From the NCBI GenBank assembly GCA_913046155.1, contig CAJWRY010000002.1:1-64000 (forward strand): 64,000 bases of DNA, given 5' to 3'. The notes below the pieces were generated by a model that worked only from the letters and a program-made list of their open reading frames with translations, was not told where the DNA came from and did no database searches. The position numbers and the translations under genes were made by a program. This document shows, one piece after another, positions 1-64,000 of the stretch (positions are counted from its first letter, which is position 1; every line of letters begins with the position of its first letter). Source of the stretch: an uncultured Candidatus Nemicrothrix sp. GTDB lineage: Bacteria; Actinomycetota; Acidimicrobiia; Acidimicrobiales; UBA8592.

Positions 1-1861
1 CAATATATTCTTCAATTGGGAAATAGTCAGTAATGTCAAAATCACCTTCGGGCTCCGGGTTCTCCCAAGAGACGGTAATAATATCTCCGTCAAGGTTTGC
101 TACTACTTCAATTGGTGCGTCTGGCGGACGAGGGTAAGTTGGTTCTCCATCGCAATCAATTCCATTCTCTGGTTGATAGCGGGCAATAAATTCATCTAAC
201 GTCTCCGTTTGATCTGGGGTGGTTCTTCGCCGAACAGTTTCAATAATTTCACATTCTTCAAACATCCGGAATTTCTGCTCGGCAACTTCTACGTCAAAAT
301 ATTTTGTTGAGTAAAGGCTTACGCTTACAGATGTATGTGACCAGGTCGGCCAAATGAGAATGGGATAAGGCGTGGTATTCCTAACTTTAACATCTGGTGT
401 CGGCCAAGAGATAGTAGATTCAATGCCTTTCCTTCCAGCAAAATCAGTGTACCTCTGAAACCAAATTGTATGAGGGAAATAGGCTTCAATCTCCAATCCA
501 GCGTAGAAAGAGGCCTGAAAAAACGTTGTTGCAAATTGAGATATACCTCCTCCAACATCTTCTGTGAGTTCACCATTGACTATTACTCCTGCTTCAACAA
601 AGCCTTTGGGCTCTGTCCGCTCTCCTACGGTGTTATTCAAAGAAATCGCTTCACCTGGTCTGATAACCTTTCCCTGCATTAGTTCAGCAAATCTTTGGAT
701 ATTAGCTACCCTGCTGGCGCAACAAGGGTGATGGGTTGTAGCTTTCGAAATCAATTCGGTTACACCGTATGCACTTAATAATTCATCAGTGCCATCTGAT
801 GCGTCAATCAATTCCAGGTTAACGACTCGCTGGCTTTGATTAATTGCATTAATGATTAAGTCTGGAGATTCACTTGAGCAACAGGCTTTTGCGCTCAAAT
901 TTAAGATTTTTAGTTCCCCATTCTCAACGGAAAGTTCTGGCTCATCAGCACTATCAGCGACAATACCCCCAAGGGCTGTGCTAATTGACTCAGTGATCTT
1001 GAATTTGTCAAAATCGTAGTCAGGTCTGCCCTCGTTCAGCGCAAAACGTAGCCAATTTCGAATTTCTTGCGGTGAAAAATTATAAGTTCTTGACCCTACT
1101 GATACAGCCAAGCCACCCTCGGTAAGATCGTTAACTGACTGTGCAAAATCTTTTGCTTGGGAATCAGTCAAATCAGGCATAATGTCTCTGGTTCTGACAT
1201 TTACCTCTATCGGATTTTTGCCTGCGCGAGCAGCCAGAAGTACATCATCTTGAATGGTATCAAGATTGAATGCTTTCGCTGGTATTCCTGCTAGTGAGAC
1301 AACAACCCCTTCCTCCACTTTCCACTTAGGTTCAATCGGAACAGGCTGTTCGGACACAATAGTGCTTATTAATTCTTGCGATAGTTCAGAGGTTAAAAGA
1401 ACCACTACATTTGAAGACCGACTCGTGAAAAGGCTCTTTGCCCATCTGAACGGTTCGGTAACTAAACTTCCGTCGCCAACTTGAAGAATCAGTTCTGCTG
1501 AAGCAAGAGGATCAAGTGTAATACCGACAGCACCGGCAGTCGTTTCAACTTCTCCATCTGGAGTTTTAATTATTACAGGAGTCGAGGAGTAGGTTGACGA
1601 AATATTCTGTAGCACTACTGATAGTTCGGTGGGCGATAAACCGGCAACGTCATAACCAGACACAGAAACATTCCTGGCAACTTTACCTTCAAAACGTGCA
1701 CTATCAATTGCCCATATTGCTACCAAGGCAGTGAGGAAAGTAAATACTGTAACAAAAAAAATCTTCAAGGGAGAACTAGCAAAAATTAGCGAGAGAGCTG
1801 AGTCACTTTTAGATTTTGCACGTTTTGGCTTCTGAGCTGAAGATGTTTTTTTTGAAGTCAC
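1..1861 (-). CDS. VanW-family membrane-anchored protein with C-terminal Fn3-like segment (C-terminus runs off the window)
   Basis: Manual minus-strand translation from GTG at 1861: VTSKKTSSAQKPKRAKS...TM...; contains VanW-like GEAISLNNTVGERTEPKGFVEAGVIVNGELTEDVGGGISQFATTFF and ISWPTPDVKVRNTTPYPI. Absent from the ORF track because no stop lies inside the window. Confidence 0.85.
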   Translation of the reverse strand, partial: MTSKKTSSAQKPKRAKSKSDSALSLIFASSPLKIFFVTVFTFLTALVAIWAIDSARFEGKVARNVSVSGYDVAGLSPTELSVVLQNISSTYSSTPVIIKTPDGEVETTAGAVGITLDPLASAELILQVGDGSLVTEPFRWAKSLFTSRSSNVVVLLTSELSQELISTIVSEQPVPIEPKWKVEEGVVVSLAGIPAKAFNLDTIQDDVLLAARAGKNPIEVNVRTRDIMPDLTDSQAKDFAQSVNDLTEGGLAVSVGSRTYNFSPQEIRNWLRFALNEGRPDYDFDKFKITESISTALGGIVADSADEPELSVENGELKILNLSAKACCSSESPDLIINAINQSQRVVNLELIDASDGTDELLSAYGVTELISKATTHHPCCASRVANIQRFAELMQGKVIRPGEAISLNNTVGERTEPKGFVEAGVIVNGELTEDVGGGISQFATTFFQASFYAGLEIEAYFPHTIWFQRYTDFAGRKGIESTISWPTPDVKVRNTTPYPILIWPTWSHTSVSVSLYSTKYFDVEVAEQKFRMFEECEIIETVRRRTTPDQTETLDEFIARYQPENGIDCDGEPTYPRPPDAPIEVVANLDGDIITVSWENPEPEGDFDITDYFPIEEYI

Positions 1862-1918
1862 TATGCTCTCACAATACTTTATTATTCATCTAGAAATGGA
1901 TCAGTATCTGCTCGAATA

Positions 1919-2578
1919 CTAGAAAAGGCGAAGGGTATCGGATTCCAGCCCCCTCAATTCATCGTAATCAATTTCAACAGTTTCAATTTTCCTATCTTTC
2001 GCAAGTGTCTTCGCTTGCGGAGCTATTTGCTGCGCTGCGAAAATCCCGCGCACTGGTCTTAATTTGGGATCTTTGTTTAGATACTCGAGGTAACGTGCGA
2101 GCTGTTCTACTCCGTCAATACCGCCCTTCCGCTTTATCTCAACTGCTACCGCAATTCCATTAGCGTCCCGACAAAGTAAATCTACTGGGCCGATATCAGT
2201 GAAATATTCCCTTTTGCTCAGTGTTAGTCCTTCTTCGAGATTTTCTGGGTTCTCGGAAAGTAATTCCTGAAGGTGAGCTTCAACTCCGTCTTTGGTCAAC
2301 CCTGGATCATCGCCAAATTCATGAGAAGTATCAGAAAAGATTTCTTCAATTCTGATCCGCAGTTTCTCTCCCTTGGGATTGGTAACTACCCATTCGTCGG
2401 GAGATTCTATAATCCGGTTGGGTGCATTCATCCACATCAAGGGCTTATAGGCGCCTCCATCAGCATGTATGGCGACACACCCATCAGATTTACTCAATAT
2501 TAGTCTTTTTGCAGCAGGAAGATACGCCTCGAGCCTTCCCTCGTAAGAAACAGAGCACTGGAGTATGATTATCCGCAT
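1919..2578 (-). CDS. nucS: Endonuclease NucS (non-canonical mismatch repair)
   Basis: 219 aa; [22 protein letters not shown]-terminus and GPVDLLCRD...[24 protein letters not shown] nuclease core. Confidence 0.95.
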
Positions 2579-2601
2579 CTTGAGACTTTAGCCTAAAAGC
2601 A

Positions 2602-3345
2602 CTAGTTGAAAACAGCTAGAGCGCTATCTGCTAACTCTTTGCGACAAATTAAAAGGTCAGGGATGTATGTGTCACTCTGATTGTAAACAAGAGGTGATCC
2701 ATCTAACCGTGATGCATGCAAGTCATTCGCCAGCGCAACCGCCACGGGAGCGCAACTATCCCATTCATATTGACCACCAGTGTGAACATATATCTCTGCA
2801 TCGCCTGAAACTACCGCCATTGCTTTAGCTCCTGCAGAACCCAAGTGTATTATTCTGCCTGATAGCTTCTCGGCAATTATTTTGGCAGCTGGACCGGGTC
2901 TCGTCCGGCTACAAATGACTCGCACTTCAGAAATCTCTTTATAGATGGTTGGGATATCATCGCTGCAGAATATAGTCCCGATACTTGGTATTGCAACAGC
3001 CCCCACCGTTGGGATTCCGCTCTCTGCAAGAGCAACATGGACTGCCCAATCTGTGCGACCAGTTTCTTCAAACTCTCTTGTCCCATCAAGAGGGTCTATA
3101 ATCCAGACACGATCTGAACTGAGCCTTTCGAGATTGTCCTCTTGTTCCTCTGAAAGTATCGCATCATTTGGGGAAACATCACTAATGATCTTGTATAACA
3201 ATTCATGAGATTTTTTATCAGCTATTTTTCCCAAAGTCTCAGGTGTAATTTGAGTACCCTTTGCTGCATCTCTCAACAACAAAAGCAACTGACCTGCCAG
3301 CGTTGCGGATTCCTTTGCGAGTTTGTGATCAGATTCAGTAGCCAT
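2602..3345 (-). CDS. cysQ: 3'(2'),5'-bisphosphate nucleotidase / inositol monophosphatase family (CysQ-like)
   Basis: LSEEQEDN..WIIDPLDGTREF and YEWDSCAPVAVALA motifs. Confidence 0.85.
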   Translation of the reverse strand: MATESDHKLAKESATLAGQLLLLLRDAAKGTQITPETLGKIADKKSHELLYKIISDVSPNDAILSEEQEDNLERLSSDRVWIIDPLDGTREFEETGRTDWAVHVALAESGIPTVGAVAIPSIGTIFCSDDIPTIYKEISEVRVICSRTRPGPAAKIIAEKLSGRIIHLGSAGAKAMAVVSGDAEIYVHTGGQYEWDSCAPVAVALANDLHASRLDGSPLVYNQSDTYIPDLLICRKELADSALAVFN

Positions 3346-3430
3346 GTAAATTAACTTGGGACAGATCTGCGTCTGTGAGGAAGAATTTGGGTCTGACGGA
3401 TTCAGTAAGCATTGGTTATGTCACGCTAAT

Positions 3431-4318
3431 CTATTCATCACGTCTTTTGCGTAGCTTCTTTGAGTGCTCCTCAAGTTTTTTTCGTTGCGTCTTGCTGAGG
3501 CTATTGATACCTGACTCAGCAACTTGATCTAAAATTTTGTCAATTTCGCGCTCAGCGCTACTTTCTCTTATTTCAGTTACTGTTTTTAAGTGCCGACGTC
3601 TGATAGAGCGTTTGGTGCTTCTGGGACGCCGAACTGGAGCTATCCCAGTTACCACAGATGGTAGGCGCACTTTAGGGATCCATTGTAGGTCATTCGCGTA
3701 ACCAAATGATCGAAAGCCTATAAGGGCAGTTGCTGCAACGGCGATAAGCATTATGAGTTGGGGTCCTGATCGAACCGATACCGCTTGAAGAATATCAAGG
3801 CCGTAAATGACTCCCACTATTCCATAAGCTGGTACACCCGGCCAGAAGCGGGCGGTTGGGTACTGCGCAGCGAAAGCAATCAAAACACCAAGCTCCACAT
3901 ATCTAAGTCCGTACATTAGCTGAGAGGAAGAGTTCCCCAGTCCATAGAGGAATACTGCAGTCCCCGGTAGCACCGTAAGCAAAAGCAAAAAAAACATGAA
4001 AGGTCGTCTTCCCATTAAGTTTTCAAGCTGATTCCCCAGTAGATAAAGAATAAAGAAAAGAAAAATTGTCCAGATAGAAGGTTCATTGACCAGCGGCCAA
4101 GTTACTAATCGCCATATTTCACCGTCGGCTACCTTCTCTGAATTCAGAAGAATTTTCCTACTAAATTCATGTTGTAAGCCTTCCAGAGTCCAAATGAAAA
4201 CTGAGAGAATTCCCAAAGAGATAAGAGCGACAGTGGTAGTGACATCAACTCGGCCAACCCTAAACCAGGGTTCATTTCCTCCTGCCCATGGATTTGAATA
4301 CGAAAACCGGTCTGACAT
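3431..4318 (-). CDS. Rhomboid-like multi-TM membrane protein, probably non-catalytic, with DUF6576-like C-terminal tail
   Basis: GEIWRLVTWPLV and LGNQLENLMGRRPF resemble rhomboid signatures; C-terminal EIDKILDQVAESGINSLSKTQRKKLEEHSKKLRKR; no GxSG motif. Confidence 0.65.
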   Translation of the reverse strand: MSDRFSYSNPWAGGNEPWFRVGRVDVTTTVALISLGILSVFIWTLEGLQHEFSRKILLNSEKVADGEIWRLVTWPLVNEPSIWTIFLFFILYLLGNQLENLMGRRPFMFFLLLLTVLPGTAVFLYGLGNSSSQLMYGLRYVELGVLIAFAAQYPTARFWPGVPAYGIVGVIYGLDILQAVSVRSGPQLIMLIAVAATALIGFRSFGYANDLQWIPKVRLPSVVTGIAPVRRPRSTKRSIRRRHLKTVTEIRESSAEREIDKILDQVAESGINSLSKTQRKKLEEHSKKLRKRRDE

Positions 4319-4361
4319 ACCTAAAACCTAGCCCTTAACAGCCTATTAGGTGCAACCCATC

Positions 4362-5102
4362 TCAACGTTTCAGCCCAGCCCGAGAAACAGCTCTTTTGTG
4401 AGCATTGACTGCGAAATTATCGTCTAGCTTCTCCAGAGAAACCGATTCAGAAATTCTATGCTCCAGAGCCCAAGTCAGAATTAGGTCAGCTAAATCAGGG
4501 TTCTTGGGCAATAGTGGCCCATGTAGGTATGTTCCAATTACACGCTGTTGAACTGCTCCTTCAACTTGGTCAAAAGAATTATTACCATACCCATGTAGTA
4601 CTTCCCCCAGCGGACGGGAATCTGATCCTAGATAAGTTTGTCCTATGTGGTTCTCATAGCCGACAACAGTGAATTCTCTGCCGTCTACAGAGGATCTTAT
4701 AGCTATGTCGCCAATAAGTCGCTCCGTTCCAGCGATTGTTTCAAGATCAAGTATGCCCACACCAAGAAGTTCGCTTCCAGAGGCATCAACGTATCTTTTT
4801 CCAGCTAATTGGATCCCTCCACATACCCATAGGAATGAAACTCCATCATCAGCGGCTGAACGGATAGCAGGTGCCTTCTCTGCTAAATCAAACGCAATGA
4901 GATTCTGGTCTTTATCTTGACCACCACCTAAGTAACAAAGGTCAAAGTCATCCGGTGAGAATTTGTCACCAATCCCTACATTAGTTACCGAAGAAGAATA
5001 GCCCCGCCATTGTAGTCTTTTCGTCAGAACAGAGATATTTCCACGATCCCCATAAATATTCATATGGTTTGGGTAAAGATGACATATACGGACTTCTGTC
5101 AT
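4362..5102 (-). CDS. gatD: Lipid II isoglutaminyl synthase glutaminase subunit GatD
   Basis: MTEVRICHLYPNHMNIYGDRGNI; class-I glutamine amidotransferase LWVCGGIQLAGKRY and GTYLHGPLLPKNP. ATGA overlap with murT supports start 5102 rather than 5117. Confidence 0.92.
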   Translation of the reverse strand: MTEVRICHLYPNHMNIYGDRGNISVLTKRLQWRGYSSSVTNVGIGDKFSPDDFDLCYLGGGQDKDQNLIAFDLAEKAPAIRSAADDGVSFLWVCGGIQLAGKRYVDASGSELLGVGILDLETIAGTERLIGDIAIRSSVDGREFTVVGYENHIGQTYLGSDSRPLGEVLHGYGNNSFDQVEGAVQQRVIGTYLHGPLLPKNPDLADLILTWALEHRISESVSLEKLDDNFAVNAHKRAVSRAGLKR

Positions 5103-6469
5103 TTGCCATCCTTCCAAAAGGCATGGGTTGCGTTTCGCCTAACAAGTTCATCTCTCAAATCAAGCATTGCGGTATAGGACGGCAAGATAAAAATCTTACT
5201 GTGTTTCGGCGTTGAGGAGAGCAAACTGTCCAAAAGGTTCGGGACACTATCAGCTACTTCTATTTTGTCTTTCTCAAATCCACCATAAAGAAAACGTAGC
5301 GCAAGGTCGAAGGAACGTTCACCACCGACATGAAGCGTTTCAACTCTATTGAGAACCCTTTCGTAGTCAACATCCCAAATCCAACTTACATCTCTTCCAT
5401 CAGCAATTCGATCGTTTAACAGTACGCATAGATGAATTGGTCCCGAGTGTAGAAGTAGAGTGTCAATGTTTGCGTTTGCTCCTGCAGGGTTCTTGGCAAG
5501 CAAAATATGTATTTCTCGATCATTAATCTCTACTTTTTCGGTTCTTCCGAATGCTGCAACTGTTTGACTGATTGAAGAGGCAATACCGTCATGGTCAATG
5601 CCGATTTCACTTGCAGCCGAAAAGGCAGCAAGAGCATTGTAGACGTTATGAAGACCGGGCATGCTAGATGAGATTTCATGGCGGCCCGACTTGCTTTGAA
5701 TAACAAATTCACTCCGAGTTAACCCATCTAGTTGGATTTCAGATACTTCAAAATCTAGTTGCGGCCTGGTTAGGTCACAATTTTCGCATTTCCAATCCCC
5801 CATATGGCTTAACGTGAGATGTCCATAAGATAGGGGTGCAGAGCATTGCGGACAGTTTGCTGAATCCGATGCGTGCTGTAGCTCCTCGCGTGAATAGCCA
5901 GAGGCGTCTCCTAGTCCGAAGAAAATAGAGCCAGGCCTCTGTAATCCAATGGTTGCAAGAATTGGGTCATCAGCATTCACCAATAGTTGCGTGTCCGGTT
6001 CAAGTTCAAGAATCATCTCTCGCCATCGCTTGGCGATGCTTTCAAGTTCTCCGAACCTATCAAGTTGGTCCCTGAATAAATTCATAAGTATCAACATGCG
6101 GGGCCTATTCTCTTTGACGATTTCTGGTAAAGCAGCTTCGTCAACCTCGAGCACTCCCATTTCATGATGCCGCTCCTTAGTAAGTAATGCAGTTGTTACA
6201 CCACTTTTGAGATTTGCTCCTGATGTATTAGAAACGCAAGCAACCCCAGCGTCATTAAGTATTTCGCTTAGGAACCTAGTTGTTGTTGTTTTGCCATTTG
6301 TTGCAGATATTAGAACGCTACCTTTTTCTAAACTCTCAGATAATTTAGAAAAGGCCTTTGGATGAAGTCCAAGTAAAGCCACCCCAGGCGCAGATGTTCC
6401 ACCACCTCTTCTCAGCAGGGGCGATAAAAAAGCAACGGTTTTCCCCACTAAGCGAGCAACAAAATACAT
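5099..6469 (-). CDS. murT: Lipid II isoglutaminyl synthase subunit MurT (Mur ligase family)
   Basis: ISATNGKTTTTRFL P-loop, zinc ribbon CPQC..CENC, C-terminal MurT region; overlaps gatD. Confidence 0.93.
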   Translation of the reverse strand: MYFVARLVGKTVAFLSPLLRRGGGTSAPGVALLGLHPKAFSKLSESLEKGSVLISATNGKTTTTRFLSEILNDAGVACVSNTSGANLKSGVTTALLTKERHHEMGVLEVDEAALPEIVKENRPRMLILMNLFRDQLDRFGELESIAKRWREMILELEPDTQLLVNADDPILATIGLQRPGSIFFGLGDASGYSREELQHASDSANCPQCSAPLSYGHLTLSHMGDWKCENCDLTRPQLDFEVSEIQLDGLTRSEFVIQSKSGRHEISSSMPGLHNVYNALAAFSAASEIGIDHDGIASSISQTVAAFGRTEKVEINDREIHILLAKNPAGANANIDTLLLHSGPIHLCVLLNDRIADGRDVSWIWDVDYERVLNRVETLHVGGERSFDLALRFLYGGFEKDKIEVADSVPNLLDSLLSSTPKHSKIFILPSYTAMLDLRDELVRRNATHAFWKDGK

Positions 6470-6576
6470 AAAGTGATGTTACAACCTCTTTGGTGTCTAT
6501 TTGAGGTCACTCAAACTTACTTCAAAACCAAAACTTAAATTGGTTTACTCTTTCGGGCTATAAAACATCATGAAAA

Positions 6577-8250
6577 TTAGCGGCTAATGGCTTTGTATTT
6601 AATTCGAGTCGGTTGATTATTACTCCCAAACTCTTTCCGAAGGAAGGCCTCATATTCACTAAAATTTCCTTCAAACCACCGGACTGCAGAATTTCCCTCA
6701 AAGGCAAGCACGTGAGTAGCAATTCTGTCAAGGAACCAACGGTCGTGGCTAATTACCACAGCACAGCCTGCGAAATCCTCAAGCCCCCCCTCCAAAGCTC
6801 GTAAAGTATCTACATCTAAATCATTCGTTGGCTCGTCCAAAAGCAATACGTTAGAGCCGCTCTTGAGTACCTTTGCCAGGTGAACCCTGTTACGCTCACC
6901 ACCTGATAAATCTCCAACAAGCTTTTGTTGGTCTGATCCTCGGAAGTTAAAGGAAGCTGTGTACGCTCGTCCATTCACTTCTTTCCCCCCGATTATTAGA
7001 TTATCAACACCGCCGGTTATCTCTTCATAAACACTTCTAGACGGGTCAAGAGACTCTCGTGATTGATCAACATATCCGAGATCAACTGTCGGCCCGATGG
7101 TTATTTTGCCCGAATCAACAGGTTCAGTTCCTGTCAATAGTTTGAACAACGTAGATTTTCCAGCCCCATTAGCCCCAACTATTCCAACAATCCCAGCTTT
7201 GGGCAAAGAAAATGATAAGTCCTCTATCAAGAGCTTTTCACCGAAACTCTTCGAAAGTCCATCAACCTCAATAACAAGGTCGCCAAGTCTTTGGTCAACG
7301 GGGATATTAATTTGGAGTTCCCTTTGAGAGCGATCGCTAGATTTAGATTCTGCGAGAAGCTTATCATAGGCCGCCAATCGAGCTTTCCCTTTTGCTTGAC
7401 GGGCCTTTGGAGCCATTCGCACCCATTCAAGTTCACGAGCTAAAGTTCTCTGCCGTGCCGCGTCCTTGTTCTTTTCGTCGGACAAACGCTTTTCTTTTTG
7501 TTCCAACCAACTTGAGTAGTTTCCTTGATAGGGAATTCCACGTCCTCTATCCAGCTCAAGGATCCACTCAGCGACATTGTCTAGGAAATAACGGTCGTGG
7601 GTTATTGCCACAACTGTGCCGACATAATCGCTGAGAAAACGTTCCAGCCAAGCAACTGATTCTGCATCAAGATGATTAGTGGGTTCGTCAAGAAGAAGTA
7701 AATCCGGCTTTGAAAGAAGCAGCTTGCATAACGCAACTCTGCGCGTCTCGCCACCCGACAGGTTTTGAACGCTTGAGTCACCAGGCGGCAGCCTAAGGGC
7801 ATCCATAGCTATCTCCACCATCCGTTGAAGATCCCATGCTCCCGCAGCCTCAATTTTTCCTTCAATCTCAGCTTGCAAAGATCCAAGCTTTTCAAAATCT
7901 GCATCTGGATCGGACCAAGCCGCCAAGACTTGGTCATAATCTTCTAATAGTGAAGCTACTTCCCCGACTCCATCCATTACGTTCTCATGGACTGTCTTTT
8001 CAGTGTTTAACTTTGGTTCTTGGGGCAAGTACCCAACAGTAAATGAAGGTGTCAACCTTGCCTCGCCTGTAAACCCATCGTCTAGACCAGCCATAATTTT
8101 AAGCAACGAAGACTTTCCTGCACCATTCATACCCAATACACCTATCTTCGCTCCTGGAAAAAAAGAGAGGCTTATGTCCTTGAGGACCTCGCGATCTGGA
8201 GGGTAGAACCGAGAGCATTTGTGCATAGTGAAGATGTATTCATGAGCCAT
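6577..8250 (-). CDS. ettA: ABC-F ATPase, energy-dependent translational throttle protein EttA
   Basis: 557 aa with two ABC cassettes (GMNGAGKSSLLK / GANGAGKSTLFK, LSGGE..R signatures), EttA-type start MAHEYIFTMHKCSRFYPP. Confidence 0.93.
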   Translation of the reverse strand: MAHEYIFTMHKCSRFYPPDREVLKDISLSFFPGAKIGVLGMNGAGKSSLLKIMAGLDDGFTGEARLTPSFTVGYLPQEPKLNTEKTVHENVMDGVGEVASLLEDYDQVLAAWSDPDADFEKLGSLQAEIEGKIEAAGAWDLQRMVEIAMDALRLPPGDSSVQNLSGGETRRVALCKLLLSKPDLLLLDEPTNHLDAESVAWLERFLSDYVGTVVAITHDRYFLDNVAEWILELDRGRGIPYQGNYSSWLEQKEKRLSDEKNKDAARQRTLARELEWVRMAPKARQAKGKARLAAYDKLLAESKSSDRSQRELQINIPVDQRLGDLVIEVDGLSKSFGEKLLIEDLSFSLPKAGIVGIVGANGAGKSTLFKLLTGTEPVDSGKITIGPTVDLGYVDQSRESLDPSRSVYEEITGGVDNLIIGGKEVNGRAYTASFNFRGSDQQKLVGDLSGGERNRVHLAKVLKSGSNVLLLDEPTNDLDVDTLRALEGGLEDFAGCAVVISHDRWFLDRIATHVLAFEGNSAVRWFEGNFSEYEAFLRKEFGSNNQPTRIKYKAISR

Positions 8251-8332
8251 TGACTTGAGGGTACCTTACCTTTGAAAGCTTTTGGTTATTTCTGACTATG
8301 TCTTGCGGCATCGCAAGTCGTATGATCAAGCA

Positions 8333-8980
8333 ATGATCAAAGCGATACTTTTTGATTTCGGGGGAGTAATCACGACGAGTCCTTTTGATGCGTTCGGAGA
8401 GTACGAGAGAGAGGCAGAAATACCATCGGGAGTCATTCGGAAGATCAACAGCATCAACCCAGATACGAACGCGTGGGCGAAATATGAACGCAACGAAGTA
8501 ACTAGAGATCAATTTATCTCGTCGTTTGAGGACGAGGCTGTTGCTCTTGGAGTTAGTCTCAGCGCTGAACGCGTGTTGAAATGTCTCGAAACAACAATTC
8601 GCCCAAATATGGTAGATGCCATGAAGTCACTCAGAAAAGAATACAAGTTGGCCATCCTGACAAATAATCTCCAACAAAGCTCTAATGATTCAACCGGAGA
8701 TAAAAAAAGCCCCACAGCCCACCTAGAGATGGTGATTGACTTAGTTGACCATGTCATAGAGTCTTCAAAGATAGGAGTAAGGAAACCTGAAAGGGCATTC
8801 TATGAAGAGGCATGTCGAGTAGTCGGCGCTGACTCAGCTGAATGTGTTTTCCTGGACGATTTGGGTATTAATCTCAAACCAGCCCGTCAAATGGGCATGC
8901 GTACAATTAAGGTGATGAGTGAACAACAAGCACTTGATGACTTATATGAAGTCTTGAGCGAAAATAAATATAAGGATTGA
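8333..8980 (+). CDS. HAD-superfamily hydrolase (HAD-IA)
   Basis: MIKAILFDFGGVITTSP, AILTNN, KIGVRKPERAFYEEA, VFLDDLGINLKPAR. ATG 8333 chosen over 8282. Confidence 0.85.
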   Translation: MIKAILFDFGGVITTSPFDAFGEYEREAEIPSGVIRKINSINPDTNAWAKYERNEVTRDQFISSFEDEAVALGVSLSAERVLKCLETTIRPNMVDAMKSLRKEYKLAILTNNLQQSSNDSTGDKKSPTAHLEMVIDLVDHVIESSKIGVRKPERAFYEEACRVVGADSAECVFLDDLGINLKPARQMGMRTIKVMSEQQALDDLYEVLSENKYKD

Positions 8981-8985
8981 AAATA

Positions 8986-9765
8986 ATGCGAATCGCCACA
9001 TGGAATGTTAACTCCTTGAAAGCGAGAATGCCGAGAGTGGTTGACTGGGTTAATAGATTTAATCCATCCGTTCTATGCATACAAGAAACGAAGATGGCTT
9101 CTGACGCGTTCCCACATTCCGTCTTCAAAGAGATGGGTTATGAAAGCGTGCACAATGGCGAAGGTAGGTGGAATGGCGTTGCGATCCTAAGCAACGTTGG
9201 CTTAGATGACGTATATTACGGCTTTGATGATGGCAAGCCAGAGGATCCTGACGCCCGAATTATTTGGGCAACTTGTAACGGCGTTCGAGTTGCCAGTGCA
9301 TATATTCCCAATGGGCGAGAAGTAGGGCATGACCACTACCATTACAAACTTGATTGGTTATCGAGATTGAGATCTCACCTCGAACTAAATAATAACCCAA
9401 GTGAAAACCTCGCCATTCTTGGCGATTTTAACGTCGCTCCAGAAGATCAAGATGTCTGGGATATCAATTCGTTCAAAGGAGCGACTCACGTAAGTGAGCC
9501 TGAGAGGGATGCTTTCTTTCAAATATTAGATTGGGGGCTCATTGACTCCCTTCGCTATCAAAACCCTGAAGAGGCAGGGGTCTATACATTTTGGGATTAT
9601 CGTCAGGGTAGCTTCTACAAGAAAATGGGAATGAGAATTGACTTTATATTGCCGACAATTGCAATGAATCAAAATTTAGAAACTATCGTTGTGGATAGAA
9701 ACGCGCGAAAAGGTGAAAAGCCTTCGGACCATGCGCCTGTTGTCGCTGACTTTTCTCTGGGTTAA
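8986..9765 (+). CDS. xth: Exodeoxyribonuclease III
   Basis: MRIATWNVNSLKARMPRVVDWV...CIQETK...GDFNVAPEDQDV...SDHAPVVADF. ATG 8986 preferred to TTG 8977. Confidence 0.95.
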   Translation: MRIATWNVNSLKARMPRVVDWVNRFNPSVLCIQETKMASDAFPHSVFKEMGYESVHNGEGRWNGVAILSNVGLDDVYYGFDDGKPEDPDARIIWATCNGVRVASAYIPNGREVGHDHYHYKLDWLSRLRSHLELNNNPSENLAILGDFNVAPEDQDVWDINSFKGATHVSEPERDAFFQILDWGLIDSLRYQNPEEAGVYTFWDYRQGSFYKKMGMRIDFILPTIAMNQNLETIVVDRNARKGEKPSDHAPVVADFSLG

Positions 9766-9769
9766 TTCG

Positions 9770-11866
9770 TCAAACTGAATTAGCTAATTCATCAGACCCA
9801 GGAAGTTCGCCAATTGGCCCGATAATGGTCAGCTGATCGTCAGCATAGAGTTCCGTGTCAGGGTCAGCTCTGAGCACTCTTTCACCCCTCCGTATCGCTT
9901 CAATGTGGAGATCTTTATCCAAAGTTAGATCTTCTATTTTTTTGCCTATAAGAGAACGCATCGCTGTTTCAGGTAAGAGTGGATACTGGCCGATTTCTAA
10001 CCCAGGTAAAAGTCCATCTTTTACTTCCGCTTCGTGAGCAGCATCTAATGATACCGCAGACTTATTGTCATCTAAGTATCCTGCGAGCTCACCAGCTAAG
10101 CGAAGAGCACGGCCTGGTTTTTCTGTGGTTCCAGCAAGAAAAAATAAAGCATTCACGCGCTCATTTCGCCCTCCCCATTCGGCAGGTATTGTGATGCCAG
10201 CCTCACTTTTTACGATTACTAGATGATCATCCTCAGCGTCATCAAAGAACGCAACCGGTGTGGCTGTCGGGTGAGTTTGAGAAGGCTGTATCCAAAGCGA
10301 ACCTGTTTCTAGAAATTGTTCGTTGACCGTATCAGCATCAATTCCTATTCGATGACTTAAGACCTGTGAAGCGCGAGTCGCTGCTAGATCAATATCGCCA
10401 TCATTCGGAACATAGAGCACTGAAGCTCTCGCAATCAGACCAGCGTAATCATCCTCAGAGCGAAGCCCGTGGCTTTGCATAGCAGCAGAAATTTCTCGAT
10501 CAACACTAGTATCAGCTGCTCGACCTAACCGCTCGTAAATATGATGTATGGCGCCAGCTGTTTGCGTTGCTTTCTTCTTCCCTATGAAGTGATACCAAAT
10601 AAGCGTCACAAAAGTTGCAGCGCACACCAGAAGCAATGGGAAAGACCCAAGCTTTACAATTAGATATAAAGAGATACCGATACCAAGAATTTGAGTGAAA
10701 GGATAAAGAGGAGTTTTAAAGCCTGGGGCATATGAAGAGATCTTTGCAGACCTGAGCACGATTACAGCCAAATTTACAAGAGCTAATTTAACTAAAACGA
10801 AAGCGCTTGCAAGCTTGGCGATCGCTCCTGCTCCGAAGGCGATCACCACAAATGACATACCTGCCCCGGTTAGAATGATGCCCCAAATAGGTGTTCCAAA
10901 TCTGCTGAGCTCGAGAAATTTTGTACTCATGAGCCCATCGCGACTCATAGCCATGGGATAGCGTGCCGCTGCAAGAATTCCAGCATTAGCCGCCGAAGCG
11001 AAAGCAGCCAGTGCAGCTGCAATAACGAATCCTGCGCCGACTGCTGGCATGAAGTATTCGGCAGCAGTATGAAGGGGAGCTTGATCAACTATTAGATCAT
11101 CAGCAGGTACAACCGCAACTGCTACTAATACACCGACTGTATAAACTACAGTGCTCACAAATAAAGAAACGATTACTCCAAGAGGAATATTTTTTGAAGG
11201 GTCTTCAACCTCTTCTGCGATGCTGGCAACCTTTGTTAAACCTCCGTAGCTAACAAAAACAAGGCCGATAGCTGCAACAAATCCGCCCGACCCGCTTGTA
11301 AAGAAGGGGTCAAAATCACCCAGCCCACTATTAGTATCTGGGAGTCCAGCGATCATGTACCAACCCATAATGCCGAGTAGAAAAGCCACCATTCCCATCT
11401 GAAGGGAAGCACTAGTCTTTGAACCAACAATATTTAAGATAGTAAAGAAAGCTATCAAGCAGATCGCAGTGGGTTTTGCTGGCAAGTCAACGATTAAATT
11501 TAGATAAGCGCTCATCCCTACTAAAGCGAAAGCGTCCTTCATGACAAGAGACACCCATGTGGAGACTCCACTAAGGGTTCCTCCGGCAGGACCAAGTGCT
11601 CTTGCGAGAAAATAGTAGAGCCCGCCGGCTCGCGGCATCGCCGTAGACAACTCTGATACACTAAGCATTGCGGGTAAGGCTAGAAGGCCCGCGACTAAGT
11701 AGGCAAGAACAGCAGAAGGGCCAGCTTTATCAACCGCAAAGCTGGGAAGAAAGAACAAGCCTGCGCTAATTGTGCCACCAGTGCTTAGAACAAAGACGTG
11801 CCGAAGGCCTAAAGACCTTTGAAGATCTGAAGAAGAGTCCTTACCGGCCATGCGAAATCTTAGCAA
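9770..11866 (-). CDS. APC-family amino-acid permease fused to an EIIA-type-2-like region and a TrkA-C (RCK_C) domain
   Basis: 698 aa; about 12 TM N-terminal half (GTISAGLFFLPSFAVDKAGPSAVLAYL), then a soluble region and LRADPDTELYADDQLTIIGP TrkA-C signature. Confidence 0.85.
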   Translation of the reverse strand: MLRFRMAGKDSSSDLQRSLGLRHVFVLSTGGTISAGLFFLPSFAVDKAGPSAVLAYLVAGLLALPAMLSVSELSTAMPRAGGLYYFLARALGPAGGTLSGVSTWVSLVMKDAFALVGMSAYLNLIVDLPAKPTAICLIAFFTILNIVGSKTSASLQMGMVAFLLGIMGWYMIAGLPDTNSGLGDFDPFFTSGSGGFVAAIGLVFVSYGGLTKVASIAEEVEDPSKNIPLGVIVSLFVSTVVYTVGVLVAVAVVPADDLIVDQAPLHTAAEYFMPAVGAGFVIAAALAAFASAANAGILAAARYPMAMSRDGLMSTKFLELSRFGTPIWGIILTGAGMSFVVIAFGAGAIAKLASAFVLVKLALVNLAVIVLRSAKISSYAPGFKTPLYPFTQILGIGISLYLIVKLGSFPLLLVCAATFVTLIWYHFIGKKKATQTAGAIHHIYERLGRAADTSVDREISAAMQSHGLRSEDDYAGLIARASVLYVPNDGDIDLAATRASQVLSHRIGIDADTVNEQFLETGSLWIQPSQTHPTATPVAFFDDAEDDHLVIVKSEAGITIPAEWGGRNERVNALFFLAGTTEKPGRALRLAGELAGYLDDNKSAVSLDAAHEAEVKDGLLPGLEIGQYPLLPETAMRSLIGKKIEDLTLDKDLHIEAIRRGERVLRADPDTELYADDQLTIIGPIGELPGSDELANSV

Positions 11867-11889
11867 TTTAAGTGAGTTAACTGGGAATA

Positions 11890-13617
11890 TTAGGAAAAGA
11901 TTTCAATTATCTGTTCACCAAAGCGATCAATAACTACCGAACTGACCTGAGGTATCTTGTCTAAATCTTGTATGGATTTTGGTTTTATGGAGACAAGTGC
12001 CGCAATGGCATCATCTGAGAGCACAATCTCTGGTTTAGAGTCATTAGCTTTCGCAATGTTTCTCCGCATTGAATCCAATTTATCTGCACAACTTTTCTCC
12101 CTATCAGTTGTGTTACGTTGGTGATCCGTTATATTTCGAGAACTAAGGAAGGCCCGTATTCTCTGAGATAAGACCTTCGTATCACTGACGAATTTGAATG
12201 GAGTCGGGTCTAAGAGATTAGATAGTTCCTTGATATATGTTGAAGGTTTTCTGCTTCTTTTGCTTCCTAGGGAACGATTTCTAGCCCATGAAATATGAAG
12301 CTCTTCCTCAGCCCTCGTTAACCCAACAAAGAATAGGCGACGCTCTTCTCCTAAGGCTAACTCAGTATTGGCATGGGCAATAGGATGAAACCCTTCCTCA
12401 ACACCGCAGAGATGAACTATCTTCCACTCCAATCCCTTTGCTGCGTGAAGAGTAAGAATTTCGACCTCGTCGCCCCTACCTGCTCCAGCTCCGGATTCGC
12501 TATCAGATGCCACTCTAAATTTAATATCCTGATCTTTGAAAACCTCAGCAATTGGTGGTATCTGAGCATGGGTTCTGACCAATACTGCTTGGTCTCCAAG
12601 CGTGATATTGCCAATTGCGAGTTCTTTGACGAGACTGGCGACGCTACGAGCTTCTTCGTATTCATTGAGCTCTGCTCTGATAGTCGGTAATCGACCACTT
12701 TGCATTTTGGGGTTAAGACTCTCCATCGTCGGAAGAATAGAAGATGATAAGGCTAGTATTTCTGGGCTCGAACGGAAATTATCTTTCAATGTAATCGTTT
12801 GTGAATCAGGGAAATACTTCTCAAAATTATTTAGAAACCTAGAGTCAGCTCCATTCCACGAATAAATTGCTTGGCAAGGATCTCCTACAACTGTTAACGA
12901 GCTTGTGGGTCCTAACCAAGCTTGGAGTAGCGCAAATTGTAAAGGATTGACATCTTGAAATTCATCAACAAATAAATCTCTGAATTTCCAATGACGAGCC
13001 TCTGCATAATTTGGATCTTCGGCCAAGAACTCTATTGCAAGCTGAATTATGTCATCAAAATCAATGAAATTCTCTTTTCTTTTTAGCTCTGAGTACTTTC
13101 GAAAATACTCAGCCACCGAAGCGAAAGGGATAATATCTAACCGTCCGGCATTCCCAGCTTCCGAAATATAATCATCAGCTGAAATTCTTCTCGCAGTAGC
13201 CCAGCTAATTTCAGACAGAATAAAATTATGCTCCGTGTTATTGAAACTTTTCGGCAAGATACGCGAAAGGTAACGGCCTCGATTGCTAATTAAATCGGGT
13301 TCGTCTCTAATACCAAGATCCTTCCAGCGAGCTTTGACTTGCCTATAAGCGATTGAGTGAAACGTCCCAGTCTCCACTAATGAAGCTTCGCCCATCTGTC
13401 CCATTCTGCGTTTAATTTCATTGGCTGCTTTATTCGTAAAAGCGAGACAAAGTGAATGCTCAGGTTCTATTCGAATAGCATTTATTTGGTAAGCGATCCG
13501 GTGAGTCAGAACTCGAGTTTTCCCGGTGCCAGCTCCGGCAAGTATTCGCAAATGACGTGTATCAGAGCGAACAGCATCAAATTGGCTCTCAGTCATGTTT
13601 TTATCAAGAAACTCCAC
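11890..13617 (-). CDS. uvrD2: UvrD/PcrA-type superfamily 1 DNA helicase with C-terminal HRDC-like domain (UvrD2-like)
   Basis: MTESQFDAVRSDTRHLRILAGAGTGKTRVLTHRIAY, VDEFQDVNPLQ, LTLHAAKGLEWKIVHL; C-terminal HRDC-like SDDAIAALVSIKPKSIQDLDKIPQVS. Confidence 0.85.
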   Translation of the reverse strand: MEFLDKNMTESQFDAVRSDTRHLRILAGAGTGKTRVLTHRIAYQINAIRIEPEHSLCLAFTNKAANEIKRRMGQMGEASLVETGTFHSIAYRQVKARWKDLGIRDEPDLISNRGRYLSRILPKSFNNTEHNFILSEISWATARRISADDYISEAGNAGRLDIIPFASVAEYFRKYSELKRKENFIDFDDIIQLAIEFLAEDPNYAEARHWKFRDLFVDEFQDVNPLQFALLQAWLGPTSSLTVVGDPCQAIYSWNGADSRFLNNFEKYFPDSQTITLKDNFRSSPEILALSSSILPTMESLNPKMQSGRLPTIRAELNEYEEARSVASLVKELAIGNITLGDQAVLVRTHAQIPPIAEVFKDQDIKFRVASDSESGAGAGRGDEVEILTLHAAKGLEWKIVHLCGVEEGFHPIAHANTELALGEERRLFFVGLTRAEEELHISWARNRSLGSKRSRKPSTYIKELSNLLDPTPFKFVSDTKVLSQRIRAFLSSRNITDHQRNTTDREKSCADKLDSMRRNIAKANDSKPEIVLSDDAIAALVSIKPKSIQDLDKIPQVSSVVIDRFGEQIIEIFS

Positions 13618-13698
13618 GAAATGAGACTATCGTGTATATCCACCAAGTATCTAGTGAAGAAGTTATTGAAAGAAAATAAAGTACTAAAGTGATACAGG

Positions 13699-14148
13699 AT
13701 GGGTTATAAAGCACTAGCGCTAAATGACAATGAAGAAGTGATGATTGAACTTCGCAAGCACGTCCTTGCGCTAGCCAGATCGCTTATTGGATTTTTAGCA
13801 CTATCTGGGCTTGTAATCTTTCTCTATTCAGTTACGGGTCAGTGGTGGCTTTTGCTCGTATGGTTTTGGTTTGCTCTAATTTTCTTCGCTAGGTATATAA
13901 ATTACAGGCAGGAAAGGTTTCTTATTACTACTCAGCGTGTTGTTTTTCGCCATGGGACCTTTGAAATAAGCACCTATGAAATTCCATTGACAAACGTCAC
14001 GGCAGTTATCTCACGTCAAGGTATTATAGGGCGACTCGCTGGGTATGGAACTTTGAGTATTGAGCACTCCGATAACAAGATGTCAGTCTATGAAATGCTT
14101 CCAAAGCCAGAGCTAATCAAAAGAGAACTATCTCAGCTCATGCAATAA
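13699..14148 (+). CDS. PH-domain (bPH2/YdbS-like) membrane protein
   Basis: Two TM helices followed by ITTQRVVFRHGTFEISTYEIPLTNVTAVISRQGIIGRLAGYGTLSI. Confidence 0.8.
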   Translation: MGYKALALNDNEEVMIELRKHVLALARSLIGFLALSGLVIFLYSVTGQWWLLLVWFWFALIFFARYINYRQERFLITTQRVVFRHGTFEISTYEIPLTNVTAVISRQGIIGRLAGYGTLSIEHSDNKMSVYEMLPKPELIKRELSQLMQ

Positions 14149-14232
14149 GCTTTAATAAAAGTTAGCGGAAAGATCAGTTTGAAATAAGAATGACTTCAGT
14201 AAAGAATGTAAAAGAACTAATAGGAGGTTCTG

Positions 14233-15372
14233 GTGGGTCCACTATCAGGTAAACGTATCGTTGAGATAGCAGGGATAGGCCCAGGCCCATTTTGTGCCAT
14301 GCTATTGGCCGACCTAGGAGCGGAAATAGTCAGAGTTGACCGAGCATCAGCTGTCCCTGATATTATGCCCGATTCCCCTAACCTAGATCTTCTCAATAGA
14401 GGACGAAGATCTGTAGGCGTGAATCTCAAGACACCCGAGGGTATTGAGACTGTTCTCAAGTTAGTTCAGGAATCCGATGCGCTTATTGAAGGTTTTCGAC
14501 CCGGAGTAGCAGAGCGGCTAGGCATAGGCCCTGAAGAATGTTTAGCCAGAAACCCCAAATTGATATATGGAAGGATGACCGGTTGGGGACAGGAAGGAAC
14601 GTACTCTTCAATGGCAGGGCATGATATAAACTACATTGCGCTATCTGGAGTGCTGGGCATGATAGGCCGTGAGGGTGGAAAGCCCATCCCCCCAGTAAAC
14701 CTTGTAGGAGATTTTGGAGGAGGGGGAATGCTTCTTGCTCTTGGAATATGTGCCGCGTTAGTTGAAACAGCTAAGAGTGAAAAGGGTCAAATAATTGACG
14801 CAGCAATGACGGATGGTTCTGCACTTCTTTCTACGATGATGCACTCATTCAAAGCAATGGGGATGTGGGGAGATCGCGGAACAAACCTTCTTGACACAGG
14901 GGCACCTTTCTATGATGTTTTCGAGTGCGCTGACGGTGAATTCATATCATTAGGTTCAATTGAGCCCCAGTTCTACTCTGAACTTCTTCGGATAACAGAA
15001 ATTGACCAAAGCGAGAATCCCAAACAGATGGACAGAGCGGGATGGGCAGAAATGAAATCAAAGATAGGTGACGCAATCAAAGGGAAAACGAGATCGGAAT
15101 GGGAAGAATTGATGGAAGGAACAGATGTTTGCTTTGCGCCTGTTCTCTCAATGGATGAGGCTTATGAGCACCCTCATAACAAACAGAGGAACACATTCAT
15201 TGAAATTGCAGGGGTGATGCAGCCTGCGCCGGCACCCCGTTTTAGTAGAACGCCTGCGTCAGTGTCATCTCCTCCACCTCACGCAGGTCAACATACAGAG
15301 GAAGTTCTGGCAGGTTTAGGCCTGACAAAAGATGAAATATTGATGCTCAGAGAACAAAATATAATCAAATAA
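14233..15372 (+). CDS. CaiB/BaiF CoA-transferase family, alpha-methylacyl-CoA racemase-like
   Basis: GPLSGKRIVEIAGIGPGPFCAMLLADLGAEIVRVDR; NRGRRSVGVNLKTPEG; GHDINYIALSG; GTG start with upstream AGGAGG. Confidence 0.92.
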   Translation: MGPLSGKRIVEIAGIGPGPFCAMLLADLGAEIVRVDRASAVPDIMPDSPNLDLLNRGRRSVGVNLKTPEGIETVLKLVQESDALIEGFRPGVAERLGIGPEECLARNPKLIYGRMTGWGQEGTYSSMAGHDINYIALSGVLGMIGREGGKPIPPVNLVGDFGGGGMLLALGICAALVETAKSEKGQIIDAAMTDGSALLSTMMHSFKAMGMWGDRGTNLLDTGAPFYDVFECADGEFISLGSIEPQFYSELLRITEIDQSENPKQMDRAGWAEMKSKIGDAIKGKTRSEWEELMEGTDVCFAPVLSMDEAYEHPHNKQRNTFIEIAGVMQPAPAPRFSRTPASVSSPPPHAGQHTEEVLAGLGLTKDEILMLREQNIIK

Positions 15373-15440
15373 TTTGGTCAGCTTAATTCTTTAATCACCT
15401 GAACTCCCCATAAGCCTCATGGAGCTGTCATCATTAAGAT

Positions 15441-15761
15441 ATGACAGTCATAAAAATAAATGCAATTACAGTTCCTGAAGGTATAGGTAGCGAAGTAGCA
15501 AGTAGATTTGCCGCCAGGGCAGGTGCAGTTGATGGCACCGAAGGATTTGAAGGTTTCGAGCTATGGGAACCTGAAGACGGAAGAAACCAGTGGTTGGTAG
15601 TTACGAGATGGCTTGATGATGCATCCTTTGAAAAGTGGCGATCGTCAGGACAAGCAGCTCATGCTCATAAGCCCAAAGAAGGAGTCACAGAAAAGCCTTT
15701 AAACCTATCAGCAGAGTTATGGCACTATTCAGTCTCTGTTGCTTCTCAAGAAAGCGATTGA
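15441..15761 (+). CDS. mhuD: Antibiotic biosynthesis monooxygenase-fold protein, MhuD-like heme-degrading monooxygenase
   Basis: MTVIKINAITVPEGIGSEVASRFAARAGAVDGTEGFEGFELWEP...WLVVTRW...AAHAH resembles mycobacterial MhuD (KINAIEVP...FLGFQLLRP...VVTHWES), with the conserved Asn and His. Confidence 0.7.
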   Translation: MTVIKINAITVPEGIGSEVASRFAARAGAVDGTEGFEGFELWEPEDGRNQWLVVTRWLDDASFEKWRSSGQAAHAHKPKEGVTEKPLNLSAELWHYSVSVASQESD

Positions 15762-16134
15762 GAAACTAGTGGGCTTGAGGGATCTGCATACTACAGTCGC
15801 TTTTTTGCTTATCTTTATGAATGCAATAGCAGGAGTTTGGGGAATCCTCCTTGACAGGGAAAGTATTAAATCAACACGATTTTTCTGGATAGCTATAGTG
15901 GCTGCTCAAATTATTGTCTTTGCGCAAGCAATTGTAGGAGTCGCACTACAGTCAAAAGAAGATATAGAACCAGATGATTTCCATTATCTATATGGATTTT
16001 CGATGATCATTGCTATCGCTATTCTATATGGCTACCGAAATACCATCGGAAACAAAAAATTCTTACTCTACGGATTAGGGAGTTTATTCATAATGGGGCT
16101 GGGGATCAGGGCTATGTTTCTAGGAACAACATAG
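15739..16134 (+). CDS. 4-TM membrane protein, function unknown
   Basis: ORF overlaps the mhuD-like gene; hydrophobic helices with DLHTTVAFLLIF and DDFHYLYGFSMII; exact start uncertain (TTG 15739 or GTG 15769). Confidence 0.7.
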   Translation: MLLKKAIEKLVGLRDLHTTVAFLLIFMNAIAGVWGILLDRESIKSTRFFWIAIVAAQIIVFAQAIVGVALQSKEDIEPDDFHYLYGFSMIIAIAILYGYRNTIGNKKFLLYGLGSLFIMGLGIRAMFLGTT

Positions 16135-16182
16135 AAATGTAAGATAGAGAATAATTATGAACAGTTGTTTTGGAGAGTTAGA

Positions 16183-17199
16183 TTGAGCAACTATGTCTTG
16201 GTGACTGGAGGCGCAGGGTATATCGGAAGTCATTCCGTACTGGCACTAATGGAAGCGGGTTATGACCCAATAGTGCTTGATGATTTTTCCAACTCATCGA
16301 AAGAGTCCATTAGCGGTATCAAAAAGATATATGGGGCCGGCCCTGTCGTCATTGAAGGTGATACTGGTAATTCATCGCTGCTAATGGATATTTTCTCAAG
16401 TTATGACGTAAATTCGGTGCTTCACTTTTCCGGACTTAAGTCGGTTGAAGAGTCAATGGCCGATCCGCTGAGATATTATTCTGAAAATGTTGGATCCTCT
16501 CTGTCTCTTCTGCGGACAATGCAAGAAGCCAACATTCAGACAATTATCTTCTCTTCGTCAGCAACTGTCTATGACCCTGAAAGCCAAGTACCTTACACAG
16601 AAAATTCACCTACTAATCCTATAAACCCCTACGGACATACCAAATTGTGTGTTGAGCAGATTCTTCATGGGCTTGCAAGTTCCAATCCAGAGTGGAAGGT
16701 AGGCATACTGCGCTATTTTAACCCTGTCGGAGCTCATCCATCTGGCCATATCGGAGAGGACCCAAAGCAAAAGCCCAATAATCTGATGCCATTAGTTATG
16801 CAAACTGCCGTAGGTCGGATGGAAAAACTCCTAATATATGGAGATGACTATGACACTCCAGATGGCACGTGCATCCGGGATTATATCCATGTCTTGGATT
16901 TGGCTAGAGGGCATCTATCAGCTTTAACGTATCTAGAAAGACATCAAGGGCTTCATATATGGAACTTAGGTACGGGGAAGGGAACTTCTGTCCAAGAGCT
17001 CATAGACAAGGCTAGAGAAGTTACTGGAGCTGTCATAAACACAGAAATTACGTTCAGGCGTCTTGGCGATAGTCCTGAAGCGGTCGCTGATCCAAAGAAA
17101 GCAAAAAGCGAGCTGTCTTGGCATCCAGAATACTCAATTGGGAATATGTGCGCTGATCACTGGAATTGGCAACGTCAAAATCCAGATGGGTATCAATAG
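16183..17199 (+). CDS. galE: UDP-glucose 4-epimerase
   Basis: LSNYVLVTGGAGYIGSHSVLALMEAGY; YGHTK active site; TTG start at 16183 preceded by GGAGAG. Confidence 0.93.
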   Translation: MSNYVLVTGGAGYIGSHSVLALMEAGYDPIVLDDFSNSSKESISGIKKIYGAGPVVIEGDTGNSSLLMDIFSSYDVNSVLHFSGLKSVEESMADPLRYYSENVGSSLSLLRTMQEANIQTIIFSSSATVYDPESQVPYTENSPTNPINPYGHTKLCVEQILHGLASSNPEWKVGILRYFNPVGAHPSGHIGEDPKQKPNNLMPLVMQTAVGRMEKLLIYGDDYDTPDGTCIRDYIHVLDLARGHLSALTYLERHQGLHIWNLGTGKGTSVQELIDKAREVTGAVINTEITFRRLGDSPEAVADPKKAKSELSWHPEYSIGNMCADHWNWQRQNPDGYQ

Positions 17200-18491
17200 C
17201 CCAAAACGCGTTCAAGATAAGGGTTTGTAAAATGACCATCTGGGTCTAAGGTCTCTCTAGTTTCAGCAAATTCAGTCCACCTCGGATACAGCTTTGCTAA
17301 TTTCGTTGAATCAAGATTATGTAGTTTCCCCCAATGAGGCCGTCCATTAAATTTTTCCATTATGTTTTCAATCTTTGTGAAAAAATCTTTTGAGTTTGCT
17401 CGGTTATACAGATGGACTGCAATAAAGCCTGTCTTTCTTTCACTAGCCATTGAAAGGGGAATGTTATCTGCACATAAGGTTCTGACTTCAACTGGAAATG
17501 TAACTGGAAAGCTAAGTCCTTCAATAAAACGCCGGACCTCATCAAAAGCATCAAAGAGATATTCTCTTGGAACTGAGTACTCCATTTCAAGAAATTTCAC
17601 TCTTCGTTTTGAGCAAAAGACTTTATAGCTAGCATCTATGCGCTCTGGTCGGACATTTTCTTTAATGAGGTTATTCATTGTCCGGTTTACGCTATTTGGA
17701 AACTGTAACCAGAACTGATTCAAAAGACTAAAGCCAAAGTTTCGTATGACCTCATCGGTCACAAATGAGGACAATTTATTCGTTCTCGTATTAGCGGATG
17801 CAACTTTATTGCAGATTTTAATTTCTGCAAGCTCAGTATGTGGGAACCAAAAGAACTCAACAAAGTCTGCGTTCAATTCCTCAATTTTGAATCGAGATAT
17901 AATTTCAGGCAATTTTGCAGTGAACTCAAGAATCCTCAAGCTAAATGCTGGGACACACTGAAGTGTGACTGAGGTTATTATTCCCAATGCGCCTAAGGAA
18001 ACTTTGGCTGGTCCTAAAAGCTCGGAGTTTCTTGATTCAGAGATCTCTATAACAGTCCCATCCCCAGTAGCAATTCTGATACCGATAATGGCAGAACTTA
18101 TTGAGTTATATTCAATACCAGTCCCATGTGTGCCAGTAGCAATAGCTCCAGCGAGACTCTGCGTGTCAATATCGCCAAGGTTTGGAAGAGCAAAACCTAT
18201 TTTATGTAACTCTCGATTTAAATCTGAGATGGTTATTCCAGCACCTACAGTAACCTGCAGCTTTTCTCTGTCAATGTTAGTAATGCGATTCATTGACTCT
18301 AATGAAACTAAGAATCCATCAGTTAATCCGATAGAGCTAAAGCTGTGCCCGTTTCCTATTGGCCTAACTTTAAGTCTTTTAGCCACTCCTAGGCTTACAA
18401 TCTCAGTAATTTCAGCTTCTGATTTAGGCCTGAAGATTTTGTGCGGGTTGGAGTATTGGTTTCTAGCCCAATTAGTCCACTTTGTAGGCAA
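17193..18491 (-). CDS. FAD-linked sugar-lactone oxidase (D-arabinono-1,4-lactone oxidase / L-gulonolactone oxidase family)
   Basis: VRPIGNGHSFSSIGLTDGFLVSLE FAD motif and C-terminal RPHWGKLHNLD...YPRW signature. Confidence 0.9.
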   Translation of the reverse strand: MPTKWTNWARNQYSNPHKIFRPKSEAEITEIVSLGVAKRLKVRPIGNGHSFSSIGLTDGFLVSLESMNRITNIDREKLQVTVGAGITISDLNRELHKIGFALPNLGDIDTQSLAGAIATGTHGTGIEYNSISSAIIGIRIATGDGTVIEISESRNSELLGPAKVSLGALGIITSVTLQCVPAFSLRILEFTAKLPEIISRFKIEELNADFVEFFWFPHTELAEIKICNKVASANTRTNKLSSFVTDEVIRNFGFSLLNQFWLQFPNSVNRTMNNLIKENVRPERIDASYKVFCSKRRVKFLEMEYSVPREYLFDAFDEVRRFIEGLSFPVTFPVEVRTLCADNIPLSMASERKTGFIAVHLYNRANSKDFFTKIENIMEKFNGRPHWGKLHNLDSTKLAKLYPRWTEFAETRETLDPDGHFTNPYLERVLGY

Positions 18492-18529
18492 AGGGTACTC
18501 CTTGAATCAACGTCGTCAATATATTGCAA

Positions 18530-19546
18530 TTACCAGCCACGAAGATCCACCTTCCAATCTCCATTGATATAACCTTCCTGTAAACAAACTAATCTTGGAT
18601 GTTTAGCAATAGTAGGGTCTACATGAGGAACACGTAGGTGGACCACATCTCCAACTTTAAATGCGAATTCGTCACTTAGCTCTGTTGGCAGGATAGTTGA
18701 GTGCTCATCAGAGTAGAATTCAATGACACCGTCTTTAAGCTTGGGCTTTCCATAATCTGTTGCAAAGGATTTCACTCCGGCATCACAGACTGCTCTCCTT
18801 TGTTTTTTTTCGATAGAAATTATTGTTGAAACTATCGTCAGGCTCTCTTCGAAGGGGAGATCTACGGAGGAGTATCGGGTATCCATAAACAAAAAAGATC
18901 CTGCTTGAATTTCTGTTGCTAGTTCATTAAGGTCAAAAGTCCCTGTGCCACCAGCAGAGATAATGTCACCTCCCGTAATTGAGTGGGCCTCCTGTAACAC
19001 TTGCATGGCTTTATCAACACCTTCTCTTCGATCAGCTCTGTCTGGGGTAAACATTAAATGCCCCTCATATCCCATAACACCCTGAACATTTAGGCCTTTT
19101 CGCCGAGCATACGCTGAAAGAGCTTGTACTTCTTCCAAGTCACAACCACATCTAGGTAATCCAACGTTTACATCGATCAGCACGTTGCGGATACCTCCTT
19201 CCTTCGCAGCATCTATCGTTTCAGAAGAATCTACGGCAACGATTACCGAAGCACCGTGATCAACCAAAGATCGAAGTCTAGAAGCATTCAACGTTTCATT
19301 GGCGAGTAAAAGATCATCACCTAGACCGTTAGCTGCTAATCCTTCAAGTTCTTTGATCGTCGCACAACAGAAACCTGAATAGCCACCCTGCTTAAGTATT
19401 CCAGCGATATCGGTTGATTTGAAAGCCTTAACATGTGGCCGTAATGAGGAACCTGGCCTGACGGACTGCATGATCTCAAGATTTCTTTGAAAGATTTCAA
19501 GATCGACAGCCAAGTATGGTGTCTGAAGGTCATTTAATTTCCGCAC
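18530..19546 (-). CDS. Alanine racemase N-terminal-fold PLP protein, D-threonine aldolase/D-serine dehydratase-like
   Basis: LQTPYLAVDLEIFQRNL...LRPHVKAFKSTDIAGIL...GFCCATIKELE...ISAGGTGTFD; C-terminal DSD1-like domain. Confidence 0.85.
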   Translation of the reverse strand: MRKLNDLQTPYLAVDLEIFQRNLEIMQSVRPGSSLRPHVKAFKSTDIAGILKQGGYSGFCCATIKELEGLAANGLGDDLLLANETLNASRLRSLVDHGASVIVAVDSSETIDAAKEGGIRNVLIDVNVGLPRCGCDLEEVQALSAYARRKGLNVQGVMGYEGHLMFTPDRADRREGVDKAMQVLQEAHSITGGDIISAGGTGTFDLNELATEIQAGSFLFMDTRYSSVDLPFEESLTIVSTIISIEKKQRRAVCDAGVKSFATDYGKPKLKDGVIEFYSDEHSTILPTELSDEFAFKVGDVVHLRVPHVDPTIAKHPRLVCLQEGYINGDWKVDLRGW

Positions 19547-19564
19547 GTGGCGAGAATACTCAAG

Positions 19565-21235
19565 TTACATAACAGCTGCAATGCCTAGGTCGGCAAAGTT
19601 TTTCTCCTTGTAGTTATCTCTAAACATTTCGCGAAGTTTACTTGCTTGCTCATCATATTCTGACGGGTCATCCCAAGTCTCTCTGGGGTTCAAAATCTCG
19701 TCGGGGACTCCTTCGCAACTGGTTGGCATACGCAAATTCAGAATTGGTTGGGTGACCAGAGCGCTTTCGTCAAAGTCTCCAGAAAGCGCTGCGTTCAGTA
19801 AGGTCCTAGTGTGTTTGAGGGACATTCTGCTACCGACTCCGTGCGGGCCGCCAGTCCAACCAGTATTGAGAAGAATACATCTTGTATCGTGCTCAGACAT
19901 TCGCTTTGCGAGAAGTTCAGCATAAACACTCGGTTTCTGCGACATAAACGGGCCTCCGAAACACGCTGAGAACGTTGCCTCGGGTTTTGTGACACCTACT
20001 TCCGTACCCGCGAGTTTTGATGTGAAACCAGTCACGAAATGATACATAACTTCATCTGGACTAAGAATAGATACCGGAGGCAATACCCCGAAAGCATCAG
20101 CAGTAAGCAAGACAATGGTCTTCGGATGAGGACCAGCTGCCCCAGTCGCAACGCCAGGATTACAGGTCAAAGGGTACGCAAAACGAGTATTTTCAGTTCT
20201 AGAACCGTCAAATAAATCAAATTCCTGGGGGTTTGTCTGCTCAACGGGCTTTCCTGCCAACGGGGGCACGTTTTCAATCAGAGTTCCTTTCATGCTTAAT
20301 GCTGCAGCAATTACCGGTTCAGCGTCCTTATCAAGATCAATAAGCTTTGCATAACAACCATCCTCAAAGTTTGAAACTCCTAAATCAGTCCAAACATGTT
20401 CATCATCTCCGATCAGCAGACGATCAGGGTCCGCAGACAACGTGGTCTTTCCCGTTCCGGAAAGGCCAAATAGGATAGCACTGTCATCATCTGAGCCTAC
20501 ATTTGCAGAACAGTGCATTGAGAGTTGTCCTTTGCTTGGTAGGACATAATTCATAACAGTAAACATCGTCTTCTTGTTAACTCCACAGTAGTCTGCGGGT
20601 CCTACCACTAAAGCTACGCGATTAACGATGTCCATAATGACTGCACGGTTTGACTTAGTTTGATCCCTTTCAGGATCAGCAATAAACGAAGGCACATTTA
20701 AGATGGTCCACCCAGTTTCCGGCCGGTCGCTGTCATCACGAACTTCTTTTGGGAACATAATGTTGCAGAAATACGCATGTGTTGCGTATTCGCCAACAAA
20801 TCTATAAGGTTCAGCAAACTCCGTATCCCAACCACAAAAGACATCCGTTACGTAGAGGCTGCCTTGTTTGTTATTCAAATAACTAACGACACGTTCTAGA
20901 AGATCATCAAATGCTTTCGGGTCAAATCTTTCAAAACCATCTTTCCACCAAACCGTATCCTCCACTTCAGGCCTCGCAACAGCGAAGGTATCCTTCACAG
21001 GGCGTCCGGTGCAGTCTGGGTCACTGTAATAGACAAGTGGGCCATCTATCCCTAAAGCAGTTGGAAATGCTTTTTGCTGATTGGTATCCCCATCGGGGGA
21101 GACGCGACCCTTGTCATTCTCAATAGCTGCATAAAAGAGTTCATCTTGAGTTAACCCATAATGAAGGGTCACATTTTTAATACCGAATTGTTGCGATAGT
21201 GCTTCTTCGATCTTACTTTGGGGGTGATCTGTCAT
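19565..21235 (-). CDS. pckA: Phosphoenolpyruvate carboxykinase (ATP)
   Basis: ILFGLSGTGKTTLSADPDRLLIGDDEHVW; NTGWTGGPHGVGSRMSLKHTR. Confidence 0.97.
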   Translation of the reverse strand: MTDHPQSKIEEALSQQFGIKNVTLHYGLTQDELFYAAIENDKGRVSPDGDTNQQKAFPTALGIDGPLVYYSDPDCTGRPVKDTFAVARPEVEDTVWWKDGFERFDPKAFDDLLERVVSYLNNKQGSLYVTDVFCGWDTEFAEPYRFVGEYATHAYFCNIMFPKEVRDDSDRPETGWTILNVPSFIADPERDQTKSNRAVIMDIVNRVALVVGPADYCGVNKKTMFTVMNYVLPSKGQLSMHCSANVGSDDDSAILFGLSGTGKTTLSADPDRLLIGDDEHVWTDLGVSNFEDGCYAKLIDLDKDAEPVIAAALSMKGTLIENVPPLAGKPVEQTNPQEFDLFDGSRTENTRFAYPLTCNPGVATGAAGPHPKTIVLLTADAFGVLPPVSILSPDEVMYHFVTGFTSKLAGTEVGVTKPEATFSACFGGPFMSQKPSVYAELLAKRMSEHDTRCILLNTGWTGGPHGVGSRMSLKHTRTLLNAALSGDFDESALVTQPILNLRMPTSCEGVPDEILNPRETWDDPSEYDEQASKLREMFRDNYKEKNFADLGIAAVM

Positions 21236-21257
21236 CTATTGACCTCGTAATCAAACT

Positions 21258-21485
21258 CTATTGTAGGAAATCTGGAGTTCCCATATCCACTTCGGAGCCT
21301 AAGCGCAAATTAGTGGCCATTCCTGATTCATTGAGTTCAAAAATGACACGTTGTCCTTGCCGTAGCATGCGAAAAATAGAACCATCAAGGGCATCAGGCG
21401 AGAGCTCATATTCAGTAAAATTACGCTCAGACATAACGACACCATCTTTAGTTCCCGGATCGTATGACTTAATGACTCCCTGCAC
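21258..21485 (-). CDS. Small atypical cold-shock-domain-like protein
   Basis: 75 aa, GTG start with upstream AAGGAG; MQGVIKSYDPGTKDGVVMSE...LRQGQRVIFELNESG; lacks canonical KGFGFI / VFVHF RNP motifs. Confidence 0.65.
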   Translation of the reverse strand: MQGVIKSYDPGTKDGVVMSERNFTEYELSPDALDGSIFRMLRQGQRVIFELNESGMATNLRLGSEVDMGTPDFLQ

Positions 21486-21587
21486 AGTTGCTCCTTAAAT
21501 AAGATTCAACGTAGTAACAATAACTGACTATATGCAATAGTTGCGAACTGTTAAAGCTTTTCAAAGATTTAACTAAATTAACCAAAA

Positions 21588-23288
21588 ATGACTATATGTC
21601 GTCTTTCGGCCTTAGGAATTAGTAGCATTCCATTCGTGGAACAACTCAAATCTTTCTCGGTTAAACAAGTGCGGGACGTAATCTTAAAATATGATGAATC
21701 TCTCAAAAGTTACTGTGAGAATCTTAATTCGTTGAATGTGTACCCTGTGCCTGATGGTGATACTGGTACTAACATGTCATTCACTCTGAAGTCGGTTATA
21801 GAGGAACTGGATGGCAACGATGACAACCCAGAAGCGCAGTGGGAAGCTATTCGTCATGGAAGCTTAATGGGAGCTCGCGGTAATTCGGGGGTAATCCTTT
21901 CTCAGATTCTTAGAGGGCTAGCCGATAGTTTTTCAAATAAAAACCAAATGGGTAATCAAGCCATTGCAGAGGCTTTAACACATGCTTCCGAAGCAGCGTA
22001 TGCATCTGTGCTAAAGCCTGTTGAGGGAACGATATTAACTGTTTCAAGAGAGATTGCTGAGAAGGCGCAAGAACTAGCAAGAAGCGAAATGGCGCTGACG
22101 ACGTTTTTGTCTCAATTAGTGTCTGCGGGAGAAGATTCATTAAACCGAACTCCAGATCTACTTCCCGTGCTTAAAGATGCAAATGTCGTCGACGCTGGAG
22201 GGGCTGGATACCTCCTCCTTATTCAATGTTTTCTTCATGTCGCTGATGGAACCGATATTAAACCCCCCCCTAAAGCAACAGTGAATGTGTCAAGCTTGAC
22301 TTCACCCAGTGAAACAAATATTGGTGAAAAACCAGACGTCAGTGAGCTACGATACGAAGTCATGTTTTTTCTTGACGCCCCTGAATCCAAAATTGATCAA
22401 TTCAAACTCGAGTGGCAAGACATTGGTGACTCAATTGTCGTTGTGGGCGGTGACGGCTTATACAACTGCCACATTCATTCAAACGATATTGGTGAATCTA
22501 TCGAAGCTGGCATTAGAGCAGGAAGACCATATCAAATAAGAGTTACTGATCTACAAGATGAACTTTTTCACGTAGAGGACCACATAGAGGTCGGGGGCGG
22601 CAGCGAGATCATCGTTCCTAACCCCAGTGCTGAGAATACTGCGATCATCGCTGTTGTCGCTGGCAAAGGAATTCAACAAATCTTTGCGTCGATGGGTGTA
22701 AACGCAATTGTTGCTGGCGGGCAATCAATGAACCCATCTGTAAAGGATCTACTTGAAGCTGTAGAAAAGATTCAGGCAGAAGAGGTAGTAATTCTTCCTA
22801 ACAACAAAAACATTATCCCTGTCTCTGAGCAAGTGGACCACCAAGTCAGTAAGAACGTTTTAGTCGTGCCGACGAGAAGCATCCCAGAAGGATTCTCTGC
22901 CCTGTTAGCATTTGATCCAGCTGCAGATGCGAAAACAAATTCTCAATCAATGGGGGCTATGGCTGAGTCAGTTGTAACTGGTGAAATCACCCAAGCAGTT
23001 CGTGATAGCGAGACAGATGCAGGCAAAGTAATTAAAGGCGATTGGATCGGCTTGGACAGAACAGGGGTCATCGTTGCCCGAAAGAGCCTCGCTGATGCAG
23101 CTATGGATCTTTTGCAAACACTTATCGGTGACGAACATGAAATAGTCACAATTATTGAAGGGGAGGACTGCCCTGAAAAAGTTACAAAAGATCTATTGGC
23201 CTGGCTATCTAATGAGAAACCTGAAATTGAAGTGGAAGTACACAGCGGTGGGCAACCTTTATATCCATACTATTTTGGTATCGAGTGA
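21588..23288 (+). CDS. DAK2/DegV-type fatty-acid-kinase-like protein (FakA/YloV family)
   Basis: LNSLNVYPVPDGDTGTNMSFTL...GARGNSGVILSQILRG...DAGGAGYL; C-terminal VILPNNKNIIPVSEQ. Confidence 0.9.
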   Translation: MTICRLSALGISSIPFVEQLKSFSVKQVRDVILKYDESLKSYCENLNSLNVYPVPDGDTGTNMSFTLKSVIEELDGNDDNPEAQWEAIRHGSLMGARGNSGVILSQILRGLADSFSNKNQMGNQAIAEALTHASEAAYASVLKPVEGTILTVSREIAEKAQELARSEMALTTFLSQLVSAGEDSLNRTPDLLPVLKDANVVDAGGAGYLLLIQCFLHVADGTDIKPPPKATVNVSSLTSPSETNIGEKPDVSELRYEVMFFLDAPESKIDQFKLEWQDIGDSIVVVGGDGLYNCHIHSNDIGESIEAGIRAGRPYQIRVTDLQDELFHVEDHIEVGGGSEIIVPNPSAENTAIIAVVAGKGIQQIFASMGVNAIVAGGQSMNPSVKDLLEAVEKIQAEEVVILPNNKNIIPVSEQVDHQVSKNVLVVPTRSIPEGFSALLAFDPAADAKTNSQSMGAMAESVVTGEITQAVRDSETDAGKVIKGDWIGLDRTGVIVARKSLADAAMDLLQTLIGDEHEIVTIIEGEDCPEKVTKDLLAWLSNEKPEIEVEVHSGGQPLYPYYFGIE

Positions 23289-23368
23289 TTCAACGCACAC
23301 CCTTCAAAGAAGGGGTAAGTGCTAGAATGAAGATAGGAGAACGCCACCTCTTCGGACTTGAGTGCTAG

Positions 23369-25498
23369 ATGTCTAACTCCCAAAACCCGCTGACTCTTCC
23401 AGACCTGTCGAAGATACCGTTATCTCGGCTAAAAGGCATAGGGCCTAAGAAAGAAAGCTCGCTCAATTCTCTGGATATTTTCTCAGTTCTTGACATCCTG
23501 AACTATTTCCCGCGCAGGTACATCGACAGAACAAATGAGGCAAAAGTCTCCTCGTTGCACGTGGGCGAAGAAGGAATGATACTCGTCGAAGTTCTGAACG
23601 TCTATAAGCAAAAGACCCGCAATAGGCGTTCAATAGTCACTGCAACTGTCACAGACCAAACAGGAAATGTGACACTAACGTTCTTTAATCAGCCATGGAG
23701 AGAGAAACAATTAAAAGTGGGTAGTGAGGTTATTATCTTCGGAAAACTCGACCAATACAGAGGCGAATACAGGATGGTTAATCCTGTTGTTGACCTGATT
23801 GGAGATAAAACAGGGAAGTTCATTCCCGTATATGCACAATCGGGTAAAGCAGGACTTTCAACTTGGGAGTTCTGTAACTGGACGAAAGATGCGATTGAAA
23901 AATCGAGACCCAGAGGTTTCGCTGAACCTCTGCCGTCCGCCATAAGAAAGCAGTATGATCTTGTCAGTCGTGACAAGGCCTACTCTTCAATTCATAGCCC
24001 AAACAATCTAGGTGAAATGTTAACAGCAAGAAAACGCCTTGTATTCGACGAATTACTTCGCATTCAATTACTTCTCGTAGCCCGGAAAAGACAGCTAGAG
24101 CTAGCTACTCAAGGAATAAGTCACGACTTTGAAGGTGCCCTATTTGATAAGTTAGTAGAGAGTCTTCCATTTAAGCCAACGAATGCCCAAAGTAAAGCAA
24201 TTGCAGAAATTTTCAAAGACTTGCGCGCCTCTTATCCTATGCATCGCCTCCTTCAAGGGGACGTGGGGTCGGGGAAAACGCTCGTAGCTATAGCAGCGTT
24301 ACTTTCCGTAGTCGAAGGAGGTAAGCAAGGCTCAATTATGGCTCCTACCGAAGTGCTTGCGGAACAGCATTTCGTTAGTGTTAAAGAATTGTTAAGCAAT
24401 TTCGTTCTCTCAGACTCGTCTAACTTGCTAGGAGAACGAAAGTTAAATATTTCCCTACTGACAAGTCAGACCTCAGACAAGGATGCTAAAGAAATAAGGG
24501 CAAAATTAGGCCGTGGAGAAATTGACATAATTGTAGGTACACACTCCTTAATCCAGGAATCTGTGGAATTTGCAGATATTGGGCTGGCCGTCGTTGACGA
24601 ACAACACCGATTTGGAGTCGATCAACGCGCCGCACTACAAAATAAAGGTAATAGTAAAGCAATACCAGATCTGCTAGTAATGACCGCTACACCAATTCCT
24701 CGAACAGCGGCAATGACGGTATATGGGGACCTTGATGTGAGTATCTTGAACGAACTTCCCGAGGGACGTATCCCCATTGATACGAAAAGGGTGACTGACG
24801 CTCAAGAATTATGGGAGGAAGTGAATAGGCAAATTATGTTAGGTCGCCAGGTATTTATCGTTTGTCCACTAATTGATGAGAGCGAAAATATTGATACCAC
24901 TTCAGCAGAGGCGACGTATCACAGATTAAAGAGTGACGAACTAAGCGGAATATCTGTTGGATTGCTTCACGGAAGAATGCATGCAAGCGAAAAGCAGAAC
25001 GTGATGGACCTATTTCGTAACGGTGAGATAGACGCTTTGGTATCTACTACGGTCGTCGAGGTCGGAGTCAATATTCCAAACGCTACTGCGATGGTTATTT
25101 TAGGTGCTGAAAGATTTGGAATCGCCCAATTACACCAATTAAGAGGGCGTGTAGGACGAGGGTCGTTCCAGTCAACTTGCTATTTGGTTAGCAACTCCCA
25201 GACGCCTGAAACTGATGCGCGCCTGCAAGCCCTTGTGGATTCAAACGATGGATTTCATTTAGCTGAAATAGACCTAGAACTTCGTGGCGAAGGAACAATA
25301 ATGGGGGCCGAACAGAAGGGAAGGAACGATTTAAGAATTGCCTCGCTCCGCAGAGATAAAGAGTGGGTATCCCATGCAAGGACTGCTGCGATCGCTCTGT
25401 TAGATTTAGCAAAGCAAGGCGAAGACATATCCCTTCTCATTGAGGAGTTGAACCTTTTCTTCGAGGAAGAGAAAGTCGAGTATTTATTTAAATCATGA
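23369..25498 (+). CDS. recG: ATP-dependent DNA helicase RecG
   Basis: LLQGDVGSGKTLVAIAALLSVVEGG, VVDEQHRFGVDQRAAL, LRGRVGRGSFQSTC. Confidence 0.97.
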   Translation: MSNSQNPLTLPDLSKIPLSRLKGIGPKKESSLNSLDIFSVLDILNYFPRRYIDRTNEAKVSSLHVGEEGMILVEVLNVYKQKTRNRRSIVTATVTDQTGNVTLTFFNQPWREKQLKVGSEVIIFGKLDQYRGEYRMVNPVVDLIGDKTGKFIPVYAQSGKAGLSTWEFCNWTKDAIEKSRPRGFAEPLPSAIRKQYDLVSRDKAYSSIHSPNNLGEMLTARKRLVFDELLRIQLLLVARKRQLELATQGISHDFEGALFDKLVESLPFKPTNAQSKAIAEIFKDLRASYPMHRLLQGDVGSGKTLVAIAALLSVVEGGKQGSIMAPTEVLAEQHFVSVKELLSNFVLSDSSNLLGERKLNISLLTSQTSDKDAKEIRAKLGRGEIDIIVGTHSLIQESVEFADIGLAVVDEQHRFGVDQRAALQNKGNSKAIPDLLVMTATPIPRTAAMTVYGDLDVSILNELPEGRIPIDTKRVTDAQELWEEVNRQIMLGRQVFIVCPLIDESENIDTTSAEATYHRLKSDELSGISVGLLHGRMHASEKQNVMDLFRNGEIDALVSTTVVEVGVNIPNATAMVILGAERFGIAQLHQLRGRVGRGSFQSTCYLVSNSQTPETDARLQALVDSNDGFHLAEIDLELRGEGTIMGAEQKGRNDLRIASLRRDKEWVSHARTAAIALLDLAKQGEDISLLIEELNLFFEEEKVEYLFKS

Positions 25499-26100
25499 GC
25501 GAACCTCTAACTCCAGCTTCTGACCCACGAACAACAGCAAATATTCTCACGAAAGCCTTTCTATTCGACCCTTTTTTCAGCTGGCTATTTCCAGGCAAAA
25601 GTCATGAAAGTAATCTGCATCAATGGTGGTATTTCCTAACTCGTCACGCAAGCAAGAATCCCGAATGGGCATTAAGTGTCGATGAAAGTAACTCCACCTC
25701 GTCAATATGGACCAAGCCAATCCTAGATCTGGATGAATCTGATAATAGCGATGATGACGAACAAGACGCATTCGTCAATTTAATGCATGAATTAGTGGGT
25801 GATAGGATCTCACAAGTTCTAGAGGCGTTTGCGGAAGTGAATGCTAACCACCCTTCACAGCCTCACTGGTACTTGCAAGCAGTTGGAACTGTCCCTGAGA
25901 TGCAAAGTAAAGGGCGGGCTGCGAAGCTACTCCAGCCTATTCTAGAGATTTGTGATACGGAGGAAACTGGGGCATACCTTGAATCAACCAACCCTAGAAA
26001 CCTCTCCTTCTACTATCGGTTAGGGTTTGAAACCCAAAAGGAACTATCTCTTGACGGTGGCAAAGCAGCACTTACTTGTATGTGGAGAGACCCAGCCTAA
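25495..26100 (+). CDS. GNAT-family N-acetyltransferase
   Basis: WYLQAVGTVPEMQSKGRAAKLLQPILEICDTEETGAYLESTNPRNLSFYYRLGFE. Confidence 0.85.
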   Translation: MSEPLTPASDPRTTANILTKAFLFDPFFSWLFPGKSHESNLHQWWYFLTRHASKNPEWALSVDESNSTSSIWTKPILDLDESDNSDDDEQDAFVNLMHELVGDRISQVLEAFAEVNANHPSQPHWYLQAVGTVPEMQSKGRAAKLLQPILEICDTEETGAYLESTNPRNLSFYYRLGFETQKELSLDGGKAALTCMWRDPA

Positions 26101-26258
26101 ATTCCGTCATCTCCAACTACTATGTCCCATCTGTCCAGACAATCCTTACAACGGTAGAACACAACCATATCTACTTCCCAGCCAGACTCTGGCTCTTTGC
26201 TACCCAAATAACATTTTCCGCCACAGTCAACACAAGTAATTTCTGCTGGAAGTTTCAT
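26097..26258 (-). CDS. Small (53 aa) zinc-ribbon-like protein
   Basis: Manual translation: MKLPAEITCVDCGGKCYLGSKEPESGWEVDMVVFYRCKDCLDRWDIVVGDDGI*; CxxC...CxxC. Below the size cut of the ORF track. Confidence 0.6.
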   Translation of the reverse strand: MKLPAEITCVDCGGKCYLGSKEPESGWEVDMVVFYRCKDCLDRWDIVVGDDGI

Positions 26259-26293
26259 CGCTACCCCTCATGGAGAAGATAACGTAATTTGAT

Positions 26294-26824
26294 ATGAGGG
26301 TCATATCTGGATCAGCGAAAGGTCGCAAATTAGTTGTACCAAGTGGGGATCATGTTAGACCCACAAAAGACCGAGTCAAAGAAGCTATCTTTAACTCCCT
26401 GCACAGTTATGGATTGGTCGAGAACAGATCATTTCTCGACTTATTCTCCGGCACAGGGTCACTCGGAATAGAAGCCTTATCACGTGGAGCCAAATCAGTA
26501 GTATTTATAGATCACCATGCAGAAGCAATTGATTGCATCATTTTGAATGTTGAAAAATTAAATTATGGCTCAACATCAAAGATATTGAAAACGGATGCGC
26601 TGAGTTTCCTCGAAAGGGATGACTATTTCGACGTAGCTCTTTTGGATCCCCCCTATAAATATGAGCATTGGGGCACACTGCTCAAACGAGTTAATGCTCA
26701 TTCAATAGTAATTGAGAGTTCAGAACAGGTAACGCTTGAAAGTGATTGGGAAATAATTAAAAGCCAGAAATACGGTCAAACTAACCTGCTAATAGCATCA
26801 CGCCAAAGAAAAGATAAAGACTGA
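26294..26824 (+). CDS. rsmD: 16S rRNA (guanine966-N2)-methyltransferase RsmD
   Basis: MRVISGSAKGRKLVVPSGDHVRPTKDRVKEAIFNSL; DPPY motif. Confidence 0.95.
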   Translation: MRVISGSAKGRKLVVPSGDHVRPTKDRVKEAIFNSLHSYGLVENRSFLDLFSGTGSLGIEALSRGAKSVVFIDHHAEAIDCIILNVEKLNYGSTSKILKTDALSFLERDDYFDVALLDPPYKYEHWGTLLKRVNAHSIVIESSEQVTLESDWEIIKSQKYGQTNLLIASRQRKDKD

Positions 26825-26861
26825 TACACCGTCGTACTTCTTAAGGTTATTGTAGAAAATA

Positions 26862-26883
26862 GCGCTACCCGCATAGGTAGCGC
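26862..26883. repeat. Perfect 8-bp inverted repeat GCGCTACC-CGCATA-GGTAGCGC between rsmD and coaD
   Basis: Directly read; 6-nt loop, no following T-run. Confidence 0.8.
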
Positions 26884-26906
26884 GAAATCTGAGGTAGATT
26901 TATCTA

Positions 26907-27389
26907 ATGGCTATTGCAATTTATCCTGGTTCATTTGACCCAATTCACCTTGGGCATGTGCGAATAGTAGAGAACGCAGCAACCATTTTTGATCAAGTGA
27001 TAGTTGTCGCAATGCAAAACAGAGAAAAAAAAGGATTTTTGTCTATTGAAAAGCGCCAAGAATTACTAAAAACCTCTTTCGGGCATCTAAATAACGTAGT
27101 TACAGACTCCTCGACAGGCCTTGTCGTTGATGTAGCCAAAGCATTGAATGCTGAGGTAATTATCAAAGGCCTTCGGTCTTCAGCAGATTTTGAAATTGAA
27201 ATGCAGATGGCCCAAACCAACAAAAAAATTTCTGCCATCAATACAGTCTTCATTCCAACAGATCCGGAATACTCATATATTTCAAGTAGATTTATTCGTG
27301 AAATATCCTCTGAAGGAGGAGACGTATCAGGGTTGGTGCCCAAACCCGTTTCCGATTTACTTAAAAGGGGATTAGGTAATAATGAGTGA
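26907..27389 (+). CDS. coaD: Pantetheine-phosphate adenylyltransferase
   Basis: AIYPGSFDPIHLGHVRIVENAA; KGLRSSADFEIEMQMAQTN. Confidence 0.97.
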   Translation: MAIAIYPGSFDPIHLGHVRIVENAATIFDQVIVVAMQNREKKGFLSIEKRQELLKTSFGHLNNVVTDSSTGLVVDVAKALNAEVIIKGLRSSADFEIEMQMAQTNKKISAINTVFIPTDPEYSYISSRFIREISSEGGDVSGLVPKPVSDLLKRGLGNNE

Positions 27390-27975
27390 ACCCGACCAGA
27401 ATGATGAAAACACAGCATTTGAGTCAGTGGAGCCATACGAAGCGCCCGAAGTCGAACGCCTAATTCAAGGGCTTATTAACGTTGTCGATGCAGCACGCCC
27501 TGTCCCATTATCATCATCCTCCATGGTAAATAAGGATGAGATCATTTCAGTCTTAAACGATATATCTATTCGCTTACCCGATGAGATCCGTGCCGCAAGG
27601 TGGTTACTCAAACAACGCGAAGACTTCCTCTCACGAACCCAGAGGGAAGGGGATGAGTTAATTGATTTAGCTCGTGCCCGAGCCGGCCAGATGGTCCAGA
27701 AGTCTGAGGTCGTGAAAGCAGCTGAGATACAAGCACGAAGAATCATCGAAGAAGCCCAAGGTGAGGCCCAAAAGCTCCGCCTTGAAACGGAAGACTTTTG
27801 CGATCAAAGACTCGCTAGCTTTGAAGCTGTTTTGAAGAAAACTCAAAAGGTAGTCGCAGACGGAAGAACCAAACTCCAAGGAGATCCGCTAGCTGATCTG
27901 AAAGAAGCACATGGATCTCCAGAAACAGAAACAGAGCAAGGACCTGAGCTGTATGACCAGGATGAAATCGGGTAA
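27382..27975 (+). CDS. DivIVA/SepIVA-like coiled-coil protein
   Basis: DivIVA-like coiled coil (VERLIQGLINVVDAARPVPLSSSSMVNKDEIISVLNDISIRLPDEIRAARWLL...RIIEEAQGEAQKLR); immediately upstream of the DUF177 gene, the position of SepIVA in mycobacteria. Confidence 0.6.
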   Translation: MSEPDQNDENTAFESVEPYEAPEVERLIQGLINVVDAARPVPLSSSSMVNKDEIISVLNDISIRLPDEIRAARWLLKQREDFLSRTQREGDELIDLARARAGQMVQKSEVVKAAEIQARRIIEEAQGEAQKLRLETEDFCDQRLASFEAVLKKTQKVVADGRTKLQGDPLADLKEAHGSPETETEQGPELYDQDEIG

Positions 27976-28495
27976 CGGGCCCTCAGACTCAGATGAGCTT
28001 GTTGTAGACCTCCCAAAATTACAAAGAAACACAGGTGTCCCTGCTGAAATATCATCAGAATGGAAACCTGACTCTGTAAGAGCAACCCATTCCAACGCAA
28101 TTCTTATGCAAGTAGAAATCTCCCTTGAAGCAGTCTCGGATAGGATCACCGCCCTTGGAACCGCAATACTGCATTGGACTGCGCAGTGTCGAAGGTGTCT
28201 GGAAGCTACCTCAGGAAGCACTTCAATTGACATTAATGAGATATTTGAAAAAGGTGCTTCCGAAGGTGAAACCTTTGAATTACCGCTAGGTGAAAAGCTT
28301 GATTTGAGACCAATGCTTGCAGAACAGGCGATGCTTAATCTCCCAGTTGCTGCTTTATGTTCGAAATCATGCACTGGGCCAATTGATACGGAATTTTTAA
28401 CTAACTCTTCTCCTTCAAATACTGGAGAAAATCCTGAAGAGTTTAAGGATCCAAGATGGGATGTATTAGACCAACTGAAATTTTCAGATGACTAA
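27953..28495 (+). CDS. DUF177 (YceD-like) protein
   Basis: TAQCRRCLEATSG..TSIDINEIFE...FELPLGEKLDLRPMLAEQAMLNLPVAALCSKSCTG, upstream of rpmF. Start approximate (27953 or 27962). Confidence 0.9.
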   Translation: MTRMKSGNGPSDSDELVVDLPKLQRNTGVPAEISSEWKPDSVRATHSNAILMQVEISLEAVSDRITALGTAILHWTAQCRRCLEATSGSTSIDINEIFEKGASEGETFELPLGEKLDLRPMLAEQAMLNLPVAALCSKSCTGPIDTEFLTNSSPSNTGENPEEFKDPRWDVLDQLKFSDD

Positions 28496-28586
28496 CTTTT
28501 CCCAATCTGGGTGCAAGAAAGTCCGCTGGTCGGTAGGATCTTATTTGCGCAAGTTCTGCTTGTGATGAGAAGAATTGGAAAACCGC

Positions 28587-28763
28587 ATGGCAGTACCAAA
28601 GAAGAAAACATCAAAGTCCAAAAGTAGGAGCAGGCGAAATTCTGCGTGGAAACTTCATGCACCGACTCTTAACTCTTGCCCGCGTTGCGGTGCCGCTAAA
28701 AGGCCTCATCACGTGTGCGGGAATTGTGGATGGTATGACGATCGAGTAGCCGTTGAGGTCTAG
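28587..28763 (+). CDS. rpmF: 50S ribosomal protein L32
   Basis: MAVPKKKTSKSKSRSRRNSAWKLHAPTLNSCPRCGAAKRPHHVCGNCGWYDDR. Confidence 0.96.
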   Translation: MAVPKKKTSKSKSRSRRNSAWKLHAPTLNSCPRCGAAKRPHHVCGNCGWYDDRVAVEV

Positions 28764-28778
28764 TCCAACAACGAAATC

Positions 28779-29777
28779 ATGACCGAAACATCTCTTCCGG
28801 TGGCCGTTGATGCAATGGGTGGTGATTATGCTCCTGATCAGATAATCCAGGGAGCCAGATTAGCCAAAGAATCAGGGATTCCGATTGTGCTCTTCGGGAC
28901 AGAGCAAGTTCTCGATGCCATACAGGATATAGAGACCATATTTGTCTCGGAAGTGATTGAAATGGACGAGGATCCTGGCCAAGCTGTTCGACGAAAGAAA
29001 GATTCGTCACTAATTCGTGCAGCTGAATATGTTCGAGACGGTCATGGCGCAGCCATGGTAAGTGCAGGAAATACCGGCGCTACCATGGCATCGGCATTGC
29101 TTAGAATGGGAAGGTTAAAAGGAGTCTCCCGTCCTGCGATCGCAACACCCATCCCCACACTGGAAGGAGATCACCCTGTCATCCTTCTTGATTCTGGAGC
29201 TAATGCAGAATGCCAACCTGAATGGCTCTTGCAATTTGCCGAAATGGGCGCAGTTTACTCGCGGGACAGATTTGCCGTTGAGAAGCCTAAAGTTGGACTT
29301 CTATCAATCGGTGAAGAAGCTGGAAAAGGAAACTCGCTTGTAAAAGACTCATTTGAAATTTTGAATTCTGGAAATTGGGAAACAGTAAGCAACGCAGAAT
29401 TCATCGGAAACGTAGAGGGACGAGATTTAATGAGTGGGGCCGTAGATGTTGTAGTTACCGATGGGTTCACTGGGAATGTTGCACTTAAGACTCTGGAAGG
29501 AACAGCAAAGGCAATAGTTAAGGCATTATTATCAGCATTTTCAAGTTCTGAGGATGCGAAGGCAGGCGCTGACCTCTTAGCACCTTCTTTGCTTCCCTTG
29601 TATCACAAGCTTGACCCAGATTCTGTTGGGGGAGCAGTTTTACTGGGTGTGAATGGTATAGCAATTGTTAGTCACGGCTCTTCATCAGCGAATGCAATTC
29701 TCAACGCAATTAAAACAGCGCATGAGCTTTTTAAAGACAACCACGTGGCAAATCTCCAATCCGTTCTCAAACCGTAA
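28779..29777 (+). CDS. plsX: Phosphate acyltransferase PlsX
   Basis: PVAVDAMGGDYAPDQIIQGA; GNTGATMASALLRMGRLKGVSRPAIATPIP. Confidence 0.96.
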   Translation: MTETSLPVAVDAMGGDYAPDQIIQGARLAKESGIPIVLFGTEQVLDAIQDIETIFVSEVIEMDEDPGQAVRRKKDSSLIRAAEYVRDGHGAAMVSAGNTGATMASALLRMGRLKGVSRPAIATPIPTLEGDHPVILLDSGANAECQPEWLLQFAEMGAVYSRDRFAVEKPKVGLLSIGEEAGKGNSLVKDSFEILNSGNWETVSNAEFIGNVEGRDLMSGAVDVVVTDGFTGNVALKTLEGTAKAIVKALLSAFSSSEDAKAGADLLAPSLLPLYHKLDPDSVGGAVLLGVNGIAIVSHGSSSANAILNAIKTAHELFKDNHVANLQSVLKP

Positions 29778-29858
29778 AAGGTTGATTTCTCTAACGCTTC
29801 GCCATAGTTGCTTACAGATTCGCTATTATCGGTGAGATACATCTAAGGACAGGAACGT

Positions 29859-30149
29859 ATGCCAGCTGAAACTCACATGGAACAAGATCCACTAGGCAGA
29901 GAAGCGATATTGCAATTAATCAAAGACCGACTAGGAGAGATCCTAGAAATAGATCCTAACTCGGTCAATGAAGGAGACTCATTTGCAGATGATTTAGATG
30001 CTGACTCTTTGGCGCTAATAGAGCTTGTGGAGGCGATCGAAGAAGAACTAGCAGAAAGATCTGTTGACTTCAGAATAGACGACGAGGATCTGGAAGATCT
30101 GAAGAGTGTAAGGGACGCAGTTGACTATGTTTTTAGTCGACTGAGCTAA
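29859..30149 (+). CDS. acpP: Acyl carrier protein
   Basis: FADDLDADSLALIELVEAIEEEL phosphopantetheine site; plsX-acpP-rnc order. Confidence 0.93.
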   Translation: MPAETHMEQDPLGREAILQLIKDRLGEILEIDPNSVNEGDSFADDLDADSLALIELVEAIEEELAERSVDFRIDDEDLEDLKSVRDAVDYVFSRLS

Positions 30150-30156
30150 TTGATCC

Positions 30157-30825
30157 TTGATTTCTGACCAAACGGTAACTTTTGCAAATTCAATAAATAA
30201 AGTTTTCAAAAACTTACTTCTTCTAGAGGAGGCATTGACTCACAAATCTTGGTCTGCTGAGAACGAAGGAACGGGACCTAACGAGAAACTAGAGTTTTTA
30301 GGCGATTCAGTGCTCGGTCTCATCGTTACTGAACACATCTACACGAACTATCCGGAATTATCTGAGGGTGAACTTTCGCTTCTCAGATCTGTTGTTGTCG
30401 GAAGAAACTCCTTAAAAGAAGTGGCCGAAGAGATAAATCTCGATAAATATCTTAAGTTAGGAAATGCTTCTGTTTCTCCAGCTCTCCTTGAGGACGCTGT
30501 TGAAGCCGTGATTGGTGCAATATACCTTGATGGGGGCTGGCTAGAAGCAAAGGCATTCGTGATTGATGTCTTGGGAGACAGAATTGAAGAATTCTCAAAG
30601 AAAAATAATGAAGACAGTAAAAGCAGACTCAAGATGATCTTTGAGAAGCAATCACTGCCACTCCCTCGTTACAGTATTCACTCGGATGGGCCTGATCACG
30701 AAAAGGTCTTCTTCGCAAGTATTCATGTTGGGGATGACATCATTGGAAAGGGCAAAGGAAACAGCAAGAAAGAAGCCGAACAGGCTGCAGCTACCGAGGC
30801 CCTGAAAAAGTACACCAATGAATAA
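30157..30825 (+). CDS. rnc: Ribonuclease III
   Basis: NEKLEFLGDSVLGLIVTEHIY, LEDAVEAVIGAIYLDGG, C-terminal dsRBD; TTG start. Confidence 0.95.
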   Translation: MISDQTVTFANSINKVFKNLLLLEEALTHKSWSAENEGTGPNEKLEFLGDSVLGLIVTEHIYTNYPELSEGELSLLRSVVVGRNSLKEVAEEINLDKYLKLGNASVSPALLEDAVEAVIGAIYLDGGWLEAKAFVIDVLGDRIEEFSKKNNEDSKSRLKMIFEKQSLPLPRYSIHSDGPDHEKVFFASIHVGDDIIGKGKGNSKKEAEQAAATEALKKYTNE

Positions 30826-30852
30826 CTTGCGAAATAAGGCGCTAAAATCGTC

Positions 30853-31722
30853 ATGCAACACAACTTTGATAAGGAAACTATGATCCAACTCCCAGAAATA
30901 GAAACAATACGGAGAGATTTAGAGCGAGATTGTGTTGGCAAAAAAATAAAAACAATAGAAGTTATAAAATCAAAAGTTGCAGGCGGCCCCAAAGCAAAAT
31001 CAGCGATCGAGAGAGAACTAGAACAGTCAAAGGTCGAATCAGTCTCCAGAGTAGGGAAGTTCTTGCTCTTTGAATTATCCAATGAGATGACATTAGCAAT
31101 CGAACTTGGAAGTGGCGGGCAAATAAGCAGAGTCCCAAATAAAACAGAAGTTCATCCAAAAACGCAGCTGATCCTGACTTTCACGCAAACTGGACAGATG
31201 AGACTAATCGATCATGTCGGTGAAGCCTCGGTTTCTCTTCATGAAACTGCTGAAGTCATTGAGGATAAGCCTGAACTAGCTGAACTAGGAATTGATCCAA
31301 TCGAGCATTCGCAACGAATAACTTGGGGAGATTTTGCACACTATCTTCAAGCAAGGAAAGCAAAACTTAAAACATTACTCATTGATGATTCATTCGTGAT
31401 TGGTGTAGGGCCAATGTATGCAGATGAGATTTTGTTTGAAGCTGGGCTGAAATACGACCGGATGTCAGATTCTCTAACAACAAATGAGGTAAGGCGACTC
31501 TGGCAATCAATAGTTCAGACAATATATGACGCTGTCAAGTATCGAGGATCAACCGTTGAAGGGAGCCTTTACGTAGATACCAACGGCGAGCCAGGATCAT
31601 TTCAAGACCATCATTCAGTCTTTGAAAAGCATGGAGAACTAAGCCCAAGGTCGCGAAAACCAATAGCGCGATCTAAGTTTGGTGGAATCTGGACCTACTA
31701 CTGTGAGCAAAGCCAAGTTTAA
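30853..31722 (+). CDS. mutM: Fpg/MutM-family DNA glycosylase homolog, probably catalytically degenerate
   Basis: Scaffold LPEIETIRRDLERDCVGKKI...RVGKFLLFEL...ILFEAGLKYDRMSDSLT...KFGGIWTYYCEQSQV in the rnc-mutM-smc position; catalytic residues missing (see findings). Alternative start ATG 30880. Confidence 0.85.
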   Translation: MQHNFDKETMIQLPEIETIRRDLERDCVGKKIKTIEVIKSKVAGGPKAKSAIERELEQSKVESVSRVGKFLLFELSNEMTLAIELGSGGQISRVPNKTEVHPKTQLILTFTQTGQMRLIDHVGEASVSLHETAEVIEDKPELAELGIDPIEHSQRITWGDFAHYLQARKAKLKTLLIDDSFVIGVGPMYADEILFEAGLKYDRMSDSLTTNEVRRLWQSIVQTIYDAVKYRGSTVEGSLYVDTNGEPGSFQDHHSVFEKHGELSPRSRKPIARSKFGGIWTYYCEQSQV

Positions 31723-31782
31723 ATACTCAAAAAATTAAACTACAAACGTGTAATTTACCTCTGGAGCGACTAGTTTCACTCT

Positions 31783-34700
31783 GTGTTCTTAAAATCAATG
31801 ACCCTAAAGGGATTTAAGTCATTTGCGGAGTCAACGACCCTAGATTTTGAGCCTGGGGTCACGGTAGTCGTAGGACCCAACGGTAGCGGGAAATCAAATG
31901 TAGTGGATGCGATAGCGTGGGTTCTTGGAGCCCAAGCTCCAGGTTCAGTGCGATCACAAAAGATGGAGGACGTGATATTCGCTGGAACAACGAAAAGGCC
32001 GGCACTCGGGCGCGCCGAAGTCTCGCTGACTATAGACAATACTGCCAAAGTTATTCCTTTAGATTTCAATGAAATAACAATTAGCAGAACGCTATTTCGT
32101 GATGGCGATAGTGAATATGCAATGAATAATGTTCCCTGCCGTCTACTTGATATTCAAGAGATGTTAAGCGACTCCGGGGTTGGCCGTCACCAACACGTAA
32201 TAGTTTCGCAGGGTCAAATTGATGCTGTGCTTAATGCTAAACCAGAAGATAGAAGATCTATCATCGAGGAAGCTGCTGGTGTTCTAAAGTTCAGAAAGAG
32301 AAGAGAAAAGTCTGAGCGAAGATTAAGGTCAACCGAGGAAAATATCACTCGTCTACAAGACCTTCTTCGAGAAGTGAAGCGTCAGCTTAAACCTCTTGAA
32401 CGTCAAGCAGACGCAGCAAGACGGCATGGATCTTTATTCGAAGAGTTGAAGACACTTAAGAGGCATCTTGCCGGTAAAGAATTAACCGCTTTAAGGCAGG
32501 GGCTAAATGCTGTTCAGCTAGAAAAGACTCAGCTAGCTTATGAAGATAGGAAATTAAAAGCAGAGCTAGAAAAACTTGATTATCAAATTGAGCACGCTGA
32601 GGGAACCCTCGTCAACAATGGATTTGATGATGGGGCAGATGAACTAGCAGCGCTCGAGCGGACCCGTGAGCGAGCAAGAGGTCTTAAAGCACTTCTCACG
32701 GAGAGAATTGCCAATCTTAACCAGCTTCAAGAATCTCAGGTTGACAAAGGCGTCGTAGAAACTCTTGATGCAGAGGCAGCCAGACTTAAAGCACAACTAC
32801 TAGAAACCAATAGTTCAAAACTTGCTTTAGAGCCAGAAACAAAGCAGTTAAGTGATGATGAGCGCAATTTTGAACGTCAACGATTCGAATTCCAAGGTCA
32901 AGTTTCTTCAGAAGTTGATCCTGCAGGTAGCGCAGCTGCTGAATCAAGAGGCCAACTAGCTGCCATCAATTCTGCTTTACATGATCTTCAAGAGAAGGCA
33001 TCGGGTGTAAGTCAGCTTGTAGAGGAGCTCAAGGGTAAGGAAAGAGGTTCCGAGGAAGTCACCGAAAAATTAGCAACTCAGATTAACGAGATGAAAGAGT
33101 CCTTGGAATCATTAGAGGAAGATAGCAAGCACCTAGATCATCTAACTGAAAAGTGCCGTGCGCAATTGCATGCGGCTCAAGAGGAACATTCGCAAGCTCA
33201 ACTAGAAAGCAAAGCTTGGATAGCGCGAGCCGATGCACTTTCGCTAGCTCTTGAAGAATCAAGGGAGCGAAGCGGAATCGAAACAGTATCCGAAGATCAA
33301 GGAGTGCTAGGGGCATTCCACGATTTGATCGAGATCGATTACGGTTGGGAATCAGCCTTCAATGCTGCAATCGGAAACGCTTCAAGTTCAGTCGTTGTTC
33401 GTGGCACTGAGGTAGCGAAACAATCACTTCAAAAGATCCGATCTGCTGGAAAATCCGGCGGAGTTATTGTCACCACAGATGGTCAGAAAACCTCACAAGC
33501 ACCCCGCTCACCCTTACGAGATCACGTCAGGTCTTCATACCCCGAAATTGAATCTTTACTCGATGATGTTCTTGCTAACGTACGTGTCGTTGAAGATTGG
33601 GAAACAGCAGTCACTGATGCTATACAAAATCCACATACCACTTTAGTTACTCTTGACGGTGACTATTTCAACGGTGTCTATTGGCGTGTCGGGAAATCAT
33701 CTACAGGAGCTACTGGAAAAGCCTTGGAGGAAGCAGTAAAGAATTCTGAAGAAAAGCTTGCCGAAGTCAAACGATCTAAGGATGAATTGGACCAGTGTCA
33801 GCGAAAGTTTGATACAGAAGAAAAGAACAGGAACCGTGCTCAGAAACGGAAGCAAAAAGCTTCCCGTCACCTTCAAGAAATGAAAGAAGCTGCATCTCGA
33901 GCAGAAAGCGACACCAGGGCTATACGAGTTGAGCTAGCTAGCTTCCAAAAACAACAGATTTCTTTGCAGCAGGAGATCGATCGTCAAATTGCACTTCAAA
34001 CAGAACTCGCCAATCAGCTGCCTCAATTGGAGGACCATGAAGCCCAATTGATCGAACGCACCCAAGAAATAGAAACTCAAAGATTAGAATTAGAGACTAA
34101 AGCAGCCGAATTAGGGGCAAAACGATCCGATATTGATGTTCGTTTAGCTTCAATCCGTGAGCGAGAGACTTACATCAACGATCGACTTCTTGAAATTGAA
34201 AAGCGACTCAAAGGCTATACAACCGAACGAGACGAAGCAGAATCTAAACGGACAACGCTTGAAAAGCGATTGAAACTAGCACTTTTCCTAAGAACAATAG
34301 TTTCAGCAAAGGAGCTTACTCTTGAAAATGATTTACAAGAGTTACGAGACCGCAGAAAAGAACAATCACAAATAGCTCAGAATACTATTTCGCAGCTTGA
34401 AGAATTGCGCATTGCTAGAAGTCAAAACGAAAAGAATCTCTCTGAACTTCGAGAGGAACACCATCGTGCGGAGATGAAAGAATCTGAGTATTCTTTGAAA
34501 TTAGAGTCCATAACTGACTCAATCAGAAGAGAGCTGGATTGTGAGCCAGGCGTTGCCGTTTCAACTGAAATGCCACCACTTCAAGACGGAACTCCCAAAA
34601 GTCGGGTGAGAGAACTTGAGAGAGAACTAAAAATTATGGGACCTATCAACCCGTTAGCTTTAGAAGAATACGAGGAGCTAAATGCAAGACATGAATTCCT

Positions 34701-35289
34701 TCAAGAGCAACTACAAGATGTACGAAATTCCCGAAGAGAATTAAACAAGATAATTAAAAGCATAGACGAAGAAATCGTTACGGTATTCAGTGGAGCCTTT
34801 GCTGATATTAGTATCAATTTCACAAACCTCTTCTCAACACTTTTCCCAGGCGGGGAAGGGGCTTTGAAACTGACTGATCCCGAAAACCTTCTCGAAACCG
34901 GAATAGAAATAGAGGCAAAACCATCAGGGAAAAATATCAAAAAGCTATCTCTGCTATCTGGAGGAGAACGGTCACTGACCTCTCTAGCTTTTCTATTCTC
35001 GATATTTCGAAGCAGACCATCGCCTTTCTACGTAATGGACGAAGTGGAAGCGGCTCTCGATGATGTTAATCTCCAAAGGTTCCTCCAACTTGTCAACGAG
35101 TTCCGAGATGAAGCTCAACTGATTATCGTAAGTCACCAAAAACGTACCATGGAAACTGCAGACTGCCTATACGGTGTAACGATGAAGCCGGGTGGGTCAT
35201 CAAAAGTAGTTAGTGAAAAACCACAAAATAATCAGCGTCCAGATGCTTTATTCGAAATGGTTGATACTCAAACAGTAAATTCACTGTAA
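31783..35289 (+). CDS. smc: Chromosome segregation protein SMC
   Basis: LKGFKSFAESTTLDFEPGVTVVVGPNGSGKSNVVDAI; hinge region; LSGGERSLTSLAFLFSIF; GTG start. Confidence 0.97.
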   Translation: MFLKSMTLKGFKSFAESTTLDFEPGVTVVVGPNGSGKSNVVDAIAWVLGAQAPGSVRSQKMEDVIFAGTTKRPALGRAEVSLTIDNTAKVIPLDFNEITISRTLFRDGDSEYAMNNVPCRLLDIQEMLSDSGVGRHQHVIVSQGQIDAVLNAKPEDRRSIIEEAAGVLKFRKRREKSERRLRSTEENITRLQDLLREVKRQLKPLERQADAARRHGSLFEELKTLKRHLAGKELTALRQGLNAVQLEKTQLAYEDRKLKAELEKLDYQIEHAEGTLVNNGFDDGADELAALERTRERARGLKALLTERIANLNQLQESQVDKGVVETLDAEAARLKAQLLETNSSKLALEPETKQLSDDERNFERQRFEFQGQVSSEVDPAGSAAAESRGQLAAINSALHDLQEKASGVSQLVEELKGKERGSEEVTEKLATQINEMKESLESLEEDSKHLDHLTEKCRAQLHAAQEEHSQAQLESKAWIARADALSLALEESRERSGIETVSEDQGVLGAFHDLIEIDYGWESAFNAAIGNASSSVVVRGTEVAKQSLQKIRSAGKSGGVIVTTDGQKTSQAPRSPLRDHVRSSYPEIESLLDDVLANVRVVEDWETAVTDAIQNPHTTLVTLDGDYFNGVYWRVGKSSTGATGKALEEAVKNSEEKLAEVKRSKDELDQCQRKFDTEEKNRNRAQKRKQKASRHLQEMKEAASRAESDTRAIRVELASFQKQQISLQQEIDRQIALQTELANQLPQLEDHEAQLIERTQEIETQRLELETKAAELGAKRSDIDVRLASIRERETYINDRLLEIEKRLKGYTTERDEAESKRTTLEKRLKLALFLRTIVSAKELTLENDLQELRDRRKEQSQIAQNTISQLEELRIARSQNEKNLSELREEHHRAEMKESEYSLKLESITDSIRRELDCEPGVAVSTEMPPLQDGTPKSRVRELERELKIMGPINPLALEEYEELNARHEFLQEQLQDVRNSRRELNKIIKSIDEEIVTVFSGAFADISINFTNLFSTLFPGGEGALKLTDPENLLETGIEIEAKPSGKNIKKLSLLSGGERSLTSLAFLFSIFRSRPSPFYVMDEVEAALDDVNLQRFLQLVNEFRDEAQLIIVSHQKRTMETADCLYGVTMKPGGSSKVVSEKPQNNQRPDALFEMVDTQTVNSL

Positions 35290-35381
35290 AGAGGGCAAAT
35301 TACTTGGTGACGAATTTCACGACAGGACTATTCCCTGAGACGGCAGTAGACTTGAGATATGCCTGAAGCAGGAATAACTAT

Positions 35382-35429
35382 ATGAACTCCCAAGTCATTC
35401 GTCTAAGCGACGTGAACCCTTATGCGTGA
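35382..35429 (+). CDS. 15-codon upstream ORF overlapping the htrA-like start
   Basis: AGGA-8nt-ATG AAC TCC CAA GTC ATT CGT CTA AGC GAC GTG AAC CCT TAT GCG TGA = MNSQVIRLSDVNPYA*, overlapping ATG 35422 by 8 nt out of frame. Confidence 0.35.
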   Translation: MNSQVIRLSDVNPYA

Positions 35430-36597
35430 AAACCATTATTGGCCATCCGATCAAGGAGCTCCATATTCAAGCACAGCGCGCAAAAGGGCGTATCCAAAGC
35501 GCTCGGGAACCTATAGAAACCAAAGCAGGGAGTCAAGGAAATATTTATTTATTCTTGGTTCCCTCCTTGTTCTCGTCACTGGCATGCTTATAGCTTTGAT
35601 CATTAACTCTGGCGGTAGCAACCAAGTATCAGATATGTCACCTGACATTGCATCTCAATTAACCATCTCATCTGAGGATGCTGAGAGATCCCCCATACCT
35701 ACGTCAGACGAACCCGTGGCGTCAGTTGCAGAAACTGTCGCTCCTTCAGTAGTAAGAATTGACACTGCAACTGGAACTGGAAGTGGAATTATTTATGATC
35801 AAAACGGATCAGTAGTTACCAACGCTCACGTGGTATTGGGGGCTGACACAGTCGAAATTCAATTAGCAGATGGAACACGTGCAACAGGTAAGGTTCTCGG
35901 TTCAGACCCAGCCGTTGATATTGCAATTGTGCAAATACAGGAAAATCTTAATTTTCGTAAAGCTACATTCGCCACCTTAGACACCATCAGAGTTGGCCAA
36001 CTTGCTGTTGCGATTGGAAGCCCTTTTGGTCTTGAACAAAGTGTCACTGCGGGCATTGTCTCTGCTGTAAATAGGGCCGTACCGACTTTGAACGTTGAAA
36101 ACGGGTCGAGAACAGTTCTCGAAATGATCCAAACCGATGCACCAATAAATCCAGGAAACTCGGGCGGTGCTCTAGTAGACCGTCAGGGACGCGTTGTCGG
36201 TATGAACACACTCATCAGAACGGATGGCAATGTCGAAGGCAACTTAGGAGTCGGTTTCGCTATACCCACTGACACTATATTTTTGGTGACAGAGAGGATA
36301 GCTAACGGACTATCCCTCGAGAATGGTTTCTTAGGTATCAGCGGCCAGGACCCAACCTTGGGCAGGGCAGGAGCTCTCGTGATAGAAGTTGTGCAAAACA
36401 GCCCTGCAGATCAGAGTGGATTGCAACAAGGAGATTTAATCATCAATGTCGATGGTTCACCAATTCTAGGAATGTCCGAGTTAGCAGCTAGAATTCGCTT
36501 AAGCTCACCCGGAACTGAAATCTCATTAGGTGTTTTGAGAAACGGAGATGAAATCTCAATAACAGTTGTGTTAGGTTCTCTCCGTAATTTCCAATAA
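35422..36597 (+). CDS. Membrane-anchored HtrA/DegP-like trypsin-family serine protease with PDZ domain
   Basis: N-terminal TM, VTNAHVV (His), VDIAIVQI (Asp), PINPGNSGGALVD (Ser), C-terminal PDZ. Confidence 0.93.
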   Translation: MRENHYWPSDQGAPYSSTARKRAYPKRSGTYRNQSRESRKYLFILGSLLVLVTGMLIALIINSGGSNQVSDMSPDIASQLTISSEDAERSPIPTSDEPVASVAETVAPSVVRIDTATGTGSGIIYDQNGSVVTNAHVVLGADTVEIQLADGTRATGKVLGSDPAVDIAIVQIQENLNFRKATFATLDTIRVGQLAVAIGSPFGLEQSVTAGIVSAVNRAVPTLNVENGSRTVLEMIQTDAPINPGNSGGALVDRQGRVVGMNTLIRTDGNVEGNLGVGFAIPTDTIFLVTERIANGLSLENGFLGISGQDPTLGRAGALVIEVVQNSPADQSGLQQGDLIINVDGSPILGMSELAARIRLSSPGTEISLGVLRNGDEISITVVLGSLRNFQ

Positions 36598-36605
36598 CTT
36601 AAGTT

Positions 36606-37523
36606 TTGGTAAGACCAATGAAAAAAATTTCTTCTGAACTTGAAAATACACGAAAAACGTTCTCGTTCTTTTCTAAATTAAAGCGCAATTCGCAGGTTAG
36701 TAACGATCTCTGGAACGAAATTGAAGAGGCACTAATTCAAGCAGATGTGGGTGTCGCCGCTACATCAAGAATCATCGATGTGCTTCAGGCGAAGTCAAAA
36801 GAAATGAAACTATCAACCACTCAAAGCATCCTTGACCTTCTCAAAGAGCAATTAAAAAGCTCGCTACAAAAATTCAACACTGAGCTCGATGTAGGTGGGA
36901 ATCCCTCGGTTTGGGTTTTTGTAGGTATCAATGGGGTTGGGAAAACCACATCCGTTGCAAAAGTTGCGAACTGGAAATCAAAAGAGAATGAAAGAGTAGT
37001 GTTAGCTGCTGGTGATACTTTTCGCGCTGCTGCTTCAGAACAGTTAGAGAAATGGGCCAACTCATGTGGCGCTGAATTGATAAAGGGCGCTGATGGAGCT
37101 GATCCTAGCTCAGTCATTTATGACGCCACAGAATACGCCTACGCCAAGAATGCGTCCTTAGTGTTAGCAGACACGGCCGGCAGATTACATACTAAATCAA
37201 ACCTCATGCAAGAACTAGAAAAGATAGTAAGGGTAGCTAACAAAGGAAGCGGAACAGTCACAGAGATATTGCTGGTACTAGATGCAACAGTCGGCCAGAA
37301 TGGTCTTCAGCAAGCAAAGTCATTTGCGAAATCTGTTGATCTCACTGGGATTATCTTGACAAAGCTTGACGGATCCTCCAAAGGGGGAATCATTTTCGCA
37401 ATTGCTGAAGAACTAGCAATCCCAATTAAGCTCATAGGTATAGGAGAGGGCGAAGAAGATCTGATTCCTTTTGACCCAGAAGTAGTTGTTGAAAAGATTC
37501 TTGATTTTCAAGAGGACTCGTAG
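36606..37523 (+). CDS. ftsY: Signal recognition particle receptor FtsY
   Basis: VGINGVGKTTSVAKVANW; LADTAGRLHTKSNLMQEL; LTKLDGSSKGG. Confidence 0.96.
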   Translation: MVRPMKKISSELENTRKTFSFFSKLKRNSQVSNDLWNEIEEALIQADVGVAATSRIIDVLQAKSKEMKLSTTQSILDLLKEQLKSSLQKFNTELDVGGNPSVWVFVGINGVGKTTSVAKVANWKSKENERVVLAAGDTFRAAASEQLEKWANSCGAELIKGADGADPSSVIYDATEYAYAKNASLVLADTAGRLHTKSNLMQELEKIVRVANKGSGTVTEILLVLDATVGQNGLQQAKSFAKSVDLTGIILTKLDGSSKGGIIFAIAEELAIPIKLIGIGEGEEDLIPFDPEVVVEKILDFQEDS

Positions 37524-37559
37524 CTTCATAGAATATATTAACTCTCAGATAGAAGAATT

Positions 37560-38966
37560 ATGTTTGACACCCTTACTGATCGACTTGGAAACATTTTTGG
37601 CCGCCTCCGAAGTAGAGGAAAGCTTTCGGAATCTGACATCAATGCTGTTATGGCTGAGGTCCGTACAGCGCTCCTTGAAGCTGATGTAAACCTAAAAGTA
37701 GCTAAGCAGTTCCAAGATAAGGTGACAGAACGTTGTCTGCAGATTGAGATACATACGGCTCTCAATCCAGCCCAGCAAGTAATAAAGGTCGTCAATGACG
37801 AACTTGTAGAGATACTTGGAGGTCAAGCATTAAATCTGGCTTATTCGGATAAGCCACCGACAGTCGTTCTCTTGGCTGGCCTACAGGGTGTCGGCAAAAC
37901 AACCAACGCAGTTAAATTAGCGAAGTGGTTTAAATCTCAAGGAAGAAACCCCATTCTAATCGGCGCTGATTTGCAACGTCCTGCTGCCGTTGAGCAACTT
38001 CGAGTTCTTGCAAGCGACGTAGATATACCTGTCTTCTCCGAAAATAGCGACCCTGTTAAAGTCGCAAGGAATGGTTTAAGCGAAGCGATTTCTTCTGGTC
38101 GAGATGTGCTTATTTGTGATACTGCTGGCCGGCTGAGTATAGACGAAGATTTAATGAATGAAATCCGACAGATCTCAGATGAAATCAAGCCTCATTACAC
38201 ATTCTTGGTAATTGATGCCATGACTGGGCAAGAGGCTGTAAACGTGGCCGACTCATTCAACGAGAAATTAACCCTCGACGGAATGATCCTCACCAAACTC
38301 GATGGTGATTCAAGAGGTGGTGCTGCGCTATCGGCGAAGACAATTGTCGGGAAGCCAATAGCGTTTGCTTCTACTGGAGAGAAGGTTGAAGACTTTGAAG
38401 TGTTCCATCCAGACCGTTTAGCTAGCAGGATTCTTGGAATGGGGGATGTATTAACGCTTATTGAAAAAGCAGAAGATGCTTTTGATCAGCAAGAAGCTCA
38501 AAGGGCAGCCGACCGACTTCTTAGCGGCCAGTTCAACCTTGAAGACTTCCTTGAGCAGATGCAACAGCTAAAAAAAATGGGTCCTTTGCAGAATCTTGTT
38601 GGAATGATGCCAGATCTCCCTCAGGGGGTGAACCCAGATGACGTTGACGAGACTCGATTAACGCGAGTGGAAGCGATAATTACATCAATGACCTATGAGG
38701 AGCGTGACAGACCTGAAATTATTGACGGATCACGCAGAAGCCGAATAGCAAAAGGTTCAGGAACAAGCATCCAAGAGGTAAGTCTCCTTCTCAAACAATT
38801 CAAAGAAATCAAAAGAATGATGAAAGGCGCCATAAAGCCCAGTAAAAAGAAAAAGAAAAAATCATCAAAGGGCCGAAAAGCTAAACAGAACCCAAGAGCT
38901 AAAAAAGAAATTAACAAGACAGCTAATGCCTTCGATTTAAGCGAATTTGGTTCATTTAAAAATTGA
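37560..38966 (+). CDS. ffh: Signal recognition particle protein Ffh
   Basis: LAGLQGVGKTTNAVKLAKW; DTAGRLSIDEDLMNE; M domain GPLQNLVGMMP...IAKGSGTSIQEV. Confidence 0.97.
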   Translation: MFDTLTDRLGNIFGRLRSRGKLSESDINAVMAEVRTALLEADVNLKVAKQFQDKVTERCLQIEIHTALNPAQQVIKVVNDELVEILGGQALNLAYSDKPPTVVLLAGLQGVGKTTNAVKLAKWFKSQGRNPILIGADLQRPAAVEQLRVLASDVDIPVFSENSDPVKVARNGLSEAISSGRDVLICDTAGRLSIDEDLMNEIRQISDEIKPHYTFLVIDAMTGQEAVNVADSFNEKLTLDGMILTKLDGDSRGGAALSAKTIVGKPIAFASTGEKVEDFEVFHPDRLASRILGMGDVLTLIEKAEDAFDQQEAQRAADRLLSGQFNLEDFLEQMQQLKKMGPLQNLVGMMPDLPQGVNPDDVDETRLTRVEAIITSMTYEERDRPEIIDGSRRSRIAKGSGTSIQEVSLLLKQFKEIKRMMKGAIKPSKKKKKKSSKGRKAKQNPRAKKEINKTANAFDLSEFGSFKN

Positions 38967-39143
38967 TGAGACATATTTTTCAATGAAATTGCTAAAAAGG
39001 TATTGAAGTCCAACTTTTGATCGGCAGAATATGAAGGACACTAAGTGGCAATAGAGGTGTGTATCCGCAGCAAAACCGAATAGGATACCCACTGTCCACA
39101 AAGAGTAGCCGCAAGGCCTCAGCAAAATCAGAAAGAAGAAAAA

Positions 39144-39566
39144 GTGGCAGTTAAACTTCGTCTTGTACGAACAGGAAAACGAAAACAACCGACGTACCGC
39201 CTTGTAGCAGCTGACAGTAGGTCGCCAAGGAACGGTCGCTTTATTGAGATCATTGGCACATACGAGCCTCGTCAAGAGCCCTCAAGAATAAATATTGATA
39301 ATGATCGAGCCATCCATTGGCTAAGGAACGGAGCTAAACCGACAGAGCGTGTCGAAAAACTCCTAAGAATATCAGGTGCTTGGGAAGAATTTACTGGAAA
39401 ACCTTTAGAGCCAATCGAGTATAAAACTAAAGAAGAGGCTTCTGTTGAGGAGCCTGTGGTAGAGGATGCTCCTGCTGAAGAAGTTGAGGAGCCTGTGGCA
39501 GAGGATGCTCCTGCTGAAGAAGTTGAAGAGACTGTGGCAGAGGAAGAAGAAAGTGAGAAATCGTGA
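39144..39566 (+). CDS. rpsP: 30S ribosomal protein S16 with acidic C-terminal repeat tail
   Basis: MAVKLRLVRTGKRKQPTYRLVAADSRSPRNGRFIEIIGTYEP. Confidence 0.96.
   Translation: MAVKLRLVRTGKRKQPTYRLVAADSRSPRNGRFIEIIGTYEPRQEPSRINIDNDRAIHWLRNGAKPTERVEKLLRISGAWEEFTGKPLEPIEYKTKEEASVEEPVVEDAPAEEVEEPVAEDAPAEEVEETVAEEEESEKS
39444..39548 (+). repeat. 39-bp tandem repeat (about 2.7 copies) encoding VEEPVxEDAPAEE in the S16 tail
   Basis: GTTGAGGAGCCTGTGG(T/C)AGAGGATGCTCCTGCTGAAGAA at 39444 and 39483; diverged partial copy from 39522. Confidence 0.85.
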
Positions 39567-39823
39567 CCGATGAGAATCAAAAAGTCTCTCACGCCCTCTC
39601 TACACTAGAACATATAGTGAAATCTGTTGTTGAGAAACCGGATGAGGTGCAAATAGACATTCAAGCTGGTGATAATGAGACAACCCTTGCAGTGAAAGTC
39701 GGTGATGGTGACATGGGAAGAGTCATTGGCAGGCGAGGTCGAATCGCAAACGCTATAAGGACCGTAACTAGGGCAGCTGCAGTGAGAGATGGTGTGGCTG
39801 TGTCCGTTGAATTCGTTGACTAG
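39563..39823 (+). CDS. khpA: KH-domain RNA-binding protein (KhpA)
   Basis: VGDGDMGRVIGRRGRIANAIRTVTRAAAV; between rpsP and rimM. Confidence 0.92.
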   Translation: MTDENQKVSHALSTLEHIVKSVVEKPDEVQIDIQAGDNETTLAVKVGDGDMGRVIGRRGRIANAIRTVTRAAAVRDGVAVSVEFVD

Positions 39824-39896
39824 TCAGAGGAACTGGCCTAATTCCAAATTCGCATATTTGCAACAAGATAGACGATCAAAGAATCTGAAATGAAGC

Positions 39897-40385
39897 ATGG
39901 ATAGCGATCAACTTTTAGAAATAGGAAGAATTGGGAAACCACACGGTTTGCGCGGAGAGTTGATAGTAGCTTTGACATCAAATGTGGACGAGCGAATAAA
40001 AGTGGGTGCCGAAGTGTACTTAACGTCTAAGAAAAAATACGTAATCATAGGCTCAAAGCCATATAAAAAAAACTTCCTAGTTTCTTTAGGCGGAATTACA
40101 AGTCGCACAGAAGCTGAAAACCTAGCTGGAGAACTATTGCTTGCGAAACCGCTGGAAGACCCGAACATCAAATGGGCTCATGACCTGATAGGAAATCTAG
40201 TCATTGACAATGAAGGGAACCAACGCGGTTTGATAGTTGAAATTCACGCTAACCCTGCCAGCGATCTACTGGTTCTAGAAGACGAAACTTTAATCCCTGT
40301 AGTTTTTCTCAAGGATATTAAGGATAACAAGGTCTTCGTTGATACCCCGAAAGGTATATTCCAAGATAGTCAATCATGCGAATAG
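39897..40385 (+). CDS. rimM: Ribosome maturation factor RimM
   Basis: EIGRIGKPHGLRGELIVAL...IKWAHDLIGNLVIDNEGNQRG. Confidence 0.92.
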   Translation: MDSDQLLEIGRIGKPHGLRGELIVALTSNVDERIKVGAEVYLTSKKKYVIIGSKPYKKNFLVSLGGITSRTEAENLAGELLLAKPLEDPNIKWAHDLIGNLVIDNEGNQRGLIVEIHANPASDLLVLEDETLIPVVFLKDIKDNKVFVDTPKGIFQDSQSCE

Positions 40386-41095
40386 ATATTCTGACAATTT
40401 TTCCCTCTCTAATAAATAGTTTCGTTAACGAATCGCTAATCGGGAAAGCACAAGAAAGTGGAACGCTGGAAATTTCCGCCCTTGACATTAGAGAGGGCGC
40501 ATCTGGCGTTCATAAGGCTGTTGATGACACTCCATTTGGAGGTGGCCCTGGGATGGTTCTAAAACCTGACCCAATTTTCAACGTCGTAGAGAACAAAAAC
40601 CCTCCGCGCCCTCTTTACCTCCTCAGCCCAGCAGGCGAGCCCTTTAGTCACTCAAAGGCAAAGGAACTATCAAAATTAGATGGATTCTCACTTCTCTGCG
40701 GACGGTATGAAGGTGTTGATCAGCGCGTTCGAGACCATCTAATTGACGGAGAGATATCGTTAGGAGATTTTGTGCTTGCTGGAGGAGAAATCGCTGCTCT
40801 GGCTGTTGTTGAGACCGTCACACGTCTGATACCAGGCGTAATGGGCAATATAGAATCTGCAGCTTCAGAATCATTCACTCAGGGGTTATTGGAATACCCA
40901 CAATATACAAGGCCATGGGATTTTGAAGGTCTTACCCCACCGGACATACTCCGAAGTGGTAACCATGAAGAAATAGAACTCTGGAGAAAAGCTAAAGCTC
41001 TTGAAATCACACTTTCAAACCGGCCCGACCTCATCGAAAAGAGAGGCGGATTGACAGATCAAGAACAAAGCCTACTAGAAAGAAAATTCACGTAA
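40376..41095 (+). CDS. trmD: tRNA (guanine37-N1)-methyltransferase TrmD
   Basis: MRIDILTIFPSLINSF; FGGGPGMVLKPDP; LLCGRYEGVDQRV; SLGDFVLAGGE. Confidence 0.97.
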   Translation: MRIDILTIFPSLINSFVNESLIGKAQESGTLEISALDIREGASGVHKAVDDTPFGGGPGMVLKPDPIFNVVENKNPPRPLYLLSPAGEPFSHSKAKELSKLDGFSLLCGRYEGVDQRVRDHLIDGEISLGDFVLAGGEIAALAVVETVTRLIPGVMGNIESAASESFTQGLLEYPQYTRPWDFEGLTPPDILRSGNHEEIELWRKAKALEITLSNRPDLIEKRGGLTDQEQSLLERKFT

Positions 41096-41196
41096 TTAAA
41101 TTTTCTAATCAATTTAGATAGCTTTGATTGCTGTCCGGAGGATTTGTCCGTATCCTTACATGGTTGACAACCAACAAATAACGCACAAGGGTTATC

Positions 41197-41541
41197 ATGA
41201 AACTCACAGACGAAATAGACAAAGCCAGTCTTAAAGAAGACATCCCCGAATTCTCTCCGGGAGATACCGTCAAAGTACACGTACGAGTCGTTGAAGGAAA
41301 TCGCGAACGAACACAGATATTCGAAGGTGCAGTAATCGGTAGACAAGGCGGGGGGATCGGAGAAACATTCACAGTGCGAAAAGTTTCTTTCGGCGTTGGT
41401 GTCGAAAGAACATTTCCTATCCACTCACCAATTGTTGAAAAGATAGAAATTGTGAGCAAAGGAGATGTCCGCAGAGCCAAACTTTACTATCAACGGGAAA
41501 GAATTGGTAAACGGGCAAAGATAAAAGAAAAAAGAGACTAA
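41197..41541 (+). CDS. rplS: 50S ribosomal protein L19
   Basis: [56 protein letters not shown]. Confidence 0.97.
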
Positions 41542-41551
41542 TTGCCCTGAC

Positions 41552-41755
41552 CTAATTTACAGGTGGGCGGTTTCCCCGGTTATTCCAACATCCCTTATGC
41601 CAATGTCTCCTCAAATCTGGAGCCAACCTTGGCACTGCGACAACATGACCAACCCCTCTTGCAATTTCTCTTCCGCAACCCGGGCAAACATAAAGTTTTA
41701 CAGCTTCATACGGTTGCACGAATCTTGTTTCGACAGAATCCTCTGACCAATCCAT
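41552..41755 (-). CDS. Small zinc-ribbon-like protein (67 aa)
   Basis: MDWSEDSVETRFVQPYEAVKLYVCPGCGREIARGVGHVVAVPRLAPDLRRHWHKGCWNNRG; ATG 41755 preferred over 41821. Confidence 0.7.
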   Translation of the reverse strand: MDWSEDSVETRFVQPYEAVKLYVCPGCGREIARGVGHVVAVPRLAPDLRRHWHKGCWNNRGNRPPVN

Positions 41756-41757
41756 CG

Positions 41758-41868
41758 CTAACCTAACAATGCCCAGATAACCAAAGCAATGAGAAGGGCA
41801 AGACCAAAACCTACAAACCAATAGTCAAATTTTGATTTTCGATAGCTTCGAGTCGGATTAAATCCCAT
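41758..41868 (-). CDS. 36-aa single-TM small membrane protein
   Basis: Manual translation MGFNPTRSYRKSKFDYWFVGFGLALLIALVIWALLG*; stop 2 nt before the ATG of the zinc-ribbon gene. Confidence 0.6.
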   Translation of the reverse strand: MGFNPTRSYRKSKFDYWFVGFGLALLIALVIWALLG

Positions 41869-41888
41869 ATAACTAGTATTGTTCTTCT

Positions 41889-42671
41889 ATGGAAGAAATA
41901 CTCGTAAATCAGAATGGAAATATAGCTACCGTCACCATAAATCGACCTGAGGTCAAAAACGCAGTCACGTCAAAAATGTGGGATGACCTAACTGCCACTT
42001 TTACTGAATTAGGGTACGACGACAGTGTTAGAGCTGTAATAGTAACTGGAGCAGGCGATGACTTTTGCTCAGGCGCAGACGTAAGCGCAATGGGCAGAGA
42101 TGAGAACGAAGTCAAATTGCATCAACTAGAAGCCATGAGAAAAGTGGGGGATTGCTGTCTGTCTTTGTTCAATATGCCAAAAGTAACTATCGCAAGAGTC
42201 CCAGGCATAGCAGTCGGAGCCGGAATGAATATGGCGTTATGTTGCGACCTACTGGTAGCTTCAGAAAATGCCCGTTTCAGCGAAATATTTGCCAAAAGAG
42301 GGCTTTCCGTTGACTTTGGTGGCTCTTATCTTCTTCCCAGAATAGTTGGCCTCCAAAAAGCAAAAGAGCTAGTTCTGCTTGCTGATGTGATCTCAGCGTC
42401 CGAAGCTAACAGGATGGGGTTTGTAAATTATGTCGTAGATCCTAAAGAGCTCGATGCAAAAGTAAACGAGATCGCAGAAAAAGCCGCAGCAGGACCTCCA
42501 AGAGCACTTGCCATGAGCAAAGCGCTCCTCAACAGATCCTTCTCAAATTCGCTGACCGATGCATTAGACCAAGAAGGGACAGCCCAAACCTTCAACTTTA
42601 CGACAAAAGATATTACAGAAGCTATGAGAGCATTCAAAGAGAAACGAACTCCAGATTTCAAAGGCTGGTAA
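41889..42671 (+). CDS. Enoyl-CoA hydratase/isomerase family protein
   Basis: GDDFCSGADVSAMG...GIAVGAGMNMALCCDLLVASENARFSEIFAKRGLSVDFGGSYLLPRIVG. Confidence 0.92.
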   Translation: MEEILVNQNGNIATVTINRPEVKNAVTSKMWDDLTATFTELGYDDSVRAVIVTGAGDDFCSGADVSAMGRDENEVKLHQLEAMRKVGDCCLSLFNMPKVTIARVPGIAVGAGMNMALCCDLLVASENARFSEIFAKRGLSVDFGGSYLLPRIVGLQKAKELVLLADVISASEANRMGFVNYVVDPKELDAKVNEIAEKAAAGPPRALAMSKALLNRSFSNSLTDALDQEGTAQTFNFTTKDITEAMRAFKEKRTPDFKGW

Positions 42672-43039
42672 TGCCACGAATCTCTCTACGGTATAAACAA
42701 ATAATTCTCGCCATCGTCTTACTGATGACATCCGTATCCTGCGGAGTTAGCGCTTCTCCTGAGGTTCAGCCAGATGAGAACGGCTCAGTCGATCCAGAAC
42801 TCATACTGGGAAGAGAAATATGGGGGATCCACTGCTCCTCTTGTCATGGGGCCTCGGGTCAGGGGGGTAGAGGAAAAAAACTCAACAACGGCGATTTAGC
42901 TATAAATTACCCCGACCAAACGTCACTTATCTCGGTCATCCAGAACGGCAAAGGGCAAGGGATGCCAGCTTTTTCATCAAAGCTAACCATTGACGAAACT
43001 AAAGCAGTAATCAACTACATATTAGATGTCTTAAATTAG
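42671..43039 (+). CDS. Class I c-type cytochrome (lipoprotein-like signal, one CxxCH)
   Basis: LLMTSVSCGVSAS lipobox-like; CSSCHGASGQGGRGKKL heme site, distal Met in GMPAFSSKL. Confidence 0.88.
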   Translation: MPRISLRYKQIILAIVLLMTSVSCGVSASPEVQPDENGSVDPELILGREIWGIHCSSCHGASGQGGRGKKLNNGDLAINYPDQTSLISVIQNGKGQGMPAFSSKLTIDETKAVINYILDVLN

Positions 43040-43087
43040 CAAAAACTAATAGCTTCAATCTCTCAAAAATTCTAGTAATCTGAAGAT

Positions 43088-43966
43088 ATGAGCTGGGAAT
43101 TGTCAAACTTTGTTCAATCCTTAACGTCCGTTTCCGATTCAACTGCCTCGGTCTATAAAAGAGATCTAAAATCTTTCATAGAGTGGTGTAACAGCCAGAA
43201 ACTAACTGCTCCATCAGAAGTGAGCAGAAGAAACCTCAGATATTACCTTGCTTGGCTTCAAGAAAATGATTACTCAAGGAGAACAATTTCCAGAAAAGCA
43301 TCTTCACTTCGGAGATATTTTAAATGGGCTCAACATAAATCTCTAATAGATTCCAATCCAACGGTTAACCTCCAGACACAGGGTGGTAAATCAAAACTCC
43401 CAAGAGTTTTAAAGAAACAGGAATTACAGGTTCTCCTAGACAACCCAAGACCAGCAACCTTAAATGACGGTATCAGGAAGTTCAGAGATGACGCGATACT
43501 CGAACTTTTATACGGGAGTGGACTAAGGGTAAGCGAACTTTGTAATCTCAAATTCAACCAAATTGATTCCAAAAGGCAACTCTTACGAATAGAGGGGAAG
43601 GGAAGAAAAGAGCGATTAGTCCCGCTATCTAGAAAGTCAATTCAGTGTCTCGAATTATGGTTAAAGAATGGGAGGCCAGAAATGATAGGTACCGAGGAGA
43701 ACCACGACTTTGTATTCGTGAACATGCGATGTAAGCAAATAACCCCTAGGGATGTGCGACGGTTACTTGACCGCAGATCCTCAGTCCCAGTGAATCCTCA
43801 CGCTTTGAGACATACCTTTGCAACACATCTTCTTGACGGGGGTGCAGATTTGCGTGAAGTCCAAGAACTTCTCGGTCACTCGGATCTTAGCTCAACCCAA
43901 ATCTACACTCATGTAAGTAAAGATAGATTAAAGGCCGTACATAAACGAACCCATCCCAGAGGATAA
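43088..43966 (+). CDS. xerC: Tyrosine recombinase XerC
   Basis: ELLYGSGLRVSELCNL; HALRHTFATHLLDGGADLREVQELLGHSDLSSTQIYTHVS. Confidence 0.93.
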   Translation: MSWELSNFVQSLTSVSDSTASVYKRDLKSFIEWCNSQKLTAPSEVSRRNLRYYLAWLQENDYSRRTISRKASSLRRYFKWAQHKSLIDSNPTVNLQTQGGKSKLPRVLKKQELQVLLDNPRPATLNDGIRKFRDDAILELLYGSGLRVSELCNLKFNQIDSKRQLLRIEGKGRKERLVPLSRKSIQCLELWLKNGRPEMIGTEENHDFVFVNMRCKQITPRDVRRLLDRRSSVPVNPHALRHTFATHLLDGGADLREVQELLGHSDLSSTQIYTHVSKDRLKAVHKRTHPRG

Positions 43967-44010
43967 GCCTAAAGCTTGCAAAAGCAGGTGTAACTTCAAT
44001 ATCTAATTGT

Positions 44011-44016
44011 TAGAAT
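44011..44016 (+). promoter_or_regulatory. Candidate -10 box (TAGAAT) for rpsB
   Basis: TAGAAT about 95 nt upstream of rpsB; no clear -35. Confidence 0.35.
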
Positions 44017-44022
44017 CTGATG

Positions 44023-44106
44023 TGCTTGAGATTCAAGCAAATTTCACCTGAATAACTCCACGGTCGCCTAGGCGTATATTCAGGAATCGTTTAACCGTGG
44101 TAGGAG
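44023..44106 (+). promoter_or_regulatory. Candidate structured rpsB leader RNA (hairpin plus pseudoknot-type interleaved helices abutting SD)
   Basis: TGCTTG-AGATT-CAAGCA hairpin (44023-44039); CCTGAATA 44047-44054 with TATTCAGG 44077-44084; CCACGGT 44058-44064 with ACCGTGG 44094-44100; SD TAGGAG 44101-44106. Confidence 0.6.
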
Positions 44107-44110
44107 AAAA

Positions 44111-44980
44111 ATGTCACCAGTTGTTACTATGAGCCAGTTGCTCAAGGCAGGAGTCCATTTTGGTCACCAAACGAGACGATGGAACCCCAAAATGCAGCGC
44201 TTTATACATGGAGAGCGAAACGGGATCTATCTCATAGATCTAAACCAAACACTTGAGAGAATCGCTGATGCTTACAGTTATGTCAGAGATACGGTAGCTG
44301 AGGGCGGTATGGTGCTTTTCGTAGGCACGAAAAAACAAACCCAAGATGCTGTGAAGTCCTTTGCACAAGGCTGCGGCCAGCCTTATGTTAACCAAAGGTG
44401 GCTCGGAGGAATGCTTACGAACTTTGAGACCATGGCAAAACGAGTTGGGAAAATGAAGGAATACCAGCGAATGCGAGACTCAGGCGAGTTTGATGAAATG
44501 CCAAAGAAAGAGGCTTTAATGCTATCCCGAGAGTTAGCGAAATTAGAGAGAAACCTCAGTGGAATTAGCATGCTTAAAGAGCGGCCACAAGTAGTATTCG
44601 TACTAGATACCAAAAAAGAACACATTGCAGTAACGGAAGCTAACAAGTTAGGTATTCCTGTAATCGCAGTTGTTGACACCAATTGTGACCCTGATGTTAT
44701 AGATTTCGTTATTCCTGGAAATGATGACGCAATTAGGTCAGGCGAGCTGATGTGCCGTGTTATCTCGGAAGCAGTTGAAGAAGGGCAACTAATCCGATCA
44801 AAGAAATATGGATCGCAATCAACCCCCAAAGAAGAACCAGCCGAACCAGTTGAACAAGAAGAAGCCCAAAAGAAAGCGACTGCAGATTTTCAAGAAAGAG
44901 AAAAGAAGGTCGCCGAAGAAATTGCCACAAAACCTGAAACAGCAATAGAAGACCTTAACCCAGAACCGGAGGAAATATAA
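44111..44980 (+). CDS. rpsB: 30S ribosomal protein S2
   Basis: [38 protein letters not shown]. Confidence 0.97.
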
Positions 44981-45775
44981 ATGCCAGAATTTACCGCAAA
45001 AGATGTGCAAAAACTCCGTCAAGCCTCTGGCGCCGGAATGATGGACGCAAAAAGAGCTTTGGACGAGGCCGCTGGTGATTTCGATGCAGCGTTACAATCG
45101 TTACGCGAAAAGGGAATTGCAAAAGCGGATAGTAGAAGCGATAGAGAGAGTGCAGAAGGAGCGATTGCCGTTGCGCAAAATGAAGCCGCAGTAGCCATAG
45201 TCGAACTTAAATCCGAAACTGATTTTTCCGCAAAAGCCAGCGACTTCTTGTCATTAACTCAAGAACTCGCCGATTTAGTGCTTGCAGAAGGTGAAGATGC
45301 TGTGTCAACCAAAGAAGAGGAAATAGATGATCTTCGCATATCAAAAAAAGAAAATATACAACTTGGCACTGTAAAGCAGATTGTCATTGATGAAGGTTCT
45401 TTAGTTGACGTCTACCTACACACCGATCAGGAAGGACGAGGAATTAACGGTGTTATAGTTCAAGGTAAAGACGTGCCAGCAGAAACTTTGCATGAGGTTG
45501 CGCTTCACATAGCTTTCGCAAAACCATCAGCTCTCTCTCGCGAAGAGGTACCAAGTGAAGATATCGAAAAAGAAAGAGAGAGTGCTCTAGGCGTCACTAA
45601 GGCTGAGGGAAAACCAGAGGCTGCGTGGGAAAAGATCGTTGAAGGGCGAGTCTCAAAATGGCTAAGCGAAAGAGTACTGTTAGAACAAGGAATGTTTGGA
45701 GAAAAAGAAACAGTCGCACAAAAATTGGGAGCCGGCACTATTACTAATTTCGTGCAAGCATACATAGGCGATTGA
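44981..45775 (+). CDS. tsf: Elongation factor Ts
   Basis: FTAKDVQKLRQASGAGMMDAKRALDEAAGDFDAALQSLREKGIAKA. Confidence 0.97.
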   Translation: MPEFTAKDVQKLRQASGAGMMDAKRALDEAAGDFDAALQSLREKGIAKADSRSDRESAEGAIAVAQNEAAVAIVELKSETDFSAKASDFLSLTQELADLVLAEGEDAVSTKEEEIDDLRISKKENIQLGTVKQIVIDEGSLVDVYLHTDQEGRGINGVIVQGKDVPAETLHEVALHIAFAKPSALSREEVPSEDIEKERESALGVTKAEGKPEAAWEKIVEGRVSKWLSERVLLEQGMFGEKETVAQKLGAGTITNFVQAYIGD

Positions 45776-45825
45776 CTAGGATTATGGCTCAAACAATCAA
45801 ATTTCACGAAAAGCATGCACTTTAG

Positions 45826-46593
<768 letters not shown>

Positions 46594-46599
46594 GAACAC

Positions 46600-47169
46600 A
46601 TGAGCGACGATTTATTAGAACTTTTATTTGCTGAAGCAGAAGAAAAGATGGAGAAGTCGGTCGTAAGAACTAAAAGTGAGTTCTCTTCAATAAGAACTGG
46701 TCGTCCAAGTCCTGCTTTAGTGGAGCGGATACAAGTTGAATACTTCGGAAGTGATGTCCCGCTGCAACAACTTGCCAGTTTCTCAGTTCCAGAAGCCCAG
46801 TTACTAGTAATTGCCCCTTTTGACAAAGGGGCAATTGAAGCTATCGAGAGAGCGATAGTCCTCGCTGACCTTGGAGTCAGTCCAGCAAATGACGGTTCAA
46901 TTCTCAGGCTGAACTTTCCTCCGCTCACAGAAGAGAGGCGAAAACAACTCGTAAAAGTGGTCAAAAATCTAGCGGAAGAAGGGAGAGTATCCATTCGAGG
47001 TATCAGACGATCAGCTCGTCAAGAACTGGATACTCTTGATAAAGAGGGAGATGTTTCGTCGGACGATGCTAAGAGAGCATCAGAAAAGATTGATACTTTG
47101 ACACGAGACTTTGAAGGTCAAATAAACGCCGCACTCGAGCAGAAAGAAACTGAACTATTAGAAGTTTAG
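46600..47169 (+). CDS. frr: Ribosome recycling factor
   Basis: FSSIRTGRPSPALVERIQVEYFGSDVPLQQLASFSVPEAQLLVIAPFDKGAIEAIERAI. Confidence 0.97.
   Translation: MSDDLLELLFAEAEEKMEKSVVRTKSEFSSIRTGRPSPALVERIQVEYFGSDVPLQQLASFSVPEAQLLVIAPFDKGAIEAIERAIVLADLGVSPANDGSILRLNFPPLTEERRKQLVKVVKNLAEEGRVSIRGIRRSARQELDTLDKEGDVSSDDAKRASEKIDTLTRDFEGQINAALEQKETELLEV
46809..46836. repeat. Perfect 12-bp inverted repeat within frr
   Basis: AATTGCCCCTTT-TGAC-AAAGGGGCAATT read directly. Confidence 0.9.
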
Positions 47170-47194
47170 ACTATGGTAGATTTCTGGAGATGTT

Positions 47195-48340
47195 ATGACG
47201 GAAGAAGAAAACACAAAGGGACCAGAGGGGGACTCAACAAACCATGGCCTGCCGCATTGGAGCGAGCCAGCTACAGGTCAGTTCCCTAAAGTTGAGATAA
47301 ACAAAAGTGACGGACCTAACGAAGATTGGGAAGCCTTAACCGAAGGCCCCAACTGGGGTCAGGGAGCTGAGCCTGAAAGCTCGGTCAATGAAACGCAACG
47401 CATAGATGTCACGATAGGGGAAGACCCAAAGACAGATGATTTCTTTTCCTACGGGAAGCCACTTGATCTCGCCGAGACTACAGAATCAATCATCTCTGAA
47501 GGGAAAAAATCAAGAAGGTCAGGATTGGGTTCAAGGGAAACGTTGACTCGTATCATCACCGGGCTTGTCCTCGGCGGAATCGTCATCCTTTGTCTTGCAA
47601 TCAGCAAAATAGCAACAGTTGTGCTAATAGCAGTGATGCTTGGTATAGCTTCCACCGAGTTATTTCAGAGCCTCTACAAAGTTGGATGGCAACCTCCCAC
47701 CCTTGTGGGATTGGTAGCTTCCGTAGGAATGCCATTAGCTACGTACTGGAAGGGAGAAGGCGCAATCGGGTTAGTCCTTTTCCTTACATTCCTGACAGGG
47801 GCACTATGGTATTTGCTTGGAATCGGGGGACCGCGCCCTGTTCCCAATCTCGCAGTCTTGACTCTAGGAGTTGTCTATGTGGGTGTCTTGGGTTCCCACG
47901 CAGTTCTATTATTGGATGACCCTAAAGGAAAGGGCCTACTGCTTGCGGCAATCCTCCTGGCAGCTGGATATGACATAGGAGGGTACTTCATCGGACAAGC
48001 CCTCGGACGTTCACCCCTCACAGAAGTCAGTCCGAATAAAACCATTGAAGGTTTATTAGGCGGGACCTTAGCCACAGTTGGCGTTGGGGTGCTACTTGCT
48101 GTATTTGACGTAGGGCCCTTTGATGGTGATCCTTTTGGCTTCTCAAACGCGCTTCTACTGGGAATAGTCGTGGCAGTAATCGCACCCATCGGTGACCTTG
48201 CAGAATCACTCATTAAGCGTGATTTAAAAATAAAAGATATGGGAACAGTTTTGCCTGGACATGGCGGAGTGCTGGATCGTTGCGACACTCTGCTGTTTGT
48301 CATCCCGACAGTCCATTACATGGTTCTTGTTATGTCATAA
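47195..48340 (+). CDS. cdsA: Phosphatidate cytidylyltransferase with N-terminal disordered extension
   Basis: C-terminal DIGGYFIGQALGRSPLTEVSPNKTIEGLLGG and KDMGTVLPGHGGVLDRCDTLLF signature. Confidence 0.94.
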   Translation: MTEEENTKGPEGDSTNHGLPHWSEPATGQFPKVEINKSDGPNEDWEALTEGPNWGQGAEPESSVNETQRIDVTIGEDPKTDDFFSYGKPLDLAETTESIISEGKKSRRSGLGSRETLTRIITGLVLGGIVILCLAISKIATVVLIAVMLGIASTELFQSLYKVGWQPPTLVGLVASVGMPLATYWKGEGAIGLVLFLTFLTGALWYLLGIGGPRPVPNLAVLTLGVVYVGVLGSHAVLLLDDPKGKGLLLAAILLAAGYDIGGYFIGQALGRSPLTEVSPNKTIEGLLGGTLATVGVGVLLAVFDVGPFDGDPFGFSNALLLGIVVAVIAPIGDLAESLIKRDLKIKDMGTVLPGHGGVLDRCDTLLFVIPTVHYMVLVMS

Positions 48341-48411
48341 ATCACTTCAGTGTCTCACATCATCAAGAAGATTAAGACTTACACTTTAAATATGATAGGG
48401 AACGGTAGCTG

Positions 48412-49581
48412 ATGAAAAACATAGCCTTACTCGGCTCAACGGGATCAATCGGAACGCAGACTCTTGATGTTGTCAGGGCGAGCCCAGAAAAATTTAATAT
48501 CGAAGTGCTTGCTGCTGGTTCATCTATAGACCATATTCGAAAACAAATTACTGAATTTAGCCCATCAACGGTAATAATGTCCGATGTCAGCGCAGCGAAA
48601 GTACTGGACGAAGAATTTACGGCCGTAACTGTGTTGAGTGGCCCAGAGGCTCTAAAAGAATCAGTTGTGGCTTGCGATATTGTCATTAACGCAATAGTTG
48701 GTTTTGCTGGATTGCCGGTCACCATAGCAGCACTAACTGAAGGAAAGACTCTTGCACTAGCAAACAAAGAATCTCTTATCGCTGGAGGCCCAGTTGTCCA
48801 AAAAGCTCGAAGAATGATGAAGTCTACAATTATCCCCGTAGACAGTGAGCACTCGGCTCTCCATCAATGTTTACATGGGTATCGGTCAGATTATGACCAC
48901 CCCTCGCAATCGGTAAAGCGACTCATCGTTACGGCAAGCGGTGGACCTTTTCGCGGATTTACAGCAGAAAAATTAGACAAAGTTACTCTTGAGGAGGCAC
49001 TTGAACACCCAACATGGAACATGGGTCCCAAGATTACTATCGATTCATCCACACTCATGAACAAGGGTCTGGAAATAATCGAGGCGCATGAGCTTTTTGG
49101 TATTGAATATGGGCAAATAGATGTCGTTGTGCATCCACAGTCCATCGTTCACTCAATGGTTGAGTTTGTTGACAGTTCAACAATTGCGCAGTTATCAATG
49201 CCTGATATGAGGCTACCGATCACATATGCATTGAATTATCCAGAGAGAAGCGAAGCCGAGTGGGGGTCAATAAAGTGGGATGAAATTAAAAAACTTGAAT
49301 TTGAGCAGCCTGACTTTGACAACTTTTTATGTTTGAAACTGGCATACCAAGCTGGAGAAGAAGGAGAAACAGCTCCTGCATGGTTAAACGCTGCCAATGA
49401 AGTCGCTGTTGCAGCCTTCCTAAACCGTCAAATCAAGTGGGTTGATATCCCTCACTTGATTGCGCAAGCATTGGATAACTACGACAGCCGTAAAGCAGAA
49501 GAGGAGCATGATATTTATGAAGCCGACAGGCAAGCACGCCTCATAACAAAACAACTCATAACAGGCAAAGTAAATGGCTGA
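48412..49581 (+). CDS. dxr: 1-deoxy-D-xylulose 5-phosphate reductoisomerase
   Basis: IALLGSTGSIGTQTLDVV; ANKESLIAGG; PVDSEHSALHQCL. Confidence 0.97.
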   Translation: MKNIALLGSTGSIGTQTLDVVRASPEKFNIEVLAAGSSIDHIRKQITEFSPSTVIMSDVSAAKVLDEEFTAVTVLSGPEALKESVVACDIVINAIVGFAGLPVTIAALTEGKTLALANKESLIAGGPVVQKARRMMKSTIIPVDSEHSALHQCLHGYRSDYDHPSQSVKRLIVTASGGPFRGFTAEKLDKVTLEEALEHPTWNMGPKITIDSSTLMNKGLEIIEAHELFGIEYGQIDVVVHPQSIVHSMVEFVDSSTIAQLSMPDMRLPITYALNYPERSEAEWGSIKWDEIKKLEFEQPDFDNFLCLKLAYQAGEEGETAPAWLNAANEVAVAAFLNRQIKWVDIPHLIAQALDNYDSRKAEEEHDIYEADRQARLITKQLITGKVNG

Positions 49582-50839
49582 AAAGACTTTACGAAGTAAT
49601 GGCGTTACAGACGCCACTTCACAGGAATCAAACTCTCGATTAGGGGTAATTATCGTGCTGGCTCTTTTCGTTTTGCTTGCCATGAGTACCGGTTTCGCAG
49701 GCGTTATTGTTGTTCTCTCATTAGTAGCAATGCTGTTTTTGCACGAGTTAGGACATTACCTAGCAGCTAGAAGAGCTGGAATGAAGGTTACTGAATTCTT
49801 TATCGGGTTCGGACCTAAAATTTGGTCCTTTACAAGGGGAGAAACCGAGTATGGCCTCAAAGGCATTCCCGCTGGCGCTTATGTAAGGGTCATAGGAATG
49901 AATAACCTTGACCCTGTAGCGCCGGAAGACGAGCACAGAGCCTACAGAAATGCAAAATTCGGGCAACGGCTCCTTCTAGCAAGTGCAGGATCCCTTATGC
50001 ATTTTTTAATAGCGTTAATCCTCTTGTATGCAGTTCTTGTTGGTAATGGAATCAACACAGATGAATCTGACTGGACGGTGAAAAACCTTCGTAACGGTGG
50101 CCCCGCAGAGATAATGGGAATTGAATCTGGTGATCGAATTATTGCGCTGAATGGAGTGCCTATTACCGACTGGTGGGATTTTGCTGCAAATATAGCAGGT
50201 TTACCTAATGAGGAAGTTACCATCCAGGTCTCTCGAAACGGAGACCTAATGACATTTCAGGGAATTGTTGGGTCACGAGCAGCTAATGCAGACGGACAGG
50301 ATTACGGATTTATTGGTATTGAAAGAACTAAATTCAGTACCGTAAAGGCCGGCCCTATTGATGCCTTTGGAAAAACTGGCGAGCAATTTGGACTTCTTAC
50401 CTCTGAAACAATAAAGGGTTTGGGGAATTTCTTTAGCCCCTCAGGATTAGGCGATTTCTTCACAGAAGTTTTTGACATGGATTCTCCGCAGTCTCCAACC
50501 AATGTAGGTGTTGGCGAAGGAGATGAAGGAAGAATAGTCTCCGTAGTCGGTGCAACGCGTCTAGGGGCGGAACTAACTGAAACAGGTTGGACAGGGTTAT
50601 TTCTCTTCTTGGCAACAATTAACGTATTTATAGGAATTTTTAATTTAATCCCTTTACTCCCCTTAGATGGTGGTCATGTAATGATTGCATTCTACGAGCG
50701 CCTAAGGAGCCGAAAAGGTGCTCGGTACCATGCAGACGCTTCAAAACTGCTACCGCTAACATATTTGGTGGTCTTTGTGCTGATCGCTATAGGAGTTGCT
50801 GCCATCTATCTAGACATAGCTGACCCGATATCCCTCTAG
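49574..50839 (+). CDS. rseP: Site-2 protease family zinc metalloprotease (RseP-like) with PDZ domain
   Basis: LFLHELGHYLAARRAGMKVTEFFIGFGPKIWSF; PDZ; NLIPLLPLDGGHV. Confidence 0.93.
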   Translation: MAEKTLRSNGVTDATSQESNSRLGVIIVLALFVLLAMSTGFAGVIVVLSLVAMLFLHELGHYLAARRAGMKVTEFFIGFGPKIWSFTRGETEYGLKGIPAGAYVRVIGMNNLDPVAPEDEHRAYRNAKFGQRLLLASAGSLMHFLIALILLYAVLVGNGINTDESDWTVKNLRNGGPAEIMGIESGDRIIALNGVPITDWWDFAANIAGLPNEEVTIQVSRNGDLMTFQGIVGSRAANADGQDYGFIGIERTKFSTVKAGPIDAFGKTGEQFGLLTSETIKGLGNFFSPSGLGDFFTEVFDMDSPQSPTNVGVGEGDEGRIVSVVGATRLGAELTETGWTGLFLFLATINVFIGIFNLIPLLPLDGGHVMIAFYERLRSRKGARYHADASKLLPLTYLVVFVLIAIGVAAIYLDIADPISL

Positions 50840-50840
50840 G

Positions 50841-52070
50841 ATGAGAATAATGGATAACACTTCATCAATAGAACGAAAAGAAACACGACAGATACTTGTT
50901 GGAGATGTACCTGTTGGTGGTAATGCGCCCATAACAGTGCAATCCATGACTACCACGAAAACCTCTGACGTGGATGCGACACTACAACAAATTTATTCTC
51001 TTGCAGCTGCGGGAGCTGACATTGTCCGGTGCACATGTAACGATTATGAAGCAGCTGAAGGCTTGGCAAAGATAGTGCCAAGGTCACCAGTCCCGATCGT
51101 TGCTGATGTCCACAACCAATATAAAATGGCCTTAGCAGCAATCGCCTCGGGCGTAGACTGTCTGCGTCTTAATCCTGGGAACATCAGAAAACCCGCACAC
51201 ATTAAGGCCGTTGCTGAAGCCGCTGGGGAACAATCTGTCCCGATTAGAATAGGCGTCAACGGAGGGTCTCTGCACCCGGAACTATATGAGAGATATGGTG
51301 GAAAAGTTACCCCTGAAGCAATGGTTGAATCTGCGTTAACAGAACTAAATTATTTTGATGAAGTAGGTTTTGACCAAGTAAAGATATCTGTTAAAGCATC
51401 GAACGTTCCGTTAATGGTCGAGGCTTATCGCCAGCTCAGTTCGGCTACTGACCACCCCCTGCATCTCGGAGTGACAGAGGCCGGACCTCCGCCGACAGGG
51501 CTAATCAAATCTACAGCAGGTATAGCAAGCCTTTTGTTAGAGGGTATAGGAGACACGATAAGGTTCTCACTTACTGCAGACCCGATACAAGAAGCTAAAG
51601 CAGGACGTCAGCTCTTGGAGGCTTTAGGATTACGCGAAAGAAAGAACGTAGACCTCATCGCATGTCCCAGTTGTGGGCGAGCTGAAATCGATGTGTATGA
51701 TGTTGCCTCAAAAGCTCAGACAGCCTTTGAGGATAAACAAATCCCCCTTCAAATTGCCGTGATGGGTTGTGTCGTTAATGGGCCTGGAGAAGCGCGAGAT
51801 GCTGATCTTGGAATAGCTGCGGGTAATAAACGAGGCCACTTATTCGTCAAAGGGCAGAACGTAGCGGTTGTGAAAGAAGATGAAATGGTTGAGACTTTAG
51901 TTCAATGGGCCGAGTTTATTACCGAGAATGGTTTTGAGGCCGCACTTGCAAGAGCAGATATGGAAAAGGCTCAAAAGGAAGCCGAGAAAGATCGCAAAAA
52001 ACTACTAGCAATTCAAGGTGAAGATGTTAACGAGGATGCTTCACGCGTTGATTTGATAAGAAAAATTTAG
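50841..52070 (+). CDS. ispG: (E)-4-hydroxy-3-methylbut-2-enyl-diphosphate synthase
   Basis: APITVQSMTTTKTSDVDATLQQI; CPSCGRAEID; GCVVNGPGEARDADLGIA. Confidence 0.97.
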   Translation: MRIMDNTSSIERKETRQILVGDVPVGGNAPITVQSMTTTKTSDVDATLQQIYSLAAAGADIVRCTCNDYEAAEGLAKIVPRSPVPIVADVHNQYKMALAAIASGVDCLRLNPGNIRKPAHIKAVAEAAGEQSVPIRIGVNGGSLHPELYERYGGKVTPEAMVESALTELNYFDEVGFDQVKISVKASNVPLMVEAYRQLSSATDHPLHLGVTEAGPPPTGLIKSTAGIASLLLEGIGDTIRFSLTADPIQEAKAGRQLLEALGLRERKNVDLIACPSCGRAEIDVYDVASKAQTAFEDKQIPLQIAVMGCVVNGPGEARDADLGIAAGNKRGHLFVKGQNVAVVKEDEMVETLVQWAEFITENGFEAALARADMEKAQKEAEKDRKKLLAIQGEDVNEDASRVDLIRKI

Positions 52071-52117
52071 CATCCAACCCAAAAGCTGGTGTAACGATGA
52101 TTCCAGCAAAAAAGAGC

Positions 52118-52123
52118 TATAAT
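52118..52123 (+). promoter_or_regulatory. Candidate -10 box TATAAT for the rimP-nusA-infB operon
   Basis: Perfect TATAAT 5 nt before an in-frame ATG at 52129. Confidence 0.5.
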
Positions 52124-52150
52124 CCTAAATGTCTTTAATCCAATGGAGTG

Positions 52151-52175
52151 AGGCGTGGGGTATCCCACGCCTTTT
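52151..52175 (+). terminator. Hairpin plus short T-run in the rimP leader (candidate attenuator)
   Basis: AGGCGTGGG-GTAT-CCCACGCCT followed by TTT; 9-bp perfect stem. Confidence 0.5.
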
Positions 52176-52206
52176 GTTCATCAGACCAAGTTTTGAAAGG
52201 AGAAGA

Positions 52207-52698
52207 ATGGCAATAACGCAAAAAGTAAACGAAATGATGGAAGGCCTTCTCCTATCTTCAGATTTTGAGCTCTACGATATTGAACTAAATGCCGGAATAC
52301 TAAAAGTTACTGTTAATTCAAAGCTCGGAATTACCGTTGACGAGTTAGCAGACATTAACAGAATGATCTCGTCAGAACTTGATAAACAGGATCTCATACA
52401 AAATAAATACACGTTAGAAGTCTCAAGTCCTGGCCTGGAGCGCAAACTGCGAAAAAAAGAGCATTACCTTGGAGCGATTAACGAACGTATCTCAGTAAAG
52501 CTTGGTCCACATGTTGAAGGAGAGCGCAGATATGTGGGGACACTAGTCAAAATAAATGAAGAGATATTGACAATCCAAGATAGCAACGGTAGCCAAGACG
52601 AAATTAATCTCAGTGACGTCACGTCAGCTAAGACAGTTTTTGAATGGGAAAAAAATCCTAAACCTGGCTCAGGGAAAACTCAACCAGGTGTTTCATAG
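52207..52698 (+). CDS. rimP: Ribosome maturation factor RimP (alternative leaderless start at 52129)
   Basis: MAITQKVNEMMEGLLLSSDFELYDIELNAG...YTLEVSSPGLERKLRKKEHYLGAINERISVKL; AAAGGAGAAGA RBS before 52207. Confidence 0.9.
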   Translation: MAITQKVNEMMEGLLLSSDFELYDIELNAGILKVTVNSKLGITVDELADINRMISSELDKQDLIQNKYTLEVSSPGLERKLRKKEHYLGAINERISVKLGPHVEGERRYVGTLVKINEEILTIQDSNGSQDEINLSDVTSAKTVFEWEKNPKPGSGKTQPGVS

Positions 52699-52708
52699 AT
52701 AAGGAGAA

Positions 52709-54040
52709 ATGATGAACGCAGAAATGAAAGAAGCAATAAATGCAATAGCAGCCGATAAGGGGATGCGACCTGAAGTCCTTTATGCGGTTCTAGCTGATGC
52801 TCTAGAATCGGCGTACAAAAAAATGCCCAATGCGCATGAATATGCATGGGTCACCATAGATCCTGACACCATGGAATACAGAGTCATAGCTCAAGATCTC
52901 GATGATGAAGGTGAACCATTTGGAGAAGAATTTGAGGTAACACCAGATAACTTTGGCAGGATAGCTGCTCTTGCATTTAAGCAAGTACTAGCCCAAGGTA
53001 TCCGAGAAGAAGAGCGCGAACAGAAATACGAGGAATACGCAGGACGTGAAGGAGACATTGTTACAGGAATTATTCAACAAAGTGACAGTCGTTACACACT
53101 GTTAGACCTTGGGCGTGTAGAAGCCTTACTTCCTCGAGCCGAACAGGTTCCCAATGAAAGACCCGATAGTAACACGAGGATCAAAGCCTACATTGTTGAA
53201 GTTCGCAAAACTGCCAAAGGGCCTCAAATAGTCGTAAGCAGAACTCACCCGGGTCTTATAAAGCGGCTATTTGAATTAGAGGTACCTGAGATTGCTGATG
53301 GAATAGTAGAAATCAGATCTTGTGCTCGAGAGCCAGGTCACCGAACTAAAATAGCCGTTTGGTCAAATGACCCCAACGTAGATCCGGTCGGTGCCTGTGT
53401 AGGTGCAAGCGGCGCACGTGTTCGCATGATTGTGAATGAACTAAGAGGAGAGAAGATAGACATTGTTCCATTCTCAGAGGAACCTGAAGAGTTTGTTTCA
53501 AAGGCTTTGTCCCCAGCAAAGGTCCAAGAAGTTCGTATTGACTCGGAAACAGGCACTGCAGATGTAATAGTCCCCGACTATCAACTTTCTCTAGCAATTG
53601 GTAAAGAGGGCCAAAATGCAAGGCTATCTGCGCGACTTACTGGCTGGCGAATAGACATAAAGTCAGAAACGCAACAAGCCGAAGAAGACGCATATCAAAA
53701 TGTTGATTGGGCTGAAGGAGAATGGGTAGAGGATCCAGAAACTGGAGAACAAGTCTGGCAACCAGCTGAAGGAGGGCCAGCCGTCTCAGCAGAGGAGTGG
53801 GAAGCCACATCCGACACTGAAGAAGATGCTGAAACAGCTACTACTGATGCTGAATCCGGTTCAGAACCCGCAGCCGAAGAAGTGACTCAATCCGATGAAA
53901 CTATAGATGACAAGCAGGAAGAAGATAGCGAGTCTGTCGAAATTAATGATGATACTACCACCGAGAATGAAGAGGTATTGCCCGACGATGATGAAGCAAA
54001 GCTAGACTCACCAGAAGATGAATCTCTTCAAGAAACCTAA
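52709..54040 (+). CDS. nusA: Transcription termination/antitermination factor NusA with long acidic C-terminal tail
   Basis: S1/KH arrangement: ELRGEKIDIVPFSEEPEEFVSKALSPAKV; LAIGKEGQNARLSARLTGWRIDIKSE. Confidence 0.96.
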   Translation: MMNAEMKEAINAIAADKGMRPEVLYAVLADALESAYKKMPNAHEYAWVTIDPDTMEYRVIAQDLDDEGEPFGEEFEVTPDNFGRIAALAFKQVLAQGIREEEREQKYEEYAGREGDIVTGIIQQSDSRYTLLDLGRVEALLPRAEQVPNERPDSNTRIKAYIVEVRKTAKGPQIVVSRTHPGLIKRLFELEVPEIADGIVEIRSCAREPGHRTKIAVWSNDPNVDPVGACVGASGARVRMIVNELRGEKIDIVPFSEEPEEFVSKALSPAKVQEVRIDSETGTADVIVPDYQLSLAIGKEGQNARLSARLTGWRIDIKSETQQAEEDAYQNVDWAEGEWVEDPETGEQVWQPAEGGPAVSAEEWEATSDTEEDAETATTDAESGSEPAAEEVTQSDETIDDKQEEDSESVEINDDTTTENEEVLPDDDEAKLDSPEDESLQET

Positions 54041-54175
54041 AAGATTCTTTAAGAGGATGGCGGATCAGTCTTAACACGCTAATCTGTACAATCGGGAAAA
54101 CAGTAATGACAATGAGATCACAATGACCTTATAGGAGAAACGAGCGGCGGCTCGAGATAAAGAGAAGTAACCAAA

Positions 54176-56839
54176 TTGCCAGCAAAAGTACGTGTTTATG
54201 AACTAGCCAGAGAGCTAGACGTAACGAATAAGGAAATCATCGCTCTTTGCGAGTCTTTAGGAATTGATGCCAAAAGCCATAGCTCCAGTCTCGTTGAGGC
54301 TCAAGCAGACAGAGTACGAAAGAAAGCAATATCTGATGGCATTGCGACTGAAAAGTCCCAAGATAAGGCAAAACCAAACTCAGAGGCAGAAAAGGATTCA
54401 GATCCAGCGAATCAAGGTGAATCTAAAAAGACTGTCAAGGCAGTAAGTTCTAAGAAACCACCACCGAGCAAGACCAAGAAAACGGAAAGCACACCAAAAT
54501 CTGAAGATACGAGCGTTGTTAGCTCTAGAAAACCGCCATCTAAACCGAGCACAGATAAGCCCTCAACAAATGATGCAAAAGCGGGTAAATCAAAACCAAC
54601 AGAAACAAAGGCTACCTCAGAGACGGGTGCCCCCAAAGCGCCACCCGTCTCTGCAACAGGGAAACCTATACCCCCTCCTCCCGGACCTATCTCAAAATCA
54701 GGGCGACCAATACCACCACCTCCTGGTCGAGGTGGTAGAGGACCATCCACAGAGGCACAGCGTGGCGGCCCAAATATGCAAAGGCGCAGACAAGCTAGTC
54801 CAGGACCTTCGAGAAATGATAGTGGATCATTTGGGGGCCCAAGAGGAACAAGACCCGCCGGTGGGCCAGTTGCCGATTTCTTACCGAAACCGGGACAGGG
54901 AGGAAAGCCATCAACTGGGAAACCTGGTAGTGGGAGACCGGGCGGACCTAATCAGCGTCCCCAGAGAAAAAAGAAAGGGAGAAGACGTAGGCGACAAGAA
55001 GAGCTTCAACCAATGGACACTCCGGCTTATACTCCTGAAGATGCTCCAGTCCCTGAAGGAGAAGTAGTTATTGAACGCGCTTCGTCCTCAATAGACGTCG
55101 CACCAAAACTAAACCGAAAAACTGCAGACGTCGTCAGATTCCTAATGGAGCAGGGGGAGATGGTTACGGCAACACAGTCGCTGACAGATGACATGATAGA
55201 GCTTTTCGCTGCGGAGATTGGTGCAGAGGTGCGACTAGTTGACCCCGGCGAGGAGCAAGAAATTGAACTACAAAAGAAATTAGAAAAGAACCTGATAAGC
55301 GACGATGACGACTCAATCCATAGTCGACCGCCAGTCATTACAGTCATGGGGCACGTAGACCATGGCAAAACAAAACTACTTGACCAGATCCGGCAAGCAA
55401 ACATTGTTGCCGGAGAAGCAGGAGGTATCACTCAACACATTGGTGCATATCAAGTCACTCTTGACGGGAATACTCTAACTTTCTTAGACACACCAGGTCA
55501 CGCCGCATTTACAGCTATGAGGGCACGAGGGGCAGAAGCTACTGACATAGTTGTGTTAGTCGTTGCGGCAGATGATGGAGTCATGCCTCAGACTGTAGAA
55601 GCGATTAACCACGCAAAAGCGGCAAAAGTCCCGATAATCGTAGCCGTTAATAAAATAGACCTCGAGAGTGCGGACGCTCAAAGGGTTCTTGGTGAACTAG
55701 CAGAGCATGAGCTGGTTCCTGAAGCGTGGGGTGGCGACACAATCGTTGTTGAAATATCTGCTCTGGAGAATATAGGAGTTGATGATCTCCTAGAGAATCT
55801 CAACCTTATTGCTGAAGTAGAAGATTTGAAAGCCTCAGCTCAAGGTCGAGCTTCTGGAGTTGTTTTAGAGTCTCACCTCGATATCGGCCGTGGGCCTGTA
55901 GCAACAGTCTTAGTCCAACAAGGAACCCTCTCGGTCGGGGACCCGATAGTAGCAGGACCCTCATGGGGAAGAGTACGAGCCCTTGTCTCAGACACAGGAG
56001 AGCAAGTACACGATGCAGGTCCATCATGTCCAGTTCAAGTTTTGGGAATGTCGGACGTTGCGATTGCCGGTGACGAGTTCATTGTCGCTCCAGATGAACG
56101 AACAGCAAGAGATGTCGCCGATACACGCGAACACTATCAGAGAGTTGCAACAATAGGAAGGGACTCTTCGGCAGGATCAGGCGGTGGACGTCTTGAAGAT
56201 TTATTCAGCCAGATAAGTACCGGTGAGCAAGCAACGCTCAATTTGATTTTGAAAGCTGACGTAAATGGATCTCTTGAAGCTGTTAGAGAAAGCATTAAAA
56301 AATTAGAAAGAGATGAGGTGAAAGTATCTTTCGTTCATGCTGGAGTAGGGGCCATAACTGAAAATGATATTCAACTGGCCGCAACATCCAACTCCACTGT
56401 ACTTGGATTCAACGTGCGCCCAGACCGCAAAGCACGTGAAGTAGCAGACCATGAGCAAGTTGAAATTCGTAATTATGAAATTATCTACAAACTCCTCGAA
56501 GATATTGAATCAGCAATGGTGGGTATGCTTGTACCTGAGTTTGAAGAAATCGTAACCGGAGAAGCAGAAGTAAGAGAAATTTACAGGGTTCCACGTATAG
56601 GAGCTATCGCTGGGTGTTATGTGCTTAATGGTAAGATTACACGAGGCTCCAAAGTACGATTCCTTCGCGAAGGTGTAATTATCTGGAAAGGTGAAATCTC
56701 CTCACTAAGACGATTCAAAGATGATGTACCTGAGGTTGCATCTGGATACGAATGCGGCATAGGCCTCTCGGACTTCCAAGATCTGAAAGAGGGAGATATT
56801 ATCGAAACCTTTGATGAAAAGCAGATAGAAATTACTTAA
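54176..56839 (+). CDS. infB: Translation initiation factor IF-2
   Basis: KVRVYELARELDVTNKEIIALCESLGIDAKSHSS; RPPVITVMGHVDHGKTKLLDQIR; TTG start. Confidence 0.97.
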   Translation: MPAKVRVYELARELDVTNKEIIALCESLGIDAKSHSSSLVEAQADRVRKKAISDGIATEKSQDKAKPNSEAEKDSDPANQGESKKTVKAVSSKKPPPSKTKKTESTPKSEDTSVVSSRKPPSKPSTDKPSTNDAKAGKSKPTETKATSETGAPKAPPVSATGKPIPPPPGPISKSGRPIPPPPGRGGRGPSTEAQRGGPNMQRRRQASPGPSRNDSGSFGGPRGTRPAGGPVADFLPKPGQGGKPSTGKPGSGRPGGPNQRPQRKKKGRRRRRQEELQPMDTPAYTPEDAPVPEGEVVIERASSSIDVAPKLNRKTADVVRFLMEQGEMVTATQSLTDDMIELFAAEIGAEVRLVDPGEEQEIELQKKLEKNLISDDDDSIHSRPPVITVMGHVDHGKTKLLDQIRQANIVAGEAGGITQHIGAYQVTLDGNTLTFLDTPGHAAFTAMRARGAEATDIVVLVVAADDGVMPQTVEAINHAKAAKVPIIVAVNKIDLESADAQRVLGELAEHELVPEAWGGDTIVVEISALENIGVDDLLENLNLIAEVEDLKASAQGRASGVVLESHLDIGRGPVATVLVQQGTLSVGDPIVAGPSWGRVRALVSDTGEQVHDAGPSCPVQVLGMSDVAIAGDEFIVAPDERTARDVADTREHYQRVATIGRDSSAGSGGGRLEDLFSQISTGEQATLNLILKADVNGSLEAVRESIKKLERDEVKVSFVHAGVGAITENDIQLAATSNSTVLGFNVRPDRKAREVADHEQVEIRNYEIIYKLLEDIESAMVGMLVPEFEEIVTGEAEVREIYRVPRIGAIAGCYVLNGKITRGSKVRFLREGVIIWKGEISSLRRFKDDVPEVASGYECGIGLSDFQDLKEGDIIETFDEKQIEIT

Positions 56840-56864
56840 ACACAATTCAAAATTCACTACCGGA

Positions 56865-57257
56865 ATGCCAAAACGACGAAAAAATCAAAAGAGAGATTAC
56901 CAACGTAGCGACCGCCTCAACGAATTGCTTCGTGAGGTTCTAGCCCAAGAACTTGAGCGAATCAGTGACACGGAATTGGGTCTTGTCAGTATCACTTCTG
57001 TTCAAGTAGACAACGAATTAACCAAAGCAAAGGTTTTCCTGTCATCGCTTGATGAGGAAGAACAGCTAGTACAAAAGGTAAGCCGCTACAAAGGAAAATT
57101 CCGCAAGGCTATCGGGGATCAAGCAAGAATCCGAAGAGTTCCTGAGCTCGAATTTATTCTTGACCCATCAATCTCTGCGAGTACAAGGATTGATGAGATT
57201 CTGGCCGACATTCATGCCACAGAAAAGTCAAATAATCATGGCGCAAACGACAACTAA
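56865..57257 (+). CDS. rbfA: Ribosome-binding factor A
   Basis: RSDRLNELLREVLAQELERISDTELGLVSITSVQVDNELTKAKVFLS. Confidence 0.94.
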   Translation: MPKRRKNQKRDYQRSDRLNELLREVLAQELERISDTELGLVSITSVQVDNELTKAKVFLSSLDEEEQLVQKVSRYKGKFRKAIGDQARIRRVPELEFILDPSISASTRIDEILADIHATEKSNNHGANDN

Positions 57258-58116
57258 ACACGGCTTCGCAATTGTTGACAAAGAAATTGGCTGGACAAGT
57301 CATGACGTTGTAGCGAAAGCTAGAGGTATTTTCGGAACGAAAAAAATAGGCCACTCAGGGACATTAGACCCCCCAGCTTCTGGGGTTCTTATTCTAGGTT
57401 TAGGTAAAGCCACTAGGCTATTAAGATTTATAACTGAACTGCCAAAAGAATACGAAGCCACCATGGTAATAGGCGCTGAAACAAGTACCTTAGACGCAGA
57501 TGGGGAAGTTCTCAGGAGAACAAACAGCAAACCGTCACTCAAGGAACTTCAAGCAATATCAGTAAATTTTATTGGGGAAATAAACCAAATCCCCCCTATG
57601 GTGTCAGCAGTAAAAGTGCAAGGAAAACGACTTTACGAAATAGCGCGCGAGGGGAAAGAGATCACCCGCGAGCCAAGAAAAGTCAAAATACACGAACTAT
57701 CAGTATCTGATGGTCCAGAAAATAATGTATTCACGCTGAGAGTTAAATGCGGATCAGGAACTTATATACGATCACTTGTATCAGATATTGCCCAACAAGC
57801 AGGATCTCTTGGCCATGTAGGAACTCTTCGGAGAACAGCAATTGGTTCCCACAACGAGATTGAAGCTTCGCAAGTTGAGGAAGCGGCAATCATCAAGCTA
57901 ACCGAAGGACTAAAAGATTACGAAATAATTCAAGTCGATGATACGATGCGAGATCGTATAAAAGTTGGGGCAGTAGTAAAAACTGAAGAACTCTCACCTA
58001 CAAAACCTCAAGGACCTTGGGCTATCGTAGACTCTGAACAAAACCTGTTAGCTATGTATGAAAACTTTAAAACCGGTACGTTGAAACCAGCAGTTGTCTT
58101 GCCACAGGAGAATTAA
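57238..58116 (+). CDS. truB: tRNA pseudouridine55 synthase TruB
   Basis: GFAIVDKEIGWTSHDVVAKARGIFGTKKIGHSGTLDPPASGVLILGLGKATRLL; ATG 57238 chosen. Confidence 0.96.
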   Translation: MAQTTTKHGFAIVDKEIGWTSHDVVAKARGIFGTKKIGHSGTLDPPASGVLILGLGKATRLLRFITELPKEYEATMVIGAETSTLDADGEVLRRTNSKPSLKELQAISVNFIGEINQIPPMVSAVKVQGKRLYEIAREGKEITREPRKVKIHELSVSDGPENNVFTLRVKCGSGTYIRSLVSDIAQQAGSLGHVGTLRRTAIGSHNEIEASQVEEAAIIKLTEGLKDYEIIQVDDTMRDRIKVGAVVKTEELSPTKPQGPWAIVDSEQNLLAMYENFKTGTLKPAVVLPQEN

Positions 58117-58119
58117 GAA

Positions 58120-59067
58120 ATGGGTGCCATTCAAATCATCAGCGATAATGAAGTACTCCCCGAAAGCGTTGATCAAACAGTCGCCTCGATAGGAGTATTC
58201 GATGGAGTTCACAAGGGTCACCAACAACTCCTGCACCTGGTCAAGGGCAAGTCAATTTCAGGCGCAATTCCTTCAGTTGTAATCACTTTTGACCGACACC
58301 CCACGGAAGTCACAAGTCCAGAAAACGCCCCCAAAGTTCTTACCCCATTATCTAAAAAAATACTGTTACTAGATGAATTAGGAATTGATTATGTGTACGT
58401 TCTTACATTCAACGAAAGCAGAGCATCGACTCCCGCTGTGAAATTCATAAATGAAATCTTTGTTGAAGCGGTAAGAGCAAAAGCAATTTTCGTCGGAGAG
58501 GATTTCAAATTCGGCCATAAAAGAACTGGGAACGTTGACCTTCTCAAATCTGAAGGCCAAGCATTAGGCATCTCAGTAAATGGGGTGGGTCTTTTCAATT
58601 CTGAGACATCAAACGAAGAGCCCATCTCCTCAACTGCGATAAGAAAACATTTAAAAGATGGAGAGTTAGCTGCTGCAAATGAAAAGCTAGGAAGACCGTA
58701 TTCCATATCGGGTAAGGTAATTTCCGGTGATCAGCGTGGACGGGCCATAGGTTTCCCAACAGCAAATATCAAGCTCGACGAAAAAATAGCGTTGCCATCA
58801 GACGGGGTCTACGCTGCAACGTACTTGGGAAAGAATGGAGCCTCAAAAATAGCCGCCGTTAATATAGGTAAACGACCAACATTCTCAGATGGAACGAAAT
58901 CAATCGTTGAAGCACATCTACTAGATTTTGAAGGCAACTTATACGGAGATGACGCCACTATTATCTTCCATGAAAGAATTCGCTCTGAAAGAAAATTTGC
59001 CGGACTGGAAGAATTTCAGCTTCAGCTAGAAAACGACCTGACTCAAATAAGGGAATTATTGACCTAA
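58120..59067 (+). CDS. ribF: Bifunctional riboflavin kinase/FAD synthetase
   Basis: SIGVFDGVHKGHQQLL; SSTAIRKHLKDGEL; GDQRGRAIGFPTANIKLDE. Confidence 0.96.
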   Translation: MGAIQIISDNEVLPESVDQTVASIGVFDGVHKGHQQLLHLVKGKSISGAIPSVVITFDRHPTEVTSPENAPKVLTPLSKKILLLDELGIDYVYVLTFNESRASTPAVKFINEIFVEAVRAKAIFVGEDFKFGHKRTGNVDLLKSEGQALGISVNGVGLFNSETSNEEPISSTAIRKHLKDGELAAANEKLGRPYSISGKVISGDQRGRAIGFPTANIKLDEKIALPSDGVYAATYLGKNGASKIAAVNIGKRPTFSDGTKSIVEAHLLDFEGNLYGDDATIIFHERIRSERKFAGLEEFQLQLENDLTQIRELLT

Positions 59068-59082
59068 TCACCTCCTATTAAG

Positions 59083-59187
59083 TTGGGTTTTCTAACAGGC
59101 AAGGTAACCTTTTCTAATGTCACAAAAGTGATATTTTGCCTGATTGAGCGGTAATCGTCATGAAGGCAGGGTCAGAAACCCAAAGGA
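59083..59187 (+). promoter_or_regulatory. Candidate structured rpsO leader RNA
   Basis: Closing helix TTGGGTTT(T)CT 59083-59093 with AGAAACCCAA 59174-59183; CAGGCAA 59096-59102 with TTGCCTG 59136-59142; AATGTCAC 59116-59123 with GTGATATT 59128-59135. Confidence 0.5.
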
Positions 59188-59192
59188 AATAA

Positions 59193-59462
59193 ATGGCAGC
59201 AAATCTTAAACCTAAAAATGAAACTATTGAAGAGCACAGACTTCATGACTCCGATACAGGATCCCCTGAAGTTCAAATAGCTCTACTAACTGACAGAATC
59301 AATCACCTAACAGAGCATCTCAAATCACATAAAAAGGATCATCACAGTCGAAGAGGACTCTTGATGCTCGTCGGCCGACGACGAAGAATGCTTGACTACG
59401 TCAAGGATAACGACATTGAACGCTACAGAAATATCATTGCAAAATTAGGATTGCGACGTTAA
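59193..59462 (+). CDS. rpsO: 30S ribosomal protein S15
   Basis: [53 protein letters not shown]. Confidence 0.97.
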
Positions 59463-59512
59463 AGCTAACCTTTGGTGTAGAATTTAAGAAACCAAATAAG
59501 GTAACTGAAAAC

Positions 59513-59593
59513 CAACATCGAAAAGATTGGCTGCCAGTTGAAAGCGCCTAATAACCTAGGCGTCTTCAACTGGAAAGCTGAACTCCGATGTTG
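59513..59593 (+). promoter_or_regulatory. Long rpsO-pnp intergenic stem-loop (candidate RNase III/PNPase target)
   Basis: CAACATCG/CGATGTTG (8 bp) enclosing CCAGTTGAA/TTCAACTGG (9 bp) and GCGCCTA/TAGGCGT (7 bp, one G-U) with AUAACC loop. Confidence 0.65.
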
Positions 59594-59654
59594 ATGTCCA
59601 TAGGATCGTCCTTGGGCGAAATAATATGAGGTATATCCTCAAAAGGAGTTAAAC

Positions 59655-62030
59655 ATGGCAGATGCCATAACAGTCAGTGGCGCAATCAGCGCTGATGATA
59701 AAACAATGAAACTTGAGACTGGAGTACTGGCCAGCCTAGCTAATGGGGCAGTAGTCGTAAGCGTAGGGAAAACAACAGTGCTCGTTACTGCGACAGCAAA
59801 CAAGAGCGCCAAGCCAGGAACGGATTTCTTTCCGCTAACTGTAGATTTCGAAGAAAGAAGTTATGCGGCAGGTAAGATACCCGGTTCTTTTTTCCGTCGT
59901 GAAGGCAGAGCAAGCGAGTCAGCAATTCTGGCTTGTCGACTTACTGACCGTCCGTTGCGTCCGCTCTTCCCTGATGGATTCCGCAACGACGTTCACATAG
60001 TTGCCACAATTCTAGGAGCCGATCAAGAGAACCCTTATGACGTCCCAGCGATCAATGCTGCATCTGCAGCATTGTGTATCTCTGATATTCCTTTTCAGGG
60101 ACCTCTTGGTTGTGTCAGAATAGCCTTCGATCAAGATGGCGAATGGATTTCCCACCCAACCTATGAAGAAGGCGAGCTTTCAACATTTGAGATGGTTGTA
60201 GCAGGGAGACTACTCGAAAACGGTGATGTAGCTGTCATGATGGTTGAGGCCGGCGGCACAGAGAACGCGTGGAGTTACTACGAAACGGGAGCACCCAAAG
60301 TAGATGAAAAAGTCTTAGCAGCCGGACTTGAATTCGCAAAAGAGCCAATCAAGTTAGCTATTGCGCTTCAGGAAGAATTGATTGAGAGCAGTGGAGAAAT
60401 TTCTAAGATGGAAGTCACTCTTGCAGTAGATTACTCCCAAGAAATCATGGAAGCTGTCAAAGAAGTAGGCTCCGGGTCATTGGCAGAAAGCCAAACCATC
60501 GCTGATAAAACGCAGCGTGCCGAAGCAGAGTCTCAAGCAGCCTCTTCGATACTAGATGATGTCCTGAAGCGTTTTGATGGAGAGGACAATGCTGAAACTC
60601 AAATCAAAGCAGCGATTCGGTCATTAACCAAAGAACTTGTCCGAAAGCGAATTGTTGAGGAAGGCTTGAGAATTGATGGAAGAACTCCAGCAGACCTTAG
60701 GCAGCTTTCCTCTGACGTTGGAATTCTCCCCACAGCACATGGTTCAGGATTGTTCCAGCGTGGGGAAACTCAGGTACTAAACATAACGACATTAGGGACC
60801 AAACGAATGGATCAAATGATTGATGGAATTGATCCAATAACGCGGAAACGATACATGCATCACTATAATTTCCCTCCATTCTCTACAGGGGAACCGGGGT
60901 TCATGAGAGGGCCAAAGCGACGAGAAATAGGACACGGAGCACTAGCAGAGAGAGCATTACTTCCTGTAATTCCTAGCGAAGAAGAATGGCCGTATACGCT
61001 CAGGCTAGTTTCAGATGTCATGTCATCGAACGGATCAACATCAATGGCCTCAGTTTGCTCCTCAACCCTTTCCTTGATGGATGCTGGTGTTCCCATTAAA
61101 GCCCCAGTCGCTGGTATAGCAATGGGACTTGTCTTTTCCGAAGGAAAATATATAACTCTTACAGATATTCTCGGGGCTGAAGACGCCTTCGGGGATATGG
61201 ACTTTAAGGTAGCAGGAACCTCTGATGTGATAACAGCACTTCAACTCGATACGAAAATAGAAGGAATTCCAGCTGATGTGCTCGCCTCGGCACTAGATCA
61301 GGCAAAGGACGCGCGAATGGAAATCCTAAGCGTTATGAACGCAGCCATTGCAGAACCTAGAGATGACGTACGGGATGTAGCTCCAAAAATAATTAGCTTT
61401 GAAATCCCAATGGATAAAATAGGCGAGGTTATTGGTCCGAAAGGGAAAGTCATTAACGCAATCCAACAAGAGACCGGAGCTGAAGTCATCGTTGATGACG
61501 ATGGAGTCATGGGATCTGTTTCTATCGCGGGAACCGATCGAGATGCTGTTTATGAGGCTCAAAGGCAAATCAATCTAATCCTAGACCCACCTACGGCTGA
61601 TGTCGGGGGAGTCTATGCTGGAAAAGTTGTCAACATTACAAATTTTGGAGCTTTCGTTAACATTTTGCCTGGACGAGATGGCCTGCTCCATATATCAAAA
61701 ATAGGTGGCGGTAAAAGGATAAAGCGAGTGGAAGACGTCCTAGATTTAGGTCAAGAAATTGAAGTCAAGGTTGAAGATATAGATCCAAATGGGAAAATAA
61801 GCCTTGTTCTCACCGGTGAAGTCCAGCACAATGAGGACTCCAACGAGGATCAAGAGAATCCCAAAGAAGAAACTTCCGCTAAAAAAGAATCACAAAAGAC
61901 CTCAAGTTTCGAAGACGAATTTGAAGAAAGCTTAGCTGAGGAGCTCGGAGAACTAGGACCTGAGGCTATCGGCGGAAATCAGCAACGAAACAGAAACCGC
62001 AAAGGGAAAGGTCGGGGTGGCAGAAGATAG
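59655..62030 (+). CDS. pnp: Polyribonucleotide nucleotidyltransferase
   Basis: Two RNase PH domains, KH and S1 (GGVYAGKVVNITNFGAFVNILPGRDGLLHISKI), RG-rich C-terminal tail. Confidence 0.97.
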   Translation: MADAITVSGAISADDKTMKLETGVLASLANGAVVVSVGKTTVLVTATANKSAKPGTDFFPLTVDFEERSYAAGKIPGSFFRREGRASESAILACRLTDRPLRPLFPDGFRNDVHIVATILGADQENPYDVPAINAASAALCISDIPFQGPLGCVRIAFDQDGEWISHPTYEEGELSTFEMVVAGRLLENGDVAVMMVEAGGTENAWSYYETGAPKVDEKVLAAGLEFAKEPIKLAIALQEELIESSGEISKMEVTLAVDYSQEIMEAVKEVGSGSLAESQTIADKTQRAEAESQAASSILDDVLKRFDGEDNAETQIKAAIRSLTKELVRKRIVEEGLRIDGRTPADLRQLSSDVGILPTAHGSGLFQRGETQVLNITTLGTKRMDQMIDGIDPITRKRYMHHYNFPPFSTGEPGFMRGPKRREIGHGALAERALLPVIPSEEEWPYTLRLVSDVMSSNGSTSMASVCSSTLSLMDAGVPIKAPVAGIAMGLVFSEGKYITLTDILGAEDAFGDMDFKVAGTSDVITALQLDTKIEGIPADVLASALDQAKDARMEILSVMNAAIAEPRDDVRDVAPKIISFEIPMDKIGEVIGPKGKVINAIQQETGAEVIVDDDGVMGSVSIAGTDRDAVYEAQRQINLILDPPTADVGGVYAGKVVNITNFGAFVNILPGRDGLLHISKIGGGKRIKRVEDVLDLGQEIEVKVEDIDPNGKISLVLTGEVQHNEDSNEDQENPKEETSAKKESQKTSSFEDEFEESLAEELGELGPEAIGGNQQRNRNRKGKGRGGRR

Positions 62031-62094
62031 GGTCTGCCGTCACTCTTCTTGCTAAATAAAAGCTAATCTGTGACCGGCATGGCAATATTGGGTT

Positions 62095-62865
62095 ATGGCA
62101 AATTTAAATGTAGGTGTTTTCGGTGCAGCGGGCAAGATGGGTGCTACAACCTGTCAAGCTATTAATAGCGACGATTCCATGACTCTCCGCTTAGGAGTAG
62201 ATGCGAATCAAGTTGGAACACTTATCCCGAGCACTTCACTTCAAATACAAGGAACGGTGGAGAATCTGGAAGGCATTGACGTAATTGTTGATTTCACTGT
62301 GGCAGAAGCCGCCATGGAAAACCTAAAATTTGCAGCACAAGCTGGCGTCCACGCGGTAGTTGGAACGAGTGGAATCAGTGAGGAACATCTCTCTGAGTTG
62401 ACTAAGTTATTCACCAACAGTAATTGCATAGTAGTTCCAAACTTTTCAATCAGCGCGATACTCCTAATGCATCTTTCCGAAATTGCTACACCTTACTTTT
62501 CAACTATCGAAATAATAGAATTTCACCATAACAACAAGATTGACGCCCCTTCAGGAACCGCTCTTGCTACAGCAGAAAAAATTTCCCGAAACATAGCTGA
62601 GGATCTGCGTGACCCAACTACTGATTTAACCTTGGAGGGTGCAAGAGGAGCTAAAGCACAGGGGAACATTCCTATTCATAGTGTCAGGATGGAAGGAATG
62701 CTTGCCCATCAAGAAGTCATTTTCGGATCGACAGGACAAACATTGACGATAAGACAAGATAGCAGTGATAGGTCGTCGTTTATGCCTGGCGTGCTCATGG
62801 CCATCAAAGGAATCCCTAGCCTCACCGGTGTCAATATCGGCCTCGAAACTTTGATGGATGTCTAA
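62095..62865 (+). CDS. dapB: 4-hydroxy-tetrahydrodipicolinate reductase
   Basis: NVGVFGAAGKMGATTCQAI; VVGTSGISEEHLSEL; EFHHNNKIDAPSGTAL. Confidence 0.96.
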   Translation: MANLNVGVFGAAGKMGATTCQAINSDDSMTLRLGVDANQVGTLIPSTSLQIQGTVENLEGIDVIVDFTVAEAAMENLKFAAQAGVHAVVGTSGISEEHLSELTKLFTNSNCIVVPNFSISAILLMHLSEIATPYFSTIEIIEFHHNNKIDAPSGTALATAEKISRNIAEDLRDPTTDLTLEGARGAKAQGNIPIHSVRMEGMLAHQEVIFGSTGQTLTIRQDSSDRSSFMPGVLMAIKGIPSLTGVNIGLETLMDV

Positions 62866-63622
62866 AAGAATCTTTACAACGGTACTCATAATCTTCGCGG
62901 TTCTTGCAATGATTTTTTTGGGTTTCTGGCAACTTGATCGTCATTCGCAGAAGTCTGACATTAATGAAAGGATAAGTGCGAGGTTAGATAACGAGCCACT
63001 TGGTCTTGTAGATATAGACAAACTAAAGAGCTATGAAATCATTGAAATGGAAAGAGATTTTGAATACAGGAGCATTGCTGTTTCAGGTAAATATATACAA
63101 GAAGATAGCGTCCTGATCAGGAATCGAACATATAACGGAGTTCCAGGGTTTTGGTTATTGACTCCTTTCCAACTCTTGAACAATCAAATTATTGTTGTCA
63201 ATAGGGGGTGGTTACCCATTTCAGCTGAAAATTATATTGACTTAAATACTTCAGCATTTGATCTCGCAGGAATTCTCAGAAAAGCTGAATTAGCGAAAGG
63301 ACTCCAACGGGCTGATTCCAGTCAAGGAGTCCTTGAAAGTCTAGCCAGACCAGATTTAGCACGATACGAAGACCAATTGGGCTATGAAATATTTCCAATG
63401 TATATCCAGCTAACTGGTCAAAATCCACAACAATCTGACGGCTTCCCTAAAATACTCGACTTGCCAAAGTTTAGCGAAGGGCAACATCTGAGTTATGCAG
63501 TGCAATGGTTCATCTTTGCCAGTATCGCGGCGATAGGATACCCGCTGGTTTTATGGAGTTATTCTAAAAGCAAGCGTATAAGAGGGAGAAAAGAATCAGA
63601 TATACCCATTGACTACCTCTAA
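62858..63622 (+). CDS. SURF1-family cytochrome oxidase biogenesis protein
   Basis: FLGFWQLDRHSQKSDINERI; VLIRNRTYNGVPGFWLLTPFQL; VVNRGWLP; HLSYAVQWFIFASIAAIGYPLVLW. Confidence 0.92.
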   Translation: MSKRIFTTVLIIFAVLAMIFLGFWQLDRHSQKSDINERISARLDNEPLGLVDIDKLKSYEIIEMERDFEYRSIAVSGKYIQEDSVLIRNRTYNGVPGFWLLTPFQLLNNQIIVVNRGWLPISAENYIDLNTSAFDLAGILRKAELAKGLQRADSSQGVLESLARPDLARYEDQLGYEIFPMYIQLTGQNPQQSDGFPKILDLPKFSEGQHLSYAVQWFIFASIAAIGYPLVLWSYSKSKRIRGRKESDIPIDYL

Positions 63623-63679
63623 AAATGAAGAGAGAACGCATATACGCTGCTAGCCTCAGGTGAAGGAGAAAGGATCTAT

Positions 63680-64000
63680 ATGTCCAGATTTGGAAAAGTT
63701 CTGACAGCAATGGTTACCCCCTTCACTAGTACCGGCGACCTTGACCTTGACGAAGCCGGACGCCTTGCACAATGGCTTATTCAAAATGGCAATGATGGAC
63801 TTGTTGTCGCAGGTACAACCGGGGAATCACCAACGCTTACTCACGATGAACAAATCGCGCTAATTGAAGCAGTCGCAAATTCGGTTGATGCTCCAGTAAT
63901 AGCAGGAACAGGCAGCAACGATACTAAAGCAGCCGTTGAGCTTACCCAGCGAGCTCAGACAGTAGGGGCATCAGGCATCCTTAGCGTTACTCCCTACTAC
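63680..64000 (+). CDS. dapA: 4-hydroxy-tetrahydrodipicolinate synthase (truncated by window end)
   Basis: [57 protein letters not shown], open at 64000. Confidence 0.95.

Follow-up and report, generated by a model that had tools for sequence, protein, structure and literature searches.

A recurrent MutM derivative in the rnc-mutM-smc slot of Acidimicrobiia that has probably lost Fpg catalysis while keeping the fold

The stretch of DNA analysed here (64,000 nucleotides, hereafter the window) encodes a 280-aa MutM-derived protein with the N-terminus MIQLPE (30880–31722, forward strand), in which most of the catalytic and lesion-reading residues of an Fpg are gone. We consider it probable, at roughly 0.7, that this slot gene is the vertically inherited MutM of the Acidimicrobiia rnc-mutM-smc locus turned into a non-catalytic protein of the Fpg fold. 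We are also somewhat inclined to the broader view that bacterial MutM has repeatedly and independently been made into a conserved non-catalytic protein with a new job, in a change linked to a second MutM taking over 8-oxoguanine repair. The host genome is a draft of 1.41 Mb in 125 contigs, 67.5% complete, from what is presumably a marine bacterium.

The earlier note on this DNA had placed an Fpg-family open reading frame in the rnc-mutM-smc slot, and this was confirmed: rnc (RNase III; 30157–30825, TTG start) lies upstream and smc (31783–35289, GTG start) downstream, both on the forward strand and both taken from a mechanical ORF listing. The same note had started the protein at ATG 30853, with nine extra residues that would bury the reactive N-terminus. 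This start is wrong, as ATG 30880 is the conserved one, and the notion of a buried N-terminus depends on it. The codon at 30853 is ATA in one relative (L005), absent in another (L006) and out of frame in a third (L004), and the reading frame is closed just upstream in two more (L007 and L011). ATG 30880 together with an AAGGA-like Shine-Dalgarno region (AAGGAA, 30870–30875, forward strand, about 6 nt upstream) is common to nearly all genus members, while the nine-codon extension (30853–30879, forward strand) is unconserved and most likely belongs to an untranslated leader. A TAAAAT element does lie at 30843–30848 on the forward strand and recurs in most close relatives; it had been taken as a sign of leaderless initiation at 30853, and we read it instead as the candidate -10 box of a short-leader promoter.

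Annotation of MutM, a textbook repair enzyme, goes by homology. The window protein has the N-terminal Fapy_DNA_glyco and H2TH domains of the Fpg/Nei superfamily fold and passes both Pfam cut-offs (72.1 vs. 25.5 bits and 65.6 vs. 34.7 bits, respectively); it stays below the two NCBIfam equivalog thresholds of true Fpg (184.2 against 212 bits, and 181 against 203.3 bits). An AlphaFold model (pLDDT 94.8, pTM 0.90) predicts the full MutM/Fpg fold, with TM-scores of 0.88–0.91 against MutM crystal structures. The closest PDB matches are MutM–DNA complexes, among them the E3Q mutant 2f5q, whose title calls E3Q MutM “catalytically inactive”. A large number of the proteins considered here pass the Pfam thresholds and yet are probably not Fpg of the ordinary kind, so that repair-gene counts in these actinobacteria would be wrong.

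In gene position, domain order and fold, the window protein matches the rnc-adjacent MutM/Fpg proteins (M. tuberculosis fpg1, PMC2734929; Bst MutM, 1r2y/1l1t), with which it also shares the core residues P5, E6, R57, Y176, D178 and E179. Unlike them, it lacks the N-terminal Pro nucleophile that is exposed after Met removal (P2 to I in the alignment to Bst MutM, whose sequence serves here as reference and for numbering) and the adjacent Glu (E3 to Q), along with His74 (to E), the lesion readers Met77, Arg112 and Phe114 (to S, V and E), the phosphate contact Asn174 (to P) and the intercalating finger Arg (R264 to I). The C4 zinc finger reads S, S, C, S, so that three of the four zinc ligands (C249, C252 and C272) are replaced and C269 remains; P5, E6 and the beta-hairpin Lys60 are likewise kept. 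The list of lost residues in the earlier note was right in substance. NEIL1 and plant Fpg, the zincless-finger proteins, are active enzymes that have kept their catalytic residues. The finger hairpin of the window protein, predicted to lack a full zinc site, resembles theirs (3twk).

Ile2 is found in all family members. Met-Ile is not a Met-aminopeptidase site, and the bulky Ile2 should block removal of Met1, so that no N-terminal Pro amine would be available for a Schiff base. In Fpg/Nei enzymes it is this amine that makes the Schiff base, whereas the adjacent Glu serves base excision; in M. smegmatis Nei2 the P2A exchange kills AP lyase and the E3A exchange kills glycosylase activity (PMC11323726). 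The E3Q exchange in the window protein would remove the residue needed for base excision and should stop excision. Loss of the Pro alone is no proof of a dead enzyme, because Nei2 P2A is still a glycosylase on 5-hydroxyuracil (PMC11323726). NEIL3 is another Fpg/Nei member without the N-terminal Pro (PMC11323726), but it differs in that it is active after Met1 removal and has Val at the nucleophile position, where the window protein has Met-Ile.

Of the 21 genomes in the window's family, 20 gave a match, and the slot orthologues of genus and family are full length, 60–96% identical to the window protein and without internal stops. All 18 aligned members read MI[QE]LPE, so that MPELPE is intact in none of them, and all carry the altered finger, whose sequence (SPRSRKPI..WTYYC(E/D)QSQV) is nearly invariant. 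The residue losses are thus real, being common to the slot orthologues of genus and family, and a sequencing or assembly error is ruled out. Among close relatives, the only pairs used since silent sites were saturated in many more distant ones, pairwise dN/dS is 0.04–0.06 for the slot gene and 0.05–0.08 for rnc, indicating strong purifying selection on the slot gene; between the window and L010, dN is 0.143 for the slot gene vs. 0.267 for rnc. A gene decaying toward loss, and kept because the loss is recent or its neighbours are essential, would fit the loss of function-specific residues and the small genome, yet it is highly improbable: the dN/dS values reject it, no matched copy has an internal stop, and the gene is full length across whole families with its altered finger held nearly constant. 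A conserved fold, lost catalytic residues and purifying selection, the marks of a pseudoenzyme, are all present in the window protein.

Beyond the family, matches were found in 202 of 247 genomes drawn from Acidimicrobiia, and residues read from the fetched loci place the gene between rnc and smc in one of two states, intact or broken, with nothing between. Intact copies carry MPELPE, the Lys, LGMSG or LRMSG, DPRTFG, GNIY and the C4 finger. Broken forms also occur outside Acidimicrobiia in the same phylum, in families f55, f63, f67, f78, f85 and f92, here called class 2. A diagnostic score over five residues was computed for 128 Fpg proteins (those of the slot, the second copies of MutM and the reference sequences); it was 0–2 in 58 (broken), 4–5 in 70 (intact) and 3 in none. 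A tree of these proteins, built without the catalytic columns and the finger and with a bootstrap that is not yet fully settled, requires the state to change four times, with well-supported branches forcing at least three of these changes. Two of the four broken groups are large, the main clade with 28 rows, to which the window protein belongs, and the class-2 clade with 25 rows; the other two are a pair from f5 and a small clade from f34. An earlier tree limited to Acidimicrobiia had put 40 broken genes together, those of f34 included, with weak support (66/95), which makes f34 the least secure of the four as a separate loss. A single origin of the broken state is not favoured; judged from these sequences, breakage of the slot MutM appears to have happened independently at least three or four times.

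The broken lineages differ in detail, which narrows three observations made on the window. E3Q is real there and confined to its close relatives; Glu3 persists in the f34 and f5 lineages, in 86% of the proteins of the main broken clade and in 36% of those of the class-2 clade. Lys60, retained in the window, has become M, L, T, R or P in many relatives. The reduced zinc finger holds for the window as well, yet only some of the broken lineages have lost zinc, and several retain both MPELPE and the finger. Together with the activity of Nei2 P2A (PMC11323726), the frequent Glu3 and these MPELPE-carrying lineages speak for a different reading, namely that the slot protein is a monofunctional DNA glycosylase with a new substrate and hydrolyses a different lesion with Glu6, what is left of the cleft and, in proteins that have it, Glu3. 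On this comparison with known enzymes, a changed glycosylase is possible for relatives that keep Glu3 or even MPELPE. As an account of the slot protein in general we find it unlikely, as the window and its nearest relatives have lost Glu3 in addition to the Pro, most class-2 proteins lack Glu3, and the base-reading and phosphate-holding positions show no one consistent set of replacements. Asn174 is mostly replaced by Pro in two broken clades and mostly by Asp in class 2, while the replacements of Met77, Arg112 and Phe114 drift and differ from clade to clade.

What the broken proteins have in common is a core of nearly invariant positions (P5, E6, E8, R57, G59, G171, Y176, E179, C269 and Q273, Bst numbering). 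This core is largely not lesion-reading, suggesting a structural or binding role. Mean net charge is about +7 in intact slot proteins, whereas of the two large broken clades one has about -1 and the other about -6; the DNA-facing positions of the broken proteins are now neutral or acidic, and the lost residues have often given way to acidic ones. The earlier note had put forward DNA binding, scaffolding or damage sensing next to smc as possible roles. The case for DNA binding in the manner of Fpg is weakened by the fall in net charge and by the loss of His74, Arg112, Phe114, Asn174 and the finger Arg, and Fpg-style binding or scanning by the slot protein seems doubtful on these data. We surmise that the retained role is more likely to be protein binding or an altered form of DNA binding than the handling of an everted damaged base. 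The place next to smc does not count as evidence for a link with Smc; intact slot genes have the same position, so that it is inherited from the ancestral active mutM, and M. tuberculosis fpg1 also lies downstream of and adjoining rnc (PMC2734929).

The presence of a second, intact mutM, which the earlier note had proposed to look for, was borne out in most broken-slot relatives and not in the window genome itself. We searched with a profile of the MutM2 of the window's genus, MutM2 being our name for a further canonical MutM located outside the slot. Of 52 broken-slot genomes 48 have such a copy, and of 23 intact-slot genomes none does (Fisher p 1.5e-15, uncorrected for phylogeny). Inspected full-length copies have intact active-site residues; two of the 48, from f27, have a more distant canonical Fpg, that of G339 was matched only in part, and that of G369 lies in two frames. 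A phylogenetic sign test had 3–4 independent contrasts, too few to reach significance, and because the association derives from three or four transitions it is a correlation and not a proof of order or cause. Broken slots without MutM2 occur in f13-g31 (G231 and G189, 95–96% complete), f20 (G243) and f5 (G122 and G255), all with a PEILE/PEGIE/PEGVE-type paralogue; in the f5 lineage the slot gene broke without MutM2. In the window genome (G000) and in its close, streamlined relatives G009 and G010, all three 67–84% complete, the profile search found no MutM2 and the only Fpg/Nei protein besides the slot gene is a PEGIE-type paralogue; the absence may be a gap or real.

The co-occurrence in 48 of 52 genomes could alternatively mean that the slot protein still takes part in 8-oxoG repair without catalysis of its own, assisting MutM2 or the PEGIE paralogue in damage handover or regulation. 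We regard this as quite unlikely, given that the slot protein persists without MutM2 in the f13-g31 and f20 genomes and apparently also in G000, G009 and G010. In the reading that we prefer, MutM2, either an acquisition or an old paralogue since lost from intact-slot lineages, would have taken over the removal of 8-oxoguanine and FapyG, and this takeover would have freed the slot protein from catalysis. The pseudoenzyme proposed in the earlier note is well supported overall, by the fold, the purifying selection, the lineage-wide loss of chemistry and lesion readers and the second MutM of most broken-slot relatives.

An actinobacterial Fpg homologue that is missing its N-terminal catalytic part is already known in M. 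tuberculosis Fpg2 (Rv0944; PMC2734929). Unlike the slot protein, it is not the copy adjacent to rnc, and its truncation is limited to one species group, with the full-length form present in M. smegmatis. Dead paralogues are a known kind, whereas their recurrence in the main mutM slot is new as far as tested; none of the literature titles and abstracts screened, which cover few subscription journals, describes a family of bacterial pseudo-Fpg proteins. As the same residues were lost recurrently while the scaffold was kept, the role of a glycosylase fold freed from catalysis becomes directly testable.

Several further Fpg-like genes were noted in the course of this work. The PEGIE/PEILE-type paralogue (L001:1501-2283, also L146, L147 and L164–L168), which is the sole other Fpg/Nei match in the window genome, keeps the Lys, Met, Arg and finger Arg and has a C-D/E-C-H zinc set. 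A further divergent Fpg-like family (L148, L151 and L158) starts with PEMPEVQ, PELPEVQA or PELPEIQA and has the loop LMQGG or LSQAG; Pro2, Glu3 and the Lys are kept, and Met77 and Arg112 are missing. The second MutM of the broken-slot genome G369 is split over two frames (G369:C3:132576-133171), by frameshift or decay. Most genomes of genus g55 in family f28, very small at about 1 Mb, were not hit by the slot MutM profile at 1e-10. The slot MutM of L051 has intact catalytic and lesion-reading residues and has lost three of the four zinc Cys (C-T-S-gap). Finally, the slot MutM of family f61 (L180, L182, L184, L185, L190 and L193) reads M-E-L-P-E, with GTG or ATG directly upstream of GAG, so that Pro2 is missing and the remaining diagnostic residues are intact; the Met1 amine might be used instead, and the family offers a natural test of the Fpg nucleophile.
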